In this document: piece after piece, positions 1 to 41,856 of the stretch
Numbering within the stretch: the stretch's first letter is position 1
Layout of the letters: each line of letters begins with the position of its first letter
Origin: a virus
IMG/VR virus record: IMGVR_UViG_3300033148_001735
Location: 1 to 41,856 of that record
Strand: one strand, 5' to 3'
Length of the DNA: 41,856 nucleotides
Program-made: the position numbers and the translations under genes
The notes under the pieces: generated by a model
Seen by the model: the letters and a program-made list of their open reading frames with translations, nothing else
The model's database searches: none
Told to the model about the DNA's origin: nothing

Positions 1-114
1 TTACCTATGTTACTGTGGCTAGCCATTAGAGCTTCCATCTGCTCTCCTGCTTCAGACTCTTCCTTAGAGGTAATTACTCCAAAGATAGGATAGCCTGATA
101 GGAACACATCACTA
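1..114. repeat. Terminal direct repeat, left copy (assembly overlap)
   Basis: Bases 1-114 are identical to bases 41743-41856. Both copies lie inside the same reading frame of the portal gene and the frame runs through the junction without a break. This is what a circularly closed contig with an untrimmed overlap looks like. It is therefore most likely not a biological terminal repeat, and the unique genome length is 41,742 bp. Confidence 0.95.
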
Positions 115-365
115 AGATAGGCTACAGTAGAGTCTACATGAGAGATAACCATAGGGGTCTCTATCATTTTCTCTAGCTCTTTACGCTCTGCGTCAGTGCA
201 GGTGTCGTCTATAGCCTTGTAAGTGTAATAAGCCTTATCAATTACTTCTAGCTTATCTTTGAATTCTTTAAAGTTAGCTTGGCGCTTAGCCATATTAACA
301 GCATAGCTTATGAATTTGTCGTGACTAGCCTGTGTGAAAGGCATTCTTGCTTTCTTAGTAGCCAT
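1..365 (-). CDS. Portal protein, N-terminal part (gene crosses window ends)
   Basis: The ATG at 363-365 follows the terL stop (369-371) by three bases, with a GGAG ribosome-binding site about 10 bases upstream. It begins MATKKARMPF, reads leftwards off the window and re-enters at 41742 in the same frame, giving a 625-residue protein ending at 40230. The N-terminal 86 residues are encoded only here. They are basic and helical, followed by DVFLSGYPIFGVIT, which is also found in the copy at the right end. The terS-terL-portal-scaffold-capsid order supports the portal call. Confidence 0.85.
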   Translation of the reverse strand, partial: MATKKARMPFTQASHDKFISYAVNMAKRQANFKEFKDKLEVIDKAYYTYKAIDDTCTDAERKELEKMIETPMVISHVDSTVAYLSDVFLSGYPIFGVITSKEESEAGEQMEALMASHSNIG

Positions 366-368
366 TGG

Positions 369-1901
369 TTAGGTGCTCCGCCTAGTAAAGTTATCTATAT
401 AAGTGTTATCTTCAACTACCTTAGCATCATCTGCTGGATTCTGCAAGACTTCTTGGTAGCTAAAGACTAAGGCTTTAAGCTCTGGGTCATTACGCACCTT
501 CTCCCCATAGCAGCAGCAGTCTAGGATATCATCCTTATTATCTGTTCTATCTACCTTGAACTGAAGAGCTTGCCATACTATCATGGCTCTTACTTCAGCG
601 TTACGTACGATATAGCTACCAGCTAATAGCACTTTAATCCACATGCGGATACGGCCTGTCTTATTAGCCTTGCCGGGGTGGATAGGTACTACGGTAATCT
701 GATCTGCTAAGCCTGTACTAGCTAGGTATTTATCCATCCAGAAAGCTAATGATGCTTGATAGGCTACGCCCTCAGGGAATATAACACTAGCCTTCCATTT
801 AGATGCTAAAGCTATAGCCTTAATAATCACCTGCTCAGGGTTAAAGTTACCAGCACTAATCTCTACTATCTCTATACACTCCCAGCTCCAGACTACATGC
901 ACACTAATTACGTTATCATCTGAGTTCTTCTTATTACCGGCAGGATCTATAGTAAGGAACGCCCCTAGGGGCTCTTGATCTGCTGGGATATCAGCACTAG
1001 GTATAGCTCCATCAGGTAATAGGCTACCCTTCTTACCACTAGGGTCGTTCTGCACTTCTGCAAACCAAGTATCCCCTTCTCCTACAGACTCATCCGCCAT
1101 ATAATCAGCTATAAGCGCGTCTATAGGCCAGATCTCCTCCCATAATGCAGTGCCGTCAGCTAGTATAGCACCAGTTATTAAGCTGTTCCATTGAGGAGAC
1201 TTAGCTAGCTTGTTAAGGATACACTCCTCTGAGTACATGTTACCTATGTAGATTACTGTTATACCCTTAGGGCCTTTAAGCTTGATAGTAGATGTTATCC
1301 ACCTCATAAGGCGGGCTCTATCAGTAGGAGACTCATCATTCTTATCTGTCTGAGCATCATCAAATATTAGGAGGTCAGGACGTGCATTACCTATATTAAG
1401 ACCACGAGGCGACGAGCCTGAGCCTATAGCAGCCAGTACTAGGTTACGCCCATTATAGCGTAGCTTAATAAGCTCTTTAGTATCCTTGGAGATGGTAGCT
1501 TCTATATTACCATAGACCATGGCTACGTTATCTGACACAAGAATCTCTCTAACATCAGCTAGGAAGTTCTGCGCCAACGGCTCAGTAGCACATACCACTA
1601 CTAGGAAGTCACTAAGCTCATAGATAAGAGCGAAGAATACTAGTAGCTTGATTAGGGTAGTCTTAACATGACCACGAGGTAAGCCCAACGCGAAGCGAAA
1701 GACAGCACCATACTCTCTCTCGTTCATCTCCTTAACTAGGTAATTCCATACCTCTACATAGAAAGGAGGGAACTCACTCGTAGCTACTCCGGGCATACAG
1801 AAGGAGGCTAGGAAGTTAAGATTGGTACGGCAAGCCTGCTCAGCTTCGTCTCTAGTAGCGGCTCCACCTTGGTCTACCTCTGCATCTGTTCTAGCTGCCA
1901 T
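369..1901 (-). CDS. terL: Terminase large subunit (TerL)
   Basis: A 510-residue packaging motor: an ATPase that drives DNA into the prohead plus a nuclease that cuts the concatemer. The N-terminal ATPase domain has a Walker A variant, GLPRGHVKTT (residues 73-82, Lys80), and a Walker B strand LLIFDD (Asp181/Asp182) after the typical SPRGLNIGNARPD stretch. The C-terminal RNase H-like nuclease shows an Asp in FLTIDPAGN, an acidic residue in VIFPEG, and a late DDILDCCC motif. These are the expected three acidic positions. It overlaps the end of the 54-residue gene at 1891-2055 by 11 bases and is followed three bases later by portal, as in many podoviruses. The length is usual for the family. Confidence 0.93.
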   Translation of the reverse strand: MAARTDAEVDQGGAATRDEAEQACRTNLNFLASFCMPGVATSEFPPFYVEVWNYLVKEMNEREYGAVFRFALGLPRGHVKTTLIKLLVFFALIYELSDFLVVVCATEPLAQNFLADVREILVSDNVAMVYGNIEATISKDTKELIKLRYNGRNLVLAAIGSGSSPRGLNIGNARPDLLIFDDAQTDKNDESPTDRARLMRWITSTIKLKGPKGITVIYIGNMYSEECILNKLAKSPQWNSLITGAILADGTALWEEIWPIDALIADYMADESVGEGDTWFAEVQNDPSGKKGSLLPDGAIPSADIPADQEPLGAFLTIDPAGNKKNSDDNVISVHVVWSWECIEIVEISAGNFNPEQVIIKAIALASKWKASVIFPEGVAYQASLAFWMDKYLASTGLADQITVVPIHPGKANKTGRIRMWIKVLLAGSYIVRNAEVRAMIVWQALQFKVDRTDNKDDILDCCCYGEKVRNDPELKALVFSYQEVLQNPADDAKVVEDNTYIDNFTRRST

Positions 1902-2055
1902 GCGACTCAGCTCTCTCTTTAGCGTAATGAGCTCCTGCTCTAGGTGGCTTCGCCTTGGCTTGTACTTTAGCTAGTGCCTCAGCCCTTGACTTAGTTGCTG
2001 CTATCTCACTAGGGGAGCTGTTCGTACGCTGCTTTAGGCGATGCTTCGATGACAT
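1891..2055 (-). CDS. 54-residue protein nested between terS and terL
   Basis: A short frame starting MSSKHRLKQR and ending ERAESHGS. It overlaps the 3' end of terS (2009-2055) in another frame and the 5' end of terL (1891-1901). A strong AAGGAGA ribosome-binding site lies 7 bases before the ATG at 2053-2055, which makes it a better start than the upstream alternative at 2118. The protein is small, basic and Ala/Lys-rich (KSRAEALAKVQAKAK), probably helical. I do not recognise a family. It may be a packaging accessory, or simply a coupling frame that carries ribosomes from terS into terL. Confidence 0.6.
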   Translation of the reverse strand: MSSKHRLKQRTNSSPSEIAATKSRAEALAKVQAKAKPPRAGAHYAKERAESHGS

Positions 2056-2545
2056 TACTCTTCTCCTTGATAATAGTTTTAAGTTTGTTAGCTGGCATAG
2101 TAGCCATGTTACGGCCATTGATCTCTATGATCTCCTTAGCACTACTAAACATGATATTGATCTGGGCTTGTCCTACGTTAGATAAGTTGAGTTGTAGCTT
2201 GGTAGCCCCATCATCTGCGCCGCCATCCATTAGTCTTAGTGCAGCTCGATCTGTTCGTAGCTTAGCTATCTTGCCTAGCGCATTAGTTGCCTCGCTTAGG
2301 CTATCGCTTTGAGTAGCTAGTTGGTCTATATGCTGAATTAGCTTACGCTCTATGCTTTCTAGGTGCGCCTCTTTGCCTATATCTTCAGTGGCCTGCTTAC
2401 CGGCATACTCTGCTATAAGCTTGATAAGCTCGTGGTTGTCTGAGATTAGCTGACTGATGCGCCCCTCTGTTACTCCTAAAGCCATAGCTATCTGCTTGTG
2501 GGAGATTCTGAGCACTATCATCTGGGCTATCTTCTTTAAGTCCAT
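2009..2545 (-). CDS. terS: Terminase small subunit (TerS)
   Basis: A 178-residue protein directly upstream of terL. The N-terminus contains a helix-turn-helix (residues about 10-35, ISHKQIAMALGVTEGRISQL), followed by a long helical oligomerisation segment (residues about 45-110), the usual TerS architecture. It is expected to form a ring, recognise the packaging site on the genome and hand the DNA to TerL. GGAG lies upstream of the ATG at 2543-2545. It is preceded by a 378-bp non-coding stretch with hairpin repeats that could hold its recognition site. Family assignment rests on the HTH and the position. Confidence 0.8.
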   Translation of the reverse strand: MDLKKIAQMIVLRISHKQIAMALGVTEGRISQLISDNHELIKLIAEYAGKQATEDIGKEAHLESIERKLIQHIDQLATQSDSLSEATNALGKIAKLRTDRAALRLMDGGADDGATKLQLNLSNVGQAQINIMFSSAKEIIEINGRNMATMPANKLKTIIKEKSNVIEASPKAAYEQLP

Positions 2546-2923
2546 CCTATGCTCCTATGCTAGGCTAGCTAACCTTGTGAAAAACTTTAGTATTATTTAA
2601 GAGAGTGCTTTAAGTATCCTGCGCGGGGTAGCCGTAAAAAGGCCTCATACCCCCTACCTTCTACTAGACTACTCACTCCTTATCGGTCGAGTCACTTGAC
2701 CCTAAGTAGCTTATAGCTACGCATTCCCTTTTGCTCTTGATCTTAAGTAGATTATATCTACGCATTCATTGCTTAGTATTTGACCTTGACCTTAAGCAAG
2801 CTTATAGCGCGCAGCTCCTTTCGCCCTTGATCTTCGAGCGATAGCGAGCGATTTCATATTAGGCTATGCTTATATAGATAGTAGCTGCCTTCCTTGGCTA
2901 CTCACTCATGCTATAAGCTAGGC
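2546..2923. other. Non-coding gap upstream of terS with structured repeats
   Basis: Within the leftward operon but without a credible gene; only frames of about a dozen codons are present. It holds a G/C-rich hairpin at 2625-2653 (GGGGTAGCC pairing with GGC and TACCCC across a small bulge) and four CTTGAYC-headed units at 2695-2850. The next stretch, 2851-2923, shows nothing distinctive. A packaging initiation (pac/cos) site is a reasonable inference because TerS targets often lie beside terS, but no cut site can be seen. Confidence 0.6.
2695..2850. repeat. Tandem CTTGAYC-hairpin repeats
   Basis: Four imperfect units start CTTGACC (2695), CTTGATC (2736), CTTGACC (2785) and CTTGATC (2826), 41-49 bases apart. 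The first three continue YTAAG and then an inverted repeat around a TAT centre: GTAGCT-TAT-AGCTAC (2706-2720), GTAGAT-TAT-ATCTAC (2747-2761), and a weaker GCAAGCT-TAT-AGCGCGC (2796-2812). Units 1 and 2 also share CGCATTC after the hairpin. Unit 4 keeps the header but not a clear stem. Confidence 0.75.
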
Positions 2924-3244
2924 TTATACTTCCATCACCTTAATACTCACAGGCTTAAGCCTCTTAGATATAATAGCCATCAACGCTTGGCTTGGCTTGC
3001 GTCCTTCTTGCTGCTGCACATAGACCATGAACACACTAAGATTATGACAGCAAGCTGATAGCTGCTTTTTAGCTTTCTTACACCTAGCCATTAGCTGACC
3101 CTTATTAGCTGACCCGCTCATGCTAGCTAGAATCGGTGTCTTGTTAGCAAATGATAGGGCTTTGCGCGCGCTTACATAATCAGCGTGTAAGATAGATAGA
3201 TCACGTTTTAGCATAGTAATAGAAGCACGATTAATAATATTCAT
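2924..3244 (-). CDS. Hypothetical small basic protein, 106 aa
   Basis: It starts MNIINRASIT with GAGGA as ribosome-binding site about 8 bases upstream. The protein is Lys/Arg-rich and mostly helical, with CKKAKKQLSACC in the middle. The three Cys residues are not in a zinc-ribbon pattern. No family recognised. It is the second gene of the leftward unit, separated from both neighbours by structured non-coding DNA. Its charge would suit nucleic-acid binding, but that is only a guess. Confidence 0.65.
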   Translation of the reverse strand: MNIINRASITMLKRDLSILHADYVSARKALSFANKTPILASMSGSANKGQLMARCKKAKKQLSACCHNLSVFMVYVQQQEGRKPSQALMAIISKRLKPVSIKVMEV

Positions 3245-3258
3245 TGTTGATTATCCTC

Positions 3259-3273
3259 GCTAGCTTGGCTAGC
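3259..3273 (-). promoter_or_regulatory. Hairpin next to the ribosome-binding site of the 106-aa gene
   Basis: GCTAGC-TTG-GCTAGC forms a perfect 6-bp stem with a 3-base loop. In the leftward transcript it ends directly before the GAGGA ribosome-binding site of the gene starting at 3244. It could influence translation or mRNA stability. Confidence 0.4.
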
Positions 3274-3318
3274 CGTATTGCTTAATAGAGATTCTATCTT
3301 ACCAGATACCGCTTATTG

Positions 3319-3366
3319 ATATAGACTAATTAGCTACCGTCTATCAGATAACTAATCAGTCTATAT
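3319..3366 (-). promoter_or_regulatory. Long hairpin between the first two leftward genes
   Basis: ATATAGACTAATTAG (3319-3333) is almost perfectly complementary to CTAATCAGTCTATAT (3352-3366): 14 of 15 positions pair and the other is a possible wobble on one strand, with an 18-base loop. It lies 28 bases past the stop of the 274-aa gene in the direction of transcription. No U-run follows it, so it is not a standard intrinsic terminator. A processing site, 3'-end stabiliser or protein-binding site is possible. Confidence 0.55.
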
Positions 3367-3394
3367 TATAAGCCTACCTTTCTAGGCTGTGGCG

Positions 3395-4219
3395 TTATGC
3401 GTCGAAGCTATCGAAGTCCTCCATAACATCAGCCTCTAAGCCTTCCGCTATCTTGTTGATATGACGGCCAAACTTTTCAACTAGTGGCTGGTCGTTCTCT
3501 TCATCATTACCTAGCAAGCCTTTCCAGATGCTCACAGTCTTTTCAAGAGCTGCCTTAATACTAGGAGACATATTAGCAACTGTCTCAGGAGAGCGGAATA
3601 CCTTAACAAGTGTTTCTTGTTGTGCTGGCTTAAGCTTAGTTTCTGATAACCATGCCTTGAATAGGTTGGTCGCGTCGCTCTTTTCGCTCATATAAGAGTA
3701 GCCAGAACCGCGTGTTACCTCTAAGATAGGTGTCCAAGCGTCAACCATAGTCTTATTAATAGTCCAATCTGTTACTAGACCTAAGTCATTACGCACAATA
3801 GTCTTACCTGCACGAATCGGGTTCTCTACAGCTACACGCAAAGCGTCCTGTAAATACTGCAACTGTGCATTGTTATAGACTGGGGTTACTACTTCAAAGC
3901 CTGCAAACGCTTCCACGCCTTCACTAGCTTCGATAGCTTCCACTATTTCAACCGTGAACGAGTCAGGAGCGGGCATACCTTCAAATACGTTGTCTAACGT
4001 AGGGAAAGCAAACGGAATAGCACCCAATAGGATAGTTTGAACCGCTTTCTGGTCTACTTCCAGCGCGTTGCCTTCTTCGTCTACCTTGGTTACTGTACCT
4101 TGGCGAGTCTTAACGATTAGATTACTAGTCACGAAGTTAGAACCATCTACGCGGTTCACTGTAGTAATGGCTGGCGTACCTGCTTCTTCTGTTGGTTGTA
4201 CTGCTTCTTGGTCTGACAT
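3395..4219 (-). CDS. Hypothetical acidic protein, first gene of the leftward unit, 274 aa
   Basis: It starts MSDQEAVQPT close behind a putative promoter. The protein is strongly acidic at both ends: Glu-rich residues 1-15, and a C-terminus of alternating acidic and helical residues ending DVMEDFDSFDA. No signal peptide, membrane segment or known catalytic motif is visible. Middle parts contain Val/Phe-rich strands, and residues about 160-260 are probably helical. I do not recognise a family. Being the first leftward gene and separate from the packaging genes, it may be a regulator of the late unit or an abundant virion or host-interaction protein; nothing in the sequence decides between these. 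Confidence 0.75.
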   Translation of the reverse strand: MSDQEAVQPTEEAGTPAITTVNRVDGSNFVTSNLIVKTRQGTVTKVDEEGNALEVDQKAVQTILLGAIPFAFPTLDNVFEGMPAPDSFTVEIVEAIEASEGVEAFAGFEVVTPVYNNAQLQYLQDALRVAVENPIRAGKTIVRNDLGLVTDWTINKTMVDAWTPILEVTRGSGYSYMSEKSDATNLFKAWLSETKLKPAQQETLVKVFRSPETVANMSPSIKAALEKTVSIWKGLLGNDEENDQPLVEKFGRHINKIAEGLEADVMEDFDSFDA

Positions 4220-4275
4220 GATATATACCTTCTTTAATTAATGGATTAAGTCAGTGCTTCATTGCACTAACAAAC

Positions 4276-4304
4276 ATATTACAGGATCACTTATAACATT
4301 GCAA
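4276..4304 (-). promoter_or_regulatory. Leftward promoter candidate
   Basis: On the minus strand, TTGCAA (4299-4304) and TAATAT (4276-4281) are separated by 17 bases and match the sigma70 -35 and -10 boxes at four of six positions each. An extended -10 alternative, TGT-TATAAG, lies within the spacer. The first leftward ATG is 57 bases downstream at 4219. The match is only moderate. Confidence 0.4.
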
Positions 4305-4342
4305 CCACTAATTACTTATTAATAGGCTAGATAGTGAATTAA

Positions 4343-4357
4343 GCTACTAGGCTACTA
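4343..4357. repeat. 15-bp direct repeat, left copy
   Basis: GCTACTAGGCTACTA is repeated exactly at 4590-4604, and a partial copy (AGGCTACTAA) occurs at 4508-4517. Each full copy precedes one arm of the large inverted repeat on the plus strand. Confidence 0.7.
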
Positions 4358-4368
4358 TTCCTGAATGA

Positions 4369-4409
4369 GATTCCCAAAATCCCCGAAATGCCCAAAACCG
4401 CCACCGATA
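4369..4409 (-). repeat. Iteron-like inverted repeat, left arm
   Basis: Read on the minus strand, the arm has four 9-bp units: GGTGGCGGT, TTTGGGCAT, TTCGGGGAT, TTTGGGAAT, then C. It matches the right arm (4630-4672, plus strand) at 29 of 37 positions without gaps. Each arm points towards its own transcription unit and ends about 140-150 bases before the first gene (4219 or 4811), which suits a shared regulator acting on both promoters. Confidence 0.75.
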
Positions 4410-4429
4410 GGGGGGTCGGGTGGGTCGGG
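4410..4429 (+). promoter_or_regulatory. G-quadruplex motif
   Basis: Four guanine runs (6, 3, 3 and 3 G) are separated by loops of TC, T and TC. This is a canonical three-tetrad quadruplex motif with very short loops, which are generally associated with high stability. It directly abuts the left arm of the inverted repeat and stands out in an otherwise A/T-leaning genome. Confidence 0.75.
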
Positions 4430-4467
4430 TGTAGTCTATAGGCTAGGGACTAGGCTAGTCCATAATA

Positions 4468-4500
4468 GAGAGATATAAGAGAGATAAAGAAAGAGAGATA
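4468..4500. repeat. Three GAGAGATA purine repeats
   Basis: GAGAGATA occurs at 4468-4475, 4479-4486 and 4493-4500 in an almost pure purine tract. The tract is easily melted and lies in the centre of the divergent control region, between the quadruplex motif and the A/T-rich segment. Confidence 0.7.
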
Positions 4501-4589
4501 AAGCATTAGGCTACTAAATTAGATAATAACAAATTGATGATTCTATATATAGGACGTAAACAGCTAAACCCTTCTAGCTTACAGACTTG

Positions 4590-4604
4590 GCTACTAGGCT
4601 ACTA
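4590..4604. repeat. 15-bp direct repeat, right copy
   Basis: Exact second copy of GCTACTAGGCTACTA from 4343-4357, 25 bases before the right arm of the inverted repeat. Confidence 0.7.
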
Positions 4605-4629
4605 ATTCAATATATGGGGCTATAGGTGG

Positions 4630-4672
4630 TATATGGTGGCGGTCTTGAGCATCTTGGGAATCGAGGGAATCC
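4630..4672 (+). repeat. Iteron-like inverted repeat, right arm
   Basis: Plus-strand 9-bp units GGTGGCGGT, CTTGAGCAT, CTTGGGAAT, CGAGGGAAT, then CC. The core GGGAATC occurs at 4656-4662 and 4665-4671, and again at 4722-4728 overlapping the rightward promoter. Counterpart of the arm at 4369-4409. Confidence 0.75.
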
Positions 4673-4716
4673 AAAAAGGAAAAAAGGTATATAAATCAAT
4701 GACTTACATAAATCGG

Positions 4717-4746
4717 TTGACGGGAATCATATTAATATGAGACAAT
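4717..4746 (+). promoter_or_regulatory. Rightward early promoter
   Basis: TTGACG (4717-4722) matches the -35 consensus at five of six positions. After an 18-base spacer, GACAAT (4741-4746) matches the -10 at four of six. The transcript would start near 4753, about 58 bases before the first rightward ATG at 4811. A perfect palindrome fills most of the spacer, which suggests repression or activation at this site. Confidence 0.55.
4727..4740. promoter_or_regulatory. Palindromic operator inside the rightward promoter
   Basis: TCATATTAATATGA is a perfect 14-bp palindrome between the -35 and -10 boxes. A dimeric regulator bound here would block RNA polymerase. GGGAATC (4722-4728) overlaps its left edge by two bases. 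No obvious helix-turn-helix repressor is encoded apart from TerS. Confidence 0.6.
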
Positions 4747-4810
4747 AGGCACTTAATTGATAGACAGATTAATCAATAAATAACAGGGCGGCAAGCCTAG
4801 AGGGTAGTAT

Positions 4811-5086
4811 ATGTCACAAGCTTATTTTGATATAGATAGTATGGTAACGGTGAGAGTGCAGCTTAATAAGAGCAGCAAGCCACAAGCAGCGCGGTTTTGT
4901 CTTAGAGAGGTGCAGAGCGGCAAGATAGGCTTTCTAGTTGAGCCATTAGATCAGCACGTAATAGAAGCAGGCCAGCACTGGCAAGCTAAGATTGAGCAGG
5001 ACGGCCAAGGCTACTTTAAAGCGGAATTGATTAGCAGAGTAGCCAAGCCAAGCCGCGCATCTAATTACCTACGAGCAGCTAGATAA
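4811..5086 (+). CDS. Hypothetical protein, first early gene, 91 aa
   Basis: Starts MSQAYFDIDS; AGAGGG upstream serves as ribosome-binding site. The predicted protein is rich in beta strands (VTVRVQL, IGFLVEPL, HWQAKIEQDGQGYFKAELI) and ends in a basic tail (KPSRASNYLRAAR). A small beta-barrel with a nucleic-acid-binding tail is conceivable, but I do not recognise a family. As the first gene behind the operator-bearing promoter it is a natural candidate for an early regulator or host-takeover protein. Confidence 0.75.
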   Translation: MSQAYFDIDSMVTVRVQLNKSSKPQAARFCLREVQSGKIGFLVEPLDQHVIEAGQHWQAKIEQDGQGYFKAELISRVAKPSRASNYLRAAR

Positions 5087-5119
5087 CAATAGACTAATAA
5101 TAGTCGAGGATAGAAAGCA

Positions 5120-6088
5120 ATGAACCCAATTAATAAGCAGCAAATTAAGCCGAAAGCTAGCCTAGTTATCAATCAACACCAGATACCAGCTACTAGTCAT
5201 AATATAGTATGTGCTATTAGTGGTGTAAGCTATCAAGTTATAGACCAATCAGGTATCCAAGGCTATAAAATAAGCCAACCTATACATCCAATGATGTTAC
5301 CTCACACACTTAATAAGCTAGTGAGTCAGATAGGCGTAGCCATTGAATACAGAGTAGGCGCAATCCTTGCGGCCTTACATCATGCTAAACTAACTAAAAA
5401 CTCTGCCTTGCTTACAGTTGAGCAAATAGAGAAGATCAATTACATTCTAGCTTCTAGCTTAGAGGATGAGGACTGTCTTAGAATGTATGAAGCTATAGGG
5501 CGCGCCACTAACAAGCCTAAGCACACAAGCTATCTAGCTATGATACCTAAGCTAAACTTAATAGCTATCTTAGAACATCACCCTAGCAGAGTAAGAAGCT
5601 TAATGCTGGAATGGCTAAAGGTTATCAATCAAAAGCATGATGCGGACACCGCTAGCTATATCAAGTCTACTTATGAGTCCAGACAGAGAAGCCTAGCTAT
5701 TGATATGGGGCTATCTGATGAGGCTATAACTAAGCTAGCTAATGCCAAGGCTAAGAAGCGCGCACCAATGACAGCTAGCAAGGCTCAAACAATACTAGCT
5801 AAGAGCATCATGGAAGAAGCAAGCCTTTACCCTAACAAAGATTTGAAGTCATTGCAGAAGGCTACCAAACAATTCTCTCATCTACATGAGAAGGTTCAAG
5901 CTAAGCTATTAGACTGCTATGAAGAGGCTTATGCCTTAGCTAAGACTAAAGGAATGATGAATAAAGCTTCTAGTCTTAAATCTGCGTTTATCTATGCTAT
6001 AGACTACTTAAGAGGGGAAGTAATCCCTCATGGTGACTTTGAACTAGACCTAGCCGACTTAGAGACTACTAGCGAAGGGGAAAGCTAA
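5120..6088 (+). CDS. Hypothetical early protein with acidic tail, 322 aa
   Basis: Starts MNPINKQQIK. Residues about 1-60 look beta-rich (IVCAISGVSYQVID). The rest is mostly helical with many Ala/Lys/Leu residues, including a basic patch NAKAKKRAPM near residue 215, and the protein ends in an acidic tail (LADLETTSEGES). No catalytic motif, zinc site or membrane segment is visible. Acidic tails are common on phage DNA-binding proteins that recruit replication partners, but that is only suggestive here. The stop overlaps the next ATG by one base (TAATG), which indicates translational coupling. Confidence 0.75.
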   Translation: MNPINKQQIKPKASLVINQHQIPATSHNIVCAISGVSYQVIDQSGIQGYKISQPIHPMMLPHTLNKLVSQIGVAIEYRVGAILAALHHAKLTKNSALLTVEQIEKINYILASSLEDEDCLRMYEAIGRATNKPKHTSYLAMIPKLNLIAILEHHPSRVRSLMLEWLKVINQKHDADTASYIKSTYESRQRSLAIDMGLSDEAITKLANAKAKKRAPMTASKAQTILAKSIMEEASLYPNKDLKSLQKATKQFSHLHEKVQAKLLDCYEEAYALAKTKGMMNKASSLKSAFIYAIDYLRGEVIPHGDFELDLADLETTSEGES

Positions 6089-6321
6089 TGAACATGATAC
6101 ATACTCTAGCAGAGGATAACTGCATAGTAATAGCGGCTGAGCTTACTAATGCTACTAGACCCCTCATATCTATATATGAGACTGTAGACTATAGGCTAGA
6201 GACACACTATACGCCTGAACAAATCGAACAGCTAGGTAATGAATTAATTGCACTAGCTGCACATACTAGGCTAGCTCATAAAGCTAAATTTGTAGCCTTA
6301 CATAAGGAGGCAGAGCTATGA
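6088..6321 (+). CDS. Hypothetical protein, 77 aa
   Basis: Starts MNMIHTLAED, coupled to the previous gene by a one-base stop/start overlap, with AGGGG as ribosome-binding site. The C-terminal half is helical (TPEQIEQLGNELIALAAH). No recognisable motif. It overlaps the next gene by four bases (ATGA). Confidence 0.65.
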   Translation: MNMIHTLAEDNCIVIAAELTNATRPLISIYETVDYRLETHYTPEQIEQLGNELIALAAHTRLAHKAKFVALHKEAEL

Positions 6322-6578
6322 TAAGCTTAGCAGGTGCATCTAAGAATCGTATAGACCTAGACGGTATGAAGCCTCAGCACTTTATAACCGCACAGATTAA
6401 GGCTTGTCATAAATACCACGGACATACACCAGATCATACTGAGCTATTAACTATACTAAGGAATGAATACCCTACGTCTAGCTTAAGCTTAGTGCAGGCT
6501 GAACTCCTATCTTGGTATGGAAGAAACTTAAGCTTTATTATGAAGCACCAGCCTGAGATAGTTAAGGAGCTAAGCTAA
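6318..6578 (+). CDS. Hypothetical protein of a three-gene paralogue cluster, 86 aa
   Basis: Starts MISLAGASKN behind a strong AAGGAGG. The middle reads TPDHTELLTILRNEYPTSS and continues with a helix ending SWYGRNL. The next two genes have the same plan: a first helix, a Pro-Ser/Asp-Lys/His turn, a helix, a short acidic or polar loop, then a helix ending in an aromatic residue. This suggests that the three arose by tandem duplication. No known family recognised; a small helical or HTH-like fold is plausible. Confidence 0.65.
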   Translation: MISLAGASKNRIDLDGMKPQHFITAQIKACHKYHGHTPDHTELLTILRNEYPTSSLSLVQAELLSWYGRNLSFIMKHQPEIVKELS

Positions 6579-6850
6579 TGATAGCCGCTAATAGTACCGC
6601 TAGCTATAAAGGTAAGAAAGGCATACTAAAAGAGCTACAGCCTAATGTTAATGTTATCTTAGATAGAGCTATGCCCCTAGCTGTAAAGAATAAGGGCAGC
6701 TTACCAAGCAAGGCCGCGACAGTGCAATATGTCATAGACTGCCTTAATATAGATGAGCCTGCTTTGATAGGCCGCTGTATAGCTAGATGGAAGCATGATA
6801 AGATAATTAAGTGCTTACTAGCAGAAACTAATCAAGAAGGAGACAAGTGA
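6578..6850 (+). CDS. Hypothetical protein of a three-gene paralogue cluster, 90 aa
   Basis: Starts MIAANSTASY, coupled by TAATG to the gene before. The core LPSKAATVQYVIDCL followed by ALIGRCIARW aligns by eye with MPSKATLVTMLAGEF in the next gene and TPDHTELLTILRNEY in the previous one. The N-terminus is basic (KGKKGILKEL). Function unknown. The end overlaps the next gene by four bases. Confidence 0.65.
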   Translation: MIAANSTASYKGKKGILKELQPNVNVILDRAMPLAVKNKGSLPSKAATVQYVIDCLNIDEPALIGRCIARWKHDKIIKCLLAETNQEGDK

Positions 6851-7140
6851 TGAGCCAGCCAATCTATAAACGCCATCAAGAAGTAATAGCTTATCTAATG
6901 AAAGAAATGACTAGCTACCATGCTATGATAGACCCTGAGCTTATGCCAAGCAAGGCTACACTAGTTACTATGCTAGCAGGTGAATTTGAGTCTAAGGACT
7001 ACGAAGCTATCAAATGTATGATAGATACCTTTATGACTCTCTATGTAGAGAAGCTGCTTAAGACTATAGCAAGCCATGAGAGTGTTATAGTTGCACAAGC
7101 TAAGAGAGTCATAACCCAATTAGAAGAGGATGCTAGCTAA
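6847..7140 (+). CDS. Hypothetical protein of a three-gene paralogue cluster, 97 aa
   Basis: Starts MMSQPIYKRH, with AAGGAG upstream of the start. The core MPSKATLVTMLAGEF plus EAIKCMIDTF follows the pattern of the two preceding genes. All helical, without Cys pairs or catalytic motifs. Its stop overlaps the start of the helicase gene by one base, so the product is probably made together with the helicase. Function unknown. Confidence 0.65.
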   Translation: MMSQPIYKRHQEVIAYLMKEMTSYHAMIDPELMPSKATLVTMLAGEFESKDYEAIKCMIDTFMTLYVEKLLKTIASHESVIVAQAKRVITQLEEDAS

Positions 7141-9185
7141 TGTTTAAGCCATCACTAAAGACCGCTAAGGTCGCGCCAACTATCAAGACTACAGTTAGTA
7201 CGGTAGCTGATGATAAGCTAACTAAGAATGCAGCTACTCAAGCATTGAGGGCAGTTAATAAAGCTAATAAGCTACCAGCTTTCAAGCCTACAACACTTAA
7301 GCCTGCGCCTATCAATGATAAGCTCAAGCAAATCAAGGAAGAGCCTATAGAGCAGAAGCTAGCCAACGAGATAGATGCTATTAGGACTAAGAAGGCTAAA
7401 TGGGTAGACGAAGTTAAGCCTACACTCAAGCGCGCCAGTCTCCCTGCGTTCGTGCCTAAAGCTAAGCTACCTAGTATCCGTCCTGTCCCTATGGCTGTGA
7501 CTATAGTGCCTGATGATGAGCTAGAGGGTAACTTCAAGCTAGTGGACACGTATGGCAATATCATAGAGCTAGGACTTAGACAGCAAGAGGGCGTTGATAA
7601 AGCTGTATTAGGGCAGGACTTCTGCTTAGTTGGTAAGGCTGGTACTGGTAAGACTACCACTAACCAATCAATGATGCTTAACCTATTCAAGTACTGCATG
7701 GATAGAATAAACATCATAAGCTACCGTATAGTGAACTCTCAAGGTGCAAGGATTGACGCGCCTAGCGTAGCAGTAGTAAGCTACACGAATCGTGCCACCA
7801 ATAACATGCGTCGCGCTCTTATGGCTAACCCTGAGCTAGCAGAGATCCTAGGCCAAGGCTTGAACATCACCACGGTTCATAACCTACTAGAATACACTAG
7901 GGATGAGCGTTATAATGAAGAGCTAGACAAGATGACCATGCAGTACTTCCCTACTAAGGATAAGAACAATAAGCTAGACGTTACTATCCTTATAGTGGAA
8001 GAAGCTACAATGATAGCTATGGCTGTGGATAAGGCACTAGGTAATGAGCTTATGGACGCTCTTAATGATGATGTGCAGGTTATCTACTTAGGTGACATCA
8101 ATCAGTTACCTGCTATAGGTGGCAAGGGCGCGCTTAACTACGCTCTTACACAAGCCCCTGTCATTGAGCTTACACAAGTGCATCGTCAAGCTATGGATAA
8201 CCCTATCATCCGTCAAGCTCTTAACTGTATAGATGGTAAGGCAGTAACTACCGATGTGAATGATAAAGGTGTAGGCGTTAGAGTTATGTCTATGCGTAAG
8301 AATGGCAAGCCTGTAGTGGTTACTGGCCGAGAGCTTAAGCTATGGATGCACGGCTTATTCTCTAAGCTAATAGGCACATCAGAATACAACCATGAAACCG
8401 ACATGATCCTATGCCCTTACAATAAGAGTGATGGTAACATAGTAGGCACAGAGGATATCAATGCTAACATAGCTACTACCCTAGCTAGGCATAGAGGCGT
8501 TGAAGTTTATGAGATTATAGCTAACTACCGCGCACTGTATCTTAGCGTAGGTGATCGAGTCTATGTTAATAAACTTGAAGGTATAGTTACAGCTATCGCA
8601 ACTAATGGCGCTTATATGGGTAAAGCCCCGCAAGATTCTAGTAAGAGCCTAACCTATTATGGTATCAATGACAGCCTAGAGTCTTCTGATGAAGAGTTTG
8701 ACCTAGATGAGAATGACCTAGCCTCAGACTTTGATTACTCCAAGCTAGATATTAGTGAGCTTAGTGATGAAGATGGTGAATCCGCCACTCGTAAGGCTAG
8801 CCACATAGTAGATGTAGAGCTAGAAGATGGCCGCACTGTTACGCTAGAGAAAGCTGCCGACTTCGATGCTAGCAATTATAGCCTAGGCTATGCGCTTACA
8901 GTACACAAGGCTCAAGGTTCGGAATGGCCACGAGTCTACTTCGTATTGCATGATTGCCATAGCTCTATGAAGTTTAGAGAGCTAGTTTATACTGCTATGA
9001 CTAGACCAAGAGAGAATCTGATTATCCTCAGTCAGCCTCACACCCTAGCTAAAGCTATTGCTAACCCTAGGATTAAAGGTACTACCTTAGAAGAGAAGAT
9101 TGAGTTCTTTAATGGTGGCTACTTAGACTCTAGTATCAAGGTATTCCCTAGAATGAGAGGCAATAGCCGCTATGACAAGAGTTGA
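7140..9185 (+). CDS. SF1B DNA helicase (RecD2/Dda-like)
   Basis: A 681-residue ATP-driven DNA helicase, expected to act in phage replication or recombination. Walker A is GKAGTGKT (165-172, Lys171). Walker B is ILIVEEATM (Glu287/Glu288). Motif III is YLGDINQLPAIGG (near 316) and motif IV TQVHRQ. Motif V is TVHKAQGSEW (His589, Gln592) and motif VI VYTAMTRPREN. The order and wording fit the RecD/Dda branch of superfamily 1. The first about 130 residues are an extra, basic Pro/Lys/Ala-rich region with two LPAFxP motifs (44-50 and 100-106). A Ser/Asp/Glu-rich insert at about 511-550 lies in the last RecA-like half before motif V. Coupled to its neighbours on both sides. Confidence 0.9.
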   Translation: MFKPSLKTAKVAPTIKTTVSTVADDKLTKNAATQALRAVNKANKLPAFKPTTLKPAPINDKLKQIKEEPIEQKLANEIDAIRTKKAKWVDEVKPTLKRASLPAFVPKAKLPSIRPVPMAVTIVPDDELEGNFKLVDTYGNIIELGLRQQEGVDKAVLGQDFCLVGKAGTGKTTTNQSMMLNLFKYCMDRINIISYRIVNSQGARIDAPSVAVVSYTNRATNNMRRALMANPELAEILGQGLNITTVHNLLEYTRDERYNEELDKMTMQYFPTKDKNNKLDVTILIVEEATMIAMAVDKALGNELMDALNDDVQVIYLGDINQLPAIGGKGALNYALTQAPVIELTQVHRQAMDNPIIRQALNCIDGKAVTTDVNDKGVGVRVMSMRKNGKPVVVTGRELKLWMHGLFSKLIGTSEYNHETDMILCPYNKSDGNIVGTEDINANIATTLARHRGVEVYEIIANYRALYLSVGDRVYVNKLEGIVTAIATNGAYMGKAPQDSSKSLTYYGINDSLESSDEEFDLDENDLASDFDYSKLDISELSDEDGESATRKASHIVDVELEDGRTVTLEKAADFDASNYSLGYALTVHKAQGSEWPRVYFVLHDCHSSMKFRELVYTAMTRPRENLIILSQPHTLAKAIANPRIKGTTLEEKIEFFNGGYLDSSIKVFPRMRGNSRYDKS

Positions 9186-9609
9186 GCCGTGGGTAGAAGC
9201 CCTAGTCTATCTCTATTTGCTTAACCCTAGCAAAGTCATAGTGGATGATAATGTGGTAGCTATGCTTAAGCCCATCCCATATCTAGGGGTAGCCCTTAAG
9301 CCAGATGATTACGATCATGCTTCAGGCAATCACCCTATCAGACCTATGCTATTAGACTATTGCATGAGTTGTGGCACTGATTACGGAGCTATCCCTAATG
9401 GTAGGCTAGTATGGAACTGCCCTGCTTGCAACTCCATGCACTATATGAATGATAAGCATTGTAATCTAACTATCCTTAGCTCTAGCTTAGGCATGACAGA
9501 TGGGATGCTTAGTTGGATAGCACTTAACCTATTAGAGAAGAGAGGTAGTTATGAAGCAAGCATTAATGATAGCACTAGCCTTAGTGGCGATGTTCTTGGC
9601 TTGGACTGA
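9172..9609 (+). CDS. Zinc-ribbon protein, 145 aa
   Basis: Overlaps the end of the helicase by 14 bases and starts MTRVEPWVEA. Residues about 64-84 hold C-x2-C-x15-C-x2-C (CMSCGTDY then WNCPACNSMH), the four-cysteine arrangement of a zinc ribbon. The flanking N-terminal part is hydrophobic and beta-rich (SKVIVDDNVVAMLKPIPYLG). Zinc ribbons in phage replication operons usually contact nucleic acid or a polymerase or primase partner, but the partner cannot be named. A 26-residue membrane peptide frame starts inside its last 60 bases. Confidence 0.7.
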   Translation: MTRVEPWVEALVYLYLLNPSKVIVDDNVVAMLKPIPYLGVALKPDDYDHASGNHPIRPMLLDYCMSCGTDYGAIPNGRLVWNCPACNSMHYMNDKHCNLTILSSSLGMTDGMLSWIALNLLEKRGSYEASINDSTSLSGDVLGLD

Positions 9610-9631
9610 CTACCTAATAACTAACTTTTAA
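9551..9631 (+). CDS. Membrane micropeptide, 26 aa (nested start)
   Basis: ATG at 9551 lies inside the 3' end of the zinc-ribbon gene in another frame, with AGAGAGG five bases upstream. The product MKQALMIALALVAMFLAW plus TDYLITNF is almost one transmembrane helix with a Lys near the N-terminus. Three other micro-membrane genes occur in this operon (10566, 18361, 18751), which raises the chance that it is real. Function unknown. Confidence 0.4.
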   Translation: MKQALMIALALVAMFLAWTDYLITNF

Positions 9632-9648
9632 AATTTTAAGGAGGGCAT

Positions 9649-9957
9649 ATGCCTACTACTAAAGATGTAACAACTATCCCTGACTTATGGGATACCTTAT
9701 TTGCTAGTGATAGTTTAACTATCGTAGTAAAGCACGACCAGATACAACCTATCAAGCTAGCACTAGGTAAGTATAAAGCTAAGCAAATGAAGAAGCTTAA
9801 GGGTCAGATAGAGCAGCTAGTTATTAGCTATACTACTATACGTACCCCTGAGACTCCACATGATATGTGCAGCTTACGTATAGACCTTAAGCGCCAAGGC
9901 TCTAAGATAGAGCATATGGGTATCACCATTAATGATTCAGACCTAGAGGATATGTAA
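9649..9957 (+). CDS. Hypothetical protein, 102 aa
   Basis: Starts MPTTKDVTTI behind an unusually strong AAGGAGGG site and a 12-bp A/T palindrome, TTAAAATTTTAA (9628-9639). This suggests high expression or a separate translation start within the operon. The protein is mixed alpha/beta with a basic stretch (KYKAKQMKKLKGQIEQL) and an acidic end (NDSDLEDM). No family recognised. The next ATG follows its stop directly. Confidence 0.7.
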   Translation: MPTTKDVTTIPDLWDTLFASDSLTIVVKHDQIQPIKLALGKYKAKQMKKLKGQIEQLVISYTTIRTPETPHDMCSLRIDLKRQGSKIEHMGITINDSDLEDM

Positions 9958-9958
9958 G

Positions 9959-10549
9959 ATGGCCTTACCTCCTATTAAAACTAAGCTACCTGCTTTTAAA
10001 CCTACGATAGCAGCTCCAGCCTCAGCTACCAAATCAGTAGCCAAACCTGATAAGCCTATAGCTAAGAGTAGCTTTGAGAGTAAATCTCCTAATGGAGCTA
10101 ACATCCCAAAGCCTGATCCTACTATGGCTAAAGCTAGTAAGCTCAGTGCTACTATGAAGCAGATGGCTGAGACAGTATTAGCCGCTCCTGCTGATAAGGA
10201 AGGGCTTGATCTTGAAGGGCAACTAGTAGACTTCCGTGATAAGCTAGCTCAGATGGAAGAGCTACTAGCTACACCTGATGTACCGATAGAAGAGTTCAAG
10301 CAAGGCTTTCAATTACTTAAGCGCCACTTGCTAGACGTGCCTCAGTTAGGCGCAGAGCTAGACGAGAAAGAGATAGGTGTTATCTCTGGTGCTGCATGGA
10401 CTCAAGTAGACCAAGGTATGGCTACTGCTATCAAGGAGAAAGGTAATAAGAAAGCTAAGAAAACTAAGCCTGCTAAGTTCACCGTAGCTAATGCTATGAA
10501 GCAGCCTGATGCTAAGCAAGCTGATGATTTAGATGGCTTATTATTCTAA
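9959..10549 (+). CDS. Hypothetical protein with LPAFKP motif, 196 aa
   Basis: Residues 1-60 are disordered, rich in Pro/Lys/Ala/Ser, and contain KLPAFKPT (residues 9-16). The same eight residues occur in the N-terminal extension of the SF1B helicase (44-51). Residues about 65-140 are helical and acidic (ADKEGLDLEGQLVDFRDKLA, then EELLATPDVPIEEFKQGF). The end is a basic stretch (KEKGNKKAKKTKPAKF) plus an acidic tip. The design resembles an adaptor or accessory protein that shares a binding partner with the helicase. No family recognised. Confidence 0.7.
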   Translation: MALPPIKTKLPAFKPTIAAPASATKSVAKPDKPIAKSSFESKSPNGANIPKPDPTMAKASKLSATMKQMAETVLAAPADKEGLDLEGQLVDFRDKLAQMEELLATPDVPIEEFKQGFQLLKRHLLDVPQLGAELDEKEIGVISGAAWTQVDQGMATAIKEKGNKKAKKTKPAKFTVANAMKQPDAKQADDLDGLLF

Positions 10550-10565
10550 CTAGAGGATTATCATT

Positions 10566-10697
10566 ATGGCTAGACAATTAATGACGGGCATAGGCTTACT
10601 AGCCTTCGCAGTAACAGCAGGCATAATAGCTGATAGTATCTGGGGTACAGCTGTAGTAGTAGTTATTATAGTAGCTGTCTTTGGTGCAATAGAATGA
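10566..10697 (+). CDS. Small membrane protein, 43 aa
   Basis: ATG at 10566 follows an AGAGGA-like ribosome-binding site, and the TGA overlaps the next ATG (ATGA at 10694-10697). The sequence starts MARQLMTGIGLLAFAVTAG and has two hydrophobic segments, residues about 6-22 and 26-40, separated by DSIWG. It probably forms a hairpin in the inner membrane. Function unknown. A holin-like or superinfection role is possible, but its early location argues against lysis. Confidence 0.6.
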   Translation: MARQLMTGIGLLAFAVTAGIIADSIWGTAVVVVIIVAVFGAIE

Positions 10698-10936
10698 AGT
10701 ACTCTACCGATACTGATGAATGCCCTCATGACTACGAGGCTCTCTATGCTAGCTCAGTAAGAGCATTAACTGTGGGGCTTCACCCTAATAACAGACTGGA
10801 TGAGAGAGGCGCTCATATAGTATTAGAGAAACGCTTCTATGATCTAATGGTACACTGCAAGCGCAGTGATCCTGCTAAGGCTAAATGGCAAGAGCTTAGA
10901 GCTATAGCCCAACGTAACTGTAAGGATAACACGTAA
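10694..10936 (+). CDS. Hypothetical protein, 80 aa
   Basis: Starts MKYSTDTDEC, four-base overlap with the small membrane gene before it and one-base overlap with the next gene. Mixed composition; three scattered Cys residues (10, 55 and 76) do not form a known motif. No family recognised. Confidence 0.65.
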   Translation: MKYSTDTDECPHDYEALYASSVRALTVGLHPNNRLDERGAHIVLEKRFYDLMVHCKRSDPAKAKWQELRAIAQRNCKDNT

Positions 10937-11199
10937 TGAGCAGACAAGATGTAATAGACATTAAAGATGCGCAGCTAGAAGAAGCCTACGCTGCTATGAA
11001 GAAAGCTGATAAGGCTATAGATGTGCTTGAAGATAAGCTACGCATTAAGACTAATGAACTTATCAATGCGCAAGGTAGTATAGGTGACCTCCACGCTGAG
11101 TTAGCTGCCACTGAGAAAGAACTAACCGATGTAGAAGAATGGCTTGATGATGCTAACCATAAAATAAATGATCTTACTATGGAGCTTAGTGATGCCTAA
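10936..11199 (+). CDS. Coiled-coil protein, 87 aa
   Basis: Starts MSRQDVIDIK. Almost the whole chain has heptad-like Leu/Ala/Ile spacing with Glu/Lys/Asp between (KADKAIDVLEDKLRIKTNEL, then LHAELAATEKELTDVEEWLD), so it should form one long coiled coil. It is acidic. Probably a dimeric scaffold or bridging protein. The partner is unknown. Its last 8 bases overlap the start of the nuclease gene. Confidence 0.7.
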   Translation: MSRQDVIDIKDAQLEEAYAAMKKADKAIDVLEDKLRIKTNELINAQGSIGDLHAELAATEKELTDVEEWLDDANHKINDLTMELSDA

Positions 11200-12136
11200 G
11201 AAACTACGCCACTCCTACTCAGCTAATGAGAAGCTACGGGTATGTCCGCGACTTTACCAGCTAACCAGAGTTAAGGTTAATGATATGGTAGAAGAGCAGA
11301 CCCCTGAAAATAATATCCATTTGGACTATGGCTCAGCTATGGGTGCGGGTATTCAGGCTATGCTACTGGCTGTACATAACGGACACTCTAAGGACTTGGC
11401 TATTCAGATAGCTACAGTAGCAGTACTGGCTTCTTACCAAGGACATTGTGACACACCTGAGAAAGGTAAGACTCTTAACTCATTACTCCTAGCGTTGAAA
11501 AGCTTTCATGCTAACTGGGACTGGGACATGTGGGACTTAGCCTACTTCAACGGTAAGCCAGCTATTGAATTATCATTTAAACTCGTGTATGATGTTGAGT
11601 CCGGTGATTATTATTGTGGGTTCGTTGATGCTATCCTAATGCACAGAATTACAAAGCGCCACGCTGTCTTAGAGCTTAAGACTACAGGCATGAACTTGCT
11701 AGATATTACTCCACTCTACTCTAATAGTGACCAAGCTATAGGCTACTCTCTTGTGCTTGATGCCTTGAGTGGTGGTACTAGTAGCTTCACTGTTCTCTAT
11801 GGAGTAGTGAGAGTCGGCAAGGATAAAGAGTTCTGCCCTAAGACTGAGCTGCATGAGTTCCCTAAGACAGCTAAGGATAGACTCGAATGGCTGCTTAGTC
11901 AGAGCTTAGACTACCAGCACTTAAAAGAATATGAAGAGCTAGGCGTATACCCTAAGTGGGGCGCTAGCTGCATCCAGTATATGAGGCCATGTCAGATGTA
12001 TGGCATATGTAACCTAGCTTACTGGGACAATGCACCTGACTCGCCTGAGAAGGATGAGATAGACTGGGACTTCACCTTTACCTTAGATGATATGATTGAT
12101 AAAGCAATAGGAGCAATAACCAATGAAACTGAATAA
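11192..12136 (+). CDS. Cas4/RecB-like PD-(D/E)xK nuclease
   Basis: A 314-residue nuclease of the PD-(D/E)xK superfamily. The active site is Asp146 (in YYCGFVDAI) and Glu161-x-Lys163 (in VLELKTT). The N-terminus SYSANEKLRVCPRLYQL is the typical RecB-family opening, with Cys18. The C-terminus supplies Cys260, Cys267 and Cys273 (CIQYMRPCQMYGIC), so four cysteines could hold an iron-sulphur cluster as in Cas4 and AddB. The ATG at 11192 has GGAG seven bases upstream; the longer frame from 11168 has none. With the next three genes it forms a recombination module, in which it would resect DNA ends. Confidence 0.8.
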   Translation: MPKKLRHSYSANEKLRVCPRLYQLTRVKVNDMVEEQTPENNIHLDYGSAMGAGIQAMLLAVHNGHSKDLAIQIATVAVLASYQGHCDTPEKGKTLNSLLLALKSFHANWDWDMWDLAYFNGKPAIELSFKLVYDVESGDYYCGFVDAILMHRITKRHAVLELKTTGMNLLDITPLYSNSDQAIGYSLVLDALSGGTSSFTVLYGVVRVGKDKEFCPKTELHEFPKTAKDRLEWLLSQSLDYQHLKEYEELGVYPKWGASCIQYMRPCQMYGICNLAYWDNAPDSPEKDEIDWDFTFTLDDMIDKAIGAITNETE

Positions 12137-12737
12137 CTGTAAAGTAATCTCTATAGACATAGAGACACTAGCCCTTACCCCTGATGCAGTAGTGCTTAGC
12201 TTTGGAGCACAATGTATTGATATTAGTAATGGTGTAGCCTCTATCCCATATAACGTAGTTTACTATGAGGTGCTAGGCTATAACGATCAATTAGCTTCTC
12301 GCATAGTAGATACCAGTACTATTGATTGGTGGTCTCAGCAAGGAGAAGAAGCACAATCTGTCTTAGCTGAAAGTAAAGGCCGTGCATCTAGCTATCTAGC
12401 TAGTGACCTAGAGGACTTTGTCTCTTGGATAGAAGATATTAAAGGCGAGGATGATATGTATCTCCTAGCTAAAGACCCTGACTTCGATGGCACTATCCTT
12501 AACCACCTATTCGCTGAGCATGGCTTAGTCTTTCCTTTCGACTATAACAAGCGTATAGCCCTACGTACTATGGGTGCTTGTTACGAGCTAGTAGAATGCA
12601 CACAAGACGCGCCTAAGACTGAGCCTGAGGTAGCACACAATGCCCTTAGTGATGCAGTAGCTCAAGCTAAAGACTTCGTTGAGATGTATGAAGCTCTTAT
12701 GTTTGCAGCTGACATCTTAGAGGATCGTGCCCCATGA
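12123..12737 (+). CDS. DnaQ-like 3'-5' exonuclease (DEDDh)
   Basis: 204 residues. Motif I is SIDIET (Asp12, Glu14), motif II lies in KDPDFDGTIL, and motif III is HNALSDA (His172, Asp177), which makes a DEDDh exonuclease. The STIDWWSQQGEEAQS segment resembles the 3'-5' exonuclease family typified by Rv2179c and the exonuclease VIII-like phage proteins. It overlaps the upstream nuclease by 14 bases and the downstream ATPase by four. Likely substrate is single-stranded 3' ends of DNA or RNA; a role in recombination or nucleotide salvage is inferred from context. Confidence 0.75.
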   Translation: MKLNNCKVISIDIETLALTPDAVVLSFGAQCIDISNGVASIPYNVVYYEVLGYNDQLASRIVDTSTIDWWSQQGEEAQSVLAESKGRASSYLASDLEDFVSWIEDIKGEDDMYLLAKDPDFDGTILNHLFAEHGLVFPFDYNKRIALRTMGACYELVECTQDAPKTEPEVAHNALSDAVAQAKDFVEMYEALMFAADILEDRAP

Positions 12738-13636
12738 AGCTTAATGCAATAGCTAAGGCTATCAGAGAACACGACACCAAGCTAATCAAAGGCCCTAAGA
12801 TACTAGTCTTCGGTCCTCCTAAGTCTGGTAAGACTCGCATGGTAGGTACTATAGCTAAGATGCCTGAGTATGATAAGGTAGTATGGTTCGACAACGAAAA
12901 CGGTATAGAGACCCTAGTCTCTGCTGTCAATGCTGATGGCACTCCTCTCCTTACTGAGGCAGAGATGGAGAAGATAGAAGTTATCCAGATGGATGATACT
13001 AAGGACTCCCCTCTTGCAGCAGAGACTATGCTTAAAGCTTTCTCTTCTAAGAAGCCTGTAGCTATATGCTCTACGCATGGTAAGGTAGAATGTAAAGAGT
13101 GTAAGGTAGCTAAAGAAGAATTTATTAGTTTCTCTTTACCTAGCTCTGACCATCGTACTGCTGTGGTTATCGACTCACTTAGTCAGCTAGGTGATAGTGT
13201 CTTCAACCTTGAGCTACTCAAGTATGACTACAATCATAACATGAAGTATTGGGGTGAGTTCTATACTGATATGGGTAATCTACTTAGTATGGTACAGACA
13301 GCACGTTGTACTGTGGTAGCTATCACCCATGAGATAAGTGTAGAAGAAGATAAGACCCAAAAGGTTTTAGAGGTAGCGCCTCTGTGTGGTAGTAAGCCAT
13401 TCAGTCGTAAGATAGGTAAGTACTTCGGGCATGTAATCTATAAGACTATAGAGCTTAAGAAGTATAAAGCTATCTCAACTGCATTGTGGAAGCCTACTGT
13501 TAGAGCAGGCACACGTACCAATGTAGATGTAAACGCCCTGCCTGACCCAACTATGGCAGACATATTAACTCCTAACACTACGGTGGTAGAAGCTAACAAA
13601 TCGCAGGTAAAGAAGCCCGCAACCATTAACCGATAA
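12734..13636 (+). CDS. Sak4-like RecA-fold ATPase (single-strand annealing/recombination)
   Basis: A 300-residue P-loop ATPase: Walker A GPPKSGKT (27-34, Lys33), DNENG (53-57) after the next strand, and Walker B TAVVIDSLSQL (Asp147). The compact single-domain RecA-like fold between a nuclease and a putative SSB gene fits the Sak4 class of phage recombinases. Residues 112-123 hold C-x2-H-x4-C-x2-C (CSTHGKVECKEC), a candidate zinc site inserted between the nucleotide-binding strands. The C-terminal 40 residues are Pro/Thr/Lys-rich and probably disordered. An alternative reading is a general phage AAA ATPase without annealing activity. Confidence 0.75.
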   Translation: MKLNAIAKAIREHDTKLIKGPKILVFGPPKSGKTRMVGTIAKMPEYDKVVWFDNENGIETLVSAVNADGTPLLTEAEMEKIEVIQMDDTKDSPLAAETMLKAFSSKKPVAICSTHGKVECKECKVAKEEFISFSLPSSDHRTAVVIDSLSQLGDSVFNLELLKYDYNHNMKYWGEFYTDMGNLLSMVQTARCTVVAITHEISVEEDKTQKVLEVAPLCGSKPFSRKIGKYFGHVIYKTIELKKYKAISTALWKPTVRAGTRTNVDVNALPDPTMADILTPNTTVVEANKSQVKKPATINR

Positions 13637-13678
13637 GCCTATCTAGGCTAAACTATAACTTTAAAAAGGTATTATAAA

Positions 13679-14239
13679 ATGAGTGATGAAAATTCAGTAT
13701 TAGACAGCGAAGACATGTTAGACTTTGATAACGTAGATATGGCTACAGTAGAAGAGTTGCCTGATTTTATTACCCCGCCTAATGGTAATTACGCTTGTGC
13801 TATTCCTAGCTGCCGCGTTGATATCATCAATCCTACGGAAGGTAATCCTTTCCAAGCTGTTAAGTTTATCTACCAAATCATGGGAGTGCTTAGCGTAGAC
13901 GGTGAAGTAGAGCCACAGGAAATGGCTTTGTTTGAAGAAACCTTCATGCCTAAGACCAAGGACGACTACTCTATGAAACTATTGCGTAAGCGTCTAGCCT
14001 CTTTAACTCCTGAAGAGATGGATCCTAGCACGCCTGTACCTGAGCAGCTAGCTTACATCCAAGAGACTTATAAGGAAGCTGCTACTTGTAATGTTATTAC
14101 TAAGCTAACTTCTTCTACGTCTAAGAAGAACGGTAAGACCTATGAGAATTTAAACGTCTCACAGACTTACGCTCTTGATGATGTGTATCCTCTACCAGAA
14201 GGTAAAGAGTTCTACATCTACGTGCCTAAAGAAAGCTAG
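13679..14239 (+). CDS. Putative single-stranded DNA-binding protein, 186 aa
   Basis: Starts MSDENSVLDS and has an acidic N-terminus, then beta-rich segments (GNYACAIPSCRVDI, FQAVKFIYQIMG, ATCNVITKLTSSTSKKNGKTYENL) compatible with an OB fold, ending in YIYVPKES. It directly follows the Sak4-like ATPase; Sak4 and SSB genes are often neighbours and cooperate. The classical acidic SSB tail is absent. The 42-base gap before it contains the inverted repeat AGCCTA-TC-TAGGCT (13636-13649), so expression may be set separately. The call rests on context and fold impression. Confidence 0.5.
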   Translation: MSDENSVLDSEDMLDFDNVDMATVEELPDFITPPNGNYACAIPSCRVDIINPTEGNPFQAVKFIYQIMGVLSVDGEVEPQEMALFEETFMPKTKDDYSMKLLRKRLASLTPEEMDPSTPVPEQLAYIQETYKEAATCNVITKLTSSTSKKNGKTYENLNVSQTYALDDVYPLPEGKEFYIYVPKES

Positions 14240-14252
14240 GCTACCCTGTCAT

Positions 14253-14279
14253 GGAGCAAGGACGCTCCTAACTTAGGAG
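14253..14279 (+). promoter_or_regulatory. Mutually exclusive hairpins masking a ribosome-binding site
   Basis: GGAGC (14253-14257) can pair with GCTCC (14264-14268). CTCCT (14265-14269), which shares four of those bases, can instead pair with AGGAG (14275-14279), the ribosome-binding site of the gene at 14285. The full second element is the palindrome CTCCTAACTTAGGAG. Only one hairpin can form at a time, so one state hides and the other frees the site. Confidence 0.5.
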
Positions 14280-14284
14280 GCATT

Positions 14285-14623
14285 ATGCCCGAAGCAGAAG
14301 TAATGCACATGCACTTTCAGAGAGCTACATGGTTAGAGTATGGCGAGGATAGTATCAAGGCACATCGTGCTGCTATTACTTGGCTACACTCTATCAATGC
14401 AGAGGTGTCTGAGGGTAACCTAATAGAGCATGTGTACTGTGACAAGACAGAGTTAGAGCATCTTCTAATTCCTAAGAAGATATTCCTACTAGATACTACA
14501 GGCCTAGCTTCGCTACTTAAGCAAGCTGGATTTGATTATAAGAAACCTAGCTTCAAAGAAGTTAATGAAGACTTCAGAGCTAAACTATTAAGAGGCGAGA
14601 ACGTACATGGAAAACAATACTGA
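14285..14623 (+). CDS. Hypothetical protein, 112 aa
   Basis: Starts MPEAEVMHMHFQRATWLEYG, behind TAGGAGG that lies in a potential hairpin switch (14253-14279). Mixed alpha/beta composition with a helical N-terminal half (DSIKAHRAAITWLHSI) and a basic C-terminus (AKLLRGENVHGKQY). No family recognised. It overlaps the next gene by 17 bases. Confidence 0.65.
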   Translation: MPEAEVMHMHFQRATWLEYGEDSIKAHRAAITWLHSINAEVSEGNLIEHVYCDKTELEHLLIPKKIFLLDTTGLASLLKQAGFDYKKPSFKEVNEDFRAKLLRGENVHGKQY

Positions 14624-14894
14624 GCAAGACAAGCAGCCTACCGAGGCTACTGCACCTGTTAGCCCTTACGTGGTAATTGATATGCGCCACGCAGGAGCGC
14701 AGCCCTTTAACATGATGCAGTCAGCTTTAATGGCGGCAGAAGATGTAGCTAAAGTTAAGGCTGCTACACTAGGTGAGCTATCCACCCAGTACATAGTGAT
14801 AAGCAAAGATGATCCTATAGCTAAGAAAGTAGAAGCGCTTATTGAAGCTGAAATAGCATTAGCAGCCGCTAAAGATCCAGCTGAGAAGGAGTAG
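14607..14894 (+). CDS. Hypothetical protein, 95 aa
   Basis: Starts MENNTEQDKQ with a disordered polar N-terminus. A short strand segment (YVVIDMRHAG) is followed by Ala/Glu-rich helices (ALMAAEDVAKVKAATL, EALIEAEIALAAAKD). No recognisable motif. It starts inside the previous gene and ends four bases before the next ATG. Confidence 0.6.
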   Translation: MENNTEQDKQPTEATAPVSPYVVIDMRHAGAQPFNMMQSALMAAEDVAKVKAATLGELSTQYIVISKDDPIAKKVEALIEAEIALAAAKDPAEKE

Positions 14895-14898
14895 TATC

Positions 14899-15357
14899 AT
14901 GGATAAGCCTACAACAGCGAAATTATTCAAATGGTTAACTAGTGCGCTCATACAACTAGAGAAGTCAGGCCAAGATATTGAAGGCACTATAGCTAGTGGT
15001 GAGCCTTTTAGTATAGTACTAGGATTAATAACTGATCCTACTAAAGAGCCTGAGTTCATTGGTATACTAGTTGCTCCTGAGGAAGAAGAGCTAGGTGCTA
15101 CATATACAGTAACCAGTACTATTCCTGAAGATGAGATAGCTGACCATACTGATAAATTCTTTATGCTTGTAGGCTGGTTCCCTGATGATAAGTCTACAGA
15201 ACCAGATGATCTAATGAAGCTTATAGACATGACAGCCTCAGCCTATCAAGTACCGGCAGATGTTATGGCTGCTATGAAAGAGAAGCTAATAGCTAATGCG
15301 GCTGCACATGAGCATAAGAAGCCCCACCTATCCGTCGTTCCTAAGAGACTCCACTAA
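14899..15357 (+). CDS. Hypothetical protein, 152 aa
   Basis: Starts MDKPTTAKLF with GAAGGAG upstream. Acidic, with alternating strands (FSIVLGLITD, FIGILVAPEEEE, YTVTSTIPEDE, FFMLVGWFPDD) and a helical C-terminal part that ends basic (HKKPHLSVVPKRLH). No catalytic motif seen. It sits directly before the DNA polymerase, whose ATG follows its stop without a gap, so it may be a polymerase-associated protein. That is inference only. Confidence 0.65.
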   Translation: MDKPTTAKLFKWLTSALIQLEKSGQDIEGTIASGEPFSIVLGLITDPTKEPEFIGILVAPEEEELGATYTVTSTIPEDEIADHTDKFFMLVGWFPDDKSTEPDDLMKLIDMTASAYQVPADVMAAMKEKLIANAAAHEHKKPHLSVVPKRLH

Positions 15358-17664
15358 ATGAAAATAGCCTTAGTTAATATAAATAGCAGAGATAGAAGGC
15401 ACGCGCATGAGCTTACCAGTCGTCTGCGTGATGTAGGTTATATAGCTAAGGCTACCTATGAGGACATGAGTATAAGCAGGCTGCTAGCCACAGCTAAATC
15501 AATCAAGGCGGATGTAATAGTCTGCTCCCGTGAAGGCACTCTAGTTAATCTAGTAAGCGGCAAGTGTAACCTAGAAGACTGGCGCGGTTCAAGAATTAAC
15601 CTCTCCATTCCAGTATTAATTATCTCTCCTCTGTCGCATGTATATTCTACAGCTACAGGGGCTAAGCTTCTTGACCTAGACATTAAGAAGTTGCGCCACT
15701 TCCATAAGCCTACCTACCGTTATCGTTATGAGATAGTAGAATGTGGGGATAAGAAGCACCTAGACAGAGTAGAAGCTATAAGCTCCTTAGCTAGTTGCCT
15801 AGTAGTAGATATAGAAACAACCAAACATAATGAGATAGAGTCCATAGCCATCACTTGCCTTCAAGGGTGGGAGATAGGTGAGACTTTCTCTATAGACTTA
15901 CGCAGTCACAGCTCCTACGCTCATAAGGTAGTCCATGGTATCATGCAGATGCCTATGCCTAAAGCTTTCCATAACGGTACGTTTGATACCTACCAGTTAC
16001 TACGCTACAATATCCCAGTCTATAACTACACCTTAGATACGGAGTATATGTTCTGGTCATGGCATGTAGAGATGAAGAAGAGCCTAGGCTATATCTCCTC
16101 TGTCCTGCTAGATGACTATTACTTCTGGAAGGATGAGCATGGGGAAGACTTACTAGGTTATAACGCTAAGGATACTATTAACACTGCACGCTGTCTTATA
16201 GTTATGATGCAGCAGATGCCTACGTGGGCGCTCAAGAATTACAGCAAGGTTATTAGTCTAGCTCCAGTGGCAGTGGCTTGTGGCTTTGAAGGCTTCCTAG
16301 TAGATAAAGAGATTCACAAAGTAGCTCATGCTAAAGCAAAAGAAGAATTAGCAGAAGAGCTAGAGCGTTTAAGAGTTATGCTACACCATCCTACGTTTAA
16401 TCCCGGCTCTTGGCAACAGATTGAGTTCGTAATCTATACTCTCTATGGAGCTAAGAAGCCTAGAGCTAAGAGCAAGTCTGCGACAGATAAGGTTAGCCTA
16501 AAGAAGGTAGCATTACAGCACCCTATCTTAGCTAAAGTAATAGCGGCAATCTTAGGCTATAGGGATAACGCTAAGAAGGTAGGCACTTATTATGGCGCGG
16601 ATTTATTTAATGATAGGATCCTCTATAGCATAAAGATAGATGGCACAGACACCTCAAGGCTAGCTAGTTCTAAAGCTGCTCTATGGGCTCCTCTACCTGA
16701 GGGCGTTACTGCTGAGTCCAAGCGCAAGAACTATGGTGCGCAGATACAGAACATGCCCGGCTACTTCAAGACTTGCCTTATGGCTGACTTAGGTTATACC
16801 CTACTTAATATAGATAAGTCTCAGTCTGAGGCTAGATGTACAGCTTACTTAGCTGAGTGTGAAGCTTTACGCGCAGCCTTAGAAGAGCCACCAACAGAGC
16901 AACAACTAATCCAGTATAGAGATGGGCTACAAGAGAAAGCTTTAGAGGGTGAGCTTATAGAGCGTCATGTATGGGAGTCAGCAGCAGGAGACTTCTATTG
17001 CCGTTGTGCCTATATGTTCTTTGGTCTTATCATAGACAAGTCTGATCCTGTACGCCAGATCACTAAGAAGATTATTCATGGTACTAACTACATGATGGGG
17101 GCAGGCACGTTCATAGACTCAGTGGGTATCCCTGAACTAAGAAAGGCGCAAGCTCTACTAGGTGATACTAGTCCTAGTCTTAATGTATTCGCAGGCTATT
17201 TGCTTAGCTTATATCGTGAAGCCTACCCAGAAGTGCCGGTGTGGTGGGATGATATGGCTAAAGACGTAGCAGCTACAGGTTATATAGATACTCCTGATGG
17301 CTGGCGTAGAGAAGTGCTAGGTAACCCAGTGGCAGACGCTTCTGTTCAACGTAGTTTAGTAGCCCACCAACCACAGCACTTCTCAGTGGACGCTATCAAT
17401 AGTAGCATGACTACTATCCTATTTAGAGTGCAGTTTCCTAGCAGAGGCAAGTTTCGTCTCAAGGCTCAGGTACATGATAGCTTGACTAGTCAAGTAGTGG
17501 ATGATATGATAGACTATTATGCTAACGAGATGCTTAAGTATATGGACATACCTCAGCCTACTAATTTTGGAATACTTAGAATACCCCTCGATGTAGAGGT
17601 AGGTAAATACTGGAAGCCCATGATAGAATGGGAAGGAGAACGAACCTATGAACAAGAGAGATAG
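15358..17664 (+). CDS. Family A DNA polymerase with 3'-5' exonuclease
   Basis: A 768-residue replicative polymerase. Proofreading domain: Exo I VVDIETT (Asp151, Glu153), Exo II HNGTFDTYQL, Exo III YNAKD; all catalytic residues are present. Polymerase domain: motif A DKSQSEAR (Asp486), motif B R566-x3-K570-x3-H574-x3-Y578, motif C QVHDSL (Asp707). There is no 5'-3' exonuclease domain. His574 stands where E. coli Pol I has Phe762, and motif C has Ser in place of the usual Glu. The first about 140 residues are an extra domain with Rossmann-like strands (MKIALVNI, DVIVCSREGT, VLIISPLSH). Expected to copy the phage genome together with the SF1B and DUF3987-type helicases. Confidence 0.93.
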   Translation: MKIALVNINSRDRRHAHELTSRLRDVGYIAKATYEDMSISRLLATAKSIKADVIVCSREGTLVNLVSGKCNLEDWRGSRINLSIPVLIISPLSHVYSTATGAKLLDLDIKKLRHFHKPTYRYRYEIVECGDKKHLDRVEAISSLASCLVVDIETTKHNEIESIAITCLQGWEIGETFSIDLRSHSSYAHKVVHGIMQMPMPKAFHNGTFDTYQLLRYNIPVYNYTLDTEYMFWSWHVEMKKSLGYISSVLLDDYYFWKDEHGEDLLGYNAKDTINTARCLIVMMQQMPTWALKNYSKVISLAPVAVACGFEGFLVDKEIHKVAHAKAKEELAEELERLRVMLHHPTFNPGSWQQIEFVIYTLYGAKKPRAKSKSATDKVSLKKVALQHPILAKVIAAILGYRDNAKKVGTYYGADLFNDRILYSIKIDGTDTSRLASSKAALWAPLPEGVTAESKRKNYGAQIQNMPGYFKTCLMADLGYTLLNIDKSQSEARCTAYLAECEALRAALEEPPTEQQLIQYRDGLQEKALEGELIERHVWESAAGDFYCRCAYMFFGLIIDKSDPVRQITKKIIHGTNYMMGAGTFIDSVGIPELRKAQALLGDTSPSLNVFAGYLLSLYREAYPEVPVWWDDMAKDVAATGYIDTPDGWRREVLGNPVADASVQRSLVAHQPQHFSVDAINSSMTTILFRVQFPSRGKFRLKAQVHDSLTSQVVDDMIDYYANEMLKYMDIPQPTNFGILRIPLDVEVGKYWKPMIEWEGERTYEQER

Positions 17665-18361
17665 AGTTAACTTCTGTGATAAGTGCATATGTGAGACTAG
17701 TAGCCATGCATGTCAGCAGTGCAATGGTTATAGTGAGTATATACCTGTAGAGATAGGTGTAACTGTAGAGCAAGGGCAGGAAGAAGTGCGCCTCTACTTT
17801 GAGAATGAAGGTAAGCCTGTTAATCCTACTGTTAAGAACTGTAGCACTTGTGCCTACACTAAGAATGAGAATGACGCATGTGAGCGCTGCGATACCAACG
17901 TAGGCTATATGCACTGGGCGTCTAGGTCTATACTAGGGCAGCTAGGCGATGTAACTATTAAGAGCTGCGCGACGTGCATACATAGACTTAGTGTACACGA
18001 CTGTGCTGATTGTAATGATAACTCTAAGTATATAGTAGATGTTAAGACTGTCAATCATATACGTATTGCAGATACACCTCCACTCTCAGAGATGGATGAT
18101 CTAGCTCAGACCCTAGCTAAGCGCCAAGATGCTTATGGTGACTTCCTATCTAAGTGCCAGACTATCTGGGCTATTAAGCACGCTATGCACGCCACTCCTA
18201 ATTGGGAGACTATGCCTACTGATATGAAGGAAAGCTTAAGCATGGTAGTCCATAAGATAGGACGTATCCTGCATGGCCAGATAGATCATATAGATAGCTG
18301 GCACGATATCCAAGGCTACGCAAAGCTTATTGAAGACAGACTAAAGAAGGAGTATCGCTAA
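17648..18361 (+). CDS. Triple zinc-knuckle protein with MazG-like (DUF6378) domain
   Basis: 237 residues with AAGGAG upstream; overlaps the polymerase by 17 bases. The N-terminal half carries three C-x2-C-x8/9-C-x2-C units (10-25, 65-81, 107-122), each followed by a Tyr a few residues on, probably zinc knuckles. Residues about 155-237 (KRQDAYGDF, then MKESLSMVVHKIGRIL and IDSWHDIQGYAKLI) resemble the DUF6378/MazG-like helical domain found in phage proteins, related to nucleotide pyrophosphohydrolases. The acidic and Lys residues of the MazG core are partly present. A role in nucleotide-pool modification is plausible; no PurZ-type gene is present to suggest aminoadenine DNA. Confidence 0.7.
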   Translation: MNKRDRVNFCDKCICETSSHACQQCNGYSEYIPVEIGVTVEQGQEEVRLYFENEGKPVNPTVKNCSTCAYTKNENDACERCDTNVGYMHWASRSILGQLGDVTIKSCATCIHRLSVHDCADCNDNSKYIVDVKTVNHIRIADTPPLSEMDDLAQTLAKRQDAYGDFLSKCQTIWAIKHAMHATPNWETMPTDMKESLSMVVHKIGRILHGQIDHIDSWHDIQGYAKLIEDRLKKEYR

Positions 18362-18477
18362 TGCCAAGCATTAAAACGATTAGAGCCTATGCAATAGGTA
18401 TAGCATGGATGGCAGGATTTACTGCCTTTCTAGTAGTAGTTTTCTTAGCTAACACCTATCGGTGGGGAGGCTGCTAA
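18361..18477 (+). CDS. Small membrane protein, 38 aa
   Basis: The ATG overlaps the stop of the previous gene by one base (TAATG), with AAGGAG upstream. The product MPSIKTIRAYAIGIAW plus MAGFTAFLVVVFLANTYRWGGC has a basic N-terminus and one transmembrane helix (about residues 9-31). The stop overlaps the next ATG at 18477. Coupling on both sides supports that it is translated. Function unknown. Confidence 0.6.
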   Translation: MPSIKTIRAYAIGIAWMAGFTAFLVVVFLANTYRWGGC

Positions 18478-18767
18478 TGGCTAGACAGCAAGACTGCGAT
18501 ACTTGTATCTATGATGGGGGCGATCCTGAATGCACTACTTGCATAGATAATGGTACTACTTATAGTAACTATACTCCTAATGCTAAAACTAAGGCAGCTA
18601 TTAAGTTGGGAGAGAAGCTACTACTAACCGATGGAGAGATAGATCAGTTAGTTAAGTCAGCTCATCGTAAGGTAGCTATGTATATGTATATGGTGGATGC
18701 TATCCCTCGTATGCGTGAAGGTATTGTAGAAGAGCTAGAACGGATAAACAATGAGAGAGCCGAATAG
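18477..18767 (+). CDS. Single zinc-knuckle protein, 96 aa
   Basis: The ATG at 18477 has GGGGAGG six bases upstream and overlaps the previous stop by one base; a longer frame from a GTG at 18462 is less likely. Starts MARQQDC. Residues 7-22 are C-x2-C-x8-C-x2-C with a following Tyr, the same unit that occurs three times in the gene at 17648. The rest is helical (AIKLGEKLLLTDGEIDQLVK). Probably a paralogous fragment sharing a zinc knuckle with its neighbour. Function unknown. Confidence 0.65.
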   Translation: MARQQDCDTCIYDGGDPECTTCIDNGTTYSNYTPNAKTKAAIKLGEKLLLTDGEIDQLVKSAHRKVAMYMYMVDAIPRMREGIVEELERINNERAE

Positions 18768-18858
18768 CTCATGTAAAGAATTAGCTGAGGTAGCTATTAT
18801 CCTATGTTGGATGTTTGCTGCTGCACGCTTATTAGTACTAGCCTTTGCTGGCTATTAA
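18751..18858 (+). CDS. Small membrane protein, 35 aa
   Basis: The ATG at 18751 lies inside the end of the zinc-knuckle gene in another frame. The product starts MREPNSSCKE and continues LAEVAIILCWMFAAARLL, one hydrophobic segment of about 22 residues (12-34). There is only a weak ribosome-binding site, so translation would rely on coupling. The same kind of protein as those at 9551, 10566 and 18361. Confidence 0.45.
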   Translation: MREPNSSCKELAEVAIILCWMFAAARLLVLAFAGY

Positions 18859-18865
18859 TGTAAAC

Positions 18866-18879
18866 GCTAGGTAACTAGC
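18866..18879 (+). promoter_or_regulatory. GNRA-type hairpin before the 67-aa gene
   Basis: GCTAG-GTAA-CTAGC forms a 5-bp stem capped by a GUAA tetraloop in RNA. It ends six bases before the TTGGAG ribosome-binding site of the gene at 18896. Possibly an mRNA stability or translation element. Confidence 0.35.
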
Positions 18880-18895
18880 AAATTGGAGAAAACCT

Positions 18896-19099
18896 ATGAG
18901 AGTAAAAGTATTATTGGAAGTAGAAGTAGAAGCAGTCGAAGGAGCTGAGACTAATGGTATCGTATCAGGTATCATAGATAAGCTAGGGGATGGGGAGATA
19001 AGTGTCCCGTCTGGTTCACCGGCTATGGCTAGCTTAGAGCAGGCTCAGATTAAAGAGCTACGTTCTTATAATAAGGCTAACCAGACTGCTACATGGTAA
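18896..19099 (+). CDS. Hypothetical protein, 67 aa
   Basis: Starts MRVKVLLEVEVEAVEGAETN with TTGGAG upstream. The N-terminal strand alternates Val with Glu/Lys; the middle is Gly/Ser-rich and the end helical (SLEQAQIKELRSYNKANQ). No family recognised. It is followed by two hairpins, so it may be the last gene before a partial terminator. Confidence 0.65.
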   Translation: MRVKVLLEVEVEAVEGAETNGIVSGIIDKLGDGEISVPSGSPAMASLEQAQIKELRSYNKANQTATW

Positions 19100-19135
19100 C
19101 ACCTCTGTCACGGCTAGCGTAAGTTAGTCGGGTGT
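19099..19135 (+). promoter_or_regulatory. Bulged hairpin after the 67-aa gene
   Basis: ACACC (19099-19103) pairs with GGTGT (19131-19135), and CGGCTA (19111-19116) with TAGTCG (19125-19130), including one G-U pair. A 7-base bulge lies on the 5' side. It precedes the terminator-like hairpin at 19139. Confidence 0.35.
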
Positions 19136-19138
19136 ATT

Positions 19139-19184
19139 AGAGACTTCTAGCTATCTAAACTCAGTAGGTGGGAGTCTCTTCTTT
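19139..19184 (+). terminator. Terminator-like hairpin before the DUF3987-type helicase gene
   Basis: AGAGACT (19139-19145) pairs with AGTCTCT (19173-19179), extendable by a wobble and a G-C pair, with a loop of about 23 bases and followed by TCTTT. This could be a partial intrinsic terminator that lowers readthrough into the helicase gene at 19210. The A/T-rich DNA after it could also carry a promoter. Confidence 0.45.
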
Positions 19185-19209
19185 AATATAAATTATAAAG
19201 GTTATAAGT

Positions 19210-20490
19210 ATGTCACATGCTTTCTTTAATAACTATTTCGAATTCGTGGGGGCTAGCGAGTCCCCTACTATCTTTCATAGATGGGTATGTATATCTATGG
19301 TAGGTAGCTTACTAGGCCGCAACGTGCACATTCCGTTCGGGCATGGTAAGATCTATCCTAATCAATACGTACTGCTTACAGGAGGGCCGGGTACTCGTAA
19401 AGGTACTGCTATAGGCATAGGCAAGAAGCTACTAGAGAAGACAGGCTACGATCATTTCGCGCCTAACAAAGCATCTAAGGAAACCTTCTGGGCTATCATG
19501 GCTAAGTCTGGTGAGGTAGATATGGATGATATGAATGGTGATATAGATATGCTATTCCAGTCTAATGTCAGTGAGATGTATATAGCTCAGGATGAGTTCA
19601 TAGACTTCTTAGGCTTAGGCGCTGATGATCTAGTAACCAACCTTACTAACCTGTGGGATAACCTAGATAAGTTTGATAACCCTAAGCAGACCAAGCAGGA
19701 TATCCATATAGAGAAGCCTACGATCAACATCCTTAGTGGTGCTACTCCCGGCGGTATAAGCGAATGCTTTGGTATGCTAGCTATGAGTGGTGGCTTCTTC
19801 TCTAGAATGCTATTCATCTATGGTGGGTCTACTCAGCGTAAGATAGCTTTTCCTGAGCCACCTAACAGAGCATTAGAGAAGGATTTAGTAGCCGCGCTAT
19901 CAAGAATCCGTAACCTTAAAGGTGAGATGAAGCTTACTCCTAAAGCTAAGGCTGTTCTTACTGGCATGTATGATAGCTATCCTGGAATAGCAGATAGACG
20001 CTTCGCCTATTATGGGCAACGAAGGTTCACTCACCTACTAAAGTTATGCACTATAATAACCGCTATGAACGAGTCAATGATTATAGACTATGACGATGTT
20101 ATCTTTGCTAATACTATGCTACACTTAGCTGAGCAGCGTATGCCTAATGCACTAGGTGAGTATGGTAAGGCACGTAACTCTGATGTAGCTAATATGATTA
20201 TGGAGGTTATTAAGAACGCCCACGCTCCTATCAATATCAAGAGTATATGGAAGCAGGTAAGCACAGACCTTAATAGGTTCAGTGATCTGACTGAGATACT
20301 TAATGGTATGAGAGAGGCAGGTAAGATAGACGTAGCTAAGGATAGCCATAATGGTAAGCCGCTTGGTTATATCCCTAAGGTAGACTTAGTTACAACATGG
20401 CCGCGCAAATACCTAGACTATTCAATGTTACGAGAGGATGAGCAGGTTGACGTAGTAGAGTCAGAGATGGGAGGTTTTGATCTTGGTTAA
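19210..20490 (+). CDS. DUF3987-type replicative helicase/ATPase
   Basis: A 426-residue P-loop protein resembling the DUF3987 family of phage and plasmid primase-helicases. It opens with FHRWVCISMVGSLLGRNVHI, typical of the family. Walker A is an atypical GGPGTRKGT (58-66, Lys64; Gly where most have Ser/Thr, then Thr66). Walker B is MYIAQDEF. A sensor-like LSGATPGG and an arginine-containing GGFFSRMLFI follow, and a winged-helix-like end comes last (HAPINIKSIWKQVSTDL). Probably unwinds the fork for the family A polymerase. It is the last rightward gene, and its stop adjoins the converging terminator. Confidence 0.75.
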   Translation: MSHAFFNNYFEFVGASESPTIFHRWVCISMVGSLLGRNVHIPFGHGKIYPNQYVLLTGGPGTRKGTAIGIGKKLLEKTGYDHFAPNKASKETFWAIMAKSGEVDMDDMNGDIDMLFQSNVSEMYIAQDEFIDFLGLGADDLVTNLTNLWDNLDKFDNPKQTKQDIHIEKPTINILSGATPGGISECFGMLAMSGGFFSRMLFIYGGSTQRKIAFPEPPNRALEKDLVAALSRIRNLKGEMKLTPKAKAVLTGMYDSYPGIADRRFAYYGQRRFTHLLKLCTIITAMNESMIIDYDDVIFANTMLHLAEQRMPNALGEYGKARNSDVANMIMEVIKNAHAPINIKSIWKQVSTDLNRFSDLTEILNGMREAGKIDVAKDSHNGKPLGYIPKVDLVTTWPRKYLDYSMLREDEQVDVVESEMGGFDLG

Positions 20491-20526
20491 AAAGAAGCCG
20501 CCCTGTAAGGGGTGCAGAGCGGCTTT
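20491..20526 (-). terminator. Terminator between convergent operons
   Basis: AAGCCGC (20495-20501) pairs with GCGGCTT (20519-20525) in the 51-base gap between the convergent genes. On the minus strand the stem is followed by TTCTTTTTAACC, a good U-run, so it should end the leftward late transcript. On the plus strand only TTTG follows, a weaker signal, so it may act in both directions with different strength. Confidence 0.7.
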
Positions 20527-20541
20527 GAAACCCAGAGGCTA

Positions 20542-23500
20542 TTATGTTGAGTAGTTACTCATTATATCAATCATTGCCCCCTTATTACCCGCGTCACGGG
20601 TGATCCTGTCCGCGTAGTTAGCGTCCTTCATATTGTATAAGTAGGCATCATTCCATATCTTGGTGTAGCCTGAAGCACTACCGCCCGCATCCATATAGTT
20701 CTGGAATAGCTTAGACTGCTTATGATTAGAGTCTGAAGCTACAGAGCTACGGATAACCTTAGCATACTCTTTGCGCTTGTCACTATCAGCTTGGTTATAG
20801 TAGGAGTTCTCAAACTTAAGCTGTCGTAATGCCTGCTCTTGTAGTGGGCGACTACCCATTATTCTAGCAAAGATAGGAAAGAATCCATCCATTGTATTCT
20901 CATCTACTACTTGACCAGTTCTATCCTGTGAGTAGCCTTGCAGTAATTCAGTATACCGGCTCAATGGACGGAACAAAGTCTGAGTAGCAAGCCCTTCTCT
21001 TACAGCTCTACCCATATCTAAGATATCCCCACCACTAGTAGCTTCCGCTACAACCCTTCTACCAATACCAACAGCATCACTAGCTAAGTTAAAGACTGCG
21101 CTAATACCCGGAGCAGCAAAGTTCACAGCCCCTTCTGTATCAACACCTATAGGCGATCTAGGCTGTAGCTCTGCTCTAGTGTACATAGCTGCCTGAGTTA
21201 GCGTAGAGGGTAAGCCGTATAGCATATATTCTGCTAAGTCGCGCTTATCTTCCGAGCCAAATAGTCTCTCAGTAAACCCAGTAAGATCAGAATGGCTATC
21301 CTCATTAACATAGTTACCTATCAAATGATTCATCTGGTCATAGCCGGGTAGGCTACCCATACCAAACATAGCTGTCTGTCCTGCCATAAGAGTAGAGATA
21401 GCTCTAGTATCCCCTACCTCTGCATAGCGTATGAGGTTCTGCCCCATCGTTAGCATAAAGGTTTGGAACAATCCCATAGCTGAGCCGAACGTACCTTGGA
21501 ACATAGCTGGTCGCTGCTTAGTAATATAGTTACCCATAGTTCTATTAGTAAAGTTATGAGCCCAAGCTTCAAGGTCAGCAGCATTAGCCTTAGGAAACTT
21601 ATCCTTAGCAAGAGAGTACCCAGTAGCATAGCTTACTTCACGTACCATACCTTCCATCCAATCCGAAGGCTTAGTAATAAACTTCTCTACAAACTCATTC
21701 TTAGCTAGGTTATCTATCCAAGTAGGATCAAGGTGCATACTCTGGAAAGCATCTGTAGTCTCAGCTATCTGTGCTCTAGTATAACCAAGCTCCTTAGCTC
21801 TAAGCATAACAGCATCATCCGCAGCATTATTACCTTTCTTCATAGCCATCTTAATGCCCTGCATCATATACTTGATAGGCATTACCGCGCCATTATCTAG
21901 CCCTGCATATGTCTTAGAGCTAAGCTCTCCTGCAAGGATTACCGGCATAGACATAGCAGTAATAGCAGCGTGGCTAAGATCAAAGAAGCGTAGCGCGAAC
22001 ATAGCAGCAAAGGAGTTAACCTCTTGAGTCTTCTCTAGTGCTATACTTCTACGCTCAGGAGCTAAGCTATTAATATAGTCAGCTGTATCCTTGAATGGGT
22101 TAGGGATATTCTCCTTAGTTAGATCATTAAGGAAGGCTTTATAAGCTTTATCCTGCGCAGCTTCATCACCTATATGGTGCTTACCTATTAAGCGTTTGAT
22201 AGTAAGTCCGGCAGAATCCACTATATGAGAGTAGCCATTATTAACAGCCTCTAGTAGAACTGACTCACTAACATTATCAATGTTCATAAGCGCAGCATAG
22301 GCTTTCTTAGCGGCACTAGTATTCTTACCTAGGCGCTGGAATGGTGTACCTTTGCTAGACTTATAGGCTGCATCCTGTTCTTTGATAATAGCCTTAAGCG
22401 TATTCATAGTATCTGGCATACCGTTCTCTACTATAGCACGAGAGCGAGTCCATACTGCTTCCTGCACTCCATCTATAACCTCTTGAATCCCTCTACCATC
22501 AGCAGGGATAGCATCAAATGCTACGCCAGACTTCTCTTTAGCAGCATCAGCTCTACCTAGTTCATCAAGGGCAGCTCGCTTGTGCGCCACGTTCCAATCA
22601 TCTAGCTCAGCACGAGTAACGTACTTAATGTTACCCGATGAGTTATCCATACGTAGCTTATTAACTGTAGACTTAAGCTCTTCTGCGCCCCTAGCTCTAA
22701 TCATAGTTACATTGTTAGGGTCTAGCGCATCAATCTTGTAAGCTATATTAGCCTCATCAATTCTACCATAGGGTAGCCAGAAGCCTCGGCCAGTAGCACG
22801 GCGCGCACCTTGTAATCCTTTAGCTACATTAAGCATTTCGAATAGCTCACCTTGTACTGGCAGCCACTCCTTAAGGAAGTTTTCCATGAGTATCTTAGTA
22901 TCACCTGCTACTACCCAGTCATCCTGAGAGCCGTAGTTCTTCATATAGACTACATCATTTACTTCATCAGCTTCTTTAAGCACAAACTTACCTACCGCAG
23001 GGTCATAACGTAAGCCCTTAGCCATATCATTATCCATAGCATCAGTAGCTTGACGTAAATACCCAAAGGCTGTACGTGCCGCGTTACTCTCATTGATAGC
23101 ATTAAGTGGTGCATGTATCTTATCTTGCATTCGCTTAGACATAGCATTAGCAGCTACCTTAAGATTAGCTCCCATAGTACTTAGCTTAGCACCAAGCATC
23201 TCTGTTCGTCTGAAAGCATGGTCAAGCGACTGAGCATTAGAGCTAAAGAAGCCAGTACCAGTAAGCGCAGGAGAATTGATATCCTTTAGCAATGGGCGCA
23301 TAGCATCATCTTGGGATAGTATCTGATCTGCTAGCATTCTAACTTCTGGTAATGCTCCGCCAGCAGTAGCCTTATCTATGATACCAGCAGTCTGAGCTTT
23401 GAACATAGTCTCTAAGCTTTGCAAGTCAGTATCACTAGCCTGTCTATATTGCTGCCATCTATCAAAGTACTTAACATTCTCACCCTTAAGCTCTAGTTGA

Positions 23501-25581
23501 TTAAGGTTCATATACTTCTCAGAGCCAGCTCTATTATAGCGGTAGCTATCAGTAGTGAATCCTTCTAGCGCCTCAGCCTTATACTGCCCACTTTGTAACT
23601 TAGCCATGCCTTCACGCGAGGTGTTAGTAGCTTTCATAATACTAAGTTCAGAGAAGCCACCATCAACCATAGACTTAACATGCTTAGCTCTAGCCTTATT
23701 GATAGCCACATCTAGCTCACGTAGAGTATTAATCTCTTTAGAGCCTGCATTAGTAGTGCTTACATTGAAGGCTTGTTTATTAATTGCCGCGTTACGAATA
23801 GCTTGTAGCCTAGGTAAGTCATCAGCAGCTACCAAGTATGATCTAGTGCCTGAAGCATCTAGTTTAGATAGTGCATGAATCTTTATATTAGCTGCATAGA
23901 ACTCAGAGTCAGATGCCCACACACTAGCTACACTAGGATTAAAATTACCCTTCAAGGTACTAGCTTTATACAACTCAGGCTTACCTACAGTCTTATGAGT
24001 GCCACCGTAATCAGCAACACCCTGAGCTACCTTAGCTTCAAGACTATCCATTACTGTAGGTAAGCCACTCCATGAGTCTACTACAGTAGCTCTAGCAGCA
24101 TGAACCGCGCCATACTCTTTAAGAGCCTGCTCAGTGGTGAATATCTTATCCTGCATTATATCATCAGTCCATGTAGCTGATGCTTTGTTAGGAACTAATA
24201 AGTCTAGTTCTTCCTTCATTGTCTTCATAGCAGGCGGCTTCTTGCCTATAGATACTAGCTTCATAGGGCGACCTTGTAAGCCTTGCATCCCTAAGGTATT
24301 AGCTATATCCTCTATAGTAGTATCATTCTTTACTATGATATTAATCTCACCATGAGCGCCGTACTTATGCTCTGCGAATTTAGTAGACTTACCTGCGTGC
24401 TTCTGAGAGATTATCTTATTAAGCTCTGAGTCAAAGATCTCTAAGTTACCAGTCTTCTGCTCTAGCTTATAGTAATCTTTAAAATCAGGAGAGATACCAG
24501 ATGACTTACCTGTAAACTTACCAGCTTTAGCTACCTTAACTAGCGCCGCAGCTTCGTCATTAACTAGCTTAGCTAGTATCTCAACATCAGTTATCTTATC
24601 ATCGAACACATCTATGCCGCGCTCTATAAGCTTATCAAAGTCTACTAGCTCATCTAGCTCACCTTTAGGAATAGCAGCACTAAGAGCTTTACGGTCTGCT
24701 TCAGGGAACATATTGATAAGAGTCTTGCGCATCTCTGCCTTGGTTTCTTTAAGACGTGACTCTATTACGGCTACTTCATCAGCGCGTAGACCAGACTTCA
24801 TTACATCTATCTGACTCTCAGCTAAGGCTTTATATGCCGCCACAGACGTACCTAGTGGTAGATTCTCTGAGCTATACTTACGGAATAATGTATCACCTAA
24901 GCGTTCAGTCTGCATTGCATCTACAGCTATCTGGCCTTTAGTTAGAGCACCATGTGCACCCCATGCTAAGAGGGGAACACCTACGGCAGAGCCTATGGCC
25001 ATGCTTAATGCAGCATCACCTAAGCTATATTCTTCAAGGTAGGTATGTTGATTCAATAAGCCGAGCATACCTATCTCATACACAGCATTCTCAGCTACAC
25101 CCATGACAGCAGTATTAGCATACATCATGCGCTTAGCACTAGTCTCTGCTGTGGTTCTAGCTATTGATGAGCTACGAGCTTCTAATGACTTAGTCCTATA
25201 GCCTACTATGTTATCATCAAGCTTCTTAAATGGCTGGCCTAGGATACCTAGCTTACCAGACTTAGCAGCAGTAAGAGCCTTTGAGATACCTAGGCCGGGG
25301 ATTAGAATACCGGCAACAAAGCTACCTAGCTGAGTAGCATCAGTGTGATCATCATAGAACTTAACCGCATCATCAGCGCCTAGCCCAGTCAGCAACTCTT
25401 TAGTATCAAAGTCAGTTCCTGCTTGGCCAAAGGTAGCTAACGTGGTAAGAGAGTTTACAGTGGTCACAGCTAGGTCAGCCATGATAGCTATAGGAGCATC
25501 AATGATATCATCTAGTTCCCAGCCAGCACCGCCTTCATTAGCCTGTGCAGCATAAGCATTATTAAAGTCTTGATAGTTCAT
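20542..25581 (-). CDS. Large internal virion protein, 1679 aa
   Basis: The largest gene and the last of the late operon, where podoviruses encode ejection proteins. It starts MNYQDFNNAY; the N-terminal 130 residues contain Ala/Gly-rich hydrophobic stretches (LGSFVAGILIPGLGI, then a second near residue 200, LGDAALSMAIGSAVGVP). The rest is a long Ala/Lys/Asp-rich helical protein with a further hydrophobic part near residue 1240 (FFDLSHAAITAMSMPVILAG). No lytic transglycosylase, peptidase or ADP-ribosyltransferase motif is evident. It is expected to be packaged in the head and ejected into the cell envelope with the DNA. Its start overlaps the stop of the preceding gene by four bases. Confidence 0.7.
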   Translation of the reverse strand: MNYQDFNNAYAAQANEGGAGWELDDIIDAPIAIMADLAVTTVNSLTTLATFGQAGTDFDTKELLTGLGADDAVKFYDDHTDATQLGSFVAGILIPGLGISKALTAAKSGKLGILGQPFKKLDDNIVGYRTKSLEARSSSIARTTAETSAKRMMYANTAVMGVAENAVYEIGMLGLLNQHTYLEEYSLGDAALSMAIGSAVGVPLLAWGAHGALTKGQIAVDAMQTERLGDTLFRKYSSENLPLGTSVAAYKALAESQIDVMKSGLRADEVAVIESRLKETKAEMRKTLINMFPEADRKALSAAIPKGELDELVDFDKLIERGIDVFDDKITDVEILAKLVNDEAAALVKVAKAGKFTGKSSGISPDFKDYYKLEQKTGNLEIFDSELNKIISQKHAGKSTKFAEHKYGAHGEINIIVKNDTTIEDIANTLGMQGLQGRPMKLVSIGKKPPAMKTMKEELDLLVPNKASATWTDDIMQDKIFTTEQALKEYGAVHAARATVVDSWSGLPTVMDSLEAKVAQGVADYGGTHKTVGKPELYKASTLKGNFNPSVASVWASDSEFYAANIKIHALSKLDASGTRSYLVAADDLPRLQAIRNAAINKQAFNVSTTNAGSKEINTLRELDVAINKARAKHVKSMVDGGFSELSIMKATNTSREGMAKLQSGQYKAEALEGFTTDSYRYNRAGSEKYMNLNQLELKGENVKYFDRWQQYRQASDTDLQSLETMFKAQTAGIIDKATAGGALPEVRMLADQILSQDDAMRPLLKDINSPALTGTGFFSSNAQSLDHAFRRTEMLGAKLSTMGANLKVAANAMSKRMQDKIHAPLNAINESNAARTAFGYLRQATDAMDNDMAKGLRYDPAVGKFVLKEADEVNDVVYMKNYGSQDDWVVAGDTKILMENFLKEWLPVQGELFEMLNVAKGLQGARRATGRGFWLPYGRIDEANIAYKIDALDPNNVTMIRARGAEELKSTVNKLRMDNSSGNIKYVTRAELDDWNVAHKRAALDELGRADAAKEKSGVAFDAIPADGRGIQEVIDGVQEAVWTRSRAIVENGMPDTMNTLKAIIKEQDAAYKSSKGTPFQRLGKNTSAAKKAYAALMNIDNVSESVLLEAVNNGYSHIVDSAGLTIKRLIGKHHIGDEAAQDKAYKAFLNDLTKENIPNPFKDTADYINSLAPERRSIALEKTQEVNSFAAMFALRFFDLSHAAITAMSMPVILAGELSSKTYAGLDNGAVMPIKYMMQGIKMAMKKGNNAADDAVMLRAKELGYTRAQIAETTDAFQSMHLDPTWIDNLAKNEFVEKFITKPSDWMEGMVREVSYATGYSLAKDKFPKANAADLEAWAHNFTNRTMGNYITKQRPAMFQGTFGSAMGLFQTFMLTMGQNLIRYAEVGDTRAISTLMAGQTAMFGMGSLPGYDQMNHLIGNYVNEDSHSDLTGFTERLFGSEDKRDLAEYMLYGLPSTLTQAAMYTRAELQPRSPIGVDTEGAVNFAAPGISAVFNLASDAVGIGRRVVAEATSGGDILDMGRAVREGLATQTLFRPLSRYTELLQGYSQDRTGQVVDENTMDGFFPIFARIMGSRPLQEQALRQLKFENSYYNQADSDKRKEYAKVIRSSVASDSNHKQSKLFQNYMDAGGSASGYTKIWNDAYLYNMKDANYADRITRDAGNKGAMIDIMSNYST

Positions 25582-27365
25582 CGCGCAAAAGTCTCCAACA
25601 TATATTCGTTTAGTAGCTTATACTTCTGTTCTTTGCCTAGTGTACCTAAGTCTAGATCACTGACAGTTATACCAGTACCTTCATAAGTACTACCTAGCTG
25701 ATCTAATAGTCGAGGGCGTAATGCATTTAGAACGGTAACTCGCTCACCTAGATTAGTCTGGAATAGCTTGCTATTAGGATCAATAGCTGCTTCTTCACCA
25801 GCTTGTGAGTATGCTCTACCCAGTTCTAGTGAGGCATCTGCTTTCATTAAAGCCTGCGCTCTTATAGTAAGCTCATTCATCCATATACCTGACATACCTA
25901 GCTTAGCTGCTGCAAAGTATTCTGGTGGTAATACCTCAGTAAGATCATCTCTTAGAGATGTCTTAACTAATAAAGGAGATACATCACGCATAGACTGTAA
26001 GCCTGCATCACGGGAATTACGTACTAAAGCTGCAGCTTTATCTTTAGGCTTATCTAGTAGCAGTTTAGTATCTGTTTCCTGTTGAGCAGTATCAGCCTGA
26101 TATGCTGCCACTCCTCTCTTATAGGCAGCGTACTGAGCATCAATGATACCAGCAACTTGATCCTTCTTATCTGTCCCTACTGCATCATCTACTGCTAAGC
26201 GCTTATACATCTCTGTAGTCTCACGCATAGATAAACTAGTAGTAGCGCTAGTCACAGGATCTTTGTACACGAACGCACCATGAATAGCTACATCTTCATA
26301 TGAGTTTATCTGCCCATCTATAGTCATTCTAGCAAATTGGTTCTTAGCTGGGTTATCTGTATCCCCTACCATCTTACCTATCTCAGTCTTAGGCTCAGAG
26401 GCATTCATTACTGATAGACGATTAACTACAGCTGTATTCTCGTCGCCTAGTCTACCTACTGCGATATCATATTTAGCCTGCTCACGCTGACCTGCTACTA
26501 CTACACCAGCACGCTGCTGCAAGATACCTAACTCTACTTGCTGCATCTCTAAGGCTTGTACATGACCACTGAACATAGTATCGGCATTAGCAGCATAAGT
26601 AGTTTGGCGCTCTTGCTCCATCATACGTAGCTGTGTCTGAGTATCATTATAGCTATCATAGTTCTTATTCATAAGCTGAAAGCGGGCTAACTGCTCTAAG
26701 CGCTCTGTAACTGGATTACGTAAAGACTTATCATAGTCTCTAGCTGAAGACTGTATCTGACCCTTAACTTCTACAATGTATTTCTGTAGATTGTTATACT
26801 TATCTAGGTCATTAGCCCCTTCTGGCTTATAAGCATTAATAGCATTAGCTGAGAGGCTAGGCATAAAGGCTTCTGCTGTAGGCGCAGTTACACCCCCACG
26901 TCCTATGATAGACATGTTAGCAGAGATATTACCTTGAGCAGCATCACCATATGTATCAGGGATTTGATAACCAGTAGCACCAGGAACGTTAGTAAATTCA
27001 GGAGTTCTCCCAGCTCTAATCTCTTGATCTCTATACTGCTGAACAGTAAGCCCGTCATTAAGGTCGGTAGCTAGTGGAGTAGATGCAGCCATCATCTGAT
27101 CTACGGCTTGCTGAGCTTCCGCTTCTTGCTGATTAACTACTACGCCTCCTGGCCCTATAGCTTCAGTACCACCTGTACGCACTTGCTCCATAGTCTGGTT
27201 TATCATAGCTTGAATTTCAAGAGGTAGGTCTTGTAAGTTAGCTTCAGTCCCAGTAGGCACGTTAGGCATAGCCATAACATTAGCCACACTAGTAGGCATT
27301 GGTGGGCGGTTAATAGTACCTAATGCCTCTAATAAGGCGCTAGCTTGATCTTCGTATTGAGGCAT
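25578..27365 (-). CDS. Internal virion protein, 595 aa
   Basis: Starts MPQYEDQASA. Rich in Gln, Ala, Glu and Asp, mostly helical with long coiled-coil-like stretches in residues about 190-330 (YNDTQTQLRMMEQERQTTY, MQQVELGILQQRAGV). No enzymatic motif. Its position just before the giant last gene parallels T7 gp15, so it is probably an ejection-channel component. The assignment rests on gene order and composition. Confidence 0.65.
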   Translation of the reverse strand: MPQYEDQASALLEALGTINRPPMPTSVANVMAMPNVPTGTEANLQDLPLEIQAMINQTMEQVRTGGTEAIGPGGVVVNQQEAEAQQAVDQMMAASTPLATDLNDGLTVQQYRDQEIRAGRTPEFTNVPGATGYQIPDTYGDAAQGNISANMSIIGRGGVTAPTAEAFMPSLSANAINAYKPEGANDLDKYNNLQKYIVEVKGQIQSSARDYDKSLRNPVTERLEQLARFQLMNKNYDSYNDTQTQLRMMEQERQTTYAANADTMFSGHVQALEMQQVELGILQQRAGVVVAGQREQAKYDIAVGRLGDENTAVVNRLSVMNASEPKTEIGKMVGDTDNPAKNQFARMTIDGQINSYEDVAIHGAFVYKDPVTSATTSLSMRETTEMYKRLAVDDAVGTDKKDQVAGIIDAQYAAYKRGVAAYQADTAQQETDTKLLLDKPKDKAAALVRNSRDAGLQSMRDVSPLLVKTSLRDDLTEVLPPEYFAAAKLGMSGIWMNELTIRAQALMKADASLELGRAYSQAGEEAAIDPNSKLFQTNLGERVTVLNALRPRLLDQLGSTYEGTGITVSDLDLGTLGKEQKYKLLNEYMLETFAR

Positions 27366-27378
27366 TGTCTAGCTCCTA

Positions 27379-28500
27379 TTATTGGTTGACTACTGGATAT
27401 TGGAATAGACCTTGAGTAGACGTTGCTGCTGTCTCTTGATTAAGTCTATTGATTAATTGCTGCAAGGTGTTGGCACTAGTAGTCTCTTCTACTCTAGTAC
27501 CTGACTCACCAGTAACAGCTCCAGTCTCGGTAGCACCCTTACCAGTCTCAATCAACTGCATTAAGGTATTAACTAATGGATCACCTGATGTAGCTAGCTG
27601 ACCAGTAACTTGCGCGCCCTGCTGACTAAGTTGTCCGAAGCCCATAACAGCCTCTAATATAGCTTGCTGTTGTGCTGTCCCAGTCTTAACTGCTGCATTC
27701 TGACTCATGATCTGAGCTAACGCATTCTCTACTGAGCCTGTACCACTAGCACCGCCCTGTATCTGAGGTATGATCTGCTCTAAGAGCTCTTGAGTTAGCG
27801 AGTCTACGTTACCCTGCGCAAAGCCTATAGCATTCTCCATCGAATACTGTTCAGCATCAGCGCCTAGGCGCGTCATAGTATCAGTAAGGGCTGTTTGCTG
27901 AGCCTGTTGTAGCGTAGAGCCACCAGCTAATTGCTGATTAAGTAACTCTTCGTAAGCAGCTCTAGTAGCAGGATCCATTCTATCTAGGAAGGACTGCTCT
28001 GCTGTAGTTGCTTCAGTACCAGTAACACCTTGAGTAACCTCAGACGTACCCATCTCTTGAGTCTGCTGCTGTACCATAGAAGATTGCTCAGGATAACCTG
28101 AGTGGCCTACGTTAGTATCTAGATTCGGTAGGTTAAGCAGTTCGTTCACACTGGTCTGTGGCGCGCCTATTACATTAGTCTGTGGCATTGTGGTTGCTCC
28201 TATTGGACTTGTAGTGCCGACTGGTACTGGCCCAGTAGCTTGCGTTGTTGTAGTGGGTGTAGTACTAGCTGCCTGTGCCGCAGCTGCGATATTAGCACTA
28301 GTAGTAGGATCGTTTAATTGAGCAGCAGCTAAGTAAGCAGGGTCTTTAATTTGACCCGCTACGTCAAAGCCGCTAACAGGCGCTACAAAGTCATCAGGCA
28401 TAGCTGCAAAGGCACTATAATTAGGACTCTGCACCCAAGCATTATAGAGGTCTTGATCATAATTAGGAGGAGCAGGTGATCCCCATACACTAGTAGCCAT
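27379..28500 (-). CDS. Gln/Thr-rich internal virion protein, 373 aa
   Basis: Starts MATSVWGSPA. Very rich in Thr, Gln, Ala and Gly (AAAAQAASTTPTTTTQATGP, SGTGSVENALAQIMSQNAAV), low complexity and probably disordered in the first half. Helical stretches with Gln/Leu follow. No catalytic motif. It overlaps the preceding gene by one base. Inferred to be packaged with the ejection proteins, but it could also be a structural linker of the tail. Confidence 0.6.
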   Translation of the reverse strand: MATSVWGSPAPPNYDQDLYNAWVQSPNYSAFAAMPDDFVAPVSGFDVAGQIKDPAYLAAAQLNDPTTSANIAAAAQAASTTPTTTTQATGPVPVGTTSPIGATTMPQTNVIGAPQTSVNELLNLPNLDTNVGHSGYPEQSSMVQQQTQEMGTSEVTQGVTGTEATTAEQSFLDRMDPATRAAYEELLNQQLAGGSTLQQAQQTALTDTMTRLGADAEQYSMENAIGFAQGNVDSLTQELLEQIIPQIQGGASGTGSVENALAQIMSQNAAVKTGTAQQQAILEAVMGFGQLSQQGAQVTGQLATSGDPLVNTLMQLIETGKGATETGAVTGESGTRVEETTSANTLQQLINRLNQETAATSTQGLFQYPVVNQ

Positions 28501-28994
28501 TAGCCTCTCCCGCCACGTAGGGCTGTATATAATGTTCCTCTACCAGCAACAGGGGTGGCTGAGCTACTAGTCTGAGGAGTTGATGCTCTTCCGCCACTAG
28601 CACCTCTAGCTACAGCAGCACGTACATCTGCCTCACTGCCTAGCTCACCGGCCTCAAACATACGCATAAGATCAAATAGCATAGAAGACTCCGAAGGCTT
28701 AACTACCTTAGTACCATAGTCACCTGTGATACCCATAGCGGCTTGAGGATTAGCTTGCACTAACTGGCGCAGCATAGCCTCAGCTCTATCTTCAATAGCG
28801 CCTGAGTCCTCTATAGACATTACATGCCCAGATGATTTACTAGCCTCTTCTTCTTTCTTAGTCTTAGGCTTATAAATAACAGGCTTCATTACGTTGCCTT
28901 TTAAATTATAGCTAGGATACTTAATCTCTGGCTTCATAGAGTCAAGTGTAAGTAAGTTACTTAGTGTACTAGTTGCTGTTCTAGTTGCGGCCAT
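28500..28994 (-). CDS. Putative virion protein, 164 aa
   Basis: Starts MAATRTATST. A Lys/Pro-rich region (residues 20-50, PKTKKEEEASKSSG) and a helical part (AIEDRAEAMLRQLVQANPQA) are followed by a Gly/Ser/Arg-rich C-terminus (GASGGRASTPQTSSSATP). No family recognised. The start overlaps the end of the preceding tail gene by 14 bases. Position in the block of ejection proteins suggests a small internal virion or tail protein. Confidence 0.6.
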   Translation of the reverse strand: MAATRTATSTLSNLLTLDSMKPEIKYPSYNLKGNVMKPVIYKPKTKKEEEASKSSGHVMSIEDSGAIEDRAEAMLRQLVQANPQAAMGITGDYGTKVVKPSESSMLFDLMRMFEAGELGSEADVRAAVARGASGGRASTPQTSSSATPVAGRGTLYTALRGGRG

Positions 28995-30429
28995 GTTTCT
29001 GCCCCTCTACGCCTATGCTCTTGATATGGAATCTTCCTGTAACTATGATATTAAACCATTTAGCTACACGCGTCAAGTATAAATCAGTTCTAGCTAGGGT
29101 ACTATCCGCGGCTGACTCATCTATAAACTCATCAGCTATAGAACGCCCATCAATAGAAGGCTCTACAACTATCTTAGCTTTAGGGTAATCTACGAAGTCT
29201 GCCTCTACCTTGGTTAGCATAGTAGTACCAGACCGGCTCATGTTATAGCGGCCAGCTACTATCCAGCTATCATCAGGGGAATCATTACAGATACTAACTT
29301 GGCCATCAGGTAGGACACAGCCTATACCTATACCTAAGTCTCCACGATCTTTGCCTATGAGGTCTACTGATTGTACAGCCTTATAGCCATCCTGATTCAT
29401 AGGCATGAAGCTAAAGTAGGATAGATTATCCACCTCGGCTATTCCCCACTTACTAGACATAGTATCAAGCACTAAGGCCATCTCATAGATAGGGTATAAC
29501 GAACTGCCCAATGCTATAGGAGATAGTGTAGCTGCACCAGTAGGGCGAACCACGTCTATAGGATTAGCTGCATTTAAGTAAGGGTCATATCCTTCTTGGC
29601 GCGACTTATGTAAGTCTATAGAGGGCTGCTTATTCTGAAGATTAACCATTAGGTAGCGGTTAGATAGCATATCAAGCTTAATAGGGAACTTATAGCTAGC
29701 AAGCCAATGAGTAAGCACATCATTAATAAACTTAGTTTGGTAGCTAGTTCTATCTATCTCTAGAAGGCCGTTAGCTGTCCAAGCGTAATGCTTATCCGCG
29801 CCTTCTACTATATGCCTAGGATCGGTAACTCCGTGGCTACTTATCTCCTTGAAGTCAAAGACAAAGCGGCTCTCTCTAACGTAGCGTCCTGACACTATGC
29901 CGCCAGTAGAGTAGATAACACAGCCATCATTGGCCTCACCTACGAATATGATCTTACCCTGCACAGCTTCAATAGTGATAATATTAGCTTGGGTCTTAAG
30001 GCTAGGCTCAAAGTCAGCATGATCTGTTCTACTAGACCATAAGAACTTATTAAGATTAGTCCATGCCATTAAGCGCCCATGAGCAGAAGAGATGCCTTCA
30101 GTAGGTGCTAGAGGTACAGCAGCGGTAGCCTCATTAAGGATAGTGAATATCTCAGTGCCGTCTTGAGCTACAGCTGTTACCATAGCCGCAGCATCATCTA
30201 CTATATTAGAGACTATGATATCCTCTATGATAGTAGCAGCCGCCACTTGCTCGGTGACTTGAGCTACTGCTCCATCTATAGCTTGCAATTCAGCTAGCAA
30301 GGCAGCAGCCACGTCATTGATATCATCTACCGGCGCAAAGGCTAGGTTTATTAGATTATCCCCTAGCTGCAAGGCTACTGATAATGAGCTACCCTTCTTA
30401 AAACCTGTCATTGTTAGTTTATAGCCCAT
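28981..30429 (-). CDS. Tail tubular/stabilisation protein (gp12-like), 482 aa
   Basis: Starts MGYKLTMTGF. After a variable N-terminal region (LAELQAIDGAVAQVTEQVAA, helical) it becomes beta-rich with repeated segments such as FLWSSRTDHADFEPS, GKIIFVGEANDGCVIYSTGG and HYAWTANGLLEIDR, as in propeller-like tail proteins. The C-terminal KWFNIIVTGRFHIKSIGVEG resembles the end of podovirus tail stabilisation proteins. It lies two bases from the neighbouring propeller gene. Together they probably build the short tail tube below the adaptor. Function inferred from layout and this C-terminal pattern. Confidence 0.6.
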   Translation of the reverse strand: MGYKLTMTGFKKGSSLSVALQLGDNLINLAFAPVDDINDVAAALLAELQAIDGAVAQVTEQVAAATIIEDIIVSNIVDDAAAMVTAVAQDGTEIFTILNEATAAVPLAPTEGISSAHGRLMAWTNLNKFLWSSRTDHADFEPSLKTQANIITIEAVQGKIIFVGEANDGCVIYSTGGIVSGRYVRESRFVFDFKEISSHGVTDPRHIVEGADKHYAWTANGLLEIDRTSYQTKFINDVLTHWLASYKFPIKLDMLSNRYLMVNLQNKQPSIDLHKSRQEGYDPYLNAANPIDVVRPTGAATLSPIALGSSLYPIYEMALVLDTMSSKWGIAEVDNLSYFSFMPMNQDGYKAVQSVDLIGKDRGDLGIGIGCVLPDGQVSICNDSPDDSWIVAGRYNMSRSGTTMLTKVEADFVDYPKAKIVVEPSIDGRSIADEFIDESAADSTLARTDLYLTRVAKWFNIIVTGRFHIKSIGVEGQKHGRN

Positions 30430-30430
30430 C

Positions 30431-32302
30431 TCAATACTCCCAGTTAGTAGACAGATCGCCCATTGTTGCTGTTATAGTATAAGTCTCTGCAGCGCTCCAT
30501 GTAAGCCCATCAAGACTATGAGATGTAGCTATCTGCCCTTCAACGCCTGTATCTCCTTCCCATGCCGCCACATAATGACCATTCTGATAGGAGAGTCCTC
30601 TAGTAAAGCGTGAATCATTATTAGCGAATAGAGCCTCTAACTCAAGATCGGCTACTAGATCCCAGTCTCCTGACTCACCTGTAGCAGAGCGCCAAATCTT
30701 ACCCTCTGAGTTAGTTACATACATCATACCATTAAGGACTGCTATACCAAAGGAGGCATTAGTCCCTGTGTCTGTAATAGTATGCACTGCTGTGATAGTG
30801 TCGAAGTCGTCAGACTGCATTATCTGTTTAGTAGCAGATACACTATACATCTTATCTAGGAAGGCCACTACATTAGCTTTACCAGCTCCGAATACTGTAG
30901 GATTAATCCAGTTAATACCATCTGTAGAATAGGAGTTTCTACTCCAGAATACACTACTATAGTATAGGACTGACTGCGCTACTAGAGCCCCTGACGTAGG
31001 AGCGGTAACGTAGGCTGTGAAGTCCCATGTTAGTCCTTCATCTATTGATAGCCATACACCATCTACAATGAACATACGAATATCGCCATTAGGAGTCTTA
31101 ACGAAGTGAGAGCCTTGAGGGATATCATCTCCTATAATAAAGTTATCTACCGGATTGCCGAAGTAGTCATCTACCGATTCATGGATAGTAGCCCTAGTAA
31201 GAGTAACACCTTCATCAGTTGAGTAATAGATTACTACGCCATAGTTCTGGTCTGGGGCTGGGGCTGAAGCTAGGAAGAGCCACGTGCTACCATCAGTCCA
31301 CGCATTATTACGTTGAGCTATCATAAAGATATTGCCTAGCTCAGCCTTAGCCTCGTAACTCCAATCTCCTAAACCTGTACTAGCCTGATAGATACCTGAG
31401 CCCATATAGATCATAAAATAGCTAGCTACATAATCCAAGGTAAAGGTTAGTTCTCCTACTTGGCCACTGTGACTAGCAGTAAAGATTAAGTCATCATCAC
31501 GTACCCCTAGGAAGTCTAGCTCATAAGAGGCTATAAGATCAGTCTCATCATAAGTGCGCGTTCCTGCTATAGGCTTAACAGTGAAGTCTTCATGTGCACC
31601 GGCAACATCCACTAGTCTGTCCACTGTAGACTCTACCGCAGCTAGGCCGCCAGCAATCTCTATTCTAAACTCTTGACTATTCAAAGTAATAGCTTTATAG
31701 GTAGAGTTATCTGCTTCCTGCTGTACGCGAATAGTAGCAGTATTAACCTTACCGTTAGCTGTATTAAGGATAGTAGGTACTACCTTGGTTACGGTTACTT
31801 CATTAGCTACAGTACTCTCAAGTCTAGCAATGAAAGCCATGCCCTTAACATATACATATAAGGCATTATCTAGGATGGTATAAGTCCATAGCTGCCAAGG
31901 ATTACCCGCCTCAGCCACAGGAGAGAACACCTTAGTCCATGAGCCTAAGCCACCAGCCGCTAGAGTAATAACAATATCAGTGGTATCTACTACGCCTATA
32001 ACACCATCACCTCTAACTGAGCGCATATAAGCACCATCAGAGCATAAGGCTAGCAGCAATGTATCACCGGCTTTAGTTCTATAGCATAGCACAGTCTGCA
32101 CTTGCACAGGGATAACGCCAGAGCCTAGCTTAATATCAGTGCCGAAATAAGAAGAATAACCGGCTGATGTAGGAATAACATTCTTAGCATCATAAGCTAT
32201 TAGCCTTGGCGCTCTCTGATCTCCTAGATGAACTGGTAGGCTCTCTGGGTCAGCCATCATTAAGCCTTCTATGAAGCTTACCTGATTATATTGATTAGCC
32301 AT
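30431..32302 (-). CDS. Asp-box beta-propeller tail protein, 623 aa
   Basis: Starts MANQYNQVSF; the opening DQRAPRLIAYDAKNVIPTSA resembles podovirus tail proteins. Residues about 340-620 contain repeated Asp-box motifs (S-x-D-x-G-x-T-W and variants): STDEGVTL, SIDEGLTW, STDGINW and SLDGLTW, the last near residue 596. These mark beta-propeller blades as in sialidases and WD/BNR proteins. The catalytic arginine triad of true sialidases is not obvious, so a structural or glycan-binding role is more likely than hydrolysis. It overlaps the upstream gene by eight bases and the following tail gene starts two bases later. Confidence 0.65.
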   Translation of the reverse strand: MANQYNQVSFIEGLMMADPESLPVHLGDQRAPRLIAYDAKNVIPTSAGYSSYFGTDIKLGSGVIPVQVQTVLCYRTKAGDTLLLALCSDGAYMRSVRGDGVIGVVDTTDIVITLAAGGLGSWTKVFSPVAEAGNPWQLWTYTILDNALYVYVKGMAFIARLESTVANEVTVTKVVPTILNTANGKVNTATIRVQQEADNSTYKAITLNSQEFRIEIAGGLAAVESTVDRLVDVAGAHEDFTVKPIAGTRTYDETDLIASYELDFLGVRDDDLIFTASHSGQVGELTFTLDYVASYFMIYMGSGIYQASTGLGDWSYEAKAELGNIFMIAQRNNAWTDGSTWLFLASAPAPDQNYGVVIYYSTDEGVTLTRATIHESVDDYFGNPVDNFIIGDDIPQGSHFVKTPNGDIRMFIVDGVWLSIDEGLTWDFTAYVTAPTSGALVAQSVLYYSSVFWSRNSYSTDGINWINPTVFGAGKANVVAFLDKMYSVSATKQIMQSDDFDTITAVHTITDTGTNASFGIAVLNGMMYVTNSEGKIWRSATGESGDWDLVADLELEALFANNDSRFTRGLSYQNGHYVAAWEGDTGVEGQIATSHSLDGLTWSAAETYTITATMGDLSTNWEY

Positions 32303-32687
32303 TGTCTAACTGTCCTTGAGATGCTAGTACATCCCATCCATGTATTACATTAATTAGTAGCTCAGCTGAGCCTTCTACAGTTATAGCACTAATGTTCGCG
32401 CCTTTAATCCAGACTGTATACATCTTATGTGCTTCTAACCACATAGCATCATCCAGACTAGCACCATAAGCCACATCTGCCGGAGCAACAGCAGCACTTC
32501 CGGCACTTAGCAGCATAGGTTTATTAGCTTTAACTTGGCAGATAGCCCCTTCAGCAGGAGTAATAGCCAGAGGCGTACCCATAGCCACAGCAGTAACTAA
32601 GATTCTATTAGCACTAGAGGGATTAGCTACTTCATTAGGGATAGCTTGACCATCTATAGAGCCAAGAGGATATTCATGAATAGCCAT
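32295..32687 (-). CDS. Putative virion protein, 130 aa
   Basis: Starts MAIHEYPLGS. Beta-rich, Ala/Val-rich (ANRILVTAVAMGTPLAITPA, MLLSAGSAAVAPADVAYG), a composition typical of small head or tail decoration proteins. No known motif. Located between the lysis cassette and the tail propeller genes and overlapping both neighbours by one to eight bases. Function unknown. Confidence 0.6.
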   Translation of the reverse strand: MAIHEYPLGSIDGQAIPNEVANPSSANRILVTAVAMGTPLAITPAEGAICQVKANKPMLLSAGSAAVAPADVAYGASLDDAMWLEAHKMYTVWIKGANISAITVEGSAELLINVIHGWDVLASQGQLDNG

Positions 32688-32947
32688 TAGCGTAATAACC
32701 TCTCTATCTTAGATTTATCTAGGTTGCCCTGCTCTATGATACCATCCTGCTCACCTATAAGAATAACTAAATCCTTAGTAATTGGGGAGCTAGGTAGTCG
32801 TGGTAAAGAATAGGGCGTTAGCAGGATAGCAGGTACACTAATCTTGGGACAGCTCGGAGGCTTTACTATGTCTTTCTTGCAACTGATTAACAAGATCGGC
32901 AGGAATAGGAATAGCAAGATACTGCTTACTTTCGGTAGATAGATCAT
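32687..32947 (-). CDS. Rz1: Rz1-like outer-membrane lipoprotein (o-spanin)
   Basis: An 86-residue protein with a signal peptide (residues 1-22, hydrophobic SSILLFLFLPILLIS) and lipobox L20-I21-S22-C23; the mature 64-residue lipoprotein is Pro-rich (KPPSCPKISVPAILLTPYSL). It starts inside the Rz gene in another frame (110 bases shared) and runs past its end, a typical partly embedded spanin arrangement. AAGGAT lies ahead of the ATG. With Rz it bridges the inner and outer membranes at lysis, which marks the host as Gram-negative. Confidence 0.8.
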   Translation of the reverse strand: MIYLPKVSSILLFLFLPILLISCKKDIVKPPSCPKISVPAILLTPYSLPRLPSSPITKDLVILIGEQDGIIEQGNLDKSKIERLLR

Positions 32948-33185
32948 TTAGTTTATCCTTAGCTATTGCTAGCCTTTTAGCTATTACAGCGTTCTCTTTA
33001 TTACGTTCGGTTAGTACGATAGCCCATAAACGCTTTTCTTCCTCTAGGCCATCAGCTATATCCTTCCATCTCTTAGCTGTATCTGCCGCTATTGCTAGGT
33101 CAGCTTTAGCATTGAGATAGTCATCTATAGCATAGCCTAAACCTCCTAACGAGATTAATATGACTATTATCTTTACATAAGGCAT
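32838..33185 (-). CDS. Rz: Rz-like inner-membrane spanin (i-spanin)
   Basis: A 115-residue protein with one N-terminal transmembrane helix (residues about 4-20, VKIIVILISLGGLGYAI) and a long periplasmic coiled coil (KADLAIAADTAKRWKDIADG through VIAKRLAIAKDKLNDL). This is the classic i-spanin design. AGGAG upstream of the ATG at 33183-33185. It overlaps the Rz1-like gene and follows the DUF5675 gene, so it belongs to the lysis cassette. Confidence 0.8.
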   Translation of the reverse strand: MPYVKIIVILISLGGLGYAIDDYLNAKADLAIAADTAKRWKDIADGLEEEKRLWAIVLTERNKENAVIAKRLAIAKDKLNDLSTESKQYLAIPIPADLVNQLQERHSKASELSQD

Positions 33186-33194
33186 TAGCTGCTC

Positions 33195-33665
33195 CTAGTA
33201 TTGTTTATGATGGATACTAATTATCCCATCACCACGCTCATAGATCAAGTCTATTAGCTTATCTACTGTAGCCCTAGAAGCCGTAACCATTAGAGCATCA
33301 GGTAGCCAGCGATTCTTTTGACCACAGGCATGAGTCTTGCCTATAGCTATGCAACCTTGGAGTTCACTAGCCCAGTTAGCCGTATGAATGAGGCAGGCAT
33401 AGCGCCCCTTACCATTAGGCAGCTCAGACTGGTTAGCTCTAACATCATCATGATTACTAAGAGCCACAGTTCTGCCATATTTAGGAGAGTCATACGGTTC
33501 TAGGATATAGCTACCAGCAGGCAAACAAGACTTGAAGGGCTCGTTATTCTGCCAGTTCTGCTCCATAGTCTTACCATAGAGAGTGCCATCTACGTAGAGA
33601 TTACCTACCATCCCCATGCCGTCTACTTCCCCAGTACGCTCTAGGATCAGCACTATACCAGTCAT
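33195..33665 (-). CDS. DUF5675 protein, candidate endolysin
   Basis: 156 residues. The pattern SCLPAGSYILEPYDSPKYG (46-64), then RYACLIHTANWASELQGCI (88-106) with His94 and Cys105 matches the DUF5675 family; the His...Gly-Cys arrangement recalls L,D-transpeptidase (YkuD-like) active sites, though more closely spaced. It overlaps the holin-like gene by four bases (ATGA) and precedes the spanins. No other lysozyme, amidase, transglycosylase or peptidase is visible in the genome, so this is the best endolysin candidate. It has no signal peptide, so it would need the holin for export. The activity of the family is not firmly known to me. Confidence 0.6.
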   Translation of the reverse strand: MTGIVLILERTGEVDGMGMVGNLYVDGTLYGKTMEQNWQNNEPFKSCLPAGSYILEPYDSPKYGRTVALSNHDDVRANQSELPNGKGRYACLIHTANWASELQGCIAIGKTHACGQKNRWLPDALMVTASRATVDKLIDLIYERGDGIISIHHKQY

Positions 33666-34033
33666 GGCTTAATCCCACTAAAGTAGGTAAGTACAGTAAA
33701 GACTAAAGATAGGATAGATACTATACCTATCCCATACTTAGCCATTTGCTTAGAATGCCACTTCCTATCTTCCTTAGAAGCTTCAGTTATAGCCTTCTGC
33801 ATATCTTGAGTCTTAACGTAATGCTTATCCAAATTATCCTGCATGGCTTGATTACATCTCTCTACCCTGTGGTCTATCTCCTTCCTAGAGTCTTCGACCT
33901 TATCGAGTATTTTTATTAGTTGAGCCTCTATCCTATCTGAGGTCTTGCCATGATTTGTTATAGCTTGCTGGTTTAGTGCTGCTAGCGTAGTAAGACTAGC
34001 TATTGTAGCCTTATCTTCTGTATCTGTTGCCAT
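33662..34033 (-). CDS. Holin-like protein with C-terminal membrane segment, 123 aa
   Basis: Residues about 10-95 are polar and coiled-coil-like (DRIEAQLIKILDKVEDSRKE, then MQKAITEASKEDRKWHSKQM); residues about 98-118 form one transmembrane helix (GIGIVSILSLVFTVLTYFSG). The plan resembles single-TM, haemolysin XhlA-like holins with a cytoplasmic coiled coil. Four-base overlap with the candidate endolysin gene. Membrane anchor plus gene order support a holin; a membrane-anchored accessory without pore function is the alternative. Confidence 0.6.
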   Translation of the reverse strand: MATDTEDKATIASLTTLAALNQQAITNHGKTSDRIEAQLIKILDKVEDSRKEIDHRVERCNQAMQDNLDKHYVKTQDMQKAITEASKEDRKWHSKQMAKYGIGIVSILSLVFTVLTYFSGIKP

Positions 34034-34048
34034 GATAACTCTCTCTTA

Positions 34049-36982
34049 TTAGCCTAATTTAGTTATTTTTATTCTAGTATATATCTCATGGGATATTCCA
34101 CCGCCTGATTCTCCTAGCCCGTAAGAGTGTACCTGAGCCGTCTTATGCCATAGCTTAAAGGTTTTGGTACCTGTTATAGTAATTATCGCATCTATCTCAG
34201 ACCTAGTATTACCAGTAACAGCTTTACATACGGCTGAAGTACCAAAGGCTACATTGGTAGAGTCTGTATCATTCTCTAAGTATATGTTATGCCCTGATAT
34301 ATCATAAGCTGGAGAACTAGCCTCTATCTCATAAGTACCAGCAGTAAGAATAAATGACGTAGTATTATTAGTAAGCCATGATTGAGCTACAGTAGTAACG
34401 TTATGTGATCTAACCTGAGAGCCTACTATTGATGTACCACCCCTAGTACCGGAGGTCTTCTGATCCTCCATGATAGCTATCTCAGAGCCACCTATAGGCG
34501 CGTACTTATCGCTTAGCTTAACAGCTGCTTCGTATACGTCAGTCGTTATGACATTAACAGCACCAGCTACAGAGCTAACAAAGGGCTGACCAGAGAATAG
34601 GTCAAGTACTTCCCCACCTGCTTCAGCTATCTTATCATAAGATAGCACAGTATAGCTAGATGTAATCTTTACATAGATCTCTACTATAGTCTCTGGAGTA
34701 TTCTGTACTATCTTATAGGCATACAATACATTATAGTATCTCATATAACTAGCAGTTATCTCTATTAGAGGATCATTACCAAAAGCAGCCTGCTGCTTCA
34801 CTCTAATACTTAATAGATGCGCATAGGCTGTATGGCCGCCATGACCAACAGATGTAGCCGCTAGCGTTATATTTTTATCCCCATATTGAGTATCTATAGT
34901 TATAGCGGCTATCTTAGTATATTTGCCAGCTGATGTAGATGATGTATTACCCGTTGTCATACCATCACTCTTACTCTTACTCTTATACTTATCTGAGAGC
35001 TTAGTACCTGCTTCATAGATATCATTCTTGCAGTATATACGTCCTAGCGTAGCATCTAAAAAGATTCTAGCCTTACCCTCAGATGCTATGTATAGCCCAA
35101 ATCCCTGATCAGTCCCTACTCCTGTATCGGTAGAGTTTATAAAAGTAGCTGTACTGTGGCAGTAGCCTATGCCATACATATTACCTAGTGCAGCATCTGA
35201 TGGATTATAGCTTGACCCTATAGTATATATAGGATTAGACTTTAATATGTTAGCTCCTACATTATTATAACTACCCTCTAAGTGGCCGGTATGGTGCTGT
35301 CCTCTTATAAGATTGCCTGATACTAATGTTATATCTCCTATAACAGAGGAATTACCACCTACATACATATTAGCAGTAAATTGAGCTGTAGCGTAAGTCC
35401 ATACCTCTTTATTGCCTAGAGTAGAGTTACGCCATTCCTGTATAAGAGTACCATCATCAGCTTTTAAGCGTAGGTAGTGGCCATCTTTGGTAATAGTATG
35501 CTTGCCATTAGTCCCGAATAGCCACTCTAGCGTAGAAGCTGTAGTATTATTTATTGTTAGCTTGCCTGCTACTTCTGTATTCTGACTTAGCCTTATAATA
35601 GTCGCGTAGAACTGCGCCACCGCAATAGTATCAGCATATAGCAGTGTGCCGTTACCAGTAAAATAATTTAGGTAGGTAGCGTAGCCGTCATGAGCATCTA
35701 TGTGCAGATTACCATTAGTGCAGTGTAGTCTAGCCTTTCTATCAGCAGTAGAGCCTGTAAGAAATAATGAGCCTGTATCTGTAGTAGCATACTTACCTAT
35801 AGTGATATCATTAATAACATCTAATGCACCGCTTACTTGCGTATCGCCCTCCTGAAAGTTCCATTTTCCTTTAGCTATTACTGTGGTAGTTGGAGAGTCT
35901 ATAGGGCCTACGTAAGCTACATTACTTGAATTAATCCCTAGCATTCTAGTAGCGCCAGAGGTAAAATCACAGTTCACATAGGCAGCATTACCTAGGTTTA
36001 AGCCTGCAGCTACTACTCCTAGGGCATCTATCTCTACCTTGCCAAAGTTAGTGCTTCTAAGGATATTTATATCAATAGGCTCATAGGCATTCTCATCTAT
36101 AGGAGTAATCCTTACCATCAAGGTTCCTATATTGGCATGGACAGAGACTACAATTGCTAGAGGCATAGCAACACCTGTCAAAGGCCTAGTCTTAGTTAGT
36201 CCTCCGATAGTTGTTGGATCAACCCATATAACGTCTCCTTCCGCCCAAACCTCTCCGTAAGGAGTACCGGTAGTGTCTATTCCCCTAATCTTACCAAAGG
36301 TAGTAATTTTACCGTCTGTACCAGCTTCTATAGTTTCCGTTGTAATACCTACTATATACTTTGCACTAGCTGAAGTAGAGCCATCCATCTTAGCTACTAG
36401 GATTCTTCCGCTAGCCCCTAAGGTACCTACAGCCATTACTGGAGTACCGTCTGGAATATCAAAGCCTGTGCTGTTACGGCCATGAATATGCAGTTCTTGT
36501 CCTAGCTGTAGTACTGCCCCATTAGTAACTAGGTCTACTGTTTCCTCATCAGGATTCCACGACATTAACCCTTGCGTACCTGTACCGCCAGAGAATTGCA
36601 AGGAGTCAACATTTGATATAGTAGGTATGGTAGTAGAGTTTATTAGGATTAAGCTAGTAGGAGAGACAGCGTAACCTATAGGGTGAGTAGATGCTAGTCC
36701 TGAGACGGACTGAGTTAATACGCCAGCAGTGCCAGCGTAGACAAGACCTTCTATGAAAGTCCATGCCTCGTTTTCTATGATACCGACTACCTGCACTTCT
36801 ACAGGTTCGCCAATTGATGCAGAGTTAAGAGTAACTCCACGGGGTTTATCTACATGGGCAGTAGCACTGCCATCTAAGACTAAAGCCGAATCATCATATA
36901 TTCTAGCTACAGAATATGCAGCTAATGACTCGCTTGCTGTAAAGGTCTTACTAGTTAGTCTAATTACGTCTTGGTTAGCCAC
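34049..36982 (-). CDS. Tail fibre/receptor-binding protein, 977 aa
   Basis: Starts MANQDVIRLT and overlaps the adaptor gene by eight bases. Residues 1-330 form small beta-rich domains (PVEVQVVGIIENEAWTFIEG, DGTPVMAVGTLGASGRILVA) of the kind that attach fibres to the virion. The middle consists of repetitive Gly/Thr/Asn-rich strands. Two YEAxxKLSDKY segments (near 655 and 820) separate modules. The last about 140 residues (TLxAGTYEIEASSP-like, then GTKTFKLWHKTAQ) resemble a TNF/C1q-like trimeric tip common in phage fibres. It should bind the host surface. No lyase motif or chaperone-type autocleavage site is evident. Confidence 0.75.
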   Translation of the reverse strand: MANQDVIRLTSKTFTASESLAAYSVARIYDDSALVLDGSATAHVDKPRGVTLNSASIGEPVEVQVVGIIENEAWTFIEGLVYAGTAGVLTQSVSGLASTHPIGYAVSPTSLILINSTTIPTISNVDSLQFSGGTGTQGLMSWNPDEETVDLVTNGAVLQLGQELHIHGRNSTGFDIPDGTPVMAVGTLGASGRILVAKMDGSTSASAKYIVGITTETIEAGTDGKITTFGKIRGIDTTGTPYGEVWAEGDVIWVDPTTIGGLTKTRPLTGVAMPLAIVVSVHANIGTLMVRITPIDENAYEPIDINILRSTNFGKVEIDALGVVAAGLNLGNAAYVNCDFTSGATRMLGINSSNVAYVGPIDSPTTTVIAKGKWNFQEGDTQVSGALDVINDITIGKYATTDTGSLFLTGSTADRKARLHCTNGNLHIDAHDGYATYLNYFTGNGTLLYADTIAVAQFYATIIRLSQNTEVAGKLTINNTTASTLEWLFGTNGKHTITKDGHYLRLKADDGTLIQEWRNSTLGNKEVWTYATAQFTANMYVGGNSSVIGDITLVSGNLIRGQHHTGHLEGSYNNVGANILKSNPIYTIGSSYNPSDAALGNMYGIGYCHSTATFINSTDTGVGTDQGFGLYIASEGKARIFLDATLGRIYCKNDIYEAGTKLSDKYKSKSKSDGMTTGNTSSTSAGKYTKIAAITIDTQYGDKNITLAATSVGHGGHTAYAHLLSIRVKQQAAFGNDPLIEITASYMRYYNVLYAYKIVQNTPETIVEIYVKITSSYTVLSYDKIAEAGGEVLDLFSGQPFVSSVAGAVNVITTDVYEAAVKLSDKYAPIGGSEIAIMEDQKTSGTRGGTSIVGSQVRSHNVTTVAQSWLTNNTTSFILTAGTYEIEASSPAYDISGHNIYLENDTDSTNVAFGTSAVCKAVTGNTRSEIDAIITITGTKTFKLWHKTAQVHSYGLGESGGGISHEIYTRIKITKLG

Positions 36983-37568
36983 TTGATAAAGCCTCTGCTG
37001 CGTCTCGTAGGTATGCGGTTAGCGCTTGGCTGGACATAGCTTCTAGCTTACGTGAATGACTAGGTTCGCCTATAGACCCCAGCACAAAGTGTGAGGCTAC
37101 GTCTACGACCACATCGTGCATCTCTGTAGCTATCCAGTTAGTAGGCTGCGTTGTCTTGTTCAATGTAGGAATAGTACTATAGTACCCGAATAACAGTGTT
37201 GCTGTCAAGGTGGATTGCCTTATATGTAACAAAGTGCCTGCGACGTAGAAGATATTAGTAAGGCTACGTGACTCTTTATCTAGCAGGTCTTCTAGCTTTT
37301 TACCTGTGAAGAAGCACCCAGTCTGCGTAGGATAATCTACATAGATAGGAATACGATGGTCACTAGGTAAGGTAATTGATTGGTCATAGACAGTAGGGAG
37401 AACTCCATCAGACGCTTCTAGTACAACCTCTTTAATATCACGCCAGTTCTTAGACGCTTTATTAATTAGTCTACAAGCAGCATTAATCTTTTGCTCGATA
37501 AGGTCTTCCTTATCTGGGCGGCCTGTCAATGCTACTGCATCTGCTATAAGCTCTACTAGAGTTCCCAT
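36975..37568 (-). CDS. Head-tail adaptor (tail tubular A/gp11-like), 197 aa
   Basis: Starts MGTLVELIADAVALTGRPD; the helical opening and the ITLPSDHRIPIYVDYP segment are typical of podovirus adaptor or tubular A proteins. The C-terminal half is helical (TEMHDVVVDVASHFVLGSIG, AYLRDAAEALSSG). It follows the capsid genes and precedes the fibre gene, the expected position for the ring under the portal. The assignment is from composition and layout rather than a unique motif. Confidence 0.65.
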   Translation of the reverse strand: MGTLVELIADAVALTGRPDKEDLIEQKINAACRLINKASKNWRDIKEVVLEASDGVLPTVYDQSITLPSDHRIPIYVDYPTQTGCFFTGKKLEDLLDKESRSLTNIFYVAGTLLHIRQSTLTATLLFGYYSTIPTLNKTTQPTNWIATEMHDVVVDVASHFVLGSIGEPSHSRKLEAMSSQALTAYLRDAAEALSSG

Positions 37569-37573
37569 TACTA

Positions 37574-37933
37574 TTATACCTTTTTGATACGTTTTATCTT
37601 AACGAAGTGAGCTAGTACTTCAGCTTCTTCATCGCTATCAGTAGTATAGCTACCACCAACAAAGCAGATCAAGCCTGTAGTAGCACCATTACAACTAAAG
37701 ACTGGCTCGCCTATAGTAACATAACTATGCTCAAGCACTTTTGCTGCCTTAGCTGCATCTAATAGAGCCTGTGCAGCGTCTGCTTCTTCTCGCTCTTTCG
37801 TAGCAAGCGCAGCTAATTCTTCTACGCTAAGCTCAGCACCATCGCCACCTTCGTCTTTCTTGGTGTTGCCTTGGATAGACGCTGCTAGGTTACTAGACCC
37901 AGCGCCTTGTTTCATTCCTGGTAAATTAGACAT
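37574..37933 (-). CDS. Putative capsid-associated protein, 119 aa
   Basis: Starts MSNLPGMKQG. An acidic helical middle (ELAALATKEREEADAAQALL) is followed by a beta-rich end (VTIGEPVFSCNGATTGLICF) and a basic tip (KIKRIKKV). No family recognised. It lies directly downstream of the major capsid gene, behind a weak terminator-like hairpin, a spot often used for head decoration or completion proteins. Confidence 0.6.
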   Translation of the reverse strand: MSNLPGMKQGAGSSNLAASIQGNTKKDEGGDGAELSVEELAALATKEREEADAAQALLDAAKAAKVLEHSYVTIGEPVFSCNGATTGLICFVGGSYTTDSDEEAEVLAHFVKIKRIKKV

Positions 37934-37957
37934 TATTAGTGTCTCCTATATAATTAA

Positions 37958-37980
37958 TTAAAAATGCACATCCTTGTGCT
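37958..37980 (-). terminator. Weak terminator downstream of the major capsid gene
   Basis: On the minus strand GCACA-AGGA-TGTGC (37966-37979) is followed by A and a run of five T. It begins 16 bases after the capsid stop codon. A short 5-bp stem suggests partial termination, similar in position to the terminator behind T7 gene 10, and would raise capsid mRNA relative to downstream genes. Confidence 0.5.
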
Positions 37981-37995
37981 GACCTATGTTACCTG

Positions 37996-39189
37996 TTAGG
38001 CTGAAGCAGTCAAACCATTAACTATCTGACAAGAGCCTGGGTTCTTAAACTCAGTAGCGAACTCAGTAGTAAGAGAACCACCTTGAGCATCAATACCGCC
38101 TTCAACGCCGTCTTTAGAGCCGTTATAGCTCTCTTTCTTAACATCACGACCTTCCATGTAGGCTAATGCCATAGATGGTAAATCTACGATAGCCATGAAG
38201 CCGCCATCAATAGGCAAGCCATTGAACAGAGGATGCTCTAAGAGACGGATCTTACCTTTGTAGATCTTAAAGTCAGTGAACATCATACCGAAGCTAGTTT
38301 CTTTCTGCTCCATTGTTACCTGACCTGATGCACGACCAATATCATGCAAGACCTTCATAGCCTGAGAGTCGCAGAAAGCTACACGCTCTTTCGCATTACC
38401 CATGCTAGTTTGCTCAGAGAAGCAAGACTCTACTAAGTCTACCAACTGAGAGTACGTAGTAGTACCACCGGCAGTAGTTACGTTAGCAGGAGCGTGCTCA
38501 TAAACAGCATCGATCAAGCCTTGCGTAGCTGAGCGTGGTGGAGAGCCTGCAGGAGAACTAGCCTGACCCCAGAAGAGTGTAGACTCGATATCAGTAGAAT
38601 GCAACTGCATACAGTCTTCACGAGACTCTGAGATATTATCAAAGCCAGCTTCAGCGTAAGACGCACGAGCAGTATCTGAGATAGCCCAAGCATTACGAAT
38701 GATCTGCGTAAAGTTAGGTACATAGACAGACTCGATAGTACGCGCTGTTGGACGAGTGCTAGACTGAGTATGAGAGTTACCTACAGCAATAACTACTTCA
38801 GCGTCAGCTAAGTCAGCTGCGGCTACACGACCATGAGAGCGTACTACTGTTAGGTTAGTAGCGTCAACTACTGCCGTAACCAGCACATTCTCACGTGATG
38901 CAGTCTGCAATACCATGTCAGCTACGATACCTCCAGTACTAATAACTGGGAAGTTAGTAGCAGCCGCAAGTACGATAGCAGTAGTAGTTACAGCACCGAA
39001 TACCATAGACTTAGTAAAGTAACCATGAGATGCAGCTAATGCTTTAGACTTACCTACTTGACCTGTCATAGCAAACAGCGGAGCTGAGCCATTAGGATAC
39101 AAGCGCAGGATAGCCGCCGCAAAAGATTTCTTGTTCAACTCATCAGGGTTAAACGAGGTATAGAATATACCATTGGGATTAAAAGCCAT
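37996..39189 (-). CDS. Major capsid protein, 397 aa
   Basis: Starts MAFNPNGIFYTSFNPDELNK. It contains HGYFTKSMVFGA (residues about 55-66) and a central YVPNFTQIIRNAWAISDTAR segment, features of the HK97-fold capsid family seen in SU10-like phages (DUF5309-type). A helical region (ERVAFCDSQAMKVLHDIGRA) and FMAIVDLPSMALAYMEGRD follow. It lies between scaffold and adaptor. AGGAGG precedes the ATG inside a perfect inverted repeat (39194-39210), and a weak terminator follows the stop. Confidence is high for role and moderate for family. Confidence 0.85.
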   Translation of the reverse strand: MAFNPNGIFYTSFNPDELNKKSFAAAILRLYPNGSAPLFAMTGQVGKSKALAASHGYFTKSMVFGAVTTTAIVLAAATNFPVISTGGIVADMVLQTASRENVLVTAVVDATNLTVVRSHGRVAAADLADAEVVIAVGNSHTQSSTRPTARTIESVYVPNFTQIIRNAWAISDTARASYAEAGFDNISESREDCMQLHSTDIESTLFWGQASSPAGSPPRSATQGLIDAVYEHAPANVTTAGGTTTYSQLVDLVESCFSEQTSMGNAKERVAFCDSQAMKVLHDIGRASGQVTMEQKETSFGMMFTDFKIYKGKIRLLEHPLFNGLPIDGGFMAIVDLPSMALAYMEGRDVKKESYNGSKDGVEGGIDAQGGSLTTEFATEFKNPGSCQIVNGLTASA

Positions 39190-39193
39190 TACA

Positions 39194-39210
39194 TTATCCT
39201 CCTAGGATAA
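39194..39210 (-). promoter_or_regulatory. Inverted repeat around the capsid ribosome-binding site
   Basis: TTATCCTAGGAGGATAA on the minus strand has 7-base arms around AGG. The ribosome-binding site AGGAGG of the capsid gene lies in the loop and the 3' arm, so the hairpin would hide part of it unless opened by a ribosome or another factor. Confidence 0.5.
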
Positions 39211-39212
39211 GA

Positions 39213-39983
39213 TTATTTCTTGTCTGTTGCCCAGTCTAGCCAGTCTGTCTCATCTTTAGTAAGATCAGATTCAGTAGCTGTCGAAGGGTTCATTGAGTTA
39301 GATAGCTCAGAGACATACTTAGTAGTCATCTGGCTGATCTGGTCAGGAGTAGCATTAGGATAGCTAGCCTTTAGCTGGGCTTGAATGCCTTTAGCTGCGA
39401 AGCTAACAATCGGATTATCTATTCCAGGGACAGCTTCTAGAGCAGCCTTATCAAACAGGCTACTATTAAGCTTATCTTCGAGTTGACCAGCTTGATTTGA
39501 AACATGAGAGTTAGTAACTGATTCACCTAGCATAGCTGACTGCTGTAACGCTGTCATATAGGCCATACTGGACATAGCCTTGAATGCTTCTAGCATATCA
39601 GAGCCACCTTCCATACCAGATATCTTAGTCATTAGCTCAGCAGGAATAGCCTTGGAGAAGTCCTGATTAGCAGCTAGCTTCTGCATACCTTCAGGGGTAA
39701 GGACAGAGGCAACTGATAGAGGAGCGGGAGGCTCACCTGCATTGGGCTTATTTATATTTTCCATCATTCCAGCAAATATGTCAATACCAGACGCATCAGA
39801 GGCTAGAGGATCTACTACAGTAGCAGCAGGAGCGGCAGGCTCTCCACCTTCGCCAGGCTTAGCAGGATCACCACCCTCAGGAGTAGGGGCAGCCGCAGGA
39901 GCATCACCACCACCACCCATAGGCCAGATATGAGTAGGAAAGATTGCAGGCATTAGTAGCTTAGCTATGTTACGGTATTTCAT
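39213..39983 (-). CDS. Scaffolding protein, 256 aa
   Basis: Directly upstream of the capsid gene. It starts MKYRNIAKLLMPAIF. Residues 22-60 are Gly/Pro/Ala/Glu-rich and disordered (GGGGDAPAAAPTPEGG); the remainder is helical with Met/Gln/Ala-rich stretches (MLEAFKAMSSMAYMTALQQS) and ends in an Asp/Lys tail (DETDWLDWATDKK). This is the usual composition and position of a podovirus assembly scaffold, which fills the prohead and leaves before packaging. No protease motif was seen. Confidence 0.7.
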   Translation of the reverse strand: MKYRNIAKLLMPAIFPTHIWPMGGGGDAPAAAPTPEGGDPAKPGEGGEPAAPAATVVDPLASDASGIDIFAGMMENINKPNAGEPPAPLSVASVLTPEGMQKLAANQDFSKAIPAELMTKISGMEGGSDMLEAFKAMSSMAYMTALQQSAMLGESVTNSHVSNQAGQLEDKLNSSLFDKAALEAVPGIDNPIVSFAAKGIQAQLKASYPNATPDQISQMTTKYVSELSNSMNPSTATESDLTKDETDWLDWATDKK

Positions 39984-40258
39984 TAGGTTTGTCCTTCTTC
40001 TTGTTTAGGTTGCTTAGGTTGTAAATCGAATATTAGCTTACCACCTATCTCTATCATACCATTAAGATAGGCTACATCTACAGCAGTCTTCTTTAGGTCA
40101 TCAGAGCGAAAGGTAGTAAGCGTAGTTTGGGTGCTCTCTGCTAGTTGAGTCTGAATATAGGCTCTTACTAGTGGATCAGAAAGCTTATGTTGGATCTCTT
40201 CTACTTCTTTTTCAGTAAAATCATAGGCATTAAACAGCAGGCTGACTTGGGGGCGCAT
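39983..40258 (-). CDS. Hypothetical protein between portal and scaffold, 91 aa
   Basis: Starts MRPQVSLLFNAYDFTEKEVE, overlapping the end of the portal gene by 29 bases and the scaffold start by one base. Mostly helical with a Gln/Lys/Pro-rich end (QPKQPKQEEGQT). Small genes at this place occur in many podoviruses, without a defined role. No family recognised. Confidence 0.65.
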   Translation of the reverse strand: MRPQVSLLFNAYDFTEKEVEEIQHKLSDPLVRAYIQTQLAESTQTTLTTFRSDDLKKTAVDVAYLNGMIEIGGKLIFDLQPKQPKQEEGQT

Positions 40259-41856
40259 TAGGTTCTACTCCGGGTTGTGTAGTAGGTTGGCCAGGCTGCT
40301 GAGGGGCAGCAGTAGGCTTGAATTGGTGCATATCTGGTACGCCTATTAGGCCACCAAAGTAAGCGTATAGTTCGAATAGCATAGGATCTTGTAGAATCAT
40401 AGGGTTAGCTGTGAAAGCCTGTAGCATCATATTGAAGCTCTCAGGATTAACCATCTTACTCTTAGGAGTATAGCCATCAGCCAGCTTGAACTCTATTAGC
40501 GCCTTGCGTAATGTAGCAGGATTAATCTCTAATGCCTTACTACTAGATGGTGCTAGCATCTTACCCTTAGGAGCATACATAAGGATGTTAAGCTTAAGCT
40601 GGTGCTTGATAGAAGTCATTACTTGACTCTCTACTCTAAGGGCTAGGTTACGAGTTCTGTCACTAGCATTACCAGATATCTCTTGGAACTCACCTAGGGT
40701 ACGATTACCCTTAGTCTGGATACCTTGCTGAGAAGCAGACATACCAGTAGACTGGTCAGCTATCTGCATAAGGTTCTGCATGTCTCCTAGGAGAGAAGCT
40801 GTGCCGCTATTATCAAATGGTATCTGATGATAGACTTGACCAGCATTTAGACTATCTAGTCTGAACGTCTGAGTCATAGGTATCTTAGCAGCAGGATCAC
40901 GGCTATTAACATCACGACTACGCAAGTAATTAGGATTGTAGATAGCTCTATCAGAGATAGCTCTACGAGATGAAGCCAGTCTAGCATTAAGCAATTCACT
41001 AGCAGCATCCTGCCAAGGAAGGATTACTTCACTAAGGCTTTTAGTCTGATAGCCGAATCCATCTTCTACAGGCTGTCCCATATAGATAGGCAATGAGTTA
41101 TTAGGCGTAAAGACAGGAGAGATATGAATGATATGCTGCATGTTAATGATAACTAGCTTAAGCACTTGTACCTTATCACCATTAGGACGAATCATACCGA
41201 AGTCTTCTGGGATAGCCCTTACGTACATAACAGACTTAAGATATTTATTCTTATGATCTTTGTTCTTGTTACCAGTACTAGCATCCTGACCTATCCAAGT
41301 AAACCAGTCTACATTATCAGAGTCTTTAGTAGGATTATACTTAGCTACTTCTGGACGCTCAACGAAATATTCTTCACTAGGATAGGTAGACGCTAGTGCA
41401 TCTTTAACATTGATAGCCCCTGCGTATTCACCACTCAAGTCTTCTAGCTCTTCTGCTAGCTCCTTAAGCTGGATACGAGTGATGTTCTCATGGTAGCCTA
41501 TATAGTCACCTTCAGTGGATACCTTAGCAGGCGCAGCTGAGTAGTCCCAGAATAGATTATACATATCCATTCCTTTAATACCATTGATGTACTCAAAGCT
41601 AGTATCTATGCTAGGAGTATCACCAACAGTAGCGCTATTAGTAGCTATAGTAACTGTTCTGTAAGGACTCCATGTCACCTCAGCCCCATGAAAGTTATAC
41701 TTAGCGCCGTCTAATAAGAAGCGCAATAGCTCCTGCTTCCACTTACCTATGTTACTGTGGCTAGCCATTAGAGCTTCCATCTGCTCTCCTGCTTCAGACT
41801 CTTCCTTAGAGGTAATTACTCCAAAGATAGGATAGCCTGATAGGAACACATCACTA
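40230..41856 (-). CDS. Portal protein, main part (gene continues at 1-365)
   Basis: Carries the C-terminal 539 residues of the 625-residue portal; the N-terminus is encoded at 365-1. A helical and beta mixture with VTWSPYRTVTI, DMYNLFWDYSAAP, LPWQDAASELLNARLASSRR and DMQNLMQIADQSTGM (the last resembling the long-helix region of podovirus portals). The C-terminus is Pro/Gln-rich (AAPQQPGQPTTQPGVEP). It should form the dodecameric ring that connects head, terminase and tail. The frame apparently opening at 41849 is an artefact of the window end. Confidence 0.85.
   Translation of the reverse strand, partial: SDVFLSGYPIFGVITSKEESEAGEQMEALMASHSNIGKWKQELLRFLLDGAKYNFHGAEVTWSPYRTVTIATNSATVGDTPSIDTSFEYINGIKGMDMYNLFWDYSAAPAKVSTEGDYIGYHENITRIQLKELAEELEDLSGEYAGAINVKDALASTYPSEEYFVERPEVAKYNPTKDSDNVDWFTWIGQDASTGNKNKDHKNKYLKSVMYVRAIPEDFGMIRPNGDKVQVLKLVIINMQHIIHISPVFTPNNSLPIYMGQPVEDGFGYQTKSLSEVILPWQDAASELLNARLASSRRAISDRAIYNPNYLRSRDVNSRDPAAKIPMTQTFRLDSLNAGQVYHQIPFDNSGTASLLGDMQNLMQIADQSTGMSASQQGIQTKGNRTLGEFQEISGNASDRTRNLALRVESQVMTSIKHQLKLNILMYAPKGKMLAPSSSKALEINPATLRKALIEFKLADGYTPKSKMVNPESFNMMLQAFTANPMILQDPMLFELYAYFGGLIGVPDMHQFKPTAAPQQPGQPTTQPGVEPNAPPSQPAV
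41743..41856. repeat. Terminal direct repeat, right copy (assembly overlap)
   Basis: Second copy of the 114-base sequence found at 1-114. Joining the two copies restores one uninterrupted 625-codon portal gene. See the left copy for interpretation. Confidence 0.95.

Follow-up and report, generated by a model that had tools for sequence, protein, structure and literature searches.

The DNA analysed here is a single viral record of 41,856 bases (hereafter the window), which probably represents a complete genome, either as a circular assembly or with a terminal repeat, because its first 114 bases (1-114) recur exactly at its end (41743-41856). The gene set is of the podovirus type, with terL on the minus strand (369-1901) and genes for a Dda-like helicase, an exonuclease, a Sak4-like protein, a single-strand-binding protein and a DNA polymerase on the plus strand. 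Two divergent gene blocks are separated by a gap of 591 bp, and in this gap, close to the replication module, sits a pair of inverted repeat arms. The first gene to the left (3395-4219, minus strand) encodes a protein of 274 aa, and its family, referred to as p274, adjoins the arms in nearly all relatives. On the plus strand to the right follow a gene for a 91-aa protein of unknown function (4811-5086), with homologues found only in two related loci (L002 and L003), a gene for a 322-aa protein (5120-6088, p322 family) and, further downstream, the Dda/RecD-like helicase of the replication module (7140-9185, phrog_325).

The flanking proteins have few recognizable features. Searches with the 274-aa and 322-aa proteins as single sequences found no relatives, and comparison of the flanking proteins with Pfam and PHROGs gave nothing meaningful besides phrog_15550 (function unknown), which matches 19 of the 27 p274-family members; none of the flanking proteins tested matched an initiator in Pfam. 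The 322-aa protein of the window is fast-evolving and has no known domain, and it joins the p322 family by profile comparison alone and with its first half only (probability 98%). A search for fold matches in the PDB was negative for p274, using the predicted model of a relative (pLDDT 91), and for p322, the predicted model of which is poor (pLDDT 69.5). An Rfam search of the region likewise gave no match.

The repeat search placed the arms at 4369-4405 (minus strand) and 4635-4671 (plus strand). They are 37 nt long, complementary at 29 of 37 positions (78%) and 229 nt apart. A preliminary description of this DNA had already pointed out the pair, and it withstands statistical scrutiny: with ungapped +1/-1 scoring it reaches 21, a value seen in none of 400 exact dinucleotide shuffles of 4220-4810 (mean 10.6, maximum 17), and it is the best-scoring inverted repeat of the whole 41.9 kb window at gaps of up to 700. 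The limits first given for the arms (4369-4409 and 4630-4672) ran slightly past the matching sequence at 4409, 4630 and 4672. Both arms begin at their inner end with the 9-mer GGTGGCGGT, identical in the two (4397-4405 and 4635-4643), and continue outward with three further 9-bp units. In the left arm these are, leftward on the minus strand, TTTGGGCAT (4388-4396), TTCGGGGAT (4379-4387) and TTTGGGAAT (4370-4378); in the right arm, rightward on the plus strand, they are CTTGAGCAT (4644-4652), CTTGGGAAT (4653-4661) and CGAGGGAAT (4662-4670). The 9-bp period suspected earlier is real, since 9 was the best lag and none of 2000 joint column permutations, in which the two arms are kept matched to each other, equalled its score at any lag. 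However, the GGGNAT-type ending that had been ascribed to most units is found in only three units per arm, the inner 9-mer being off this consensus. A weight matrix built from the six outer units detected tandem clusters at the arms and nowhere else in the genome. As expected of an iteron origin, short tandem direct repeats are restricted to one locus in the window.

The spacer between the arms (4406-4634, 229 bp) harbors the AT-richest 50-mer of the interval at 4498-4547, a putative unwinding element with 78% AT that is centred on the midpoint at 4520. The adjacent AT-rich element expected of an iteron origin is seen here as AT-richness. Several other repeats lie in this area. A 9-mer, GGGTCGGGT, is present as two exact copies in tandem immediately inside the left arm (4413-4430, plus strand; read from the sequence), and the right arm lacks a counterpart. 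Direct repeats of GGCTACTA (GCTACTAGGCTACTA twice) occur at 4343-4358, 4507-4516 and 4589-4604, that is, outside the left arm and in the spacer, and a purine-rich tandem of AAGAGAGATAAAG units occupies 4477-4503, just left of the AT core.

Relatives of the phage were collected via terL. The nearest described ones are Polaromonas phage Tiera, EBPR podovirus 3 and the PaP2/119X/PaMx41 group. A DNA search of the region among annotated phages gave no match, and no relative was found in bacterial genome assemblies or contigs, which thus lend no support to an episomal state. An unbiased inverted-repeat scan of the helicase-to-terL region of 46 loci mostly returned one pair well above the shuffles. 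The region was considered complete in 36 relatives (p274-family gene on the plus strand, at least 900 bp upstream of the p274 gene), and 28 of these 36 carry an inverted pair scoring at least 17, with shuffled maxima of 14-18. These counts include near-identical contigs (e.g. L060, L062 and L067), the non-redundant set comprising 27 loci, and one of the 28 scoring loci (L031) owes its score to two similar promoters, not arms. Together with L023, whose pair is close together and off pattern, L031 was omitted from most family statistics, yet both are still included among the 27 loci used for the lag statistic described below. About a fifth of the complete relatives have no significant ungapped pair. 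The spacers of most relatives measure about 150-370 bp. Three further relatives were found through the helicase. L109 displays all features (best lag 9, inverted repeat score 18, gap 275, AT offset +6), whereas L175 has two of the features and L119 none.

The short period also recurs in the family. In the right arms of the 27 non-redundant loci, autocorrelation was raised at lag 9 (z = 7.2) and at lag 18 (z = 3.5), although these values assume independent positions and should be taken as a guide only. The best lag was most commonly 9 (12 of 25 phages) and was 8 in 6 of 25, so that 18 of 25 have a best lag of 8 or 9. Joint column permutation of both arms yields about 10% per lag, which puts the tail probability at about 2e-6 when lag 9 is counted and at 3e-8 when lags 8 and 9 are counted together. 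Arm letters are not the same in most phages, including relatives that share the flanking genes, but the two arms agree within one phage. Examples of such units are repeated CTGTAGATC in L082, GATTGGCAT GATCGGCAT in L084, GAGGTAATC GAGGTGATT in L052 and ATAACGAAC ATCCCGTAC in Tiera. The question raised in the preliminary description, whether the arms are conserved in relatives, thus has a divided answer: where flanking genes are shared the letters mostly differ, but the architecture is conserved. Judged from these comparisons, the locus is a family-wide, origin-like element with a conserved layout and changing letters, shared by dozens of uncultivated relatives. Arms and spacers showed no clear column-wise difference in conservation within two sets of close relatives.

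Cultured phages of the group display the layout to different degrees. In Tiera (L024), arms with 9-bp units are found at 13614-13636 and 14064-14086. The same phage carries a perfect 72-bp tandem duplication (L024 13929-14072, record positions 43928-44071) that covers the G-rich inner block and ends in the right arm. PaP2 (L020) and L015, read by eye, seem to have 10-bp units, with pairs that are weaker or differently arranged and with a reversed p274 gene. PaP2 additionally possesses four 10-bp tandem units of the CTAATCCTGG type (L020 1988-2027); these lie elsewhere than its putative origin arrays, in the gap that separates p04 from the small terminase gene. The spacer of L006 contains extra tandem repeats, GGTAGTAGGTGGATA and 12-bp TGTAGCTTCTAG units, at 4821-4891 and 4980-5027.

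Irrespective of the core motif described below, the AT-richest 50-mer lies at most 54 bp from the arm midpoint in 25 of 28 phages, with a median AT content of 0.83, and an alignment of four close relatives shows a conserved AT-rich block between the arms. Words of the TTTATGTGTGTA and CAAATTTTTT types were the most enriched in 27 spacers, above most shuffled maxima. The combined core motif TTTATGTGTGTA-N-CAAATTTTTT, at a threshold of at least 18 of 22, has 12 matches in 11.3 kb of arms and spacers, all on one strand, and none in 418.8 kb outside; a few of the 12 are overlapping registers of one site, and as the motif was derived from these very spacers, the contrast is partly built in. At the centre, the strand-specific motif occurs in about a third of the relatives. 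A less specific variant, AAGGGTATCAAATTTTTT, is found in other phages. In the window itself no core motif is recognizable above chance, the agreement being limited to the position of the AT-rich stretch. As an independent check, 2.9 million viral contigs were scanned starting from the motif: 8 contigs matched, of which 5 were known, one (L100) proved to be a new family member and 2 were unrelated. L100 encodes p274, p322 and the helicase, and its core is flanked on either side by 9-bp TGATC/TGACC units (arrays identified by eye), although its ungapped inverted repeat is not significant. The two unrelated contigs (L097 and L099) contain neither family genes nor arms and are probably chance matches.

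In nearly all relatives, genes of the p274 and p322 families are found on the flanks of the arms. The p322 gene precedes the helicase gene, and in several relatives it is the gene beside the left arm. It evolves faster than its neighbours; between L057 and L077, for example, the p322 similarity is 0.71, compared to 0.99 for p274. Arm similarity tracked the similarity of none of the flanking proteins, with too few close pairs available for this comparison. From its position, one may guess that p322 is perhaps the initiator.

Several explanations can be considered for mirrored arrays in a divergent intergenic region. The arrays could be operators at which a phage regulator controls two divergent early promoters jointly. 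In many phages there are indeed sigma-70-like promoters outward of both arms, the -35 box often being 0-110 bp away from the end of the arm, and in L007, L057, L060, L069, L072, L077 and L088 an arm is directly upstream of p322 with no convincing gene in between. These promoters are strong in many relatives and weak in the window, where the leftward candidate TTGCAA-17-TAATAT (4277-4305, minus strand), 64 bp outside the left arm, has a score of 8.2 and is absent from a simple consensus scan, and the rightward candidate TTGACG-18-GACAAT (4717-4746, plus strand), 45 bp outside the right arm, reaches 9/12, which is not above shuffled expectation. However, the conserved spacing between array and promoter or gene that would be expected of an operator pair was not found among the relatives. 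Distances from arm to promoter range from -18 to +221 bp; the right-hand p274 start lies 143-1222 bp from its arm, and for p322 and the opposite arm the interval is mostly 73-1789 bp. Promoter (-18 to +221 bp) and gene (73-1789 bp) distances are thus too variable for an activator with fixed spacing or a repressor overlapping the promoter. For the same reason, the similar distances of the two arms to the first ATG (about 150 and 139 bases), correctly measured in the preliminary description and used there to argue for a shared regulator, are a meaningless coincidence. Nor would a pair of operators be expected to enclose, at its midpoint, an AT-rich core that carries a strand-specific motif.

In L074 the p274 gene runs in the opposite direction, towards the arms. 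This locus retains the AT core and the inverted pair (score 21), and 9-bp units can be made out by eye, the automatic lag test not being clear. On its right-hand side the right array is kept despite the reversed gene, and no rightward promoter scores above 9 there. The arrays are thus not confined to loci in which both flanking genes diverge. We observed p274-family genes reversed with respect to terL in three loci (L074 5767-6399; L020 380-1105, which is PaP2 p01; L015 5884-6498), and because of this reversal the point of divergent transcription is shifted off the arms there. Taken by itself, the operator explanation, which is the main rival of an origin, therefore appears unlikely, though not negligible. 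In many iteron replicons, the initiator also regulates one or more flanking promoters, and the nearby promoters together with the origin-like core would be compatible with such a double role; we regard this combination as quite improbable, and its right-hand part fails in L074.

All readings other than an origin, an operator pair or both combined share a small residual probability. One could propose that the small terminase recognises the region as a packaging or terminus site, since the terminase genes are about 2-4 kb away and the putative arrays of PaP2 lie on either side of the ends of its record. Yet the PaP2 record has no end repeat, the ends of the Tiera record are elsewhere (between gene 55 and terS), the distance to terL varies from 1.7 to 3.8 kb, and inverted arrays with an AT core between them are not required for packaging, which makes this explanation very unlikely. 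The region is partly of low complexity and slippage can yield tandem 9-mers, so that one might finally think of a chance or simple-repeat artefact. This is extremely improbable given that 0 of 400 and 0 of 2000 shuffles matched in the window and that the arrangement recurs in dozens of divergent phages; the family statistics refute it.

We therefore favour a replication origin over an operator pair because of the AT-rich midpoint core with its strand-specific motif, the variable distances and the retention of the arrays in L074, although the same protein may also act as a regulator. The preliminary description named two functions, a shared regulator and an origin-binding protein. Comparison across the family speaks for the origin, and the argument from equal distances, which are not conserved, is lost for the regulator. 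From sequence comparison, it is reasonably probable that 4369-4671 is the iteron-type replication origin of this podovirus or an essential part of it. How the proposed origin would be bound and melted, by which initiator, and where and in which direction replication would initiate, we infer as follows. Two arrays of contiguous 9-bp iterons, facing outward and 229 bp apart, flank the AT-rich core. Both arrays would be covered by an initiator that the phage encodes, possibly p322 (5120-6088) or a different early protein, and the two nucleoprotein complexes would strain and then melt the core between them. The phage helicase and DNA polymerase encoded downstream could then be loaded at the melted core, possibly in a bidirectional manner.

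DnaA boxes (TTATNCACA) are present in 0 of 28 phages, and the window contains only two lax matches, far off and equal in number to chance expectation, so the earlier statement that the motif is not a DnaA box was correct. IHF sites were found in 2 of 28 phages only. We also considered GC skew, which follows transcription, also in the reversed gene of L074, and therefore speaks neither for nor against an origin.

Short contiguous units at two places are known from the satellite phage P4, where one phage protein, the primase-helicase that serves as initiator, binds units of about 8 bp at both ori and crr. Whereas these two sites are kilobases apart, the arrays in the window are separated by only about 230 bp and mirrored. 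In the lambda origin, a 38-bp AT-rich sequence is joined to four 18-bp iterons (PMC3349717). It resembles the present element in having tandem repeats next to an AT-rich stretch, recognised in lambda by a phage initiator (here putative). In lambda, however, the 18-bp iterons form a single array that lies within gene O and adjoins the AT stretch on one side, whereas the element in the window is intergenic and has its AT core enclosed by two mirrored arrays, each made of contiguous 9-bp units. The PLE satellite of V. cholerae has an iteron origin bound by its own RepA, a RepA_N protein (PMC7145576). The resemblance lies in repeats that occupy non-coding DNA of a phage-related element and that, in PLE, are bound by a self-encoded initiator. 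They differ in that repeat 3 of PLE contains 13-bp inverted sub-repeats and is bound by RepA_N, whereas the proteins flanking the arms here have no Pfam initiator match. Closest to the window are the Fredfastierviridae (Pseudomonas phages PaP2, 119X, PaMx41 and Shea) and Polaromonas phage Tiera, with related terL, helicase, p274 and p322 family genes; Tiera shares arms with 9-bp units, whereas PaP2 has seemingly 10-bp units and a weak pair. More tentatively, the family might represent a new origin architecture of tailed phages, in which mirrored arrays of contiguous 8-10-bp iterons with fast-changing letters and a constant layout enclose a conserved strand-specific AT core and are served by a p322-family initiator without known fold; we consider this possible but somewhat doubtful.

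In the available parts of the Tiera literature we found no description of an origin, nor is there one in the paper on Shea (PMC13348215), and the open-access literature contained no description of this element or of any origin for this podovirus group. Within the limits of that literature, apparently no replication origin has been described for this widespread, little-studied group. The region offers a short, concrete target in cultured members, namely Tiera and the PaP2-type phages, the layout being weaker in the latter, and it points to a candidate initiator of unknown fold. Shea, a PaP2-like relative in this group, persists as an episome (PMC13348215) and therefore needs a working origin, so the element could bear on the episomal persistence of a PaP2-like phage. 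With iteron letters that change within a constant layout, the family would also be a good system in which to follow the joint change of an initiator and its sites.
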